Below, one piece after another: positions 1-51,489 of a stretch of DNA of 51,489 nt. The notes under the pieces were generated by a model. The model had not been told where the DNA came from and made no database searches. It saw only the letters and a program-made list of their open reading frames with translations. The position numbers and the translations under genes are program-made. How positions within the stretch are numbered: the stretch's first letter is position 1; each line of letters opens with the position of its first letter. This stretch comes from Candidatus Kurthia equi (GTDB lineage: Bacteria > Bacillota > Bacilli > Bacillales_A > Planococcaceae), in NCBI GenBank assembly GCA_018065935.1, contig JAGHSJ010000209.1:1-51489 (forward strand), in the 5' to 3' direction.

Positions 1-1
1 G

Positions 2-487
2 CAACAACCGATGATGCAACAACAGCAACCGATGATGCAACAGCAACAACCGATGATGCAACAACAGCAACCGATGATGCAACAGCAACAACCGATGATG
101 CAACAACAACCGATGATGCAACAGCAACAACCGATGATGCAACAACAACCGATGATGCAACAGCAGCAAAATGTGCAACAAGCACAATTTATTGATTTCG
201 AGCAAACAAATTTAAAACAAGCAGAAGCAAGAAATTTAAATATGTTGATGGACATACCACTACAAGTAACTGTAGAATTAGGACGTACCAATCGTTCTGT
301 GAAAGAAGTCCTAGAGTTATCAAGTGGTTCTATTATTGAATTAGATAAATTAGCTGGTGAACCAGTAGACATCCTTGTGAATAGTCGTTTAATTGCAAAA
401 GGTGAAGTTGTTGTAATTGATGAAAACTTTGGAGTTCGTATTACAGACATTTTAAGCAAGGAAGACCGCTTAAATAATTTAAGATAG
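2..487 (+). CDS. fliY: Flagellar motor switch phosphatase FliY, C-terminal part (5' end outside window): Q/M/P repeat linker plus FliN/SpoA domain
   Basis: C-terminus [70 protein letters not shown] is a typical FliN domain; followed by cheY-fliO-fliP. Confidence 0.93.
11..170 (+). repeat. In-frame tandem repeat encoding (M)MQQQ(Q)P units in the FliY linker
   Basis: Repeated 'ccgatgatgcaacaacagcaa' units of about 18/21 bp seen directly in the sequence. Confidence 0.95.
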
Positions 488-511
488 ATTTTTTATTGGA
501 GGAATTGACTA

Positions 512-874
512 ATGGCAAAAAGAATATTGATTGTAGATGACGCGGCATTTATGCGTATGATGATTAAAGACATTCTAACGAAGAATGGTTTTGAAGTAGT
601 TGGGGAGGCTGCAGACGGTGCACAGGCTGTTGAAAAATATGCAGAATTAAAACCCGATTTAGTAACAATGGATATCACAATGCCAGAAATGGACGGAATC
701 GCTGCACTTAAAGTGATTAAAGAAAAAGATCCATCAGCACTAATTATTATGTGTTCAGCGATGGGACAACAAGCAATGGTTATTGATGCAATTCAAGCTG
801 GAGCTAAAGACTTCATCGTTAAACCATTCCAAGCTGATCGTGTAATTGAAGCAATTCAAAAAGCGTTAGGTTAA
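512..874 (+). CDS. cheY: Chemotaxis response regulator CheY
   Basis: MAKRILIVDDAAFMRMMIKDIL...VTMDITMPEMDG...KPF; receiver domain; RBS ggagg; fla/che position. Confidence 0.96.
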   Translation: MAKRILIVDDAAFMRMMIKDILTKNGFEVVGEAADGAQAVEKYAELKPDLVTMDITMPEMDGIAALKVIKEKDPSALIIMCSAMGQQAMVIDAIQAGAKDFIVKPFQADRVIEAIQKALG

Positions 875-878
875 TAAA

Positions 879-1583
879 ATGTTAAAGCAATCATCTAAAA
901 CTCGATTTATATTGATCGTGATGTTAATGATTTCTGTATTATCTTTTTCAGCATGGAGCATGCCTGCTTTTGCTGAAAAGGATGGTATGGTTAGCGATAG
1001 CTTCAAAGTAGATTCTGGAAATACTGATGATAGTACATCAAAAACAACTAATACTAAAGATCCATCTGATACTGATGATAAAGATAGTTCATTAAGCTCA
1101 GGTATGTCAGCTTGGGATTATATTAAAATTCTTTTAGCATTAGCATTTGTTGTGTGTTTATTGTTTTTTGTATTGAAATTAGTAAATAGAAATAATAAGA
1201 AGTATCAATCAAACCAAATGCTCCAAAATCTTGGTGGGGTTTCTGTTGGACAACAAAAATCTATTCAACTATTAAAAGTGGGGAATTCATTATTTTTAGT
1301 TGGTGTAGGTGATGATGTACATATATTAAAAGAGATTACAGATGAACAAGAGCAACAAAGCTTGTTAAAAATGCATGATGATAAGCAAGATTTGGCAGCT
1401 CAAGTTCCATATATAGCAGAACTACTAACAACAATAAAAAATAAAGTAAAAAAACAACCAGCTGAAACTGGGAAAAAAGATGATTTTAAAGAAGAGTTAG
1501 ATAAAAAACTTGATCAAATTAAAAAAAATCGTCAAAAACAATTAAATGAACTGAATCAAAAGGAGAAGAATGACAATGAATGA
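879..1583 (+). CDS. fliO: Flagellar biosynthesis protein FliO/FliZ family
   Basis: Signal peptide, one TM segment and basic C-tail between cheY and fliP. Confidence 0.85.
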   Translation: MLKQSSKTRFILIVMLMISVLSFSAWSMPAFAEKDGMVSDSFKVDSGNTDDSTSKTTNTKDPSDTDDKDSSLSSGMSAWDYIKILLALAFVVCLLFFVLKLVNRNNKKYQSNQMLQNLGGVSVGQQKSIQLLKVGNSLFLVGVGDDVHILKEITDEQEQQSLLKMHDDKQDLAAQVPYIAELLTTIKNKVKKQPAETGKKDDFKEELDKKLDQIKKNRQKQLNELNQKEKNDNE

Positions 1584-2232
1584 TTTACTTGACTCATTTT
1601 CTGCTAGTGGCACGGCTACTTCAGTAAAATTGATGCTACTGTTAACAGTCTTGTCATTGGCTCCAAGTATCTTGATTCTAATGACATCATTTACACGAAT
1701 TGTTATCGTACTTTCTTTTGTACGAACAGCATTAGCAACACAACAAATGCCACCTAACCAAGTGATTGTTGGATTGGCGTTATTTTTAACGTTTTTTATT
1801 ATGGCACCTACTTTCCAAGAAGCGAATAAAGAAGCATTACAGCCTTTATTTAAGGATGAAATTACTTTGGACCAAGCTTACGATAAAGCGAGTGAACCAT
1901 TTAAAGAATTTATGAGTAAACATACGAGACAGACAGATTTAGATTTATTCTTAAATTATTCAGGTGAAAAAATGCCTGATTCAGTAAAAGATATTTCACT
2001 AACAACGTTAGTTCCAGCATATACATTAAGTGAATTAAAAACAGCCTTTCAAATGGGATTTATGATTTTTATACCGTTTTTAGTAATTGATATGATTGTC
2101 GCCAGTGTCTTGATGTCCATGGGGATGATGATGCTACCACCGGTTATGATTTCATTGCCATTTAAAATTCTATTATTCGTCTTAGTCGATGGTTGGTACC
2201 TCGTTATGAAATCTTTATTGGAGAGCTTTTAG
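1570..2232 (+). CDS. fliP: Flagellar export protein FliP
   Basis: TSFTRIVIVLSFVRTALATQQMPPNQVIVGLALFLTFFIMAPT is FliP signature. Confidence 0.97.
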   Translation: MTMNDLLDSFSASGTATSVKLMLLLTVLSLAPSILILMTSFTRIVIVLSFVRTALATQQMPPNQVIVGLALFLTFFIMAPTFQEANKEALQPLFKDEITLDQAYDKASEPFKEFMSKHTRQTDLDLFLNYSGEKMPDSVKDISLTTLVPAYTLSELKTAFQMGFMIFIPFLVIDMIVASVLMSMGMMMLPPVMISLPFKILLFVLVDGWYLVMKSLLESF

Positions 2233-2250
2233 AGAAAGGGGAAGGATTCG

Positions 2251-2520
2251 ATGTCACAAGAGTTTGTCATTTCGGTTGCTGAACGCGCCATTACTGTAAT
2301 ATTACTTGTTTCCGGCCCCTTACTACTTGTTGCTCTAATAACGGGGCTTTTAGTGAGTATTTTTCAGGCTACCACACAGATTCAAGAGCAAACGCTATCA
2401 TTCGTACCTAAAATTATTGCTGTTTTAGTCGCAATTGTTTTTTTTGGTCCGTTTATGTTAACGCATGTTACTTCTTATGCACGCGATATTTTTCAAAATC
2501 TAACACGGTTTATAGGGTGA
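2251..2520 (+). CDS. fliQ: Flagellar export protein FliQ
   Basis: 89 aa two-TM protein with ATTQIQEQTLSFVPKI motif. Confidence 0.96.
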   Translation: MSQEFVISVAERAITVILLVSGPLLLVALITGLLVSIFQATTQIQEQTLSFVPKIIAVLVAIVFFGPFMLTHVTSYARDIFQNLTRFIG

Positions 2521-2524
2521 GTAA

Positions 2525-3301
2525 ATGGAACAATTAATTCCAAAACTACCTGTATTTTTTTTAATACTTGTACGTTTAAGCGCATTTTTCGTCACAGTTC
2601 CATTCTTTTCATATAAAACAATACCAGCAAAAGCTCGAATAACATTGGCTCTTGTTTTAGCTTGGATGATGACTTATTCCATCCAAACAACCAATGTTTC
2701 AATAGATGAAAATTATGCGATGCTTGTATTAAAAGAAGCTATTGTTGGATTATTACTTGGATTAGTAGCCTTTATCATTTTTTCAGCATTACAAATTGCG
2801 GGAAGTTTTATCGATTTTCAAATTGGTTTTGCAATTGCCAATGTAATTGATCCAATGACAGGTGCTCAAAGCCCGTTAATTGGTCAGTTTTTCCAAACAT
2901 TAGCGATGATGTTATTGATTGCAACGAATGGCCATTATTTATTATTAGATGCCATTTATTTTAGTTATCAATATTTGCCTTTGCAAAGTGCTTGGCCTGA
3001 TTTTGGTGATGTAGCAATAAGCGTATTTATTATGAAAACATTTACTACAGTATTCGCGATTGCATTTCAGATGGCTGCACCTGTTGTGGCAACAATATTC
3101 TTAGTGGATTTAGCGCTAGGGATTACAGCAAAAACTGTCCCACAATTAAATATTTTCGTTGTAGGTTTTCCGATAAAAATAGGTGTGAGTTTCATCGTGC
3201 TCATTACGATGATGAGCGTAATGATTGCAGTGATGCAAAAGCTCTTCACTGTGATGTTCGCAGCTATGCGAGATTTCATGGTTATATTAGGTGGTGGATA
3301 G
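2525..3301 (+). CDS. fliR: Flagellar export protein FliR
   Basis: Multi-TM FliR between fliQ and flhB. Confidence 0.95.
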   Translation: MEQLIPKLPVFFLILVRLSAFFVTVPFFSYKTIPAKARITLALVLAWMMTYSIQTTNVSIDENYAMLVLKEAIVGLLLGLVAFIIFSALQIAGSFIDFQIGFAIANVIDPMTGAQSPLIGQFFQTLAMMLLIATNGHYLLLDAIYFSYQYLPLQSAWPDFGDVAISVFIMKTFTTVFAIAFQMAAPVVATIFLVDLALGITAKTVPQLNIFVVGFPIKIGVSFIVLITMMSVMIAVMQKLFTVMFAAMRDFMVILGGG

Positions 3302-3305
3302 TAAG

Positions 3306-4388
3306 ATGTTAATGAAAGTAGACTTACAGTTTTTCGCAGGTGAAAAAACCGAAAAAGCCACGCCGAAAAAAAGGCAGGATTCTAGAAAAAAAGGACAGGT
3401 TCTTAAGAGTCAGGATGTAACAAGTGCACTTGTTTTATTAGCTATCTTTTTATATTTATTGATTGCAGGTTCATCCATGCGAGATAATCTCTTAGCCTTT
3501 TTTAGAGAAACGTTCACACATTTAATTAATATTGAAACGATTTCCATCAAATCAATCATGGAAATATTTAAAGATATTTTGATAGAAATGGCTATTATCA
3601 TTTTGCCTATTTTAGTCATTGCAGTCATTGCAGCTGTAGCTGCTAACTTTTTTCAATTTGGTTTGTTATTTACAACAGAAACACTAAAGTTTGATTTAAA
3701 AAAAATCGATCCCATAAAAGGGTTTAAACGCATTTTCTCAATGCGTGCCATTATTGAATTAATTAAGTCTATTTTAAAAATCTCTTTTATCGGAACAGTT
3801 ACAACGGTTATTATTTTTGTGAATATCCATGATGTACTAAGGCTCTCTTTTAAAACTCCCAGCGATACATTATCAACTGTAGGTAAATTAGCCGCTATTA
3901 TGGGGATTGCAGCAAGCCTTGTTTTAGCAGTCATTGCCGTGTTAGATTACTTTTATCAAAAATTCGATTATGAAAAAAATCTAAAAATGTCTAAACAAGA
4001 TATCAAAGATGAGTACAAAAATACAGAGGGTGATCCTCTAATTAAATCGAAAATTAAGCAAAGACAAAGAGAGATGGCGATGCGAAGGATGATGCAAGAA
4101 ATTCCAGATGCAGATGTTGTTATTACCAATCCCACTCACTATGCTATCGCTTTAAAATATGATGATGAAACAATGGATGCTCCAAAGGTTGTTGCTAAAG
4201 GAACAGACCATGTTGCACAAAAAATAAAACTAATTGCAAAAGAGAATGATGTAGTAATGGTTGAAAATAGACCGCTTGCTCGTGCTATGTACGACCAAGT
4301 TCAAATAGGTCAAAGAATTCCAGATGAGTTCTTTAAAGCAGTGGCCGAAGTATTAGCACATGTTTATCGAATGAAACGAAAAATTTAG
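3306..4388 (+). CDS. flhB: Flagellar export switch protein FlhB
   Basis: GEKTEKATPKKRQDSRKKGQ and the NPTH autocleavage motif (VVITNPTHYAIALKY); ATG at 3306 preferred over the track start at 3291. Confidence 0.96.
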   Translation: MLMKVDLQFFAGEKTEKATPKKRQDSRKKGQVLKSQDVTSALVLLAIFLYLLIAGSSMRDNLLAFFRETFTHLINIETISIKSIMEIFKDILIEMAIIILPILVIAVIAAVAANFFQFGLLFTTETLKFDLKKIDPIKGFKRIFSMRAIIELIKSILKISFIGTVTTVIIFVNIHDVLRLSFKTPSDTLSTVGKLAAIMGIAASLVLAVIAVLDYFYQKFDYEKNLKMSKQDIKDEYKNTEGDPLIKSKIKQRQREMAMRRMMQEIPDADVVITNPTHYAIALKYDDETMDAPKVVAKGTDHVAQKIKLIAKENDVVMVENRPLARAMYDQVQIGQRIPDEFFKAVAEVLAHVYRMKRKI

Positions 4389-4400
4389 GGAGGTACAACA

Positions 4401-6434
4401 ATGAAAATTCGCGATATAGGGGTTTTGGCTGCAGTTATTATGATTGTAGCTATGCTTGTAGTACCTTTACCTCCATGGTTAATCAGTTTTTTAATCATCG
4501 TCAATTTAACATTAGCATTGCTGGTTTTACTAACCTCAATGAATATGCAGGAAGCTTTACAGTTCTCTGTATTCCCAACTTTATTATTACTACTGACATT
4601 ATTCAGATTAGGGCTAAATGTTTCGACAACGCGTGCCATTTTATCTGAAGGAGACGCAGGTAATGTTGTAGAAACCTTTGGTACCTTCGTAGTAGGTGGT
4701 AATATTCTAGTCGGTGTCGTTGTATTCGTCATTCTAGTTATTATCCAATTTATCGTTATTACAAAAGGGTCAGAGCGTGTATCAGAAGTAGCTGCTCGAT
4801 TCACATTAGATGCGATGCCAGGTAAACAAATGGCGATTGATGCTGATTTAAATGCCGGATTAATTTCGGAAAAGGATGCGAGAGCACGTCGAGAAAAAGT
4901 TAGTAACGAAGCCGATTTTTATGGTGCCATGGATGGTGCCACAAAGTTCGTAAAAGGTGATGCCATTGCTGGTATTATTATCGTTATTATTAATATGTTA
5001 GTTGGTATGGTTATCGGTGTTATGCAGATGGACATGGAATTTTCAGAAGCCATCGCTCATTTCACAACATTAACCGTTGGTGATGGTCTTGTATCACAAA
5101 TTCCAGCATTATTAATTTCTACTGCAACAGGTATTGTTGTTACTAGAGCAGGTTCAAAAGGGAATCTTAGCTCAGATATTACAGGTCAATTGTTATCGAA
5201 TCCTAAATTATTATACATAGCATCAGCTACCATTTTACTATTAGGTTTTGTAACACCTATTCAAGAAATTTTTACGATTTCTGTGGCGTTAGTTATTGCC
5301 TTCTTAGGTTATCGTATTAGTTCGATGAGTAAAGAAACGGAAGAAGAAATTGATGAAATTGAAGAAGAGGAAGTAACTGATAATCTGAAAAGTCCTGAAA
5401 ACGTTGTTAACCTATTAAATGTAGATCCAATTGAATTTGAATTTGGCTATGGGTTAATTCCATTAGTTGATGCTTCACAAGGCGGCGATTTACTTGATCG
5501 TGTCGTAATGATTCGTCGACAATTAGCGTTAGAACTCGGGATTGTTATACCAGTAGTCCGTATTCGAGATAATATTCAACTTCAACCGAATGAATATCGC
5601 ATAAAAGTAAAAGGGAATGAATTAGCGAAAGGTGAGCTACTTTTAGATCATTATTTAGCTATGAGCCCGGGAGATGATGACTCAATTGAGGGTATAGATA
5701 CAATAGAGCCTTCATTTGGATTACCAGCTAAATGGATTAATGAACAGGTGAAGGAAGAAGCCGAGATGTTGGGCTATACGGTTGTAGATCCACCGAGCGT
5801 TGTTTCTACACACTTAACTGAAATTATCCGTGCGAATGCTTCAGAATTATTAGGTAGACAAGAAACGAAACAATTGATTGATCACTTACGTGAAACGTCG
5901 CCTATCTTAGTAGATGAGTTAACACCAGCACCTATGTCTATTGGTGAAATTCAAAAAGTATTATCTAAATTATTAGATGAAAGTGTTTCGGTTCGTAATT
6001 TACCAATTATTTTTGAAACATTAGCTGACTATTCTAAATTAACTTCAGATGTGGATGTTTTAACAGAGTATGTTCGTCAAGCATTGGCAAGACAAATTAC
6101 TACACAATATGCTGGCACACAAACGGAGTTAAAAGTACTAACTGTGTCTGCAAAAGTTGAAAAATTGATTGCGGATAGTATCCAACAAACAGATCATGGA
6201 AACTATTTAGCAATGGATCCACAAATGTCGCAGGCAATTTTAGAGTCAACGGCAGGAGAACTTGAACGAACATCATTTATTGAACAAGCACCAGTTATCT
6301 TATGTTCTCCAGCAGTGCGTATGTATGTACGCCAGTTAACTGAACGTTATTTCCCTCAAATTCCAATCCTGTCGTATAACGAGTTAGATGCGTCGATTGA
6401 GATTCAAAGTGTCGGAGTGGTGAATGTAGAATGA
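4401..6434 (+). CDS. flhA: Flagellar export protein FlhA
   Basis: FHIPEP family: RLGLNVSTTRAIL, TLDAMPGKQMAIDADLNAG. Confidence 0.97.
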   Translation: MKIRDIGVLAAVIMIVAMLVVPLPPWLISFLIIVNLTLALLVLLTSMNMQEALQFSVFPTLLLLLTLFRLGLNVSTTRAILSEGDAGNVVETFGTFVVGGNILVGVVVFVILVIIQFIVITKGSERVSEVAARFTLDAMPGKQMAIDADLNAGLISEKDARARREKVSNEADFYGAMDGATKFVKGDAIAGIIIVIINMLVGMVIGVMQMDMEFSEAIAHFTTLTVGDGLVSQIPALLISTATGIVVTRAGSKGNLSSDITGQLLSNPKLLYIASATILLLGFVTPIQEIFTISVALVIAFLGYRISSMSKETEEEIDEIEEEEVTDNLKSPENVVNLLNVDPIEFEFGYGLIPLVDASQGGDLLDRVVMIRRQLALELGIVIPVVRIRDNIQLQPNEYRIKVKGNELAKGELLLDHYLAMSPGDDDSIEGIDTIEPSFGLPAKWINEQVKEEAEMLGYTVVDPPSVVSTHLTEIIRANASELLGRQETKQLIDHLRETSPILVDELTPAPMSIGEIQKVLSKLLDESVSVRNLPIIFETLADYSKLTSDVDVLTEYVRQALARQITTQYAGTQTELKVLTVSAKVEKLIADSIQQTDHGNYLAMDPQMSQAILESTAGELERTSFIEQAPVILCSPAVRMYVRQLTERYFPQIPILSYNELDASIEIQSVGVVNVE

Positions 6435-7573
6435 AGATGAAAAAATATATTGCAATTTCTATGCCAGAAGCCATGAAGAAAGTTAAATCTGAACTTGGCG
6501 AGGATGCTGTAATTGTTAGTTCAAAAGTAATTTATTCAAAAGGTTTCTTAGGCATGCTTAAAAAGAAGCAATTTGAAGTTGTAGCAGGAGTAAATCAGCA
6601 GTCGCGTGTAGATACGCGACCTGATTTAGAAATGCATGCAATTAATAAAGAGGTTGAACTACAACAGAAAAAACAGTTTGAAGAACAATTTTTAATTAGC
6701 AAACAAAATGATGATATTCAAAAACAGCTTGATGAATTAAAACAGCTTATGCGAGCGGCTAATAAACCTAAAGCATCAACAATGCCAAAAATTATACAGC
6801 CTATTTATACGTTGTTAAAAGAACAGGAACTGAATGACCAACTCATCACAGATATTTGTGATGAGCTTTTTGCAATCATTCAGGACAAACCAACTGTTAC
6901 TGCGGATGAGCTATTAATGGCTTCTCAGGAGGCACTTTTCCGCAAATTATCCAAGTTACCTATGGGTGGTTTAAACTTTGGAAGAAAATTTGTCAATGTT
7001 TTAGGACCTACTGGAGTAGGGAAAACAACCACGATAGCAAAAATTGCTGCTCGTGCGGTATTGGAGAAAAAGAAAAAAGTCGCTTTTATTACAACGGATA
7101 CGTATCGTATAGGGGCAATCGAACAATTAAAAACCTATGCAAATCTATTACATGCTCCTGTAGAAGTAGTGTACACACCTTCAGATTATAAGCGAGCAAT
7201 CGAACAATTTGCAGGACATGATTTAATTCTAATAGATACAGCGGGGAGAAATTATAAAGAAGCCCGATTTATTACTGATTTAGAAAAATTAATTGATATT
7301 AAATCCAATGCTCAAAATTATTTAGTTTTGTCATTAACTGCGAAAGAAAATGATATGGCGACAATAATTGAACAGTTTGAAGGATTTGATATTGATCAAT
7401 TGATATTTACCAAGTTAGATGAAACAAATACTATTGGCTCAATGGTTAATTTAATGGTTAAATATAATAAGGGACTTGCTTACTATACGGATGGTCAAGA
7501 AGTACCAGAAAATATCGAAGAAGGTTCAGTGTCTAAACTTGTAGAATTAATCTATCAAGGAGCTGAAAAATGA
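6431..7573 (+). CDS. flhF: SRP-type GTPase FlhF
   Basis: GPTGVGKTTTIAKIAARA, TTDTYRIGAIEQLKTYA, IDTAGRN. Confidence 0.95.
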   Translation: MKMKKYIAISMPEAMKKVKSELGEDAVIVSSKVIYSKGFLGMLKKKQFEVVAGVNQQSRVDTRPDLEMHAINKEVELQQKKQFEEQFLISKQNDDIQKQLDELKQLMRAANKPKASTMPKIIQPIYTLLKEQELNDQLITDICDELFAIIQDKPTVTADELLMASQEALFRKLSKLPMGGLNFGRKFVNVLGPTGVGKTTTIAKIAARAVLEKKKKVAFITTDTYRIGAIEQLKTYANLLHAPVEVVYTPSDYKRAIEQFAGHDLILIDTAGRNYKEARFITDLEKLIDIKSNAQNYLVLSLTAKENDMATIIEQFEGFDIDQLIFTKLDETNTIGSMVNLMVKYNKGLAYYTDGQEVPENIEEGSVSKLVELIYQGAEK

Positions 7574-8442
7574 TGGATCAAGCCGCATTACTTAGACAAA
7601 AAATGCAGGGTCAGGTACAGATCACATGTAAAACAATTGCTGTTGTAAGTGGCAAAGGTGGAGTGGGTAAAAGTAATTTTACAACGAACTTCTCTTTGGC
7701 ACTTGCAGAGTTAAAGCAGCGGGTCTTAATTGTTGATATGGATTTAGGTATGGGTAATATTCACATTTTGCTAGGCAAAACTGCGCGAAATAGTTTAACT
7801 AATTATTTACAAGGGGAATGCTCTATTCAAGAGATTATTCACCATGATGATGAGAACTTGGACTTTATAGCAGGTGGCTCTGGCATGTCTTCTTTGCTAC
7901 GATGGTCGGACTTTATGTTCGAGCGTCTTATTTTCGCCTTTAATGAGCTACAAAAGAACTACGACTTTATACTCTTCGATATGGGAGCAGGTGCAACAGA
8001 GTGGTCTTTACAATTTATCATGTCAGTTGATGATGTGGTGGTCGTATCTACAACAGAGCCTACTTCTGTCACAGATGCTTACTCTATGATGAAATATATT
8101 CATAATAAAGATCAGGATAAGAATTTTCATTTGATTTGTAACAGAGCGTTTTCTGCAGAGGAAGGATTAAATACTTTAGCACGTTTAAAAACAACGATGT
8201 CACGTTTCCTTGTGAAAGAAGTTTCTGAACTAGGTGTCATTTTAGAGGACATACATGTACGTAAGGCAATTAATCAGCAAGTACCGTATAAAAGGCTATA
8301 TCCTAATTGTGTGGCTTCTAGGGCTATCTCAGAGATTGCTGAGCGCTACCTATACAATGATGGTACGCAAACAGTACAAGTTGTTGAAACAAATCAATTT
8401 TTAAGTAAATTAAAGGGATTATTTTCTAAAGGGAGGTCTTGA
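7570..8442 (+). CDS. flhG: MinD-like ATPase FlhG (YlxH)
   Basis: SGKGGVGKSNFTTNFSLAL; VDMDLGMGNIHILLG; downstream of flhF. Confidence 0.93.
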   Translation: MMDQAALLRQKMQGQVQITCKTIAVVSGKGGVGKSNFTTNFSLALAELKQRVLIVDMDLGMGNIHILLGKTARNSLTNYLQGECSIQEIIHHDDENLDFIAGGSGMSSLLRWSDFMFERLIFAFNELQKNYDFILFDMGAGATEWSLQFIMSVDDVVVVSTTEPTSVTDAYSMMKYIHNKDQDKNFHLICNRAFSAEEGLNTLARLKTTMSRFLVKEVSELGVILEDIHVRKAINQQVPYKRLYPNCVASRAISEIAERYLYNDGTQTVQVVETNQFLSKLKGLFSKGRS

Positions 8443-8446
8443 GTCC

Positions 8447-9580
8447 ATGACACCATTGAAAAAACTTCTAGTTGTAGATGATTCAGCCTTTATGAGGAAG
8501 CTTATATCAGAGTTTTTTGAAGGAAATTCATTTATAGAAGTAGTCGGAACTGCAAGAAATGGTCGCGATGCATTAGCTAAAATTAAATTGTTAAATCCAG
8601 ATGTACTTACAATGGATGTAGAAATGCCAGAAATGAATGGTTTAGAAGCCCTCAAACAAATTATGGAGGAACAACCAAAACCAGTTGTTATGCTCTCTTC
8701 AACGACTACTTCAAATGCGGCAATTACGATGGAAGCGATTGCTAATGGCGCAGTAGATTTTGTGGCAAAACCAAGCGGCACTATTTCACTTGATTTAGAC
8801 AAAATTAAAGAAGAACTTATTGAAAAGGTTAAAGCTGCAGCTCTTGTGCCTATCTCTAGATTGCAAAAGGCAACAGCACCGCCGACAAGATTTAAATTGG
8901 CAGAGCAATCACCGATGAAAGAACAGTCACCAGTTAAAGAACTATTACCGATGAAAGAAAGACATCCTATAGATGCAATGGTCGATCAATCTTGGCGAAG
9001 TCATTCACGAAAGCTTGTCGTTATTGGAACTTCTACTGGAGGTCCAAGAGCATTACAAGAGGTTTTAACCACTTTGCCAGCTACAATTGGTGCACCTATT
9101 TTAATTGTGCAGCATATGCCAGCAGGATTTACGAACTCTTTAGCAAAAAGATTGAATCAATTGTCCGATATAACTGTTAAAGAGGCTGAAAATGGGGACT
9201 TATTACAGCCTGGAGTAGCTTATATTGCTCCTGGCGGTAGTCAAATGACCGTCCGTAAAGTTGGCATGTCTACCTCAATCTATATTGATGCGGAACAACC
9301 AGCAGTGGGAGGTCATAAACCAGCAGTTGATGTGTTGTTTGAGAGTGTAGCAAAAATAACAGACGTCGATCGAATAGCTGTCATTATGACTGGTATGGGT
9401 TCAGATGGATCAAAAGGGATTAAAGCGTTAAAAGAAAGTGGTAATACACGAGTTATTTCCGAAGCAGAGGAAAGTTGTGTCGTTTATGGCATGCCTAAAT
9501 CTGCAGAAAAGACAGGCGTAGTAGACCGCGTAGTTAAATTAACAAACATTTCTCAAACAATAATGAGTTTTATAAAATAG
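8447..9580 (+). CDS. cheB: Protein-glutamate methylesterase CheB
   Basis: Receiver domain plus GTSTGGPRALQEVL and IVIMTGMGSDGSKG-like catalytic motifs. Confidence 0.96.
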   Translation: MTPLKKLLVVDDSAFMRKLISEFFEGNSFIEVVGTARNGRDALAKIKLLNPDVLTMDVEMPEMNGLEALKQIMEEQPKPVVMLSSTTTSNAAITMEAIANGAVDFVAKPSGTISLDLDKIKEELIEKVKAAALVPISRLQKATAPPTRFKLAEQSPMKEQSPVKELLPMKERHPIDAMVDQSWRSHSRKLVVIGTSTGGPRALQEVLTTLPATIGAPILIVQHMPAGFTNSLAKRLNQLSDITVKEAENGDLLQPGVAYIAPGGSQMTVRKVGMSTSIYIDAEQPAVGGHKPAVDVLFESVAKITDVDRIAVIMTGMGSDGSKGIKALKESGNTRVISEAEESCVVYGMPKSAEKTGVVDRVVKLTNISQTIMSFIK

Positions 9581-9591
9581 GGGGGAGAATT

Positions 9592-11658
9592 ATGGATACA
9601 AATCAATACTTAGAAGTATTTATTGATGAAAGTAACGAACATCTACAATCATGTAGTGAAAGTTTATTACTTTTAGAGCAAGACCCAACAAACACAGCCA
9701 TAGTTAACGATATTTTTAGAAATGCACATACACTTAAAGGTATGTCTGCAACAATGGGCTTTGAGGACATTGCAGATTTAACACATAAGATGGAAAACGT
9801 TTTAGATGGTATTCGTAACGATAAAATTAAAGTGACACCAGAGATTCTGGATGTGGTTTTTGAATCAGTTGATCATTTAGAGGAAATGGTAGCAGATATT
9901 TCGGGCGGTGGAGACGGCAAAAAAGATGTCTCTCAAACAGTTGAAAAATTAAAACGTATTGAAAATGGTGAGAAAATTAACGCTGAATCAGCTACTCCAG
10001 CAACATCAGTTGAAACTGGCGGAGAAGTAATCGAAGTTATTGCCAACAAATTAGTATTTGATGATTTTGAAAAAACAGTATTAGAACAATCTGCTGAACA
10101 AGGATTTTCAAAATATGAAATTACCGTTTCTCTACGAGAAGATTGCTTGTTAAAAGCAGCACGTGTTTATATGATTTTTGAAATTCTTGAGAAATTAGGC
10201 GAAGTAATCAAATCGACTCCTACAGTCGAACGTCTAGAAGAAGAGCAATTTGATACAGATTTCTCTGTAGCATTCGTAACAAAAGATAGCGCTGAAGATT
10301 TAAAACAAAAATTAATGAAGGTTTCAGAAGTTGAACAAGTTCTAGTACAAGAGATTCATTTAGCAAAACTTAACACATCTGAAGAAACTGAAATGAATGA
10401 TTCGGAAGAAACACCTGTAGTAGCAACAGCAGTTGAATCGCCTAAGCAAGAAGTCGAAGTAGCGAAAACTGCTACTAAGCAACAGACAAAATCAAACGGG
10501 CATAATGCGAGTAAAACAATTCGTGTCAATATTGATCGCTTAGATATTTTAATGAATTTATTCGAAGAGCTAGTAATTGATCGTGGACGTTTGCAATCCA
10601 TTGCAGAAGATTTAAATCATAATGAATTAAATGATACAGTGGAACGTATGACACGTGTATCAGGAGATTTACAAAATATCATTTTAAATATGCGTATGGT
10701 ACCAGTTGAAACCGTATTTAATCGTTTCCCTAAAATGGTACGTCAATTATCGCGTGATCTTAAAAAGAAAATTAATCTAGAAATCATTGGTGCAGAAACA
10801 GAATTAGATCGTACGGTTATCGATGAGATTGGTGATCCACTGGTTCATTTAATTCGTAATGCATTAGACCATGGTGTTGAATCGCCTGAAAAACGTTTAG
10901 CGGCAGGTAAACCTGAAGTAGGTTCAGTAGAATTACGCGCGTATCATAGCGGAAATCATGTCTTTATTGAAATTGAAGATGATGGTGCTGGAATTAACCG
11001 TCAACGTGTGTTAGAAAAAGCAATTTCTAAAGGTGTAGTTACTGAAGAAACTGGAAAATTATTAACAGACAATCAAATCAACGAATTGATTTTAGCGTCA
11101 GGCTTCTCTACTGCAGAGGTTATTTCGGATGTATCAGGTCGTGGTGTTGGATTGGACGTTGTTAAATCAACAATTGAAGCCCTAGGTGGTTCAATCAGTA
11201 TTGAATCTGAGGAGGGCAAAGGGTCATTATTCTCAATTCAATTGCCATTAACACTTTCAATTATTTCAGTTATGCTTGTCGAAATTGAAAAAGAAGTGTA
11301 TGCAATTCCATTGTCATCAATTATCGAAACGTCAATTATTAAAAAATCCGATATTTTAAATGCACATAATCAACAAGTAATTGATTTCCGCGGAAAAGTT
11401 GTTCCTTTAGTCTTCTTAGATGAAACATTCAATGTACCAAGAGAACAGCATGAAACAGATGAATTCTTATCGGTTGTACTTGTTCGTAAAGGTGATAAAA
11501 CAGCTGGTTTAGTAGTGGATTCATTCATTGGACAACAAGAAATCGTACTTAAATCTTTAGGTAATTATTTAACAAATGTATTCGCTATTTCTGGTGCAAC
11601 AATTTTAGGGAATGGGCAAGTTGCATTAATCGTTGATTGTAATGCATTAATTAAATAG
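9592..11658 (+). CDS. cheA: Chemotaxis histidine kinase CheA
   Basis: HPt domain (NAHTLKGMSATMG), HATPase (LIRNALDHG), C-terminal CheW-like domain. Confidence 0.97.
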   Translation: MDTNQYLEVFIDESNEHLQSCSESLLLLEQDPTNTAIVNDIFRNAHTLKGMSATMGFEDIADLTHKMENVLDGIRNDKIKVTPEILDVVFESVDHLEEMVADISGGGDGKKDVSQTVEKLKRIENGEKINAESATPATSVETGGEVIEVIANKLVFDDFEKTVLEQSAEQGFSKYEITVSLREDCLLKAARVYMIFEILEKLGEVIKSTPTVERLEEEQFDTDFSVAFVTKDSAEDLKQKLMKVSEVEQVLVQEIHLAKLNTSEETEMNDSEETPVVATAVESPKQEVEVAKTATKQQTKSNGHNASKTIRVNIDRLDILMNLFEELVIDRGRLQSIAEDLNHNELNDTVERMTRVSGDLQNIILNMRMVPVETVFNRFPKMVRQLSRDLKKKINLEIIGAETELDRTVIDEIGDPLVHLIRNALDHGVESPEKRLAAGKPEVGSVELRAYHSGNHVFIEIEDDGAGINRQRVLEKAISKGVVTEETGKLLTDNQINELILASGFSTAEVISDVSGRGVGLDVVKSTIEALGGSISIESEEGKGSLFSIQLPLTLSIISVMLVEIEKEVYAIPLSSIIETSIIKKSDILNAHNQQVIDFRGKVVPLVFLDETFNVPREQHETDEFLSVVLVRKGDKTAGLVVDSFIGQQEIVLKSLGNYLTNVFAISGATILGNGQVALIVDCNALIK

Positions 11659-11673
11659 TAAGGGGTGTTAAAT

Positions 11674-12120
11674 ATGACAGAAATGATGGATATGGAAGTA
11701 GAAAAAGTAATCGTCTTTCAATTAGGCGACAAAGAATATGCACTTCCAGTTTCGCAAGTTCAAGGCATCGAAAAAACGGTGCATATTACACGCGTACCGC
11801 GTACAGAATCTTATGTAAAAGGTGTCATCAATTTACGAGGTGTGGTAACACCAATTATTGATTTGCGTGAACGTTTTGAAATTCCTACATCTGTGCAAGG
11901 TGAAGATTCAAGAATTATTATTATTTCGCATGCAGATATGGAAGTAGGACTTATTGTTGATGCAGCAAATGATGTAATGGACTTATTAAAAGATTCAATT
12001 GAACCACAGCCAGAAGTAGTTGGTTCATTAGAGGAAGAATTTATTGCGGGTGTCGCAAAAGTAGAGAAGCGACTACTAATTTTATTGAACCTTGAAAAAG
12101 TATTAAATACTTTAAAGTAA
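11674..12120 (+). CDS. cheW: Chemotaxis adaptor CheW
   Basis: VFQLGDKEYALPVSQVQGIEK...GVINLRGVVTPIIDLRERF; ATG 11674 with RBS aagggg preferred over GTG 11665. Confidence 0.95.
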   Translation: MTEMMDMEVEKVIVFQLGDKEYALPVSQVQGIEKTVHITRVPRTESYVKGVINLRGVVTPIIDLRERFEIPTSVQGEDSRIIIISHADMEVGLIVDAANDVMDLLKDSIEPQPEVVGSLEEEFIAGVAKVEKRLLILLNLEKVLNTLK

Positions 12121-12133
12121 AGAGGTAAAGTTG

Positions 12134-12757
12134 ATGAATGAAATTACTTCGTTCCATTTAGATGTTTTAAAAGAAATAGGCAATATCGGCGCTGCGCATG
12201 CAGCAACTGCATTGTCTTCTTTATTAAATACAAAAATAGACATGAGTGTGCCATCTGTAGAGATGGTGACTTTTGATGAAATGGTTGAGCGTGGTGGGGG
12301 TGCTGAAAAAGTAGTAGCAGGTACCTATCTACAAATTGATGGTGATGCACAAGGTGGAATGTTTTTTATTCTACCCGTTGAACAAGCTAATCACTTTATT
12401 CGTCGCTTAATTCAAGATGAAAATTTTGATCTTCAAAAACCAGAAAATAGTGAACTAGGGATATCGGCTATGCTAGAGCTTGGAAATATCTTGTCGGGTT
12501 CTTATTTATCAGCACTTTCAGATTTTACGTCTTTGAAAATTTATCCAACACCACCTGAGTTAAGTGTAGATATGTTCGGAGCAATAATTAGCTTTGGATT
12601 AATTGAATTATCACAGGTTAGTGACCAGGTAATTGTCATTGACACGACCATATTTGAAGAGTCTATGTCTAGGGAAGAGCAAGTAAATGGACATTTCTTC
12701 TTATTACCGAACCCAGAATCATTTAAAGCCATCTTTAGAGCGTTAGGGGTGGAATAA
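12134..12757 (+). CDS. cheC: CheY-P phosphatase CheC
   Basis: [20 protein letters not shown] and [18 protein letters not shown] motifs. Confidence 0.95.
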
Positions 12758-12758
12758 C

Positions 12759-13259
12759 ATGCTTATCGGAAGTCAGACTGTTGTAAAAGTCGGGATTGCA
12801 CAGATGGACATCGTTACCGCGCCATCAACTATACGAACGTCGGGTTTAGGCTCTTGTGTAGGCGTTGTTATTTATGACTCCTCTAAGGGGATAGCTGGAC
12901 TTGTGCATATTATGTTGCCTAGTTCCTCGTTAGCTAAGGCAGGACAAGTAAATATCGCGAAATTCGCAGATACAGGTATTCCAGCGTTGATTGAACTATT
13001 AAAGAAAAAAGGGGCCTCTAGTTATAAGCTAAAGGCTAAAATAGCTGGTGGTGCGCAGATGTTCAAGTTTTCTACATCTCAAGATACGATGCGAATTGGC
13101 CCGAGAAATGTAGAAGCTGTCATCGAACAGTTAAAAAAATATTCCATCCCTATTGTTGCTCAAGATACTGGGGGCAGCAGTGGGCGTACGATTGAATTTA
13201 GTCCAGAAACGGGGCTTTTAAATATTCGTACAGTGAATCAAGGGGTGAAAGATTTATAA
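12759..13259 (+). CDS. cheD: Chemoreceptor glutamine deamidase CheD
   Basis: [30 protein letters not shown]. Confidence 0.95.
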
Positions 13260-13606
13260 TGTTTGGATCACTTTACTATAATTTTTGGCTTGCTTTAGCA
13301 GGCTTTACCATTTATTTCTTCGCACGTTTTCAAACAAATCAAGCACCTATAAGCGTGATTTTATTTGGTTTGATGTGGGCTACTATCGCTTTTGTAGTTG
13401 CTTTCATACTTCGTGGCATAATTGGGTATATCCTGTATACACCTGAGCCTGAAGTTGTTGAAGATGAACTTTTAGAAGATGGAACTGGTCGACAACCTGA
13501 ACAACAAATTGATACAGTAGTAGATGAGTCAAAAAGACCATCACAAGAGCAATCAGAAGAAATTGCACAGGTTGTACAAACAATGCTCCAACAAGATAAT
13601 AAATAA
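13259..13606 (+). CDS. Uncharacterised 115 aa two-TM protein with acidic/Q-rich tail
   Basis: Translationally coupled to the cheD stop; two hydrophobic segments; followed by a terminator. Confidence 0.8.
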   Translation: MFGSLYYNFWLALAGFTIYFFARFQTNQAPISVILFGLMWATIAFVVAFILRGIIGYILYTPEPEVVEDELLEDGTGRQPEQQIDTVVDESKRPSQEQSEEIAQVVQTMLQQDNK

Positions 13607-13624
13607 TGAGTAAAGATTAAAGAA

Positions 13625-13653
13625 GGAACTGGTAAAACAGTTCCCTTTTTTTT
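13625..13653 (+). terminator. Rho-independent terminator between the 115 aa gene and sigD
   Basis: ggaactg-gtaaaa-cagttcc then c + 8 T. Confidence 0.9.
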
Positions 13654-13661
13654 ATTGAATT

Positions 13662-13670
13662 TGTTATAAT
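13662..13670 (+). promoter_or_regulatory. Putative extended -10 promoter (TGTTATAAT) for sigD
   Basis: TGnTATAAT 40 nt upstream of the sigD ATG, just after the terminator; poor -35. Confidence 0.5.
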
Positions 13671-13709
13671 ACGAGTTAAGGAATGAAAGAGGAAATGGGG
13701 GATTAGCAG

Positions 13710-14483
13710 ATGCAATCGTCTTCACCAGAAGAATTAAGGCTTTGGCAGGATTGGTCAGCACATAAAGATCCTCGTGCAGGTGATTTACTGATGAAAAAGT
13801 ATAAGTCGCTTGTGTCTTATCATGTACAACGAATCAGTACAGGACTTCCAAAAAATGTATCAAGAGATGAACTAATGAGTTTAGGTATGATGGGGCTATT
13901 TGATGCATTAAATAAATTCGATATTACGAGGGAATTAAAATTCGACACTTATGCTTCTTTCCGAGTTCGTGGTGCTATCATTGATGGATTGCGCAAAGAG
14001 GACTGGTTACCACGTTCTGCACGAGAAAAGACGAAAAAATTAGAAGCTAAAATTGAGGCGATGGAGCAGCGTTTACAGCGTCATGTAACGCCTGAAGAAG
14101 TCGCAGAAGAATTGAATGTTTCGATTGATGAAGTATATCAAACGATGCAAGAATATTTAGTTTCTAATGTTTTATCAATTGATGAACAACTTCAGGATTT
14201 TGATGAAGTGGATAGCAAGAGCTTTGTCATTCGTGATGAGGTGACGAAAACACCAGAGCAGGTTGCTATTCAAGCGGAACTTTTAGGAGATTTAGCTGAA
14301 AGTATAAAAAAACTCAATGAAAAAGAGCAACTCGTACTAAGTATGTTTTATACGGAAGAGTTAACATTAACCGAAATTGGCGAGACTTTGAGTTTATCCA
14401 CATCACGCATCTCTCAAATTCATTCAAAGGCACTTTTTAAATTGAAAAATTTGTTAGTAGATGAAATGCAAAATTCCAACTGA
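13710..14483 (+). CDS. sigD: Flagellar/motility RNA polymerase sigma factor SigD (FliA)
   Basis: MSLGMMGLFDALNKFD...FRVRGAIIDGLRKEDWLPRSAR. Confidence 0.96.
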   Translation: MQSSSPEELRLWQDWSAHKDPRAGDLLMKKYKSLVSYHVQRISTGLPKNVSRDELMSLGMMGLFDALNKFDITRELKFDTYASFRVRGAIIDGLRKEDWLPRSAREKTKKLEAKIEAMEQRLQRHVTPEEVAEELNVSIDEVYQTMQEYLVSNVLSIDEQLQDFDEVDSKSFVIRDEVTKTPEQVAIQAELLGDLAESIKKLNEKEQLVLSMFYTEELTLTEIGETLSLSTSRISQIHSKALFKLKNLLVDEMQNSN

Positions 14484-14526
14484 TGCATGCATTTAGGTCA
14501 TAAAGTTCGAGGAGGCTGATGGGGCT

Positions 14527-14838
14527 ATGAGTTTAAAAGCGGTAGAACTTCAAATTGCGATTCCTAAAACATTTGATGCAGGAAAGATGCAAGAGCAGAT
14601 AACACAACAAATTCATGCAAGTCAAGAGCAAGCAAATGATGCCTTGAAACAACAACTTGAAAAGAACCATACATTACTTTTAGAATCTTCTGAAGTGAAA
14701 AATCTAAGACAAGATGAGCCTAAAGAACAAACGGATGATGAACACTCAGAGCATCATAAAATGCAAGGAAAAGAACAAGATCAGAAGAAGCAAGCAAAAC
14801 ATCCATTCAAAGGGAATTTGTTTGATTTCAGCGGATAG
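14527..14838 (+). CDS. Uncharacterised 103 aa Q/K/E-rich protein downstream of sigD
   Basis: RBS gaggagg; intact ORF in the operon between sigD and the swrB-like gene. Confidence 0.75.
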   Translation: MSLKAVELQIAIPKTFDAGKMQEQITQQIHASQEQANDALKQQLEKNHTLLLESSEVKNLRQDEPKEQTDDEHSEHHKMQGKEQDQKKQAKHPFKGNLFDFSG

Positions 14839-14849
14839 GAGATTGTGCA

Positions 14850-15461
14850 ATGGGAATAATAGTGGCCTTGTTATTCATATTAGTACTGCTATGCTTTTAT
14901 TTTATTGCACTTTTAAATATGAAGGTTAATCGCTTTCAGAAAAATGAACGTAAACAAGAGTTACTGATTGAAGAAATGGAAGCTTCCATTTCTTCTTTTC
15001 TTACGGAAATTGAAGATGAGAATAGTCGATTAATTGATTCATTGAAAAAAAGTGGCACTGCTTTGAATACGCAAACTCAACAAGTAGTGAGCGAAACCAA
15101 GCAAAAACAAATGCATACAACAATTGAAAAACAAATCAATCAACAAGAACAAATCAATGATACCGAGCAAATTGTGAAAGAGAGCATTAATCAATATGCG
15201 AATAAAGACATTGATGTAGCAGATAAACCAAGTAAACAAAGTTTTAATGCACCGAGAACATATGTTAAAAATGCGTATGTTTCACAAACGAAAGAAAAAC
15301 CTAAGTCTATTGTTGAAGAGCCACCAAGGGTTCAATCAATTGAGGAAAGGGTAAAAGAAATGTATATACGTGGTATGACTGCGGATGAAATTGCCAAGCA
15401 ATTAAATCGCGGAAAGACAGAGATTGTATTAATGTTGAAGTTTCAAAATAAAACAGTTTAA
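14850..15461 (+). CDS. SwrB/YlxL-like membrane-anchored protein
   Basis: N-terminal TM, coiled-coil middle, C-terminal MYIRGMTADEIAKQLNRGKTEIVLMLKF; same locus position as B. subtilis swrB. Confidence 0.7.
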   Translation: MGIIVALLFILVLLCFYFIALLNMKVNRFQKNERKQELLIEEMEASISSFLTEIEDENSRLIDSLKKSGTALNTQTQQVVSETKQKQMHTTIEKQINQQEQINDTEQIVKESINQYANKDIDVADKPSKQSFNAPRTYVKNAYVSQTKEKPKSIVEEPPRVQSIEERVKEMYIRGMTADEIAKQLNRGKTEIVLMLKFQNKTV

Positions 15462-15530
15462 AACAGCTTGTAAGCTTATATAAAGTATGATACTATTACA
15501 AATGGTGTTATAAATACACACGTATTCTGA

Positions 15531-15571
15531 TGCAAGGAGCGGTGCTCTTTCAATGAGAGAGTCCTCATGCA
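15531..15571 (+). promoter_or_regulatory. Hairpin in the rpsB 5' leader (candidate S2 autoregulatory leader)
   Basis: tgcaagga...tcctcatgca helix capped by ctctt/gagag. Confidence 0.4.
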
Positions 15572-15623
15572 GTTGATGGATGCGGAGGAAACAAATAAAA
15601 AAAACCTTTGGGAGGCAATACAA

Positions 15624-16346
15624 ATGTCAGTAATTTCTATGAAACAATTATTAGAGGCTGGTGTACACTTCGGTCACCAAACTCGCCGTTGGAATCCAAA
15701 AATGAAAAAATTCATCTTTGTTGAACGTAACGGAATTTACATCATCGACTTACAAAAAACAGTTAAAAAATTAGAGGAAGCTTACGACTTCATGCGCCAA
15801 GTAGGAGCAGACGGTGGTAAAGTTCTTTTCGTTGGTACTAAAAAACAAGCTCAAGAAGCTATTAAAGACGAAGCTGAACGTTCAGGTAACTACTACATCA
15901 ACCAACGTTGGTTAGGTGGTACTTTAACAAACTTCGGTACAATTCAAAAACGTGTATCACGTATGAAACAAATCGAAAAAATGGAAGAAGACGGTACTTT
16001 CGACGTACTTCCTAAAAAAGAAGTAGTTCAACTTAAAAAACAACACGAACGTCTTGTTAAATTCTTAGGCGGTATCCGTGATATGAAAGCTATCCCTGAT
16101 GTAATGTTCATTGTAGATCCTCGCAAAGAACGTATCGCTGTAGCTGAAGCTCACAAATTAAACATTCCATTAGTAGCAATGGTTGATACTAACTGCGATC
16201 CAGACGAAATCGATTACGTTATTCCTTCAAACGATGACGCTATCCGCGCTGTTAAATTAATCACTTCTAAAATGGCTGATGCTTTAATGGAGTCAAAACA
16301 AGGTGAAGAAGAAGCTCAAGAAGAATCTGCAAAAGCTGCTGAATAA
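15624..16346 (+). CDS. rpsB: 30S ribosomal protein S2
   Basis: [49 protein letters not shown] 15624 with RBS gggaggc preferred over track start 15567. Confidence 0.98.
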
Positions 16347-16366
16347 TTTCTGAGTATGTTTAAATT

Positions 16367-16404
16367 AGGTGATAAGCGGCTAAACCCTCTTATCGCCTTT
16401 TTTT
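16367..16404 (+). terminator. Terminator/attenuator between rpsB and tsf
   Basis: ggtgataag / cttatcgcc followed by 7 T. Confidence 0.85.
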
Positions 16405-16452
16405 GAGAAAATTAAATAATTAAATTTATCTATTTATTAGGAGGAAACAATC

Positions 16453-17337
16453 ATGGCAATCACTGCTCAAATGGTTAAAGAATTACGCGAAAAAACTGGT
16501 GCTGGAATGATGGATTGTAAAAAAGCTCTAGTTCAAACTGATGGTAACATCGATGCTGCAATCGACTTCTTACGTGAAAAAGGTCTTGCTGCTGCAGGTA
16601 AAAAAGCTGACCGTGTAGCTGCTGAAGGTACTACTTTCATCGCTCAAAAAGGTAACACAGCTATCTTATTAGAAGTTAATGCTGAAACTGACTTCGTTGC
16701 TAAAAACGAAGGATTCCAAGTATTAGTTAAAGAATTAGCTGATCACTTATTAGAAGTTCAACCTGCTGATGCAGAAGCTGCTTTAGAAACTACTATGTCA
16801 AATGGTGCTAAAGTTTCTGATCACATTTCTACAGCAATCGCTACGATTGGTGAAAAATTAAGCTTACGTCGTTTTGTAATCCAAACTAAAACTGATGCTG
16901 ATTCTTTCGGCGCTTACCTACACATGGGTGGACGCATTGGTGTTCTTACACTAGTTGAAGGAACAACTGATGAAACAGTAGCTAAAGATGTTGCTATGCA
17001 CATTGCAGCTTTAAATCCTAAATATATCTCTCATGATCAAGTTTCTTCTGAAGAAATCGAACATGAGCGTAAAGTATTAACTGAACAAGCTCTTAACGAA
17101 GGCAAACCAGAAAACATCGTTGCTAAAATGGTTGAAGGTCGTCTTAACAAGTACTTTAAAGAAATCTGTGTACTTGACCAACCATTCGTTAAAAACCCAG
17201 ATCAAACTGTTGGAGCATTCGTTAAAGCTTCAGGCGGTACACTAGCTTCTATGGTTCGTTTTGAAGTTGGCGAAGGTATCGAAAAACGTGAAGATAACTT
17301 TGCAGAAGAAGTTATGAACCAAGTTAAAGGTAACTAA
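16453..17337 (+). CDS. tsf: Elongation factor Ts
   Basis: [26 protein letters not shown]. Confidence 0.98.
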
Positions 17338-17359
17338 TTTTTTCGCACATACAATATGA

Positions 17360-18145
<786 letters not shown>

Positions 18146-18167
18146 CATCCTTTTAGGGGGAATTGAA

Positions 18168-18725
18168 ATGTCTAAACCAGTAGTAGATTTAGCTTCAGAA
18201 AAAATGACTAAAACGATCTCTGTATTTTCACGTACACTTGCAAACATTCGTGCAGGACGTGCAAACGCTTCTTTATTAGATCGTATTAATGTTGAATATT
18301 ATGGTGCACCAACACCATTAACTCAAATGGCTGGTATTAGCGTACCAGAAGCTCGTCTTTTAGTAATCGCACCTTATGATAAAACAATCTTAGGTGATAT
18401 TGAAAAAGCTATCATGAAATCAGATATCGGTATTACGCCAACAAATGATGGTTCTGTTATTCGTTTAACAATTCCAGCATTAACAGAGGAACGCCGTAAA
18501 GAACTTGTGAAATTAGTTAAAAAAGAAGCTGAAGAAGCTAAAGTTGGTATTCGTAATGTTCGTCGTGATGCAAATGATGAATTCAAAAAGCTTGAAAAAG
18601 CTGGCGAAATCACAGTTGATGACTTACGTGGCTACGAAGAAGACGTTCAAAAACTAACTGACAGTAGTATCACTAAAATCGATCAATTAGCTGCAGAAAA
18701 AGAAAAAGAAGTTCTTGACGTTTAA
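18168..18725 (+). CDS. frr: Ribosome recycling factor
   Basis: [28 protein letters not shown]. Confidence 0.98.
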
Positions 18726-18930
18726 TCGTTAGAACCTTGTGCTAGATGGTGGCGTCCTATATTTAAAAAGGGCGTCATTTTTTTATGATACAAGTATGAA
18801 CACATGTATAACTTAGTTAATAGGAAGCTGTGGTTACAATTGAGTGGGCAAGTTGAAAGATACGTAAGAGTGAAGGAGGCTAAGTTTGGAACGCGACGTC
18901 GTGTGGGTTGCAGGGCGTACCGTTTTGAGC

Positions 18931-19024
18931 AGGCGTTCGTTCTTTTCGATGGTGTCTAGAAAAAAACGCCTACAAGCTATGTGACACTTCGGTATCTCTG
19001 GAAAAAGTGAGGGGCATTTACTTT
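18931..19024. repeat. Intergenic repeat element copy 1 (80-nt conserved core 18931-19010)
   Basis: Core matches 19060-19139 at 79 of 80 positions; internal inverted repeat aggcgtt/aacgcct. Confidence 0.95.
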
Positions 19025-19059
19025 TTCTTCGATCCCTGCAGTGCACTCGCTTGCGGGAG

Positions 19060-19154
19060 AGGCGTTCGTTCTTTTCGATGGTGTCTAGAAAAAAATGCCT
19101 ACAAGCTATGTGACACTTCGGTATCTCTGGAAAAAGTGATAGGGCATTTACTTT
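19060..19154. repeat. Intergenic repeat element copy 2 (80-nt conserved core 19060-19139)
   Basis: 79/80 match to copy 1; the one core difference (aacgcct to aatgcct) keeps pairing as G-U. Confidence 0.95.
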
Positions 19155-19290
19155 CAACTCGGTGCTTGCAGTCTGCGTGAGTGTGAACGAGCGGTTTTGA
19201 CTTTTCTATTAAATAGAGGAAATGTGTTGATATTTTTGTTATGATATATGGAGTGTACGTTCCGATTTGTAAGCTAGTGGAGGATTCTAA

Positions 19291-20076
19291 ATGTTAGATA
19301 AACTCGGATGGAAAAAATCAGATAAAGTAGTTCAATCAGTAAGTGAACGTATGGAGAATTTGCGGAAAGATGATGTGCCGAACCATATTGCCATTATTAT
19401 GGATGGGAATGGACGTTGGGCGAAAAACCGTGCAATGCCGCGTTTTGTTGGTCATAGAGAAGGTATGCAAAATATTCGTCGTATTACAAGAGCAGCTAAT
19501 AAATTAGGTGTGGGTGCGATTACTTTGTATGCTTTTTCAACAGAAAACTGGAAAAGACCCTCTAAGGAAGTTGAATTCCTTATGCGTTTGCCAGAAGAAT
19601 TTTTAAATTCATTTATTCCTGAATTAATGGAATTAAATATTCGTGTTGAAATGATAGGTGAGATGGAAGGGGTTCCTGACTATACAAGCCGTGCAATTCA
19701 ACATGCAATGAAAGAAACGATGAATAATGATGGTATGGTACTGAATTTTGCTTTTAATTATGGTAGTAGACGTGAAATTGTTTTAGCTGTTCAACAGCTA
19801 GCTAAAATGGTTCAAGATGGAACGCTTGAGCCTCAAGAAATTACAGAAGACCTGATTACAGAGTATTTAATGACAGCGAAATTACCTGAACCAGATTTAT
19901 TGATTCGTACAAGTGGAGAAATTCGCTTAAGTAATTTCTTATTATGGCAATTAGCTTATACTGAATTTTGGTTTACAGAAGTACATTGGCCAGAATTTAC
20001 GGATGAGCGTTTAATTGAAGCCATTGAAAGTTTTCAAAAGCGCAATCGCCGTTTCGGTGGATTGAAGGGAGAATAG
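19291..20076 (+). CDS. uppS: Undecaprenyl diphosphate synthase (isoprenyl transferase)
   Basis: HIAIIMDGNGRWAKNRAMPRFVGHREGM; LSNFLLWQLAYTEFWFTE. Confidence 0.96.
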   Translation: MLDKLGWKKSDKVVQSVSERMENLRKDDVPNHIAIIMDGNGRWAKNRAMPRFVGHREGMQNIRRITRAANKLGVGAITLYAFSTENWKRPSKEVEFLMRLPEEFLNSFIPELMELNIRVEMIGEMEGVPDYTSRAIQHAMKETMNNDGMVLNFAFNYGSRREIVLAVQQLAKMVQDGTLEPQEITEDLITEYLMTAKLPEPDLLIRTSGEIRLSNFLLWQLAYTEFWFTEVHWPEFTDERLIEAIESFQKRNRRFGGLKGE

Positions 20077-20080
20077 AAAA

Positions 20081-20875
20081 GTGAAACAGCGAATTATTAC
20101 AGGCGTTATCGCTGCGGCTTTATTTATTCCATTTGTTGTCTATGGTAAATTGCCATTTACAATTTTGGTGTTTTTATTAGCAGCGATAGGGCTTTTTGAA
20201 ATGCTTCGAATGAAAGATATTTCTATCTTTTCTGTTCAAGGTATTTTAGGGCTATTAGCAGTTATTACGATTGCGATGCCAGATTATATGCTTAGTAAAG
20301 TAGAAAATGCGATACATTTTTCACAAATAGAAATGCTTTCTATTATCGTTATGCTGTTATTAATTTATACAGTATTAGTGAAAAATAAATTCACATTTGA
20401 TATTGTAGGCTTTATTATGGCCAGCGTTTTTTATGTAGGTGTAGGTTTCCATTACTTTATTGCGACAAGAGAAGCGGGTATTGCGTATATTGTACTTGCT
20501 CTAGTGGTTGTTTGGTCAACAGATTCAGGTGCTTATTTTGTGGGTAGAAAACTTGGTAAAAACAAGCTTTGGCCAGAAATATCGCCGAATAAAACAATTG
20601 AAGGTTTTGTAGGTGGAATTCTTATCGCTGTTATCGCGACAATCATTTTCCAATACTTTGCGCAATTGGATGTCAATTATGCATTACTATTACTAGTAGC
20701 AGTCGTTGCATCAATTATTGGTCAATTAGGTGATTTAGTCGAGTCCGCAATTAAACGTCACTATGGCGTGAAAGATTCAGGTAAAATATTACCTGGTCAT
20801 GGTGGGATTTTAGATCGTTTCGACAGTCTGATTTTCGTATTACCACTACTACATTTTATACACTTCATTGGATAA
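20081..20875 (+). CDS. cdsA: Phosphatidate cytidylyltransferase
   Basis: SDSGAYFVGRKLGKNKLWPEISPNKTIEGFVGG-like CdsA signature. Confidence 0.95.
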   Translation: MKQRIITGVIAAALFIPFVVYGKLPFTILVFLLAAIGLFEMLRMKDISIFSVQGILGLLAVITIAMPDYMLSKVENAIHFSQIEMLSIIVMLLLIYTVLVKNKFTFDIVGFIMASVFYVGVGFHYFIATREAGIAYIVLALVVVWSTDSGAYFVGRKLGKNKLWPEISPNKTIEGFVGGILIAVIATIIFQYFAQLDVNYALLLLVAVVASIIGQLGDLVESAIKRHYGVKDSGKILPGHGGILDRFDSLIFVLPLLHFIHFIG

Positions 20876-20890
20876 GGGGATTTAATTAAA

Positions 20891-22036
20891 ATGAAATCAA
20901 TTAGTTTATTAGGTGCTACTGGATCGATTGGTCAGCAAACCTTAGATATCGTGAAAGAACATCCAGAGGAATTTCAAATTTCAGCTTTGTCAGTTGGGAA
21001 AAATATTGAAAAAACCAAGGAAATCATTCGTGACTTTAAACCAAAATTGGTTTCAGTGCAGCGTGAAGAAGATGCACTTACCTTATCAAAGGAATTTTCG
21101 AACGTCGATTTTGCATTTGGCAACCAAGGCTTAGTTGACGTAGCTACATATACAGATTCTAGCTATTTGCTGAATGCTGTTTTAGGATCTGTTGGGCTGG
21201 AACCAACATTAGCGGCTATTCGCCAGAAAAAAGCAATCGCAATTGCGAATAAAGAAACATTAGTAACGGCAGGACATTTAATTATGTCAGAGGCGAAAAA
21301 ATATGATGCGCCAATTTTACCAGTGGATAGTGAACACTCTGCATTATGGCAATCAATGGTTGGGGAAAATCGTAAATCTATCTCTAAATTGATCTTAACT
21401 GCTTCAGGCGGTAGTTTTAGAGATAAAAGTCGTGAGGATTTGAAAGATGTAACTGTAAAAGAAGCATTAAATCATCCGAACTGGTCTATGGGTGCGAAAA
21501 TTACGATTGATTCAGCTACATTGATGAATAAGGGGTTAGAAGTTATTGAGGCAGCAGTACTTTATGATATGTCGTATGATAATATTGATGTTTTAATTCA
21601 TAGAGAAAGTATTATTCATTCAATGGTAGAATATCAAGACACATCTGTTATGGCACAACTTGGAACACCTGATATGCGTACGCCAATTCAATATGCATTA
21701 AGTTATCCAGAGCGCTTGCCACGTAAGACAGCCCAACGTTTGGACCTAGCTAAAATTAGTCAATTGAATTTTGAAAACGTTGATTTGGAACGTTTCCGTT
21801 GCTTAGGTTTTGCATATGAAGCAGGTCGCAAAGGTGGTACAATCTTAACTGCTATGAACGCAGCAAATGAAGCAGCAGTAGCGGCATTTTTAGCAGGTAA
21901 AATCAAATTCTTAGAAATTGAAGATGTCATTGAGCGAATGATGCAAACACATGACAATATTTTAGCGCCAGATTTAGAAACAATTTTACATGTGGACAAA
22001 GAAACGAGAAAAACCGTCCAAAGCATGATAAAATAA
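20891..22036 (+). CDS. dxr: 1-deoxy-D-xylulose 5-phosphate reductoisomerase
   Basis: [38 protein letters not shown]. Confidence 0.97.
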
Positions 22037-22078
22037 CAGTTGTAATCTAATTTTTTAAGTTGAAGAAGGTGGGAGAAC

Positions 22079-23338
22079 ATGCAAGCAGTAATTGCCTTTA
22101 TATTAGTGTTCGGCTCCATCGTATTCTTCCATGAACTAGGCCACTTTATTTTTGCAAAACGCTCGGGGATATTAGTGCGTGAATTTGCAATTGGCTTTGG
22201 ACCAAAAATTATTGGGATCACTAGGGGAGAAACACTCTACACAATTCGTTTGCTACCAATGGGTGGCTATGTCCGAATGGCTGGAGAGGATATGGATACG
22301 GTTGAACTACAACCAGGCTATCGTATTGGCTTTATTTTAAATGCCAATGACGAAATGTCACGTATTGTATTGAATCAAAACAAACAATTGCCAGATATGC
22401 TTTTCTTAGAGGTCGAAAAAGCTGACCTAGTGAAAGAATTGTGGATTGAAGGCTATGATGAAGATGAGAATTTAGTACGCTATAATGTTGCCAGAGATGC
22501 AGTTATTGAGGAAAAAGGTCAAAAAACAATCATTGCGCCTTATGATCGTACGTTTAACGCAAAATCATTAGGAAAACGTGCAATGACTATTTTTGCAGGT
22601 CCACTATTTAACTTCATTTTAGCAATTGTATTCTTTATAATCATCGCACTTGTTCAAGGGATGCCAACAAATGAACCAGTCATTGCGAATGTTGTCGAAA
22701 ATAGTCCAGCTGCTACAGCAGGGCTTGAAAAAGATGATTTAGTAACAGCTGTAAATGGCAAGTCCATCAAAGAGTGGGATGAGCTTTCAGAAGTCATTCA
22801 AAGCAGTCCAAATAAGGAAATTTCATTAGAAGTTAAACGCGATGATGAAACCGTTTCTTTGAACGTAACACCGAAAGAAGCAGAAGTGAATAAGGAAAAA
22901 GTAGGGCAAATTGGTATCCAATATGCCAATACTTATGAAAAAAACCCTTTAAAAGCTATTCCTTACGGCTTTGAACAGACGTATAATTGGTTTATAAAAA
23001 TTGCTGAGTTACTTGGTTTACTTGTCACAGGAGGCTTCACATTAGATGCACTTTCAGGTCCGGTTGGTATTTATAAAGCAACTGAAGAAGTTGCAAAATA
23101 TGGCTTTATGACTTTAATGAATTGGGCAGCAGTGTTAAGCATCAACTTAGGAATTATGAATTTATTACCACTACCAGCGCTTGATGGTGGTCGTTTACTG
23201 TTCTTCGCTTACGAAGCAGTTCGTGGAAGACCAGTAGATAAACAAAAAGAAGGTATCGTTCATTTTATTGGTTTCGCATTGTTAATGGTGTTGATGATAG
23301 CCGTTACTTGGAATGATATTCAAAAGTTCTTCTTCTAA
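22079..23338 (+). CDS. rseP: Site-2 intramembrane metalloprotease RseP/RasP
   Basis: FFHELGHFIFAKRSG; PDZ domain; LPLPALDGGRLLF. Confidence 0.95.
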   Translation: MQAVIAFILVFGSIVFFHELGHFIFAKRSGILVREFAIGFGPKIIGITRGETLYTIRLLPMGGYVRMAGEDMDTVELQPGYRIGFILNANDEMSRIVLNQNKQLPDMLFLEVEKADLVKELWIEGYDEDENLVRYNVARDAVIEEKGQKTIIAPYDRTFNAKSLGKRAMTIFAGPLFNFILAIVFFIIIALVQGMPTNEPVIANVVENSPAATAGLEKDDLVTAVNGKSIKEWDELSEVIQSSPNKEISLEVKRDDETVSLNVTPKEAEVNKEKVGQIGIQYANTYEKNPLKAIPYGFEQTYNWFIKIAELLGLLVTGGFTLDALSGPVGIYKATEEVAKYGFMTLMNWAAVLSINLGIMNLLPLPALDGGRLLFFAYEAVRGRPVDKQKEGIVHFIGFALLMVLMIAVTWNDIQKFFF

Positions 23339-23382
23339 CAATTAAATAATAAAATAGAATAGCTAAAAGGTGAGGTTTACGA

Positions 23383-25092
23383 ATGAAACAATCAAAAACA
23401 TTTATTCCAACTTTACGTGAAGTACCAGCTGATGCAGAAGTAAAATCGCATCAGTTATTACTACGCGCAGGATTTATCCGTCAAAATACAAGTGGTGTCT
23501 ACTCATATTTACCACTTGCTAAAAAAATCCTAACTAAAATTGAAACGATTGTACGTGAAGAAATGGACAATATCGGTTCAAATGAGATTCTAATGCCTTC
23601 ATTACAATCTGCTGAACTTTGGCAAGAGTCGGGTCGTTGGGAAGCTTACGGACCAGAATTAATGCGTTTAACTGACCGTCATAACCGTCAATTTGCATTA
23701 GGACCAACACATGAAGAAGTTGTGACTTCACTTATCCGTGATGAATTAAAATCTTATAAAAAATTACCATTAACATTGTACCAAGTACAAACTAAATTCC
23801 GTGACGAAAAACGTCCACGCTTTGGTTTATTACGCGGTCGCGAATTCATCATGAAAGATGCTTATTCATTCCATGCAAATGAAGAAAGTTTAGATGAAAC
23901 ATACCAAGATATGGTTCAAGCATATAAAAATATTTTCACACGCTTAGGTTTGAATTTCCGCGCAGTAATTGCAGATTCAGGTTCAATTGGTGGTACAGGT
24001 GGTTCACAAGAATTCATGGTACTATCTGAAATTGGTGAAGATACAATTGCTTATTCAGATTCTTCAAGCTACGCAGCAAATATTGAGATGGCAGAAGTGA
24101 AAGTTGACTATAGTCACTCTGATGCTGAAATGAAAGAATTAGAAAAAGTTGAAACACCTAACCAAAAAACAATCGAAGAAGTATCTGCTTTCTTAGATGT
24201 TGTTCCAGAAAATATTATTAAAACACTCGTATTTAAAGTAGACGAAGAACTAATTGTTGTTCTTGCTCGTGGCGATCATGAAATCAATGACATCAAACTA
24301 AAAAATGCATTAGGTGCAGAATTAGTTGAATTAGCTTCAGATGCAGAAATCAATGAATTACTAGGAAGCCATGTTGGTAGTCTAGGACCGGTTAAATTAC
24401 CAATCGGTGTAAAAGTAGTTGCTGACCAAGCAATTAAATCAATCCGTAACGGTGTTTCTGGTGCAAACGAAGATGGCGTACATTATATCAATGTTAATCC
24501 AGGTCGCGACTTTGCAATCGATCGTTATGAAGATTTACGCTTTATCCAAGAGGGAGACCCATCTCCAGACGGTAAAGGAACAATCAAATTCGCTGAAGGT
24601 ATCGAAGTTGGTCATGTATTTAAATTAGGTACAAAATACTCTGAATCAATGAAAGCTACTTTCCTAGATGAAAATGGTCGTGCACAACCATTCATTATGG
24701 GTTGCTACGGTATCGGAATTTCTCGTCTATTATCAGCAGTTGCAGAACAATACCAAGATTCTTACGGCTTTGTATGGCCAAAACAAGTGACACCTTATGA
24801 TGTTCACGTAATTGCCGTTAATACAAAAGACGAAGCACAAGTTGCACTTGGCGAAGAATTATACAAAACAATTAAATCTTATCGTTACGATGTATTATTC
24901 GATGATCGTGCAGAACGTGCAGGTGTTAAATTTGCAGATTCAGATTTAATCGGTATTCCAGTTCGTATCACTGTTGGTAAAAAAGCAGCAGAAGGTATTG
25001 TTGAAGTGAAAGTCCGTCATAGCGGAGAAACATTTGAATGTGCCAAAGAAGAAGTTATCGATCGTTTAAATAATATGTTCCAAACACTTTAA
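23383..25092 (+). CDS. proS: Prolyl-tRNA synthetase
   Basis: [30 protein letters not shown]...LGPTHEE; class II motifs. Confidence 0.97.
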
Positions 25093-25114
25093 TTCATTTT
25101 AGAAAATAAAGTGT

Positions 25115-25260
25115 AGTGAAAAACAGGTTATATAGTTGATGACACTTCGTTCCAAGCACAAGGAGCCCGTAATAGACTATATATGTTCTTTGCAGTGCAT
25201 CTATGTATAACTATGAGTTTCACTTCTAAAGAGAGAAAGTGCTTTTGTGCTTTCTTTCTT
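25115..25260 (+). promoter_or_regulatory. Putative structured leader upstream of polC
   Basis: Nested helices agtgaaa/tttcact and tatatagt/actatata followed by a gaaagtgc...gtgctttc U-rich hairpin. Confidence 0.5.
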
Positions 25261-25288
25261 TTGTTTTTATCAAAAGGAGGGATAGAGT

Positions 25289-28200
25289 ATGACTGAAGAA
25301 ATGGAGTCACGTCAACGTTTTCAAATGTTGCTTCAGCAAATAGGGTTGACGGATGATACATCACTTCAATATCTAGAACACGGCGAATTGAATCGACTAA
25401 CCGTTCAAAAAGCCAATCGCGTCTGGCTGTTCGCATTGAAGCTACCTAAAATTCTTCCATTTAATAATTATATCCAGTTTAAGAATCATTTAGACCGTGC
25501 GTTTAATAAAATTGCCACGATCCAATTGATGATTGAAACAGAAGATTCAACAGCAGATGAAAAATTGATTCATGAGTATTGGACGAAGGTTGTCGAAGAA
25601 CAAGATGAGTTATCACCGCCACTTCGAGCGATTTTATCGAAACAGTTGCCACAATTTAATGGGCAAAAATTAATGTTGAATTGTCATCAAGAGTTTGAAC
25701 AGGCGACTTTACGAAATAAATATGCAGAAAAACTTTCCGCAACGTATCAAGAATTTGGATTTGCACCACTTCATTTTGATTTCCAAGTGAAAGACCATAC
25801 GGAAGAAATGGCAGAAGAACAAAGCCGATTCTTAGAGCAACGTCGCATTGAAGAACAAGCTATCTCTAAAAAAGCAGTAGAAGATATGCAAAAACGCGAG
25901 AAGGAAAGACAGGATAATCCTTCAGGTGTGGATGTTTCCAACCTACCGTTCCAATTAGGTATTGCTATTAAAAATGATGATAATTTAATGGAAATTAAAC
26001 AAATTCAAGATGAAGAACGTCGTGTCATCATCGAAGGTTTTGTATTTGACGCTGAAGTAAAAGAACTACGCAGTGGTCGTTCATTAATGACATTAAAAGT
26101 ATCTGATTATACGGATTCCATTTTAGTGAAAATGTTCTCACGTGATAAAGAGGATGCCGCGATCATGCAAATGGCGAAAAAAGGTATGTGGGTAAAAGTT
26201 CGAGGCTCTGTTCAAAATGATACATTTGTTCGTGATTTAATCGTGATGGCACAGGACATCGTCGAGATTCGACCAATCATTCGTCAAGATACAGCTCCAG
26301 AAGGTGAAAAACGTGTAGAACTTCATATGCATACACCAATGAGTATGATGGATGCTGTTACTCCAACTGCAGACTTGGTCGCTGCGGCGGCTAAATGGGG
26401 ACACCCAGCAGTGGCGATTACAGATCATGCAGTAGCTCAATCTTTCCCAGATGCCCATAGTGCTGGTAAGAAGCATGGCATTAAAATCATTTATGGAGTA
26501 GAAATTAATTTAGTAGATGATGGTGTACCGATTGCCTATGATGAACAGCATACAAATCTTGAAGATGCTACCTATGTCGTATTTGACGTAGAAACGACAG
26601 GTTTATCCGCAGCCTATGACACGATTATTGAGTTAGCGGCTGTCCGTATTATCAATGGAGAAGTAGTTGATAAATTTGAAAGCTTTGCGAACCCACACCA
26701 TGCCTTATCCGCAACAACGATTGAATTGACGGGGATTACAGATGATATGGTTCGCGATGCGCCAGAAGTAGAAGAAATGATTGCAAAATTCCATGATTTT
26801 ATTGGCGATGCGATTGTTGTTGCTCATAATGCCTCGTTTGATATTGGTTTCCTTTATGAAGCTTATAAAAAAGCGGGCATAGATGATTTCCATCATCCAG
26901 TAATTGATACATTGGAATTAGCACGTTTCTTACATCCCGAAATGAAAAATCACCGTTTGAATTCATTATGTAAGAAATTCAATATTGAATTAACGCAGCA
27001 TCACCGTGCCATTTATGATACGGAAGCTACAGGGTACTTACTATTGCACTTGATGAAAGAAGCGACTGCAAAAGGGATTGTGTACCATGATGATTTCAAT
27101 AAAAATATTGGTGGTGGCGATTCTTATAAACGTGCACGTCCAACGCACTGTACTGTACTCGCTAAAAATAATGATGGCTTGAAAAATATGTTCAAAATGT
27201 TAAGTGAGTCTAATACGCAAACCTATTTCCGCATGCCTCGTGTGAAACGTTCGACTTTACAGCGTTATCGTGAAGGCTTAATTGTCGGCTCTGGTTGTAG
27301 TAAGGGCGAATTCTTTACAGCCGTTATGCAAAAATCATTAGATGAAGCGATGGAAATTGCGAAATTCTATGATTATTTAGAGGTTCATCCACCAGCTGTC
27401 TATGCACCACTAATTGAATCGGAACTAATTAAAGATGAATGGAATATGCAAGATATCATTCGTAAAATTATCAAGGTTGGGAAAAAATTAGACAAGCCGG
27501 TTATTGCGACAGGGAATGTTCATTATCTTCATGAAGAAGATGCGATTTTCCGACAAATTCTTGTGCGCTCGCAAGGTGGGGCCAATCCACTAAATCGAAA
27601 TACATTGCCAGATGTTCACTTCCGAACAACGAATGAAATGTTAGATGCCTTTGCATTCTTAGGTGATGACTTAGCGAAGGAAATCGTTGTGACGAATTCT
27701 CAAAACCTAGCGAACTCTTTAGAAGAGGTTGTACCAGTTAAGGATGAGTTATATACACCAAAAATTGATGGTGCAGAAGATGAAGTTCGTCGTATGACGT
27801 ATGAAATGGCGCATGAAATTTATGGTGAAGAACTCCCGGAAATTGTGGAAGCACGAATTGATAAAGAGCTCAAATCAATCATCGGTCACGGGTTCTCCGT
27901 AATTTATCTAATCTCGCATAAGCTCGTTAAAAAATCATTATCGGATGGTTACTTAGTAGGTTCACGTGGTTCGGTTGGATCGTCACTTGTGGCGACCTTT
28001 ATGGAGATTACCGAAGTAAATCCATTACCACCGCATTATGTGTGTCCACAATGTAAGAAATCCGAATTCTTCAATGATGGTTCGGTTGGCTCGGGCTATG
28101 ATTTACCGAATAAAGATTGTCCAGATTGTGGTATTCCATATGCCAAAGATGGACATGATATTCCATTCGAAACATTCTTAGGTTTTAAAGGGGATAAAGT

Positions 28201-29623
28201 TCCCGATATTGATTTAAACTTTAGTGGTGAATACCAACCGCTAGCGCATAACTACACGAAAATTTTATTCGGTGAGGATTATGCATTCCGTGCAGGTACG
28301 ATTGGTACGGTAGCTGAAAAAACGGCATACGGCTATGTAAAAGGCTATGGAGCCGATCATAATATTAATTTCCGTGGAGCAGAGGTAGATCGTCTTGTAC
28401 AGGGTTGTACAGGGGTTAAACGTACAAGTGGACAGCATCCAGGTGGTATCATCGTAGTGCCGAACTATATGGATGTTTATGATTTCACACCGATTCAATA
28501 TCCTGCTGATGATCAGTCGGCAGAATGGCGTACGACACACTTTGATTTCCACTCGATTCACGATAATATTTTAAAACTTGATATTCTAGGGCATGATGAC
28601 CCAACTGTTATTCGTATGTTATTAGACTTAACGGGGATTGATCCGAAAACGATTCCGACGGATGACCCGGAAGTGATGTCCATTTTCCAAGGTCCTGAAT
28701 CACTAGGGGTTACACCAGAAGCAATTAAAGCGAAAACAGGTACGTATGGTATTCCTGAGTTTGGTACGAAATTTGTTCGAGGGATGCTTGAAGAGACAAA
28801 ACCGTCTACATTCTCAGAGCTTGTTCAAATTTCAGGACTTTCACACGGTACCGATGTATGGTTAGGAAATGCCAATGAACTTATTGAAAATGGTACATGT
28901 GTATTATCAGAAGTTATCGGTTGTCGTGATGATATTATGGTGTATTTAATTTATCAAGATCTTGAGCCATCGTTAGCCTTTAAAATTATGGAGCATGTGC
29001 GTAAAGGTAAAGGATTAACAGAAGATATGGAAGAAGAGATGCAAAAGAACAATGTGCCTAAATGGTATATTGAATCATGCAAAAAAATTAAATACATGTT
29101 CCCGAAAGCCCATGCGGCTGCCTATGTATTAATGGCTGTACGTATTGCCTACTTTAAAGTGCATTTCCCAATCGTCTATTACTGCGCATACTTCACTGTA
29201 CGTGCATCTGATTTTGATTTAATCGCGATGGTGAATGGGACGGAAATGATTAAAGCACGAATTGAAGAAATAGAAGCGAAAGGTCTTGAGGCATCTGTTA
29301 AGGAACGTTCACTACAAACTGTATTGGAACTTTCACTAGAGATGACTGCCCGTGGTCTAACAATTCAAAAAGTTGACTTATATCGTTCGAAAGCAACCGA
29401 GTTCGTTATTGATGGCGATTCATTAATTCCACCGTTCAATGCGATTCCTGGTTTAGGGAATAACGTGGCGGAAGCGATTGTGAAGGCTAGAAAAGATGGC
29501 GAGTTCTTATCGAAAGAGGATTTACAAATTCGAGGACGTGTTTCGAAAACGTTGATTGAATATATGGATAAACTTGGTTGCTTGGAAGGCATGCCAGATG
29601 CGAACCAACTGTCGTTATTCTAG
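25289..29623 (+). CDS. polC: DNA polymerase III PolC
   Basis: PHP domain and embedded DEDD exonuclease ([24 protein letters not shown]); 1444 aa. Confidence 0.98.
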
Positions 29624-29631
29624 GCACAGAC

Positions 29632-29660
29632 TTGCATAAGACGTAATTAAGTGTTATTAT
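29632..29660 (+). promoter_or_regulatory. Putative sigma-A promoter for the rimP-nusA operon
   Basis: TTGCAT-17 nt-TATTAT. Confidence 0.6.
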
Positions 29661-29692
29661 ATGTATAATTACTTTATTGATAGATTGACGGC

Positions 29693-29725
29693 AAAAGAGT
29701 GGGGATTCCTCACTCTTTTCTCTTT
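29693..29725 (+). terminator. Leader terminator upstream of rimP-nusA (candidate NusA-responsive attenuator)
   Basis: aaaagagtg-gggattcct-cactctttt followed by a U-rich tract, before rimP. Confidence 0.75.
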
Positions 29726-29761
29726 GTCAACTACCAATGATTCTAAAGTCAGGAGGATTGT

Positions 29762-30247
29762 ATGAGCAAAATTACTACGGAGATCGAAGAACTTGCCAAG
29801 CCAATTATTGAGGGGCTTAAACTTGAGCTTGTAGATGTTGAGTTTGTAAAAGAGGGGCGCGATTATTTTTTACGTGTATATGTTGATAATCCTGAGGGCA
29901 ATATTGATATTCTTCAATGCGCACAAGTCAGCGAACAACTAAGTGAAAAACTAGATGTGGAAGACCCAATTACACAAAATTATTATTTGGAAGTCTCTTC
30001 ACCTGGAGCAGAACGTCCACTTAAAAAAGAAGCCGATTTTGAAAAAGCAATTGACCAATATGTCAACATTAAAACGTATGAGGCAATCGAAGGTAAAAAA
30101 GCATTTGAAGGCTACTTAACATCTTATGATGAAAACGGGGCCGCTTTAAATATGTTAATCAAAACAAGAAAAGTAAAAATTGTTATTCCAAAAGATAAAA
30201 TTGCATCAGCACGATTAGCAATTGATTTTTCTAAGCAAAAATTCTAA
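29762..30247 (+). CDS. rimP: Ribosome maturation factor RimP
   Basis: LKLELVDVEFVKEGRDYFLRVYVDNPEG; next to nusA. Confidence 0.95.
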   Translation: MSKITTEIEELAKPIIEGLKLELVDVEFVKEGRDYFLRVYVDNPEGNIDILQCAQVSEQLSEKLDVEDPITQNYYLEVSSPGAERPLKKEADFEKAIDQYVNIKTYEAIEGKKAFEGYLTSYDENGAALNMLIKTRKVKIVIPKDKIASARLAIDFSKQKF

Positions 30248-30276
30248 AGAACACAAACGTAGGAGTGAACGGAAAA

Positions 30277-31425
30277 ATGAGTAAGGAACTAGTAGGCGCA
30301 TTAAAAGCACTTGAAGAAAAAGGTATCTCACGAGAAATAATCATAGACGCAATTGAAGCAGCATTAATCAATGCATACAAAAAGAACTATGACCAAGCAA
30401 ATGTACGTGTAGACTTAAATCTTGATCGCGGAACAATGCATTTATATTCTCGTAAAGATGTAGTAGAAGTGGTAGAAGATGACCGTCTACAAATTTCATT
30501 AGAGGATGCACAAGTAATCAATCCATCTTATGAATTAGGCGATATCGTGGAAGAAGAAGAAATCCCACGTGATTTCGGTCGTATTGCAGCTACAACTGCA
30601 AAACAAATTGTTACACAACGTTTCCGTGAAGCAGAACGTGGCTTAATCTACGATGAGTTTGTGGATCGTGCTGATGATATTATCAACGGTGTAGTAGAAC
30701 GTTTAGATGCCCGCAATATTTATGTAGGTATTGGCAAAGTAGAAGCAGTTCTTTTACCAAATGAACAAATCCAAGGTGAAACATACGAACCACATGATCG
30801 TATTAAAGTTTATATTACGAAAGTAGAACGTTCTTCTAAAGGACCTCAAGTATTCGTATCTAGAACACATCCTGGATTATTACGTCGTTTATTTGAATTA
30901 GAAGTTCCAGAAATTTTCGAAGGTACTGTAGAAATTAAATCAATCGCACGCGAAGCAGGCGATCGTTCTAAAATCTCAGTTATCGCACACAACCCAGACG
31001 TTGATCCAGTAGGCGCTTGTGTTGGACCAAAAGGTGCACGTGTACAAACAATCGTTAATGAATTAAATGGTGAAAAAATTGATATCGTTGAATGGTCAGA
31101 AGATCCAGTTCAATTTGTAGCCAATGCACTTAGCCCATCTAAAGTATTAGATGTACAAGTGAATGAAGAAGAAAAATCAACATTAGTAGTCGTACCTGAT
31201 TACCAATTATCATTAGCTATCGGTAAACGCGGTCAAAATGCTCGTTTAGCAGCTAAACTAACTGGTTGGAAAATTGATATTAAATCAGAAACTGATGCTA
31301 CAGAACAAGGCCTATTCGATCCAGCAACTGCTGCAGTAGTAATTGTACCTGCTGAAACAGTTATTGAAGAAGAAGCAGCTGAAGTAGAAAAAACTGAAGT
31401 TGATTTATACAACGACGAAGACTAA
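30277..31425 (+). CDS. nusA: Transcription termination/antitermination factor NusA
   Basis: S1 and KH domains: DPVGACVGPKGARVQTIVNELNGEKID; ATG 30277 preferred. Confidence 0.97.
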   Translation: MSKELVGALKALEEKGISREIIIDAIEAALINAYKKNYDQANVRVDLNLDRGTMHLYSRKDVVEVVEDDRLQISLEDAQVINPSYELGDIVEEEEIPRDFGRIAATTAKQIVTQRFREAERGLIYDEFVDRADDIINGVVERLDARNIYVGIGKVEAVLLPNEQIQGETYEPHDRIKVYITKVERSSKGPQVFVSRTHPGLLRRLFELEVPEIFEGTVEIKSIAREAGDRSKISVIAHNPDVDPVGACVGPKGARVQTIVNELNGEKIDIVEWSEDPVQFVANALSPSKVLDVQVNEEEKSTLVVVPDYQLSLAIGKRGQNARLAAKLTGWKIDIKSETDATEQGLFDPATAAVVIVPAETVIEEEAAEVEKTEVDLYNDED

Positions 31426-31442
31426 TTGGAAGGTGTTAAATT

Positions 31443-31715
31443 ATGCCGGTCAATCGAAAAGTTCCATTAAGAAAATGTAGTGGTACAAATGAGATGTTTC
31501 CTAAAAAGGAAATGATTCGAGTTGTACGTTCAAAAGAAGGCGAAGTTTCTGTAGACGAGACAGGTAAAAAGTCTGGTCGCGGAGCTTACGTTTCAAAAAC
31601 CGAAGCTGCAGTAGCGGCAGCAAAGAAAAAGAATGCTTTTAGAAATCAACTTGAAGTTGAAATTCCAGAGCATATTTATGACGATTTGCTAGCAGCTATT
31701 CGAAAGGGTAAATAA
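31443..31715 (+). CDS. ylxR: YlxR family RNA-binding protein
   Basis: VPLRKCSGTNEMFPKKEMIRVV...GRGAYVS. Confidence 0.93.
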   Translation: MPVNRKVPLRKCSGTNEMFPKKEMIRVVRSKEGEVSVDETGKKSGRGAYVSKTEAAVAAAKKKNAFRNQLEVEIPEHIYDDLLAAIRKGK

Positions 31716-31716
31716 C

Positions 31717-32034
31717 ATGACAACCGAACAAGCCATTTTAAATTTACTAGGAATTGCAGCAAGTGCAAGACAAGTAGTAACAGGTGAAGAACAAGTAGTG
31801 AAAGAAGTCCGAGGACAGTCTGCTAAACTTGTGATCTTATCCACAGATGCTTCAAAAAACACGCAAAAAAAATTGCGTGATAAATGTAACTCTTTTCATG
31901 TTGAACTTCGTGAGTTTAGTACACGCGAAGCACTAGGAACAGCTACAGGTAGAGAAACACGTGTATCCCTTGCCATTATGGACAGAGGATTTGCGAAAAA
32001 ATTTATCGAGCTGTTTGATCAACTGGAAGCATAA
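31717..32034 (+). CDS. ylxQ: L7Ae family protein YlxQ (RplGA-like)
   Basis: LLGIAASARQVVTGEEQVVKEVR; between ylxR and infB. Confidence 0.92.
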   Translation: MTTEQAILNLLGIAASARQVVTGEEQVVKEVRGQSAKLVILSTDASKNTQKKLRDKCNSFHVELREFSTREALGTATGRETRVSLAIMDRGFAKKFIELFDQLEA

Positions 32035-32097
32035 GAAAACTTTATGCCAGAAAATGACGCTTTATATTTTGTAGGTTGTAAGATCCAAGTTAGAAGG

Positions 32098-32187
32098 TCC
32101 TTATTTCACTAAGTCATCAAGGAGAGCCGAAGGGACAGCCAGGAACTCGTCCCGCTATTAGTTAGATGACTCTAAAAAGCTAATAGC
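32098..32187 (+). promoter_or_regulatory. Structured leader with crossing helices upstream of infB
   Basis: agtcatc(32112-18)/gatgact(32165-71) crosses gctattagtt(32154-63)/agctaatagc(32178-87); gggac/gtccc between; tcctt/aagga. Confidence 0.6.
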
Positions 32188-32221
32188 AAAACTCAAAATT
32201 TTATCTGAATAAGGATGTACT

Positions 32222-34237
32222 ATGACAAATAACTCATCTAATAATAAAAATACAAACAATTCTTCAAGCCGTCCAGCTTCTGGTGGTAACAATGCAGGTC
32301 GCAGTGGCCAAGGTAACACTGGTGGACAAAATCGTCCAGGTCAAGGACCTAACCGTGGCGGACAAAACCGTCCAGGCCAAGGCGGACGCCCACAACAACG
32401 TCGTCGCCCAGGTATCAATGGAGGACAACGTCGTAAAAACCGTCCAGCTCCACAACCTGTAGCTCCAAAAGAATTACCAGAAAAAATCACTTTCTATGAG
32501 TCATTAACAGTTGGCGAATTAGCGAAGAAATTAGGTCGCGAACCTTCTGAAATCATCAAGAAATTATTCCTTCTTGGTGTAATGGCTACAATCAACAACG
32601 AATTAGACAAAGATGCAATTGAGCTTATTTGTTCTGAATACGGTGTTGAAGTAGAAGAAGAAATCCGTATCGATAAAACGGATTTAGAAACATACTTCGA
32701 AGAAGAAGAAACTGAAGAAAACGAAGCTGATACAGTTGAACGTCCTCCAGTTGTTACAATCATGGGTCACGTCGATCACGGTAAAACAACTTTACTTGAC
32801 TCAATTCGTAACTCTAAAGTAACTGCAGGCGAAGCAGGCGGTATCACACAACATATCGGTGCTTACCAAGTAGAAGTTAAAGGTAAAAAAATCACGTTCC
32901 TAGATACTCCAGGACACGCAGCTTTCACAACAATGCGTGCACGTGGTGCGAAAATTACCGATTTAACAATCCTAGTTGTAGCAGCTGATGATGGTGTAAT
33001 GCCACAAACTGTTGAAGCAATTAACCATGCGAAAGCAGCAGAGGTTCCAATTATTATCGCTGTAAACAAAATGGATAAACCATCAGCTAACCCTGATCGT
33101 GTAATGCAAGAATTAATGGAGCACGGTTTAGTTTCTGAAGCTTGGGGTGGGGATACAATCTTCGTACCAATTTCAGCACTTAAAGGTGACGGGATCGACC
33201 AATTATTAGAAATGATTTTATTAGTTTCTGAAGTTGGCGAACTGAAAGCAAACCCTAACCGCAATGCATTAGGTACTGTAATCGAAGCACAACTTGATAA
33301 AGGTCGTGGAGCGGTTGCTACACTTCTAGTTCAAAACGGTACATTAAAAGTTGGAGATCCAATCGTAGTTGGTCACGCACACGGTCGTGTACGTGCAATG
33401 GTAAGTGATATTGGTCGTCGCGTGAAAGAGGCCGGTCCATCAACTCCTGTTGAAATCACTGGTTTAAGCGTAGTACCACAAGCTGGTGATCGTTTCGTAG
33501 TATTCGATGACGAAAAATCAGCTCGTCAAGTAGCAGAAGCTCGTGAAATGACAGCTATCCAAGCTAACCGTGGCGAAGGTTCAATCGTTACACTTGATAA
33601 CTTATTCGAGCAAATGAAACAAGGCGATATGAAAGAATTAAACTTAATCGTTAAAGCTGATGTACAAGGTACAGTTGAAGCAATGGCTTCTTCATTAATG
33701 AAAATTGAAGTTGAAGGTGTTAACGTTAAAATCATCCATACGGGTGCTGGCGCAATCACTGAATCTGATATTTCATTAGCAGCTGCTTCAAATGCAATCG
33801 TTATCGGTTTCAACGTACGTCCAGATACAAATGCTAAACGTGCTGCTGAAGCTGAAGGCGTAGATATTCGTCTTCACAAAATCATCTATAAAGTAATCGA
33901 AGAAATCGAGTCTGCTATGAAAGGTATGCTTGATCCAGAATTCGAAGAAAAAATCATCGGTAATGCGGAAGTACGTGAAACATTCAAAGTTTCTAAAGTT
34001 GGTACAATCGCAGGTGGTTATGTTACTGAAGGTAAGTTAGTTCGTGATGCAGGAGTTCGCGTAATCCGTCAAGGAATCGTAATCTTCGAAGGCGAATTAT
34101 CTTCACTTAAACGTTTCAAAGATGATGCGAAAGAAGTTGCTAAAGGATACGAATGTGGTTTCACAATCGATAAATTTAATGACATCAAAGTTGATGACGT
34201 AATTGAAGCGTTCGTAATGCAAGAAATCAAACGTTAA
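32222..34237 (+). CDS. infB: Translation initiation factor IF-2, lacking the usual first N-terminal IF2_N subdomain
   Basis: [15 protein letters not shown], second IF2_N domain ([28 protein letters not shown]) present; in-frame stop at 32210 blocks extension. Confidence 0.97.
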
Positions 34238-34515
34238 TGATTGTTTACGCAGAATGTGAATTTATCATTACTGCCGCTCAGTCTTTAAAAGAAAAAAGAG
34301 CTGTCTTGGAACGTATGAAAGTGCGAACCAAGCAGCGCTATAATATAGCTATCTCAGAAATAGATCATCAAGATGTTTGGCAGCGTACACGCCTTGCACT
34401 TGTGACAGTTGCTTCTAGTAAAGCAGCTGCTGACAAGGAAATGGACCGTGCTTTAGAACATTTAGAATCAAATCCTGAATGGCAATTACTCGATTTATAT
34501 CGAGAGTATTTATGA
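34237..34515 (+). CDS. ylxP: DUF503 family protein YlxP
   Basis: 92 aa [30 protein letters not shown] between infB and rbfA. Confidence 0.92.
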   Translation: MIVYAECEFIITAAQSLKEKRAVLERMKVRTKQRYNIAISEIDHQDVWQRTRLALVTVASSKAAADKEMDRALEHLESNPEWQLLDLYREYL

Positions 34516-34533
34516 AAAATGAGGTGAATCGAT

Positions 34534-34881
34534 ATGTCATTACGTGCAAATCGTGTTGCTGAGCAAATGAAAAAAGAGCTTGGTGATATCATTGGTCGTA
34601 AGCTAAAAGATCCTCGTGTCGGTTTCATCACAGTTACAGATGTTGAAGTAACTGGTGATTTACAACAAGCAACAATTTTTATTACTAGCTTAGGTACTGA
34701 AAGAGAAAAACAGGATACTTTAAAAGGGTTAGAAAAAGCAAAAGGCTTTATTCGCTCTGAAATTAGTAAACGCATTCGTTTACGTTTAACGCCTGAGTTA
34801 TTTTTCGAATTTGATCCCTCAGCGGCATACGGTAATAAAATTGATGATTTGTTACGCAAACTGCGCGAATCTGATAGATAA
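34534..34881 (+). CDS. rbfA: Ribosome-binding factor A
   Basis: [40 protein letters not shown]. Confidence 0.96.
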
Positions 34882-34956
34882 CAATCGTAAGGGGGGCTGT
34901 CCATTCATGGATTGGCTCCTCTTTTTTATTGAAAAAAGGAGTTGGAACAGTTGGCA

Positions 34957-35868
34957 ATGCACGGTATTTTACCACTTTGGAAAGAAACAGGCATGACGTC
35001 ACATGACTGTGTATTTAAATTAAGAAGTATTTTAAACACGAAAAAAGTAGGACATACAGGCACATTAGACCCTTCTGTAGAAGGTGTTTTACCAATCTGT
35101 ATTGGAAATGCGACACGTTTAGCTGAATATATCACAGATGCAGGAAAAGAATATGAAGCAATTGTATCCATTGGTCTTTCAACAACAACTGAAGATGCTG
35201 ATGGAGAAGTTGTGGAAGAGGATACGACGATGAAACGCTTTTCTCGCCAACAAATTCTTGATGCATTTGAGCAACTAACGGGAACGATTACGCAAACACC
35301 ACCTATGTATTCAGCCGTGAAAGTAAATGGGCGTAAACTATATCACTACGCACGTGCGGGTGAAGCGGTAGAGCGTCCAAGTCGAGAAGTAGTTATTCAT
35401 AGCTTGGAATTATTAGATGACCGAGAAGTTTATGAAGGCACAGTCGTTAATTTCCCAATTCGTATCGCATGTGGAAAAGGGACGTATATTCGTACACTTT
35501 CTGTTCAAATTGGAGAAATCTTAGGCTACCCAGCTCATATGGAAAAACTGATTCGTTCGAAATCAGGTACTTACGTGAAAGACGAATGTTTTACATTAGA
35601 TCAATTACGTGAATTAAAAGAGCAAGGAGAACTAAATCAAGCGGTTCGTCCACTTGAAAGTGCTTTAACAGAATTCCCTAAAGTACAAATACCAAATGGT
35701 ATGTATGTAGGCATTCAAAATGGACAAGTGCTTCCTATGCACCCTTTTTTAAATGAATCTGATAAAATAGTGTTTGTGGAAAAGGATAAGGCTGTTGCAA
35801 TCTATGTTGCGCATCCAACAAAAAAAGGGCTAATGAAGCCTGAAAAAATCTTTCCAAAGGTACACTAG
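34957..35868 (+). CDS. truB: tRNA pseudouridine(55) synthase TruB (start could be TTG 34951 or ATG 34957)
   Basis: HGILPLWKETGMTSHDCV...GHTGTLDPSVEGVLPICIGNATRLAEY. Confidence 0.95.
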   Translation: MHGILPLWKETGMTSHDCVFKLRSILNTKKVGHTGTLDPSVEGVLPICIGNATRLAEYITDAGKEYEAIVSIGLSTTTEDADGEVVEEDTTMKRFSRQQILDAFEQLTGTITQTPPMYSAVKVNGRKLYHYARAGEAVERPSREVVIHSLELLDDREVYEGTVVNFPIRIACGKGTYIRTLSVQIGEILGYPAHMEKLIRSKSGTYVKDECFTLDQLRELKEQGELNQAVRPLESALTEFPKVQIPNGMYVGIQNGQVLPMHPFLNESDKIVFVEKDKAVAIYVAHPTKKGLMKPEKIFPKVH

Positions 35869-35880
35869 GGGGTAAGTCTT

Positions 35881-36825
35881 GTGAAAGTTATTCAATTATC
35901 ATATCCAAATCAAATTACTACAGATGAAGTTGTAGGACCTTACTCAATGGCATTAGGATTTTTTGATGGTGTACATAAAGGGCATCAAGCAGTGATTCAG
36001 CAAGCAAAAGTTAAATCTGAACAAACAGGTACGAAGCTTGCAGTCATGACATTTGATCCTCATCCATCAATTGTTCTAGGACAAAGTAAAGAAAAAGTAT
36101 TTTATATTACACCACTTCAACAAAAAATTGCAATATTAGGTGAGATGGGTGTAGATACATTATTTGTTGTGCGTTTTACATCAGATTTCGCACAATTGAC
36201 ACCAAAAGACTTTGTTCAATTATTTGTGAAAGATTTAGGCGTTCAACATGTAATTGCTGGTTTTGACTATACATTTGGTTCAAAAGGAAAAGGCGATATG
36301 AAATTGATGACGGAACTCTGTGGAGATGAAGCATCTGTTACTGTTGTCGATAAACAAGTAGCAGGTGATGATAAAATCAGTTCTACACGAATTCGTAAGC
36401 AATTGCAACTAGGTGATATGGAATCAGTATGTAAGCTGTTAGGACATCCGTACATTACACCAGGTGTAGTCGTTCATGGAGATAAACGAGGACGTACAAT
36501 TGGTTTCCCAACAGCGAATGTTCAAGTAGATGATGATAGCTTCATTCCTGCAAATGGTGTATATGTTGTGAAAATCGCTGTTCAGGATGAATGGTTTGTC
36601 GGTGTATGTAATATTGGCTTTAAACCAACGTTTAAAAATCCAGCAGAAAAAAACCTATCAATTGAAGTTCATATTGTAGATTTTGATAAGAATATCTATG
36701 GTGAAGAAGTAGAGATTGCATGGTATAAATGGTTGCGTTCGGAACAGAAGTTTGATGGAATCGATGCACTGATTGAACAATTAACAAAAGATAAACAACA
36801 AGCGATTGATTATTTTAAAGCATAA
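35881..36825 (+). CDS. ribF: Bifunctional riboflavin kinase/FAD synthetase
   Basis: LGFFDGVHKGHQAVI; HGDKRGRTIGFPTANV. Confidence 0.96.
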   Translation: MKVIQLSYPNQITTDEVVGPYSMALGFFDGVHKGHQAVIQQAKVKSEQTGTKLAVMTFDPHPSIVLGQSKEKVFYITPLQQKIAILGEMGVDTLFVVRFTSDFAQLTPKDFVQLFVKDLGVQHVIAGFDYTFGSKGKGDMKLMTELCGDEASVTVVDKQVAGDDKISSTRIRKQLQLGDMESVCKLLGHPYITPGVVVHGDKRGRTIGFPTANVQVDDDSFIPANGVYVVKIAVQDEWFVGVCNIGFKPTFKNPAEKNLSIEVHIVDFDKNIYGEEVEIAWYKWLRSEQKFDGIDALIEQLTKDKQQAIDYFKA

Positions 36826-36828
36826 ATG

Positions 36829-36872
36829 AAAGTGCTTATTGACGATTAAAGTTGATAAGCACTTTTTTTTAT
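36829..36872 (+). terminator. Terminator after ribF
   Basis: aaagtgcttat / ataagcacttt + T-run. Confidence 0.9.
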
Positions 36873-37187
36873 TTGTCTTCGCCTGGACGAGTCTTCGTTA
36901 TCGACAAAGGCTTGTATTTCCTCCAATTGAGCTTCCAGTCATCTGCTACCCGGAAACTAAGTATAGTAAATAAAAGTGCATGCACCAGTTCGATTTTTTT
37001 GCTCATCTTTTTTCATACAGGCACGAATTTCAGTTGTAATAAGGCTTGTGGTGTATATTGAAGAGTAGATGAAATGTTTGGAAACGCCACAAGTCGTATT
37101 GAACTTAAAAAGCATGAAAAAAAGAGTGTATTTAAAATTACAGACAATTGCAAATCACTATAAATGGTTGCATGGCGGGGCTGTTTA

Positions 37188-37269
37188 TGTTACTATTTCA
37201 TAAGTGACTTGATTCAAGCACGGAACCTTTACTTGGCGTTTCGATTCTCCAACGAGCGACTCAGTAACA
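37188..37269 (+). promoter_or_regulatory. Candidate S15 (rpsO) autoregulatory leader
   Basis: Enclosing helix tgttact(37188-94)/agtaaca(37263-69) with internal hairpins immediately upstream of the rpsO RBS. Confidence 0.5.
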
Positions 37270-37304
37270 GGGGATATTTTATAATTTGGGAGGTGTATTC
37301 TAAG

Positions 37305-37574
37305 ATGGCATTAACACAAGAACGCAAAAACGAAATCATCGCTGAATACCGCACACATGCAAGTGATACTGGATCTCCAGAAGTACAGGTAGCTGTATTA
37401 ACTGAAGATATCAACAGCTTAAATGAGCACTTACGTACTCATAAAAAAGATCATCACTCACGTCGCGGTTTATTCAAAATGGTAGGACGTCGTCGTAACT
37501 TATTAAAATACTTACGCGAAAACGATGTTCAACGTTACCGTGACCTAATTACTAAACTCGGCTTACGTCGATAA
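37305..37574 (+). CDS. rpsO: 30S ribosomal protein S15
   Basis: [59 protein letters not shown] 37305. Confidence 0.98.
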
Positions 37575-37586
37575 AATGCAACTTGT

Positions 37587-37612
37587 AAAAGCGGGCTAGT
37601 CCCGCTTTTTCT
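37587..37612 (+). terminator. Terminator after rpsO
   Basis: aaaagcggg-ctagt-cccgctttt(t). Confidence 0.9.
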
Positions 37613-37776
37613 TTATGTTAAAGAAAAAGATAATCACACGCTCATATCCCAAATATGAAAAATTGCTGATCAAGTATGAAATGTTTCGCAATAAAAACCC
37701 ATTTTTGATAAACTAGCTAGTGATTACATAAATAAAATAAATGGCAATATGGTTTTTGAGAGAGGAGTTCTATTTA

Positions 37777-39903
37777 ATGAACGAGAAAAAGGTATATAGC
37801 TATGAGTGGGCTGGAAAGCCACTAGTTGTAGAAGTAGGACAATTAGCTAAACAAGCAAATGGTTCAGTATTAATTCGCTACGGCGAAACAGTTGTACTAT
37901 CAAATGCTACAGCATCAAAAAAACCAAAACAAACTGATTTCTTCCCACTAACAGTGAACTATGAAGAAAAAATGTATGCAGCAGGTAAAATTCCAGGTGG
38001 ATTTATTAAACGTGAAGGTCGCCCTTCTGAAAAAGCGGTTTTAACATCTCGTCTAATTGACCGTCCAATTCGCCCGTTATTCCCTGATGGTTTCCGTAAC
38101 GAAGTACAAGTTATTTCTATGGTTATGTCAAATGATGCGGATTGCAGTTCAGAAATGGCTGCAATGTTAGGTTCATCATTAGCACTTATGGTTTCTGATA
38201 TCCCATTCGATGGTCCTATTGCTGGTGTAACTATCGGTATGATCGACGATGAGTTTATCGTTAATCCAACAGTTGAGCAACTAAAACATTCTTTAATTAA
38301 CTTAGTAGTTGCTGGTACGAAAGATGCAATTAACATGGTTGAAGCAGGTGCTTTAGAAGTTCCTGAAGAAAAAATGTTAGAAGCAATCGTATTCGGTCAT
38401 GAAGAAATTAAAAAAGTAATTGCTTTCCAAGAAACAATTGCTGCTGAATGTGGTAAAGAAAAAATGGAAGTCCAACTTCAAACAATCAATGAAGAACTTT
38501 ACGCTGAAATTAAAACATCTCATGAAGTAGCTATGAATGCTGCTATTCAAACGCATGAAAAACACGCCCGTGATGAAGCGATTGAAGCAGTTAAATCTGT
38601 TGTTATTGCTGAATATGAAGTGAAATTTGCTGAAGCTACTGATGCAGATGTAAAAATGAAAGAAGTACATGAAATTCTTGAAAAAATGGTGAAAGATGAA
38701 GTTCGTCGTCTTATCACTGAAGATAAAATCCGCCCAGATGGTCGTGCATTAGATGAAATTCGTCCGTTATCTTCTGAAACAGGCTTATTACCACGTACAC
38801 ATGGTTCTGGTTTATTCACTCGTGGACAAACACAAGCACTTTCAATTTGTACATTAGGTTCATTAAGTGATGTTCAAATCATTGATGGCTTAGGTGTAGA
38901 AGAAAACAAACGTTTCTTACATCACTACAACTTCCCTCAATTCTCAGTAGGTGAAACTGGTCCAATTCGTGGTCCAGGTCGTCGTGAAATTGGTCATGGT
39001 GCTTTAGGTGAACGTGCATTATTAGCAGTTATTCCTGATGAAGCTGATTTCCCTTACACAATCCGTTGTGTATCTGAAGTATTAGAATCAAATGGTTCAA
39101 CTTCTCAAGCATCAATCTGTGGTTCTTGTTTAGCAATGATGGATGCAGGTGTACCTCTAAAAGCACCAGTTGCAGGTATTGCAATGGGGCTAATCAAACA
39201 AGGCGAACACTACTCAATTTTAACTGATATTCAAGGTATGGAAGATCACTTAGGCGATATGGACTTTAAAGTAGCCGGTACTGCTAAAGGTGTTACTGCA
39301 TTACAAATGGATATTAAAATTGATGGCTTATCACGTGAAATTCTTGATGAAGCATTAACTCAAGCTAAACATGGTCGTATGATCATCCTTGAATCAATGC
39401 TAGCTACTCTTGCTGAACCACGTAAATCGTTATCAGCATTTGCACCTAAAATCAAATCAATCACGATTAAACCAGAAAAAATCCGCGATGTTATCGGACC
39501 GGGTGGTAAACAAATCAATAAAATTATTGATGAAACTGGCGTTAAGATTGATACAAATCAAGACGGTACAATTTTCATCTCTTCAATTGATGAAGATATG
39601 ATTAAACGTGCACAAGAAATTATCGAAAGCATTGTTCGTGAAGCAAAAGTTGGCGAATACTATATGGGTACGGTAAAACGTATCGAAAAATTCGGCGCAT
39701 TTGTTGAAATCTTCCCTGGTAAAGATGGTCTATTACACATCTCTGAAATCCAAGAAGAACGCACAAAAAATGTGGAAGATGTATTAAAACTTGGTGACCA
39801 ACTTCTAGTTAAATGTATCGAAATTGATCGTCAAAACCGTGTGAATATTTCACGTAAAATTGTTGTTCAAGAAGAAAAAGAAAAAGCTGCTGAAAAGCAA
39901 TAA
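37777..39903 (+). CDS. pnp: Polynucleotide phosphorylase
   Basis: RNase PH domains plus KH ([25 protein letters not shown]) and S1; ATG 37777 with RBS gaggag. Confidence 0.98.
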
Positions 39904-39927
39904 TCTTTCATTCTTAAAGAACACATC

Positions 39928-39966
39928 AACGGTAAAGTCTTTATGAGACTTTACCGTTCTTTTTTA
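39928..39966 (+). terminator. Terminator after pnp
   Basis: Perfect 13-bp stem aacggtaaagtct/agactttaccgtt + cttttttat. Confidence 0.93.
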
Positions 39967-39982
39967 TAAGAGGAGGGTAAAA

Positions 39983-41206
39983 ATGGTAGAAAAATTTACT
40001 AGCAAAAATGGCCTGCGTATTGTTGCAGAAAAAATGCCACATGTGCGCTCAGTTTCTTTTGGTATTTGGGTGAATGTCGGTTCTCGTTATGAAACAAAAG
40101 AAGAAAATGGGATTACACATTTTATTGAGCATATGTTATTTAAAGGAACAAAAACACGTAACGCAAAACAAATTGCTGAGGACTTTGACCAATTAGGGGC
40201 ACAAACAAATGCCTACACTGGCAAAGACCAAACTTGTTATTATGTAGTAGCGCTTGATCAACAAATTCGCCCATCTATTGAAATTTTAGCAGATATGTTT
40301 TTCCATTCTGTATTCGATCCTGAAGAGATGGAAAAAGAGAAGCAAGTGATTTTAGAAGAAATGGCGATGACCGAAGATGCTCCTGACGATGATGTCGATG
40401 AACGTCTTTGGAGAGCAATGTATGATAATCACCCACTAGGTGCGCCGATTTTAGGGACAGAAGAAACTTTAAAATCATTTACACAGCAACAAGTCATTGA
40501 TTTCATGCGAACACATTACACGCCAGATCAAATTGTCTTATCCATTTCAGGTAATTATGACGATGCGTTAATTGGTGAATTACAAGAGCTATTTGATCAA
40601 TTTACAACGACAACTGATCGTGGAGTTGTTGAATTTGAAGCCCCTGTTTTCCATGCAACGGAAACGAAGAAAACGAGCCAAGTGGAACAAGCTCATTTAG
40701 CGATTGGTTTCCCAGGTTTAAAAGTAGATGATGAGAAGATTGTGCCTTATTTAGTAATGAATAATATTTTCGGTGATTCCATGTCATCTCGTTTATTCCA
40801 GCGTGTACGCGAAGAAAAAGCGCTTGCTTATACGGTGTATTCATATTACTCAGCGTATTCAGATACAGGTGCATTTATGATTTATGGTGGGACTTCGGTG
40901 AAACAGCGTCAGTTGATGGAAGATACCATTTTTGAGGTGATTGAAGAATTTAAACAGACAGGTGTAACTGAAGCAGAGTTGAAATCAGCTAAAAGTCAGT
41001 TAGAAAGCAGCTTGCTTTTAGGTTTAGAAACATCATATGACTATATGACACGCAATGCGAAAAATGAATTATTGTATGGTAAGGATCGTTCAGTGGATGA
41101 AGTGTTATCGCTGTTAACGAATGTAACTGTAGAAGATATTAATGAACAAATTCAAACGGTATTTAACCAACCGTATGCAAAATCTGTCATTAGTTCAGAT
41201 ATATAA
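39983..41206 (+). CDS. M16 family zinc peptidase (MlpA/YmxG-like)
   Basis: HFIEHMLFKGT (HxxEH) motif; downstream of pnp. Confidence 0.93.
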   Translation: MVEKFTSKNGLRIVAEKMPHVRSVSFGIWVNVGSRYETKEENGITHFIEHMLFKGTKTRNAKQIAEDFDQLGAQTNAYTGKDQTCYYVVALDQQIRPSIEILADMFFHSVFDPEEMEKEKQVILEEMAMTEDAPDDDVDERLWRAMYDNHPLGAPILGTEETLKSFTQQQVIDFMRTHYTPDQIVLSISGNYDDALIGELQELFDQFTTTTDRGVVEFEAPVFHATETKKTSQVEQAHLAIGFPGLKVDDEKIVPYLVMNNIFGDSMSSRLFQRVREEKALAYTVYSYYSAYSDTGAFMIYGGTSVKQRQLMEDTIFEVIEEFKQTGVTEAELKSAKSQLESSLLLGLETSYDYMTRNAKNELLYGKDRSVDEVLSLLTNVTVEDINEQIQTVFNQPYAKSVISSDI

Positions 41207-41215
41207 TATGAAAGA

Positions 41216-41246
41216 AGTAGTCCATTATAGAATGGGCTATTTTTTT
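41216..41246 (+). terminator. Terminator after the M16 peptidase gene
   Basis: agtagtccatt / aatgggctatt with G-U pairs + T-run. Confidence 0.8.
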
Positions 41247-41523
41247 ATGAATTAATGAAGCAGTAACTTTCTTTCATATTGGCTTTATGGATAGGCTTTG
41301 CTTTTTAAAAAAAATTCTCTGAAGTATGCTTTCTTTTGATTTGAAGCAGTTACAGTAATTTACGATGCGTAACATGCGATATCGTAAAACTTTGTGACGA
41401 TTCGCTCCATATTTGTATCATTAAAGATTAAATATACTAAAAATTTCAATTATTATACAAAATTCAAAATAATTGTGCTACAATAATGCCATTATAAATG
41501 TTTGAATAGGGAGAGATGTTAGA

Positions 41524-42564
41524 ATGGTTAAGCAATTAACGGTAGCAGTAGTTGGAGCTACAGGTGCAGTTGGAACGAAAATGTTAGAACAACTTGAAAA
41601 GAGAAAATTTCCAATCGGTAAGCTTAAGCTTCTTGCATCAAAGCGTTCAGCAGGTAATACACTTGAGTATGCAGGACAGTCATATACAATTGAAGAAGCA
41701 ACACCTGAAGCGTTTGAAAGGGTGGATGTAGCGTTATTTAGTGCTGGTGGCTCTGTTTCTAAAGCGTTGGCTCCAGAGGCTGCTAAGCGAGGTGCAGTTG
41801 TTATTGATAATACAAGTGCGTTCCGTATGGATCCTGAAGTTCCTTTAGTTGTTCCCGAAGTCAACAGAGCGGATATTAAAACACATAATGGGATTATCGC
41901 CAATCCTAACTGTTCGACAATTCAAATGGTTGTGGCGTTAGAACCTATTCGTCAGACATTTGGATTGAAGAATGTCATCGTTTCTACATACCAAGCAGTT
42001 TCAGGTTCAGGTGTGAGTGCAATTGAAGAACTACACACACAGAGCTTGGCTTGGGATGAAGGTAAAAATGTAGAGGCAGCTATTTTACCTGTAAAAGGGG
42101 ATAAGAAGCATTTCCCAATCGCACGTAATGTGTTACCTCAAATTGATGTATTTACAGACAATGGCTTTACGTATGAAGAGATGAAAATGATTAATGAGAC
42201 GAAGAAAATTATGCATATGAATGAATTGCCAGTTGCAGCTACTTGTGTGCGTGTACCAGTTGTTGCAGGTCACTCAGAATCTGTATTCATCGAGGTAGAA
42301 CAAGCAGGTGTAACAGTAGAACAATTGCGTGAGGCTCTTACAGGAGCGCCAGGTGTCATCGTACAAGATGATATAGCCAATCAACAATATCCAATGCCAT
42401 TGTTTGCTGAAGGTCAAGATGAAACTTTTGTTGGCCGTATTCGCAAAGATTTATCGAATGACAAAGGATTCCATCTATGGGTAGTAGCAGATAATTTATT
42501 AAAAGGGGCCGCGTTGAATTCAATTCAAATTGCGGAAGTAATGGTTGAAGACGGACTATTATAA
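41524..42564 (+). CDS. asd: Aspartate-semialdehyde dehydrogenase
   Basis: [32 protein letters not shown]. Confidence 0.96.
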
Positions 42565-42594
42565 AACACTTAAAACTAAGGGGATGTATTCTTT

Positions 42595-43491
42595 ATGAAT
42601 CTTGGAAATATTGGAACTGCAATGGTCACACCATTTACGAAAGACGGGGCAATGGTTGATTATAAGCATTTAGCGGGCATGATTGAGCATCTAATTAACA
42701 ATGGCTCAGATAGCATTGTTGTGTTAGGTACAACGGGGGAAGTGCCTACGCTTTCAACAGAGGAAAAGCTAGATGTATTAAAATATACAGTTGATCAAGT
42801 AAACGGGCGTGTACCAGTTATCGCAGGTGTTGGTGATAATGAAACGTATTATTCAAAAATAATGGCACAAAAAGCAGAGGTTGCAGGAGTGGACGGTGTG
42901 ATGCTAGTTGCACCGTATTACAACAAGCCAAATCAACGTGGAATTTATGCTCACTTTGAGGACATTGCACAATCTGTTTCTGTACCAGTGATGTTGTACA
43001 ATATTCCTGGTCGTACAGGGATTAATATTACACCTGAAACAGTTGCTAAATTAAGCAAAATTCCAAATATCCAAATCATAAAAGAAGCAAGTGGGGACAT
43101 TGATCAAATGTCATCTATTCTTGCAGCAACAGACGATGATTTTAAAGTATACAGCGGTGATGATGGATTGACATTACCATTGCTAGCTGTCGGGGGACAT
43201 GGTGTTATTTCTGTAGCGGCTCATGTTGTAGGAAATGATATGCAACGTATGATTAGCTTGTTTAAAGAAGGACGTCATGCTGAAGCATCTAAAATTCATC
43301 AAGCGTTATTACCGTTAATTCGTGCATTATTTGCACATCCAAATCCTTCACCTGTCAAATATGCGTTATCTAAATTAGGCCTATGTAATGATAATGTACG
43401 TTTACCGATGGTTGAATTAACACCTGAAGAAAAAGCAGAATTTGATGTTGTCTGGGATCATTATTTCCAACTTCAAAAAACATTTGCATAA
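42595..43491 (+). CDS. dapA: 4-hydroxy-tetrahydrodipicolinate synthase
   Basis: GTTGEVPTLSTEEK; YNIPGRTGINI; IIKEASGD. Confidence 0.97.
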   Translation: MNLGNIGTAMVTPFTKDGAMVDYKHLAGMIEHLINNGSDSIVVLGTTGEVPTLSTEEKLDVLKYTVDQVNGRVPVIAGVGDNETYYSKIMAQKAEVAGVDGVMLVAPYYNKPNQRGIYAHFEDIAQSVSVPVMLYNIPGRTGINITPETVAKLSKIPNIQIIKEASGDIDQMSSILAATDDDFKVYSGDDGLTLPLLAVGGHGVISVAAHVVGNDMQRMISLFKEGRHAEASKIHQALLPLIRALFAHPNPSPVKYALSKLGLCNDNVRLPMVELTPEEKAEFDVVWDHYFQLQKTFA

Positions 43492-43505
43492 ATAAATTGA
43501 TTGAG

Positions 43506-43540
43506 AGATGAGTTCGGTACTTTAGCGGACTCATCTTTTA
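43506..43540 (+). terminator. Terminator after dapA
   Basis: agatgagt / actcatct + tttattt. Confidence 0.88.
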
Positions 43541-43725
43541 TTTATCTTTCACGGCCATCTCTTCTGGCTAAATCAAGCGATTAATTAGAGCGAAAATAGG
43601 GAACTAATCTCTAAAGTAAATAGGAAGAGCTTGAGAGATGGGGGTAAATGGTACAACGAAAGGATGCCCAGATGCGTAAAGCTTGTAACCTGGTTTAATC
43701 ATATAAAATATAAGTAGGTGATAAA

Positions 43726-44658
43726 ATGTTTGAAATTAAAAAATACCCAGAGTTTTCATGGTCTTTGTCTAGGTCGAAGTCGGTGTTAGCTTGTCAAAAA
43801 AAATATGCCTATGATTATTATGTATCTCATAATGGTTGGTTGAAATACAATGTTGACCCTTTAGCGCAGCATGCCTATCGATTAAAAAAATTGCAGCATC
43901 TTCCTATGTTTTTTGGGTCAATTGCGCATCGAATTATTGAAGAAACAATTAATGAAATAGGGTATTCTAAAAAACTGCCTACTGTCGCGTCATTGGTTGA
44001 AAGAGCACGTCAAAAATTAAATCAAGCCTATATCACTTCGAAACAGCAATATAGCGCTTGGAAAGAAAAACCAAATCAGTATGATATGTTTTTTAGCATG
44101 TATTATAATGGTGTGCTGGATGAAGAAGAAGTAGCGCTTTATCAAGGACGATTAAATAGCATCTTTGAAAATTTCTTAGCTAGTTATACAATCCAAGAAT
44201 TGATGAATAAAGAAGGACAAATTTATATTCACAAGCCTGAGGAATTTCGATTTTTTATGGTAGATGATATCAAAGTCTATTTGGTAATGGATTTATTATA
44301 TCAAGATGCCGAAACAGAAAAATGGGTAATTGTCGATTGGAAAACAGGAAAGTCTTCGACAGATGATCGCCAGCAGTTGGCACTATATGCATATTATTTG
44401 CTGGAGACAAAAAATGTCCAATTGGAGGATATTCGCGTAAGAAATGAGTATCTTTTGGAAAATAAATATGTAGAAACAACTCTTGAACCCTTTGATATTG
44501 AAAGCTTACTTGAGACTTTTAAGCAAAGCGTTCACTATATGAAGCAGTTTCAAGCAGATATGTATACGAATGAACCCTATGAGTTGAACCATTTCGAACG
44601 AACTGATTTTAAAGACAAGTGTAGAAAGTGTAGTTACAAAGAATTATGTTTAAAATGA
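43726..44658 (+). CDS. RecB/Cas4-like PD-(D/E)XK nuclease with predicted Fe-S cysteines
   Basis: GSIAHRIIEE, VMDLLY, VIVDWKTGK, QLALYAYY motifs; single N-terminal Cys (LACQKKYAYDYY) plus C-terminal CRKCSYKELC. Confidence 0.88.
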   Translation: MFEIKKYPEFSWSLSRSKSVLACQKKYAYDYYVSHNGWLKYNVDPLAQHAYRLKKLQHLPMFFGSIAHRIIEETINEIGYSKKLPTVASLVERARQKLNQAYITSKQQYSAWKEKPNQYDMFFSMYYNGVLDEEEVALYQGRLNSIFENFLASYTIQELMNKEGQIYIHKPEEFRFFMVDDIKVYLVMDLLYQDAETEKWVIVDWKTGKSSTDDRQQLALYAYYLLETKNVQLEDIRVRNEYLLENKYVETTLEPFDIESLLETFKQSVHYMKQFQADMYTNEPYELNHFERTDFKDKCRKCSYKELCLK

Positions 44659-44752
44659 AGCTTGGATTGAGCACGTGAAGTAACTAATGAAATAATCAAT
44701 GAGCAAAGACTATAGAGTAATTTGATGTTACATTAGTATCACATTAATCATG

Positions 44753-44782
44753 AAGATTGGGTATATGCTCAATCTTTTTTTA
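44753..44782 (+). terminator. Terminator after the nuclease gene
   Basis: aagattg-ggtatatgct-caatctt + T-run. Confidence 0.85.
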
Positions 44783-44967
44783 AAATTTATAAGATATTTA
44801 TTGCTAAATATTGGTTACATAGTGCAAAATGACAGTAATACGTAAAAAAGTAGCATCCTTATGAACAAAAATACCAATAACATCTATTTCTTAATTGTGA
44901 AAAGTACATTAAGGCTATATAATGAATGTAAGTGGGTGCTGTACGGGATTATTTAGGAGGAAAAGAA

Positions 44968-46635
44968 GTGGCTAAAACTAAAAATGAAGTTATTCGCGTC
45001 ATTCCACTAGGTGGCGTAAGCGAGATCGGCAAAGCAATGTATGTCGTAGAAATCGACGAAGAGCTTTTCGTTGTAGATAGTGGATTAATGTTCCCTGAAG
45101 ATGAAATGCTTGGAATTGACTATGTTATTCCAGACATGTCATTCTTAGTAGAGAACAAAGATCGTGTGAAAGGTATTTTCTTAACACATGGTCACGAGGA
45201 TGCAATTGGTTCAATTGCCTACTTGTTAAGTAAAGTGAATGCGCCAGTCTATGGCTCTAAACTAACAATTGCACTTGCAAAAGAGCATTTGAAAGAAAAA
45301 CCTGCTCCACACCAAGTGAAATTCTTTGAAGTAACGAATAAGAGCCGCATGAACTTTAAGAAAACTTATGTGACATTCTTCCATACAACGCATAGTATTC
45401 CTGATTCATTAGGTATCGCCTTCCATACATCAGAAGGTGCAATCGTTCATACAGGAGAATTCAAATTTGATCAATCTGTACAAGGTAAATACCGTCCAGA
45501 TATTTCAAAAATGGCTCAACTTGGTGATGAAGGCGTATTTATTCTAATGTCTGATTCAACTGAAGCAGAACGTCCTGGCTATACAATCTCTGAGAATGTA
45601 ATTAAAGGACGATTAGAAAAAACATTCCACAAAGCAGAAGGGCGTATTCTTGTTGCTTGCTATGCTTCAAACTTTATTCGTATTCAACAAGTTTTTGATC
45701 AAGCTGTAGCTCTTGAAAGAAAAGTTGCTGTAGTCGGTAAAAGTTTAGAAAACATTTTTGAAGTGGGAATGCGTCTAGGTTACTTATCAATTGATCCAGA
45801 GTACGTAATTCCAGTTAGTAAAATGAATGATTATGAAGACAACCAAATCGTAGCTATTATTACGGGTAATCAAGGTGAACCACTAGAAGGATTAGAAAAA
45901 ATCATCCGCAAGCACCATCGTGATATTCGTCTAAAAACTACGGATACTGTTTTAATAACATTCACACCATCTCCAGGTATGGAAGTTCAAATCGCTGAAA
46001 CAATGAATACACTTGCAAAACAAGGTGTTAAAGTATTGTCTTCAGATAAAAAAGTTCATGTATCAGGTCATGGTGCACAAGAAGATTTAAAATTAATGCT
46101 GAACTTAATGAAACCAAAATATTTCATTCCAATTCAGGGTGAATATAGAATGTTAATTACGCATTCTAAATTAGCACAAGAAGTGGGTATGCATAAAAAT
46201 CAAATCTTTATCGCTGATAAAGGTGATATCGTTGAATATAAAAACGGTAAAATGCGTATGGCAGGACGTGTTAATGCAGGTAATGTACTAATTGATGGTA
46301 TTGGTGTAGGTGACGTAGGGAATATCGTCTTACGTGATCGTAAATTACTAAGCCAAGATGGTATCTTTATCGTTGTTGTTACGATTAATAAAAAATCAAA
46401 ACAAATCGCATCAGGTCCTGAAATCTTATCACGTGGCTTCGTTTATGTAAGAGAGTCTGAAACATTAATGGACGAATCTTCGAAACTTGTACGTGGAGTA
46501 GTTGAAAAATACGTAAATAAAGGCTCGTACGAATGGACAGCCATTAAACAAGAAATCCGCGACACACTTAATAGTTATTTATTCCAACAAACAAAGCGCC
46601 GCCCAATGATTATCCCAATTATCATGGAATACTAA
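44968..46635 (+). CDS. rnjB: Ribonuclease J2-like (metallo-beta-lactamase/beta-CASP), altered active site
   Basis: RNase J family; THGHEDAIGS, HTGEFKFD; GTG 44968 preceded by RBS taggagg; position upstream of ftsK/spoIIIE. Confidence 0.9.
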   Translation: MAKTKNEVIRVIPLGGVSEIGKAMYVVEIDEELFVVDSGLMFPEDEMLGIDYVIPDMSFLVENKDRVKGIFLTHGHEDAIGSIAYLLSKVNAPVYGSKLTIALAKEHLKEKPAPHQVKFFEVTNKSRMNFKKTYVTFFHTTHSIPDSLGIAFHTSEGAIVHTGEFKFDQSVQGKYRPDISKMAQLGDEGVFILMSDSTEAERPGYTISENVIKGRLEKTFHKAEGRILVACYASNFIRIQQVFDQAVALERKVAVVGKSLENIFEVGMRLGYLSIDPEYVIPVSKMNDYEDNQIVAIITGNQGEPLEGLEKIIRKHHRDIRLKTTDTVLITFTPSPGMEVQIAETMNTLAKQGVKVLSSDKKVHVSGHGAQEDLKLMLNLMKPKYFIPIQGEYRMLITHSKLAQEVGMHKNQIFIADKGDIVEYKNGKMRMAGRVNAGNVLIDGIGVGDVGNIVLRDRKLLSQDGIFIVVVTINKKSKQIASGPEILSRGFVYVRESETLMDESSKLVRGVVEKYVNKGSYEWTAIKQEIRDTLNSYLFQQTKRRPMIIPIIMEY

Positions 46636-46646
46636 GGTGAAACGGC

Positions 46647-46688
46647 AAAAAGGATTTCCTTACCACAATAGGTAGGAAATCCTTTTTT
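46647..46688 (+). terminator. Terminator after rnjB
   Basis: aaaaaggatttccttacc/ggtaggaaatccttttt (one bulge). Confidence 0.9.
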
Positions 46689-46721
46689 GTCGTATAATAG
46701 AGAAAAAAGGAGGATGGAGTC

Positions 46722-49136
46722 ATGGCGACAACTAGGAAAACGACAAAAAAACCAACGAGAAGACCGTCAACTGCAGCGAAAAGGAAAACACCAGCCAAAA
46801 GAAAAACAGTTGCGGCGAAAAAACAGCCAATATCACCGCTTGTCTATGAAATCGTTGGTTTAGTATTAATCGCAATTGCTATTTTTGCGTTGTTTAAGCT
46901 AGGCTTCGTAGGTGAGTTTTTACAATCTATAATAAAACTTTTCTTCGGTAGTTGGTATATTGTGATTCCATTTTTAATCTGTGCCTATGCGGCTTATATG
47001 ATGATTAAGCGTGTGTTGCCAGAATTTAAAAATCGATTTTTATGGGGATTTAGTCTACTGCTCATTGGGGCTACTCTATTTAGTCATATTTCCTTATTCA
47101 AAAATACAATGGATGCTGAAAAGTCGGTGCTTACACAAACATGGCAGCTTCTCATAACAAACAAAGGAATATTTGAAGCAGATGCATCATTAGGCGGTGG
47201 CTTAGTCGGTGGGCTTGTCTTTGCCCTATTTCATGTTCTTTTTGACACAACAGGTTCATTTATTATTGCATGGCTACTCATGCTTGTAGCAATTATTCTA
47301 ATTACAGGGCGTGCACTTGTCCCTTATCTTACACAGCAGATTCCTATTTGGAAGGAAGCAATAGCTGCCCGTCGAAAAGAAGTTAGAGAATCGAATCAAT
47401 ACCGTAAAGCTGTGAAGAAACAATTGGCAGAGAAGGCAAATAAAGAAGATAAGAAACCTAAAGAGCCTAAGAAACCCAAATTAGCAGTGTTACAAGGGCA
47501 GGCAGAAGAAATAGTTGAAGAGCCTGTGGAGGAGATTGTTGAGGAACCGAGAAAAGAACCAATTATTTCGGCATTTACTCAAAATATTCAAGAGCAGCCA
47601 CTAGATGAACAGCCATCAGAGGAAGTTTTAGAGGAGGAGGAACTGCCACAGCCATCCGAACAACATGCGAATGAAGAAATACCTGCAGATTTAGTTGTGG
47701 CTGCTGGTGAAGAGCCTCTACAAAATGAGCGTTATAAATTGCCTACGATGAATTTATTGAAAATGCCTAAACCGACCGATCAAAGTGGTGAATTTGCTAT
47801 TATTCAAGAAAATGCTCAAAAGCTTGAGCAAACCTTCCAGTCATTCGGCGTAAAAGCGACTGTGACAGAGGTACATATCGGCCCAGCTGTAACTGAGTAT
47901 GAGGTGTTGCCTGACCGCGGTGTGAAGGTAAGTAAAATTGTTAATTTACAAGATGATTTAGCATTAGCGCTTGCGGCAAAAGATATTCGTATCGAAGCAC
48001 CTATCCCAGGTAAGTCTGCAGTGGGGATTGAAGTACCTAATAAAGAAGTAGCGATGGTCGGATTACGCGAAGTGTTAGAAGCCAAAGAAAATAACAAACC
48101 TGACGCAAAATTGTTAATTGGCTTAGGAAGAGATGTTTCGGGGGAAGCGAAACTTGCCCAATTAAATAAGATGCCTCATTTATTAGTAGCGGGTTCAACT
48201 GGTAGTGGGAAGTCGGTTTGTATTAATGGCATTATAGTAAGTATTTTAATGCGTGCTAAACCGCATGAAGTGAAATTAATGATGATTGATCCAAAAATGG
48301 TCGAGTTAAATGTCTATAATGGCATCCCTCATTTATTGGCTCCTGTAGTAACGGATGCCCGTAAAGCATCGCAAGCATTGAAAAAAGTAGTATCGGAAAT
48401 GGAAAGACGTTATGAACTATTTTCATATACGTCAACACGTAATATTGAAGGCTATAATAATCATGTGGATCGCTTCAATGAAGAAAACGGAGAGAAGCAT
48501 CCTCATTTACCGTTCATTGTCGTTATTGTAGATGAGTTAGCTGATTTAATGATGGTTGCTTCAAATGATGTAGAGGATTCAATCACTCGTCTAGCGCAAA
48601 TGGCTCGTGCGGCTGGTATTCATTTAATTATCGCAACACAACGTCCGAGTGTAGATGTCATTACTGGGGTAATCAAAGCGAATATCCCATCTCGAATTGC
48701 ATTTGCCGTTTCATCTGCTATTGATTCAAGAACCATTTTAGATATGGGTGGAGCAGAAAGATTGTTAGGAAGAGGAGATATGCTCTTCTTGCCAGCAGGT
48801 GAATCAAAACCAGTTCGTGTGCAAGGTGCATTTGTATCTGATGAAGAAGTAGAGGAAATCGTCAACTATGTTATTGGGCAACAAAAAGCACAATACCAGG
48901 AAGAAATGATTCCAACCGAAGAAGAGGCTGGGACAGATATTGAAGATTTAGATGAATTCTATTCACAAGCAGTTGATTTAGTAATAGAAAGTGATACTGC
49001 GAGTGTTTCGTTCCTACAAAGAAAGTTAAAAGTAGGCTATGCTCGTGCGGCACGTATCATGGATCAAATGGAAGAAAGGGGCATTGTTGGTCCCGCAGAA
49101 AAAAGTAAACCACGCCAAGTATTGCGTGATCGATAA
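46722..49136 (+). CDS. ftsK: DNA translocase FtsK/SpoIIIE
   Basis: [36 protein letters not shown]-terminal gamma winged helix. Confidence 0.96.
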
Positions 49137-49419
49137 TAGAACAGTTTTCATAGAAATAAAGAGGCTTTTTCTCGTTACTATTTAAGAGTGCATGAAATTG
49201 TCATAAATTTTTTCGAGAGAAATGCTTACTTGATAGAGAAAAAACATGTCAAAACTTATTAATATTATTTTTGTTAAAAAATACATGTCCGTATGTCATT
49301 TTAAAACATTATTGATAAAAAAGTGGTATTAAGATGACAGAATTCGACTTTAGTCGACTGTTTTAACACAGATTTTTTTGAAATCTATTTATTTAATGTG
49401 AATAAAATGTTATAGTAAT

Positions 49420-49464
49420 GTCTGATTAGCAGGAATGTTTTACGTCTGATGTCTGATGTCTAAT
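49420..49464 (+). promoter_or_regulatory. Putative operator: four GTCTGAT/GTCTAAT heptamers upstream of gntR
   Basis: gtctgat at 49420, 49444, 49451 and gtctaat at 49458, just after a TATAGT -10-like hexamer at 49411. Confidence 0.5.
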
Positions 49465-49478
49465 TGGTGGTGATTTGA

Positions 49479-50207
49479 ATGTCTATAAAATCAGATCATC
49501 GTCATTTGTATCTGCAGGTGATTGATCATTTGAAAGCTGATATTGAGGCAGGTATTTTCAAGGAGAATGAAAAGCTACCTTCTGAATTTGAACTTTCAAA
49601 ATCACTTGGAGTCAGTCGTGCAACACTCCGTGAAGCACTGAGACTGTTGGAAGAGGAAAATATCATTATTCGTCGACACGGAGTTGGTACGTTCGTCAAT
49701 CCAAAGCCAGTGTTTACCTCTGGTATTGAGCAACTTACGAGCATCTCATCTATGATAATGGATGCTGGTATGGAGCCAGGAACTATCTATTTAAGTTCCG
49801 AAAAAACCATTTCGAATGAAGAAGATATTAAACGCTTTCAATGCAATGAAGATGAATCTATATTAACGATTAAACGTGTTCGCACCGCGAATAATGAGCC
49901 AGTCGTTTATTGTGTAGATCAGGTCCCGAGTGCATTTATGCCAAAGGATTTTGAGAAGCGCTATGATTCTTCAATATTTTCTGCATTAGAAGAAACAGGA
50001 GATGTGCATGTAGCGTATGCAGTTACATATATTGATCCGCTAGGATACCATCCTGAAGTTTCTTCAGTTTTAAAAAGTGAGCAGGACGCTTCATTGCTCT
50101 TGTTAACTCAGTTACATTACGATGATAACGATCGTGTGGTACTGTATTCAAAAAACTATTTTAGAGCTGATAAATTCAGCTTTCATGTAGTAAGAAAACG
50201 CGTTTAG
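49479..50207 (+). CDS. GntR family (HutC/UTRA type) transcriptional regulator
   Basis: LPSEFELSKSLGVSRATLREALRLLEEENIIIRRHGVGTFV. Confidence 0.93.
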   Translation: MSIKSDHRHLYLQVIDHLKADIEAGIFKENEKLPSEFELSKSLGVSRATLREALRLLEEENIIIRRHGVGTFVNPKPVFTSGIEQLTSISSMIMDAGMEPGTIYLSSEKTISNEEDIKRFQCNEDESILTIKRVRTANNEPVVYCVDQVPSAFMPKDFEKRYDSSIFSALEETGDVHVAYAVTYIDPLGYHPEVSSVLKSEQDASLLLLTQLHYDDNDRVVLYSKNYFRADKFSFHVVRKRV

Positions 50208-50268
50208 CATCAACAATTCATTCCTGCTATCGAAAATACAACTAATTACTTTTTGGGAGGACTCCAAA

Positions 50269-51330
50269 ATGAAAAAGCGTAACTTAGGTTTAGCACTATC
50301 GGCTGTATTAGCTTCAGGTACTTTATTAGCTGCTTGTGGTTCAGACGATGCAAAGAAAGACGAAAAATCAGGTAACAAAGATGCATTCTCAGTTGCAATG
50401 GTAACTGATACAGGCGGTATCGATGACAAATCATTTAACCAATCAACTTGGGAAGGTCTACAAGCTTTTGGTGAAGAAAATGATATGAAAAAAGGCGACG
50501 GTGGCTTCGATTACTTACAATCTAAAAGTGATTCAGATTTCACAACTAACATTAACAACTTAGTACGTCGTGATTTTGATTTAGTATTTGCTGTAGGTTT
50601 CAAATTACATGATTCAGTTGAACAAGTTGCAAAACAACAAAAAGACGCTAAATTAGCAATTATTGATGAAGTAGTAGAAGGCTATGACAACGTAACTTCG
50701 ATTATGTTTAAAGCTAACGAAGCATCATACCTTGCAGGTGTAGCAGCTGCTCTTCAATCTAAAACTGGTAAAGTTGGCTTTATCGGTGGTATGGAAGGCC
50801 CAGTAATCGGCGGTTTCCAAGCAGGTTTTGAAGCAGGTGTTAAAGCTGCAGATCCAAAAGTAAAAGTTGACGTTCAATATGCAGGTTCATTCGGTGATGC
50901 TGCGAAAGGTCAAACAATCGCTAAACGTATGTACGATGGTGGCGCGGATATTATCTTCCACGCAGCAGGTGGTACTGGTAACGGTTTATTCACAGAAGCT
51001 AAAGAACGTAAGAAAAAAGATGCTAAAGCAGACGTATGGGCAATCGGTGTTGACCGTGACCAATATGATGAAGGTAAAGTAGGCGATACAAACATCGTTT
51101 TAACTTCAGTATTAAAACGTGTTGATATTGCTGCTAAAGACGTTGCACAATTAGCTAAAGACGATAAATTCCCTGGTGGCGAAACAATCACTTATGGTCT
51201 TAAAGACAATGGTGTTGATTTAGCTGATTCTCATGGCGCTATTACTGACGAAACTCAGAAAAAAGTGGATGAGTTCAAAGAGAAAATTGTTGCTGGCGAG
51301 ATTGAAGTTCCAGAACTTCCAGCAAAATAG
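50269..51330 (+). CDS. BMP family (PnrA/YufN-like) lipoprotein, probable nucleoside ABC transporter binding protein
   Basis: Lipobox LLAACGSDD; DTGGIDDKSFNQSTWEGLQAFGEE; VGFIGGMEGPVIGGFQAGFEAGVKA. Confidence 0.95.
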   Translation: MKKRNLGLALSAVLASGTLLAACGSDDAKKDEKSGNKDAFSVAMVTDTGGIDDKSFNQSTWEGLQAFGEENDMKKGDGGFDYLQSKSDSDFTTNINNLVRRDFDLVFAVGFKLHDSVEQVAKQQKDAKLAIIDEVVEGYDNVTSIMFKANEASYLAGVAAALQSKTGKVGFIGGMEGPVIGGFQAGFEAGVKAADPKVKVDVQYAGSFGDAAKGQTIAKRMYDGGADIIFHAAGGTGNGLFTEAKERKKKDAKADVWAIGVDRDQYDEGKVGDTNIVLTSVLKRVDIAAKDVAQLAKDDKFPGGETITYGLKDNGVDLADSHGAITDETQKKVDEFKEKIVAGEIEVPELPAK

Positions 51331-51349
51331 TTTTTTAGCAAGATTATTC

Positions 51350-51381
51350 ATCATGGAGGAGCACTCCTCCATGGTGTTTTT
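51350..51381 (+). terminator. Terminator after the BMP lipoprotein gene
   Basis: catggaggag-ca-ctcctccatg + gtgttttta. Confidence 0.9.
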
Positions 51382-51489
51382 ACTCTAAAAATTAATAGAA
51401 GCTTACATATATCGTTTATATATTTTAGCTTGTGTTAATTTTTTAACCAATGTTAATTTATTTATTTATTACTATATATAGCCTGAAGG

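Follow-up and report, generated by a model that had tools for sequence, protein, structure and literature searches.

What occupies the gap between frr and uppS in Candidatus Kurthia equi, and what is repeated there? In the window (the whole stretch of 51,489 nucleotides analyzed here), frr stops at 18725 and uppS starts at 19291 in the open reading frame listing, which leaves a gap of 565 bp. It holds two 80-nt copies, at 18931–19010 and 19060–19139, which are identical at 79 of 80 positions, differ solely at C18967/T19096 and are spaced 129 bp apart. The original prediction, whose gap length, two copies and single difference are borne out by the coordinates and the alignment, took the 80-nt core as the repeating unit and proposed that it might fold as a pseudoknot through two interleaved pairings. 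The letters required are all present: AGGCGTT at 18931–18937 and AACGCCT at 18965–18971 on the one hand, GTGTC at 18952–18956 and GACAC at 18983–18987 on the other. When up to three mismatches were allowed, a 26-nt fragment of the core had just these two sites in the window and none in 100 shuffled sequences.

The 80-nt core results from reading a tandem array in the wrong frame; the true unit measures 129 bp and starts at 18952 (Table 1). The core is made of the 3′ foot of one unit, the spacer and the left arm of the next unit: copy 1 joins the foot of a unit 0 (18931–18951) to the left arm of unit 1, and copy 2 joins the foot of unit 1 to the left arm of unit 2. The core is bounded by a unit foot on one side and by a hairpin apex on the other, position 19010 being the last but one paired base before the apical loop of unit 1, which argues against the core as the repeating unit. 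The array in the window thus comprises one whole unit, one hybrid unit and the foot of a third. The ~140 bp that precede this foot are recognized by neither of the two covariance models introduced below (R1 and R2) and probably represent the decayed unit 0. As for the minus strand, where a known protein family would have spoken against a repeat, the 107-aa open reading frame matches no Pfam family above cut-off; it is the tandem array read backwards, with the internal repeat KCHIACRxFFLDTIEKNERL. Open reading frames of this type are a likely source of false gene calls.

Table 1. Features of the frr–uppS locus, in window coordinates
Feature	Position	Strand	Basis
frr, ribosome recycling factor, upstream gene	18168..18725	+	open reading frame; orthologues in seven congeners
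frr terminator-like hairpin and T run (GGCGTCC...GGGCGTC ATTTTTTT), directly 5′ of the inserted array	18748..18786	+	sequence; congeners
Inserted DNA that congeners lack; probably what is left of unit 0 after decay	18791..18930	+	gap comparison (L127–L130); inference
Unit 0 3′ foot AGGCGTTCGTTCTTTTCGATG, same as unit 1 3′ foot	18931..18951	+	local alignment, 21/21
Unit 1, complete 129-bp long hairpin (GTGTCTAG...CTTTTCGATG)	18952..19080	+	R1, R2, G007 unit
Unit 1 outer stem, 5′ strand AACGCCT, pairs with 19060–19066	18965..18971	+	minimum free energy pairs; equivalent stem of relatives
Unit 1 apical hairpin; near-identity between copies stops inside it at 19010	19000..19028	+	fold
Unit 1 outer stem, 3′ strand AGGCGTT; earlier taken as start of copy 2	19060..19066	+	minimum free energy pairs
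Unit 2, direct tandem, hybrid: left arm like unit 1, right arm of another type	19081..19209	+	R2; arm identities
uppS, undecaprenyl diphosphate synthase, downstream gene	19291..20076	+	open reading frame
107-aa open reading frame, spurious	18834..19157	-	open reading frame listing; Pfam search

The core motif GTGTCTAG-n-GCCTA-n-GACACTTCGGT resembles what we take to be an abundant intergenic sequence of Bacillaceae. A scan with the pattern GTNTAGNTCCAGCGCCTAG recovered at least 120 stretches, mostly from Bacillus-type genomes, in which full-length copies mostly measure 113–123 nt, each folds as one long imperfect hairpin and some stand in tandem at 124–125-bp spacing. Two covariance models were built without any window sequence: R1 from an alignment (A1) of 36 sequences, 35 of them Bacillaceae-type and one from the taxonomic family of the window, and R2 from an alignment (A3) of copies of the window's family. 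With filters off, R1 returned a single significant site in the window, at 18952–19078, spanning model positions 1–125 of 125 (23.7 bits, E=9.3e-5; next-best E=0.58). R2 recovered unit 1 at 18952–19078 (48.4 bits, E=7e-9) and unit 2 at 19081–19208 (26.6 bits, E=6e-4), with nothing further in the window below an E of 0.6, and located two more units across the whole genome (C422:9182–9308 and C156:20971–21097). The congener G007 carries 27 units, several at 129-bp pitch; unit 1 is identical to one of them at 91 of 129 positions from end to end, with a score of 48 against shuffles that never exceeded −6.5.

The unit is ~120–130 bp long, typically starts with (N)TGTCTAG and ends with CTTTTC, and has a head-to-tail pitch of 120–130 bp in the family, both the window and G007 showing 129 bp. 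The window units belong to this Bacilli family of GTCTAG long-hairpin repeats, which we define here. That the repeat has other copies, as originally expected, is confirmed by the covariance models, which find units elsewhere in the genome and in other genomes. The BLASTN search suggested for this purpose, run with a 97-nt core, returned the two window copies as its only matches in the same genome and nothing from 60 relatives, from plasmids or from phages, and nhmmer with a Bacillaceae profile did not detect the window copies. We consequently discarded plain blastn as a route to the family, which is seen only via the structured motif and the covariance models. Bacillaceae-1 RNA is a structured RNA found in Bacillaceae; the units exceed the gathering threshold of neither it nor any other of the 4227 models of Rfam 15, the window region and 16 further unit-bearing loci having only unrelated sites matched at the limits used. 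A search of the open-licence literature, including by sequence letters, found no description of the repeat, for which an earlier name is possible. The family is apparently unnamed and, in our view, new, although it belongs to a kind already described.

Within the window's family, R1 detected units in 66 of 101 genomes and in 16 of 19 genera; across the class, it did so in 30 of 251 genomes from about nine families. Copy number ranges from 0 to 96 within the window's family, the four genomes in which more candidates were scored holding 96, 49, 44 and 41 copies. Units occur singly or in tandem, and head-to-tail arrays are common. Many of the 49 adjacent pairs found in arrays are only 50–80% alike, and neighbors are often of different sub-types. 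The repeat is chromosomal: a typical unit had no match in 50,697 phages and one match in 72,556 plasmids, on a 690-kb plasmid record, and the exact pattern was present in three viral contigs.

Several further observations concern the surroundings of the units. Arrays of two to three units are present in several rRNA operons of genome G068 (L197, L200, L204, L208, L212 and L216); they lie in the 16S–23S spacers, a few bases before the 23S start and in rRNA orientation, the rRNA having been recognized from sequence, so the units tolerate transcription there. At six loci (L015, L029, L088, L096, L109 and L117), a sub-type starting with GTCTAGCTACGGCTCC or GTCTAGTTGCGGCTCC appears inserted inside main-type units, generating nested mosaics, and hairpin modules of the CACAGGATGTG type recur beside units. 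A typical Bacillaceae unit is also carried by L027, a record titled Chryseobacterium sp. ISL-80 (a Bacteroidota name), which is probably a misnamed or contaminated assembly.

The hairpin is supported by strong covariation, a check that the original prediction had called for: 25 of the 30 pairs in the 36-sequence alignment show compensatory, two-sided change, and the covariation score of 0.453 (0.162 in shuffles) was reached by none of 500 shuffles. Internal helices far from the foot covary as well. Other copies and covariation, whose joint absence would have counted against a conserved element, were therefore both found. Such compensatory changes fit the folding of RNA and of single-stranded DNA alike. 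Unit 1 retains most of the model pairs; unit 2 does not, and its fold is no better than that of shuffled sequence (z=+0.87).

Of the two interleaved pairings, AGGCGTT:AACGCCT is a slipped version of the intra-unit outer stem formed by 18965–18971 and 19060–19066. GTGTC:GACAC is not kept, such a partner for the first five bases of the unit being available in 10 of 196 units versus 32 in the shuffled control; nor do 12 congeneric units show any compensatory change. We rejected the pseudoknot since one half is the ordinary outer stem and the other is not maintained across units. The accompanying argument that the single difference between the copies preserves a G–U pair fails because the outer stem of unit 2 has lost its own 3′ partner.

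Unit 2 differs from unit 1 in an uneven manner, the left arms being 98% identical and the right arms 61%. In the 49 other adjacent pairs, drawn from many genomes, the arms mostly agree, with mean identities of 0.77 and 0.76. The right arm of unit 2 scores 28 against the right arm of the C156 unit and 8 against unit 1. Judged by these arm comparisons, unit 2 is a hybrid, with a unit-1-type left arm and a right arm nearest another unit type of this genome. It was probably overwritten in part, at a later time, by a conversion or exchange tract spanning the unit 0/1 junction and the unit 1 left arm. The 80-nt near-identity is best read as this tract, which would extend between the foot of one unit and the apex of its successor.

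Comparison with congeners indicates how the array arrived. The equivalent frr terminator-like element of congeners is directly followed by the uppS promoter region: in G001, G002, G003 and G007, the four congeners compared (three further ones were returned in reverse orientation and went unread), the site is empty and consists of the frr terminator, a short stretch and the uppS promoter region, with no unit. The sequence of the window that matches these congeners is split at ~18790 and ~19209, corresponding to an insertion of ~420 bp, or just over three units. The earlier view that units inserted separately, as opposed to a simple tandem duplication of the gap, is upheld.

A second hairpin repeat provides a further set of filled and empty sites. 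In G007, the joined flanks of one single-unit site constitute a ~120-bp hairpin repeat, R. Many R copies of this genome are empty, with a continuous match of up to 98% (L283, L285, L287 and L289), whereas in at least five others a single unit is present at an identical bond, following GAAGCAATCCTTTCTTT (L298–L303). The units sit at TTTCTTT|, with TTTCTTT on their left side; they are of clearly different sub-types, and the R flanks are almost identical. The sequence that follows the CTTTTC end of the unit varies between filled copies (TTTTCTT, TTCTG, GTTTAT or GTTTTT), no constant target duplication is visible and three of the five filled copies lack matching flanks. These same-site insertions could alternatively descend from one filled ancestor in which the unit was later exchanged, which counts against mobility. 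R itself (GAAATAACGAGGACTCCTGCCG...CGTTATTTC) gave ~50 matched pieces in each of the two congeners G007 and G001, the G001 loci being L284–L296.

The position of arrays relative to genes is also biased. In Bacillaceae, 27 of 103 arrays have, at most 70 nt away on their 5′ side, a terminator-like hairpin with a T run in the orientation of the element; the opposite orientation gives 9 and shuffled sequence 1.65. Arrays are in sense versus antisense orientation to codirectional genes at a ratio of 52:19, and they occupy convergent versus divergent gaps at 21:4, gene context being taken from long open reading frames and not from curated annotation. The replication-strand bias in G120 (34 of 45, a hand tally that assumes that the contig starts at dnaA) is indistinguishable from co-orientation with genes. 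Roughly one in four Bacillaceae arrays has a leader, TAAGAAAGTATAAAATTTTG, ~30 nt before its first unit (for example L038:3990–4028, L103 and L125); this leader also precedes other repeat types. It is not common to arrays of the window's family, and we did not retain it as a family feature.

We interpret the units as a chromosomal, non-autonomous stem-loop mobile repeat, similar to REP/BIME and MITE elements and widespread in Bacilli, and consider this reading probable. Terminators, the T-rich arm of R and the CTTTTCTT foot of the unit have in common a hairpin arm beside a T-rich tract, from which we infer an insertion rule: units would always enter in the same orientation and 3′ to a hairpin arm that bears a T-rich tract, the candidate targets being terminators, other hairpin repeats and the CTTTTCTT foot of an existing unit. 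Oriented insertion behind a T-rich tract would explain the head-to-tail arrays of unlike units, the placement after co-oriented genes and the rarity between divergent genes. This rule is consistent with, and not proof of, an HUH-type single-strand mechanism. The moving enzyme would be supplied in trans, and a hairpin-recognizing HUH transposase of the IS200/REP type would best fit clean, oriented insertion. A more specific proposal, which we advance tentatively and regard as doubtful in its entirety, is that the units form a Bacilli-wide class of mobile long hairpins whose oriented, target-duplication-free insertion behind hairpins and T-tracts (terminators and their own 3′ foot) yields heterotypic arrays, the trans-acting enzyme being an unusual HUH/Y1 protein or a type so far unlinked to such repeats.

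RAYT-like Y1 transposases are one candidate for this enzyme. They were detected in 31 of the 66 genomes with units versus 5 of the 35 without (Fisher p=0.001, phylogeny not controlled), and several unit-rich genomes are devoid of any Y1 protein. No unit lies within ~3 kb of RAYT-like genes at the ~37 places inspected, five of which are in genomes without units; the single unit match among these places, L267, adjoins a Y1 gene of IS200 size. We did not retain RAYT as a partner, as the association is statistical and lacks physical linkage. The window's family commonly encodes RAYT-like Y1 proteins of ~195–290 aa, as a rule one or two in each genome (for example G120:C1:796449 and 2996222).

The leading alternative holds that the units are functional structured RNAs, acting for example at mRNA 3′ ends, in processing or in protein binding, which are under selection and whose spread is secondary. 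The very strong covariation argues for this role, as do transcription of the G068 units in the 16S–23S spacers and the properties of the minus strand: its RNA is the more stable in 95 of 100 Bacillaceae units, and G·U exceeds A·C on it by 77:33 in the Bacillaceae set. This excess is a hint of strand-specific selection, which would not be needed for DNA that is simply mobile. However, the window's own family shows the asymmetry weakly (44:34, p=0.31), and we abandoned it as a test for RNA, as it is significant in Bacillaceae and not in that family. The better-paired strand is, moreover, mostly antisense to the upstream gene, the 52:19 bias running the other way, and no conserved promoter was seen on this strand of the units. 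A copy number of 0 to 96 within one family, a frr–uppS locus that is empty in congeners and a unit 2 that no longer folds also argue against an RNA role, which we therefore judge unlikely and do not adopt as the main reading.

Alternatively, the units could be MITEs that carry short terminal inverted repeats and depend on a DDE transposase, with duplication of the target site. Size, copy number, intergenic position and the filled and empty sites would all fit, and 5-bp direct repeats flank 10 of 130 arrays versus 3.5 expected, a weak excess that leaves room for a target-duplicating enzyme. The ends, TGTCTAGCTCC and GCTTTTCTTA, are nevertheless not terminal inverted repeats, only the sub-terminal AGCGCCT and AGGCGCT being complementary. 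No duplication of fixed length accompanies the filled R copies, although short ones are possible, and an orientation bias would not be expected. We assign this explanation a low probability.

It is very improbable that the main role of the units is to terminate transcription intrinsically or to insulate neighboring genes from each other. Their letters do suggest termination: a strong stem precedes CTTTTCTT, the A run of the left foot in this genome (AGAAAAAAACGCC) and the T-rich tract of the right foot would be terminator-like in both directions, a pattern scan flags 19048–19064 and the units are placed after gene ends. Yet the 27 Bacillaceae arrays noted above already follow a terminator-like site, as the window array follows that of frr; the G068 units lie just upstream of the 23S rRNA in its orientation, where strong termination would be costly; and covariation extends to helices distant from the foot. 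The model of a pseudoknotted 80-nt RNA core that was duplicated under selection has a negligible chance of being correct, for the letters allow its pairing but one half of it is not kept across units, its boundaries are those of a unit foot and a hairpin apex, and near-identity does not follow its limits in the 49 other adjacent pairs.

How does the mobile stem-loop repeat favored here relate to described systems? REP and BIME elements are moved by RAYT in an oriented manner and without long target duplication. Like the units, they are chromosomal hairpins with a short conserved motif at the 5′ foot, high copy number and a tendency to form arrays. REPs are, however, 20–40-bp palindromes with GTAG or CGTC tags (PMC3733652), or GGAG, whereas the unit is 120–130 nt long with a GTCTAG foot and falls outside that definition; RAYT genes are flanked by their repeats, and no examined RAYT gene is flanked by units. 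MITEs resemble the units in being small, non-autonomous and hairpin-forming and in inserting into other repeats, but the units have neither terminal inverted repeats at their very ends nor a constant target duplication, and no parent transposon was identified. The nearest described kind is that of the bacterial stem-loop-containing repeat (SLS) families, which include bcr1 of the B. cereus group, BOX and RUP (Cozzuto et al. 2008, PMC2267715). In the sections of that survey considered here, which covered B. anthracis, B. halodurans and B. subtilis, SLS families are likewise intergenic and dispersed, share one conserved secondary structure, number tens of copies or more and have no coding capacity. 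The Bacillus families listed in the same sections measure 72–76 and 167 bp compared with 120–130 bp here; heterotypic head-to-tail arrays of this pitch are not described there (PMC2267715).

The window holds a small, partly decayed example of a repeat that reaches ~100 copies per genome at most, extends across many Bacillus-type families and forms a strongly covarying hairpin, yet is absent from Rfam 15. The repeat is located at the 3′ ends of genes and in rRNA spacers, and it gives rise to false open reading frames on the minus strand. If the insertion rule proposed here is true, the family would provide a testable system for the movement and array formation of non-autonomous hairpins in Gram-positive bacteria.

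Follow-up and report, generated by a model that had tools for sequence, protein, structure and literature searches.

The stretch of DNA analysed here (the window, 51,489 nt of Candidatus Kurthia equi) raises the question of why infB, which encodes IF2, stands well apart from the gene before it. The open reading frames give the order nusA, ylxR, ylxQ, a gap, infB, and then an rbfA/truB/ribF-like run. The ylxQ frame (31717 to 32034, on the plus strand like every feature below) encodes an L7Ae-family RNA-binding protein (Pfam PF01248, E 2.6e-14; its best NCBIfam match is the YlxQ family, slightly below the cutoff), and between its stop and the infB ATG lie the 187 nt, 32035 to 32221, that an initial annotation had reported and set against the close spacing of the two genes in B. 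subtilis. That annotation, made from the letters alone, proposed a structured RNA leader with crossing helices. We compared the locus in eight genomes of Kurthia, a member of the Caryophanaceae: that of the window, K. zopfii, K. gibsonii, K. sibirica, K. senegalensis, K. massiliensis, K. huakuii and Kurthia sp. 3B1D, which form two clades of four species each, the window genome and K. sibirica belonging to clade 1. A leader of 154-199 nt occupies the same place in all eight, and the infB start invariably lies 69-75 nt 3' of one unchanging 20-mer, while the 5' part of the leader (32035 to 32096) is variable and conserved in neither sequence nor length in the alignment of the eight. The window assembly (G000) is in 447 contigs with an estimated contamination of 7.4%; its infB contig is consistent with the other Kurthia genomes. 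From the comparison set out below we hold with near certainty that the leader is a real structured RNA.

Three helices carry the structure. Helix A pairs AGTCATC (32112 to 32118, with a conserved 6-bp part, GTCATC, at 32113 to 32118) with GATGACT (32165 to 32171); P2 pairs GGGAC (32132 to 32136) with GTCCC (32149 to 32153); and helix B pairs GCTATTAGTT (32154 to 32163) with AGCTAATAGC (32178 to 32187), the 3' arm of A falling within the loop of hairpin B. All three had been claimed at these places, with A, B, A' and B' following one another in that order, and both claims proved correct. The full succession A, P2, B, A', L3, B' is that of an H-type pseudoknot with the P2 hairpin carried in loop 1. 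By inspection of the Kurthia leaders, L2 measures 1-3 nt and L3, mostly A-rich, about 6-10 nt across a 6-bp helix, a geometry that we would regard as sterically reasonable for an H-type fold. The invariant 20-mer GGACAGCCAGGAACTCGTCC (32133 to 32152) comprises P2 and its 12-nt loop, which is purine-rich (CCAGGAA) and within which RNAfold adds an A-U and a G-C pair, leaving one C bulged.

The structure was scored on the alignment of the eight species as 21 pairs, 6 in A, 5 in P2 and 10 in B. Across species 98.2% of the pair cells are paired and 9 of the 21 pairs have changed on both sides, giving a covariation score of 0.405 against a shuffled mean of 0.154 and 0.04-0.19 for versions in which the partners were slid. 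Helix A is paired in all eight species (100% of cells) and contributes a single covarying pair, a U-A to C-G double change that turns GUCAUC/GAUGAC into GCCAUC/GAUGGC. Helix B is the most variable, with 96.2% of its cells paired and both-side changes in seven of its ten pairs: it reads GCTATTAG/CTAATAGC in one clade, and ACGATGAAAG, ACGATGTCAGG, ACGATAAATG and ACGATAAACG, each with a matching partner, in the other. P2 is likewise paired in all eight, its closing pair being A-U, G-C or G-U. Since several of the compensatory changes fall within one clade, they cannot all be the product of one event. RNAalifold, unprompted, recovered P2 and B. A comparison of the two clades gives 100% identity for the 20-mer and about 58% for the remainder of the element. 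The comparison of orthologous leaders, which had been named in advance as the result that could overturn the proposal, thus yielded compensatory changes in both crossing helices, and these, with feasible loops, are what define an H-type pseudoknot. The annotation had allowed for either a pseudoknot or mutually exclusive helices; the pseudoknot stands, but exclusivity is less likely because both helices are kept paired in every one of the eight species.

The window sequence taken by itself is unremarkable. Crossing helices of at least 7 and at least 9 bp turned up in 233 of 400 dinucleotide shuffles of the leader, and the MFE of a 226-nt stretch is ordinary (z -0.59). As we read it, the proof of the crossing helices is their conservation across species, not the folding of a single sequence. 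A fourth helix that had been claimed, TCCTT with AAGGA, does exist in the window (32098 to 32102 with 32119 to 32123) but is unconserved, the relatives having AATGAG or ATTTA in place of AAGGAG. The AAGGA at 32119 to 32123 is also a second Shine-Dalgarno-like site in the window leader, absent from the other species.

The TCCTT strand has a better partner, in the Shine-Dalgarno region of infB. There GTCCTTATTT (32097 to 32106) can pair over 10 bp with GAATAAGGAT (32207 to 32216), which includes the infB Shine-Dalgarno sequence AAGGA (32211 to 32215), in an outer stem that we call P0 and assessed by shuffling clade by clade and from MFE folds of the clade-1 leaders. When the 5' strand was shuffled 2000 times, a pairing as good arose 5-8 times in three of the four clade-1 species and 74 times in K. 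sibirica. Just 4-5 bp, not significant, can be drawn in clade 2; at one P0 pair the clades differ by a double change. Masking of the Shine-Dalgarno sequence by P0 is therefore a likely feature of the window's clade, a statement that does not extend to the genus as a whole.

A covariance model found exactly one copy of the element per genome in all eight Kurthia (E below 1e-22) and in all four Rummeliibacillus genomes (E 7e-8 to 2e-5), always 5' of the same infB start; elsewhere among 151 genomes of 19 genera it gave one weak match (E 0.08), in one genome of another genus. A scan for the core in one genome per GTDB species returned Kurthia, Rummeliibacillus and unrelated sites, the last mostly in coding sequence of GC-rich genomes with no IF2 motif nearby. 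A repeat or mobile element was considered and rejected, the element being single-copy in the genome and absent from plasmid, phage and viral collections. Rfam (release 15, gathering cutoff) gave no match for the whole window, two other Kurthia loci and one Rummeliibacillus locus, the best sub-threshold match being a chance snoRNA on the opposite strand. An Rfam match was the other outcome that had been set beforehand as a refutation, and the statement that the leader belongs to no known class still holds; the stretch singled out as resembling a riboswitch core does include the invariant core, though it matches no Rfam family. The open-access literature yielded no description of an infB leader from Kurthia or another Firmicute. 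The leader is a new and narrow RNA family, with an unusual origin beside the loss of a domain from an essential factor.

That origin is read from the relatives. In other genera of the family infB starts a few bases after ylxQ and encodes an N1 domain (MTKLRVHEYAK...). An N1 query matched infB in Rummeliibacillus and in genera g6 and g13; the same query found nothing credible in the eight Kurthia genomes. The window infB (32222 to 34237) encodes a short IF2 with a single IF2_N domain (Pfam PF04760, once, residues 94-143), which is the copy preceding the G domain. The Kurthia gene begins at the position of the relatives' candidate internal, short-isoform start, about 97 codons into their infB. 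At that site Rummeliibacillus reads in frame ...CAA GGA AGT ACT ATG AAT AAT AAT..., K. huakuii and sp. 3B1D read TAA GGA AGT ACT ATG, and the window reads TAA GGA TGT ACT ATG, so that a stop codon (TAA, 32210 to 32212) just 5' of the Kurthia infB ATG stands where Rummeliibacillus has CAA. The Kurthia start region accordingly has the place expected of a short-IF2 initiation region, at the homologous second start and with its own Shine-Dalgarno sequence, GGA AGT ACT ATG being common to the two genera. The contrast with B. subtilis is therefore real as to the gap but is due to loss of N1-coding sequence in Kurthia and not to an insertion; judged from the sequences, the gap is a replacement of the 5' coding part of infB.

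The core hairpin itself appears to have come from that coding part. In all four Rummeliibacillus genomes infB contains the 20-mer, with no more than one mismatch, as in-frame codons for GQPGTRP, 58-70 nt 5' of the second start. Counting only aligned residues that the four species conserve, the codon is identical at 5 of 6 positions in the core and at 147 of 369 in the remainder of the stretch (Fisher p 0.04), an excess that is marginal and weak on its own. Taken with the identity of the 20-mer, to within one mismatch, to its non-coding Kurthia counterpart, the excess speaks for an RNA role that the hairpin may have had already inside the gene; the GQxGxRP peptide could itself be under selection in Rummeliibacillus. 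Genus g6 keeps GGAC...GUCC with a changed loop (AAGGGA) and a CGCUAG/CUAGCG stem nearby, at a weak model score (E 0.02-0.04). A full pseudoknot was sought in the coding sequence of Rummeliibacillus and g6 and not found, P2 and at best a weak B-like stem being drawable; the complete pseudoknot was seen only in Kurthia. The initial annotation had missed that the leader occupies what was once infB coding sequence, that IF2 has lost N1 here, and that the sister genus Rummeliibacillus keeps the core hairpin as codons.

Some further variation at the locus may be recorded here. Genus g16 of the same family (L076 1000-1250 and L077 1050-1250) also lacks the IF2 N1 domain, its infB starting at MTQN, where g13, g14, g18 and g19 have their candidate internal start, which suggests that N1 was lost in g16 independently; its spacer before infB, of about 85 nt, holds only a small hairpin (CATACATCTTTAACGTATG/CATACGTCTTTACACGTATG). 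The length of the IF2 linker varies widely across the family, and in K. zopfii (L046) the linker carries a long SRPSNGGGNA-type repeat array, and its open frame runs to 773 aa, where other Kurthia have about 650-674 aa. The four clade-2 leaders (L012-L015) share an identical or nearly identical ATGAGATACTGGTGTTGACCACTT that lies between the ylxQ stop and helix A. Read as codons it would give MRYWC and a stop, and a small TGGT/ACCA hairpin can be drawn in it; an upstream peptide or a structure is possible.

Two lines of published work bear on what the leader may do. In-frame start codons give rise to two or three IF2 isoforms in E. coli, other Enterobacteriaceae and B. subtilis, and a single IF2N domain was found in 57 of 191 IF2 sequences (PMC1780047); a 2002 paper, as it is cited there, concerns elements of the enterobacterial infB mRNA that serve intracistronic initiation. 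In E. coli, IF2 binds NusA through its N1 domain (PMC12297416). Because of the isoform-start and N1-NusA literature, we read the leader as the control region of the short-IF2 start, set free by the loss of N1. As a working account we consider it reasonably probable that the leader acts in cis, as a structured part of the mRNA that governs where translation of infB is concerned its initiation, and hence that of the short, N1-less IF2. The annotation's choice of translational over transcriptional control as the likeliest level is supported, a search for a terminator on the infB strand of the leader having found none; a search for a promoter within the leader found none that was convincing. Structure, conservation, single location, loss of N1 and homology to coding sequence are shown directly; translational control, with any sign or effector assigned to it, is our inference, and the leader RNA probably tunes the amount of IF2.

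The proposed course of events would run as follows. Ancestrally, as in the relatives, infB with its N1 part would have lain directly behind ylxQ, with the second start some 97 codons in and, 58-70 nt 5' of that start, the conserved core hairpin (GGAC-AGCCAGGAACUC-GUCC). The lineage of Kurthia would have lost the N1-coding part and gained a stop just 5' of the second start, leaving the latter as the sole start of infB, while the hairpin was presumably retained and built into the H-type pseudoknot, A/A' crossing B/B' with P2 in loop 1. In one clade the outer stem P0 would then pair the Shine-Dalgarno region with the sequence directly 5' of the pseudoknot. By keeping the two arms of P0 near each other, the pseudoknot would link access to the Shine-Dalgarno sequence with binding at the invariant P2 loop. 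A factor gripping the P2 loop and pseudoknot could shift that sequence between masked and free, candidates being a translation factor such as IF2 itself, a ribosomal protein, the 30S subunit or a small ligand. Only tentatively do we go further and suggest a new class of cis-regulatory pseudoknot, born in IF2-linker coding sequence where it governed internal initiation, later, after the loss of N1, a stand-alone leader, and exerting feedback on the amount of IF2 by way of a specific effector.

A protein-binding autoregulatory leader, bound for example by IF2, by the neighbouring K-turn protein YlxQ or by a ribosomal protein through rRNA mimicry, would be one specific form of the preferred explanation, and is a possibility that we put no higher than plausible. 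The operon consists of translation factors, and pseudoknots are classic folds of ribosomal-protein operators. Yet P2 shows on inspection neither a K-turn bulge nor tandem G-A pairs, and the core and its loop match Kurthia 16S and 23S rRNA, by primary sequence, at chance level and no better than shuffles, for which reason rRNA mimicry or antisense was set aside. YlxQ and YbxF bind K-turns according to a reference in PMC4316175, but YlxQ does not bind K-loops, to go by a title in the same literature. A constitutive initiation element, that is, an unregulated 30S standby site or spacer in which the P2 loop displays AGGA, or else an RNA-stability element, is a somewhat weaker candidate. The purine-rich CCAGGAA of the P2 loop, the AAGGGA loop of g6 at the same place and the closeness of the element to the infB start in all species would suit it, but a mere spacer needs neither an invariant 20-nt core nor a compensated pseudoknot, and the masking of the Shine-Dalgarno sequence by P0 in clade 1 fits it poorly.

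A small-molecule riboswitch, with the pseudoknot and its invariant 12-nt loop as aptamer and P0 as expression platform, we consider unlikely. Compact pseudoknot, invariant core and clade-1 masking do resemble the translational pseudoknot riboswitches; riboswitches, however, usually recur 5' of several genes in one pathway, and what is found here is one copy per genome, always at infB and in one genus, with a core hairpin that lies inside coding sequence in the sister genus and no Rfam match. Most improbable are the explanations that dispense with RNA, in which the core is a DNA dyad (AGGAC-N12-GTCCT) for a transcription factor or a residual peptide-coding segment. The core is indeed an inverted repeat, and the GQPGTRP frame happens to be open around it in all eight species, but the G-U pairs and the compensatory changes in the flanking crossing helices indicate RNA, and that frame has no start codon in most species and ends at different stops. 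A short upstream peptide in the GQPGTRP frame was rejected on the same grounds, start codons and stops being unconserved.

Decades of work on the long and short forms of IF2, an essential factor, have left us with no clear account of why there are two or of what controls initiation at the short start. As a natural N1 knockout, Kurthia has only the short start, set behind a covarying pseudoknot, and its leader offers a direct and testable system for the control of that start; with the sister genus keeping the core hairpin in coding sequence, it also presents a case of coding sequence becoming regulatory RNA. Among known systems, internal initiation in enterobacterial infB (IF2 beta) is alike in gene, in the short-IF2 start and in having an element 5' of that start, whereas the Kurthia element is a non-coding leader with a pseudoknot before the sole infB start. 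The E. coli S15, S4 alpha-operon and L20 leaders and the Firmicute L20 and S15 leaders share with it a pseudoknotted mRNA before a translation gene, with translational control to be expected, and differ from it in that the Kurthia leader has no Rfam match and no detected rRNA mimicry. Frameshift-stimulating pseudoknots have the same H-type topology, but the Kurthia element is non-coding and is followed by an in-frame stop just 5' of the infB ATG. The SAM-II and preQ1 riboswitches likewise combine an H-type fold with a possible strand for masking the Shine-Dalgarno sequence; unlike them, the Kurthia leader bears in loop 1 a P2 hairpin with an invariant loop, and it is confined to a single gene in a single genus.
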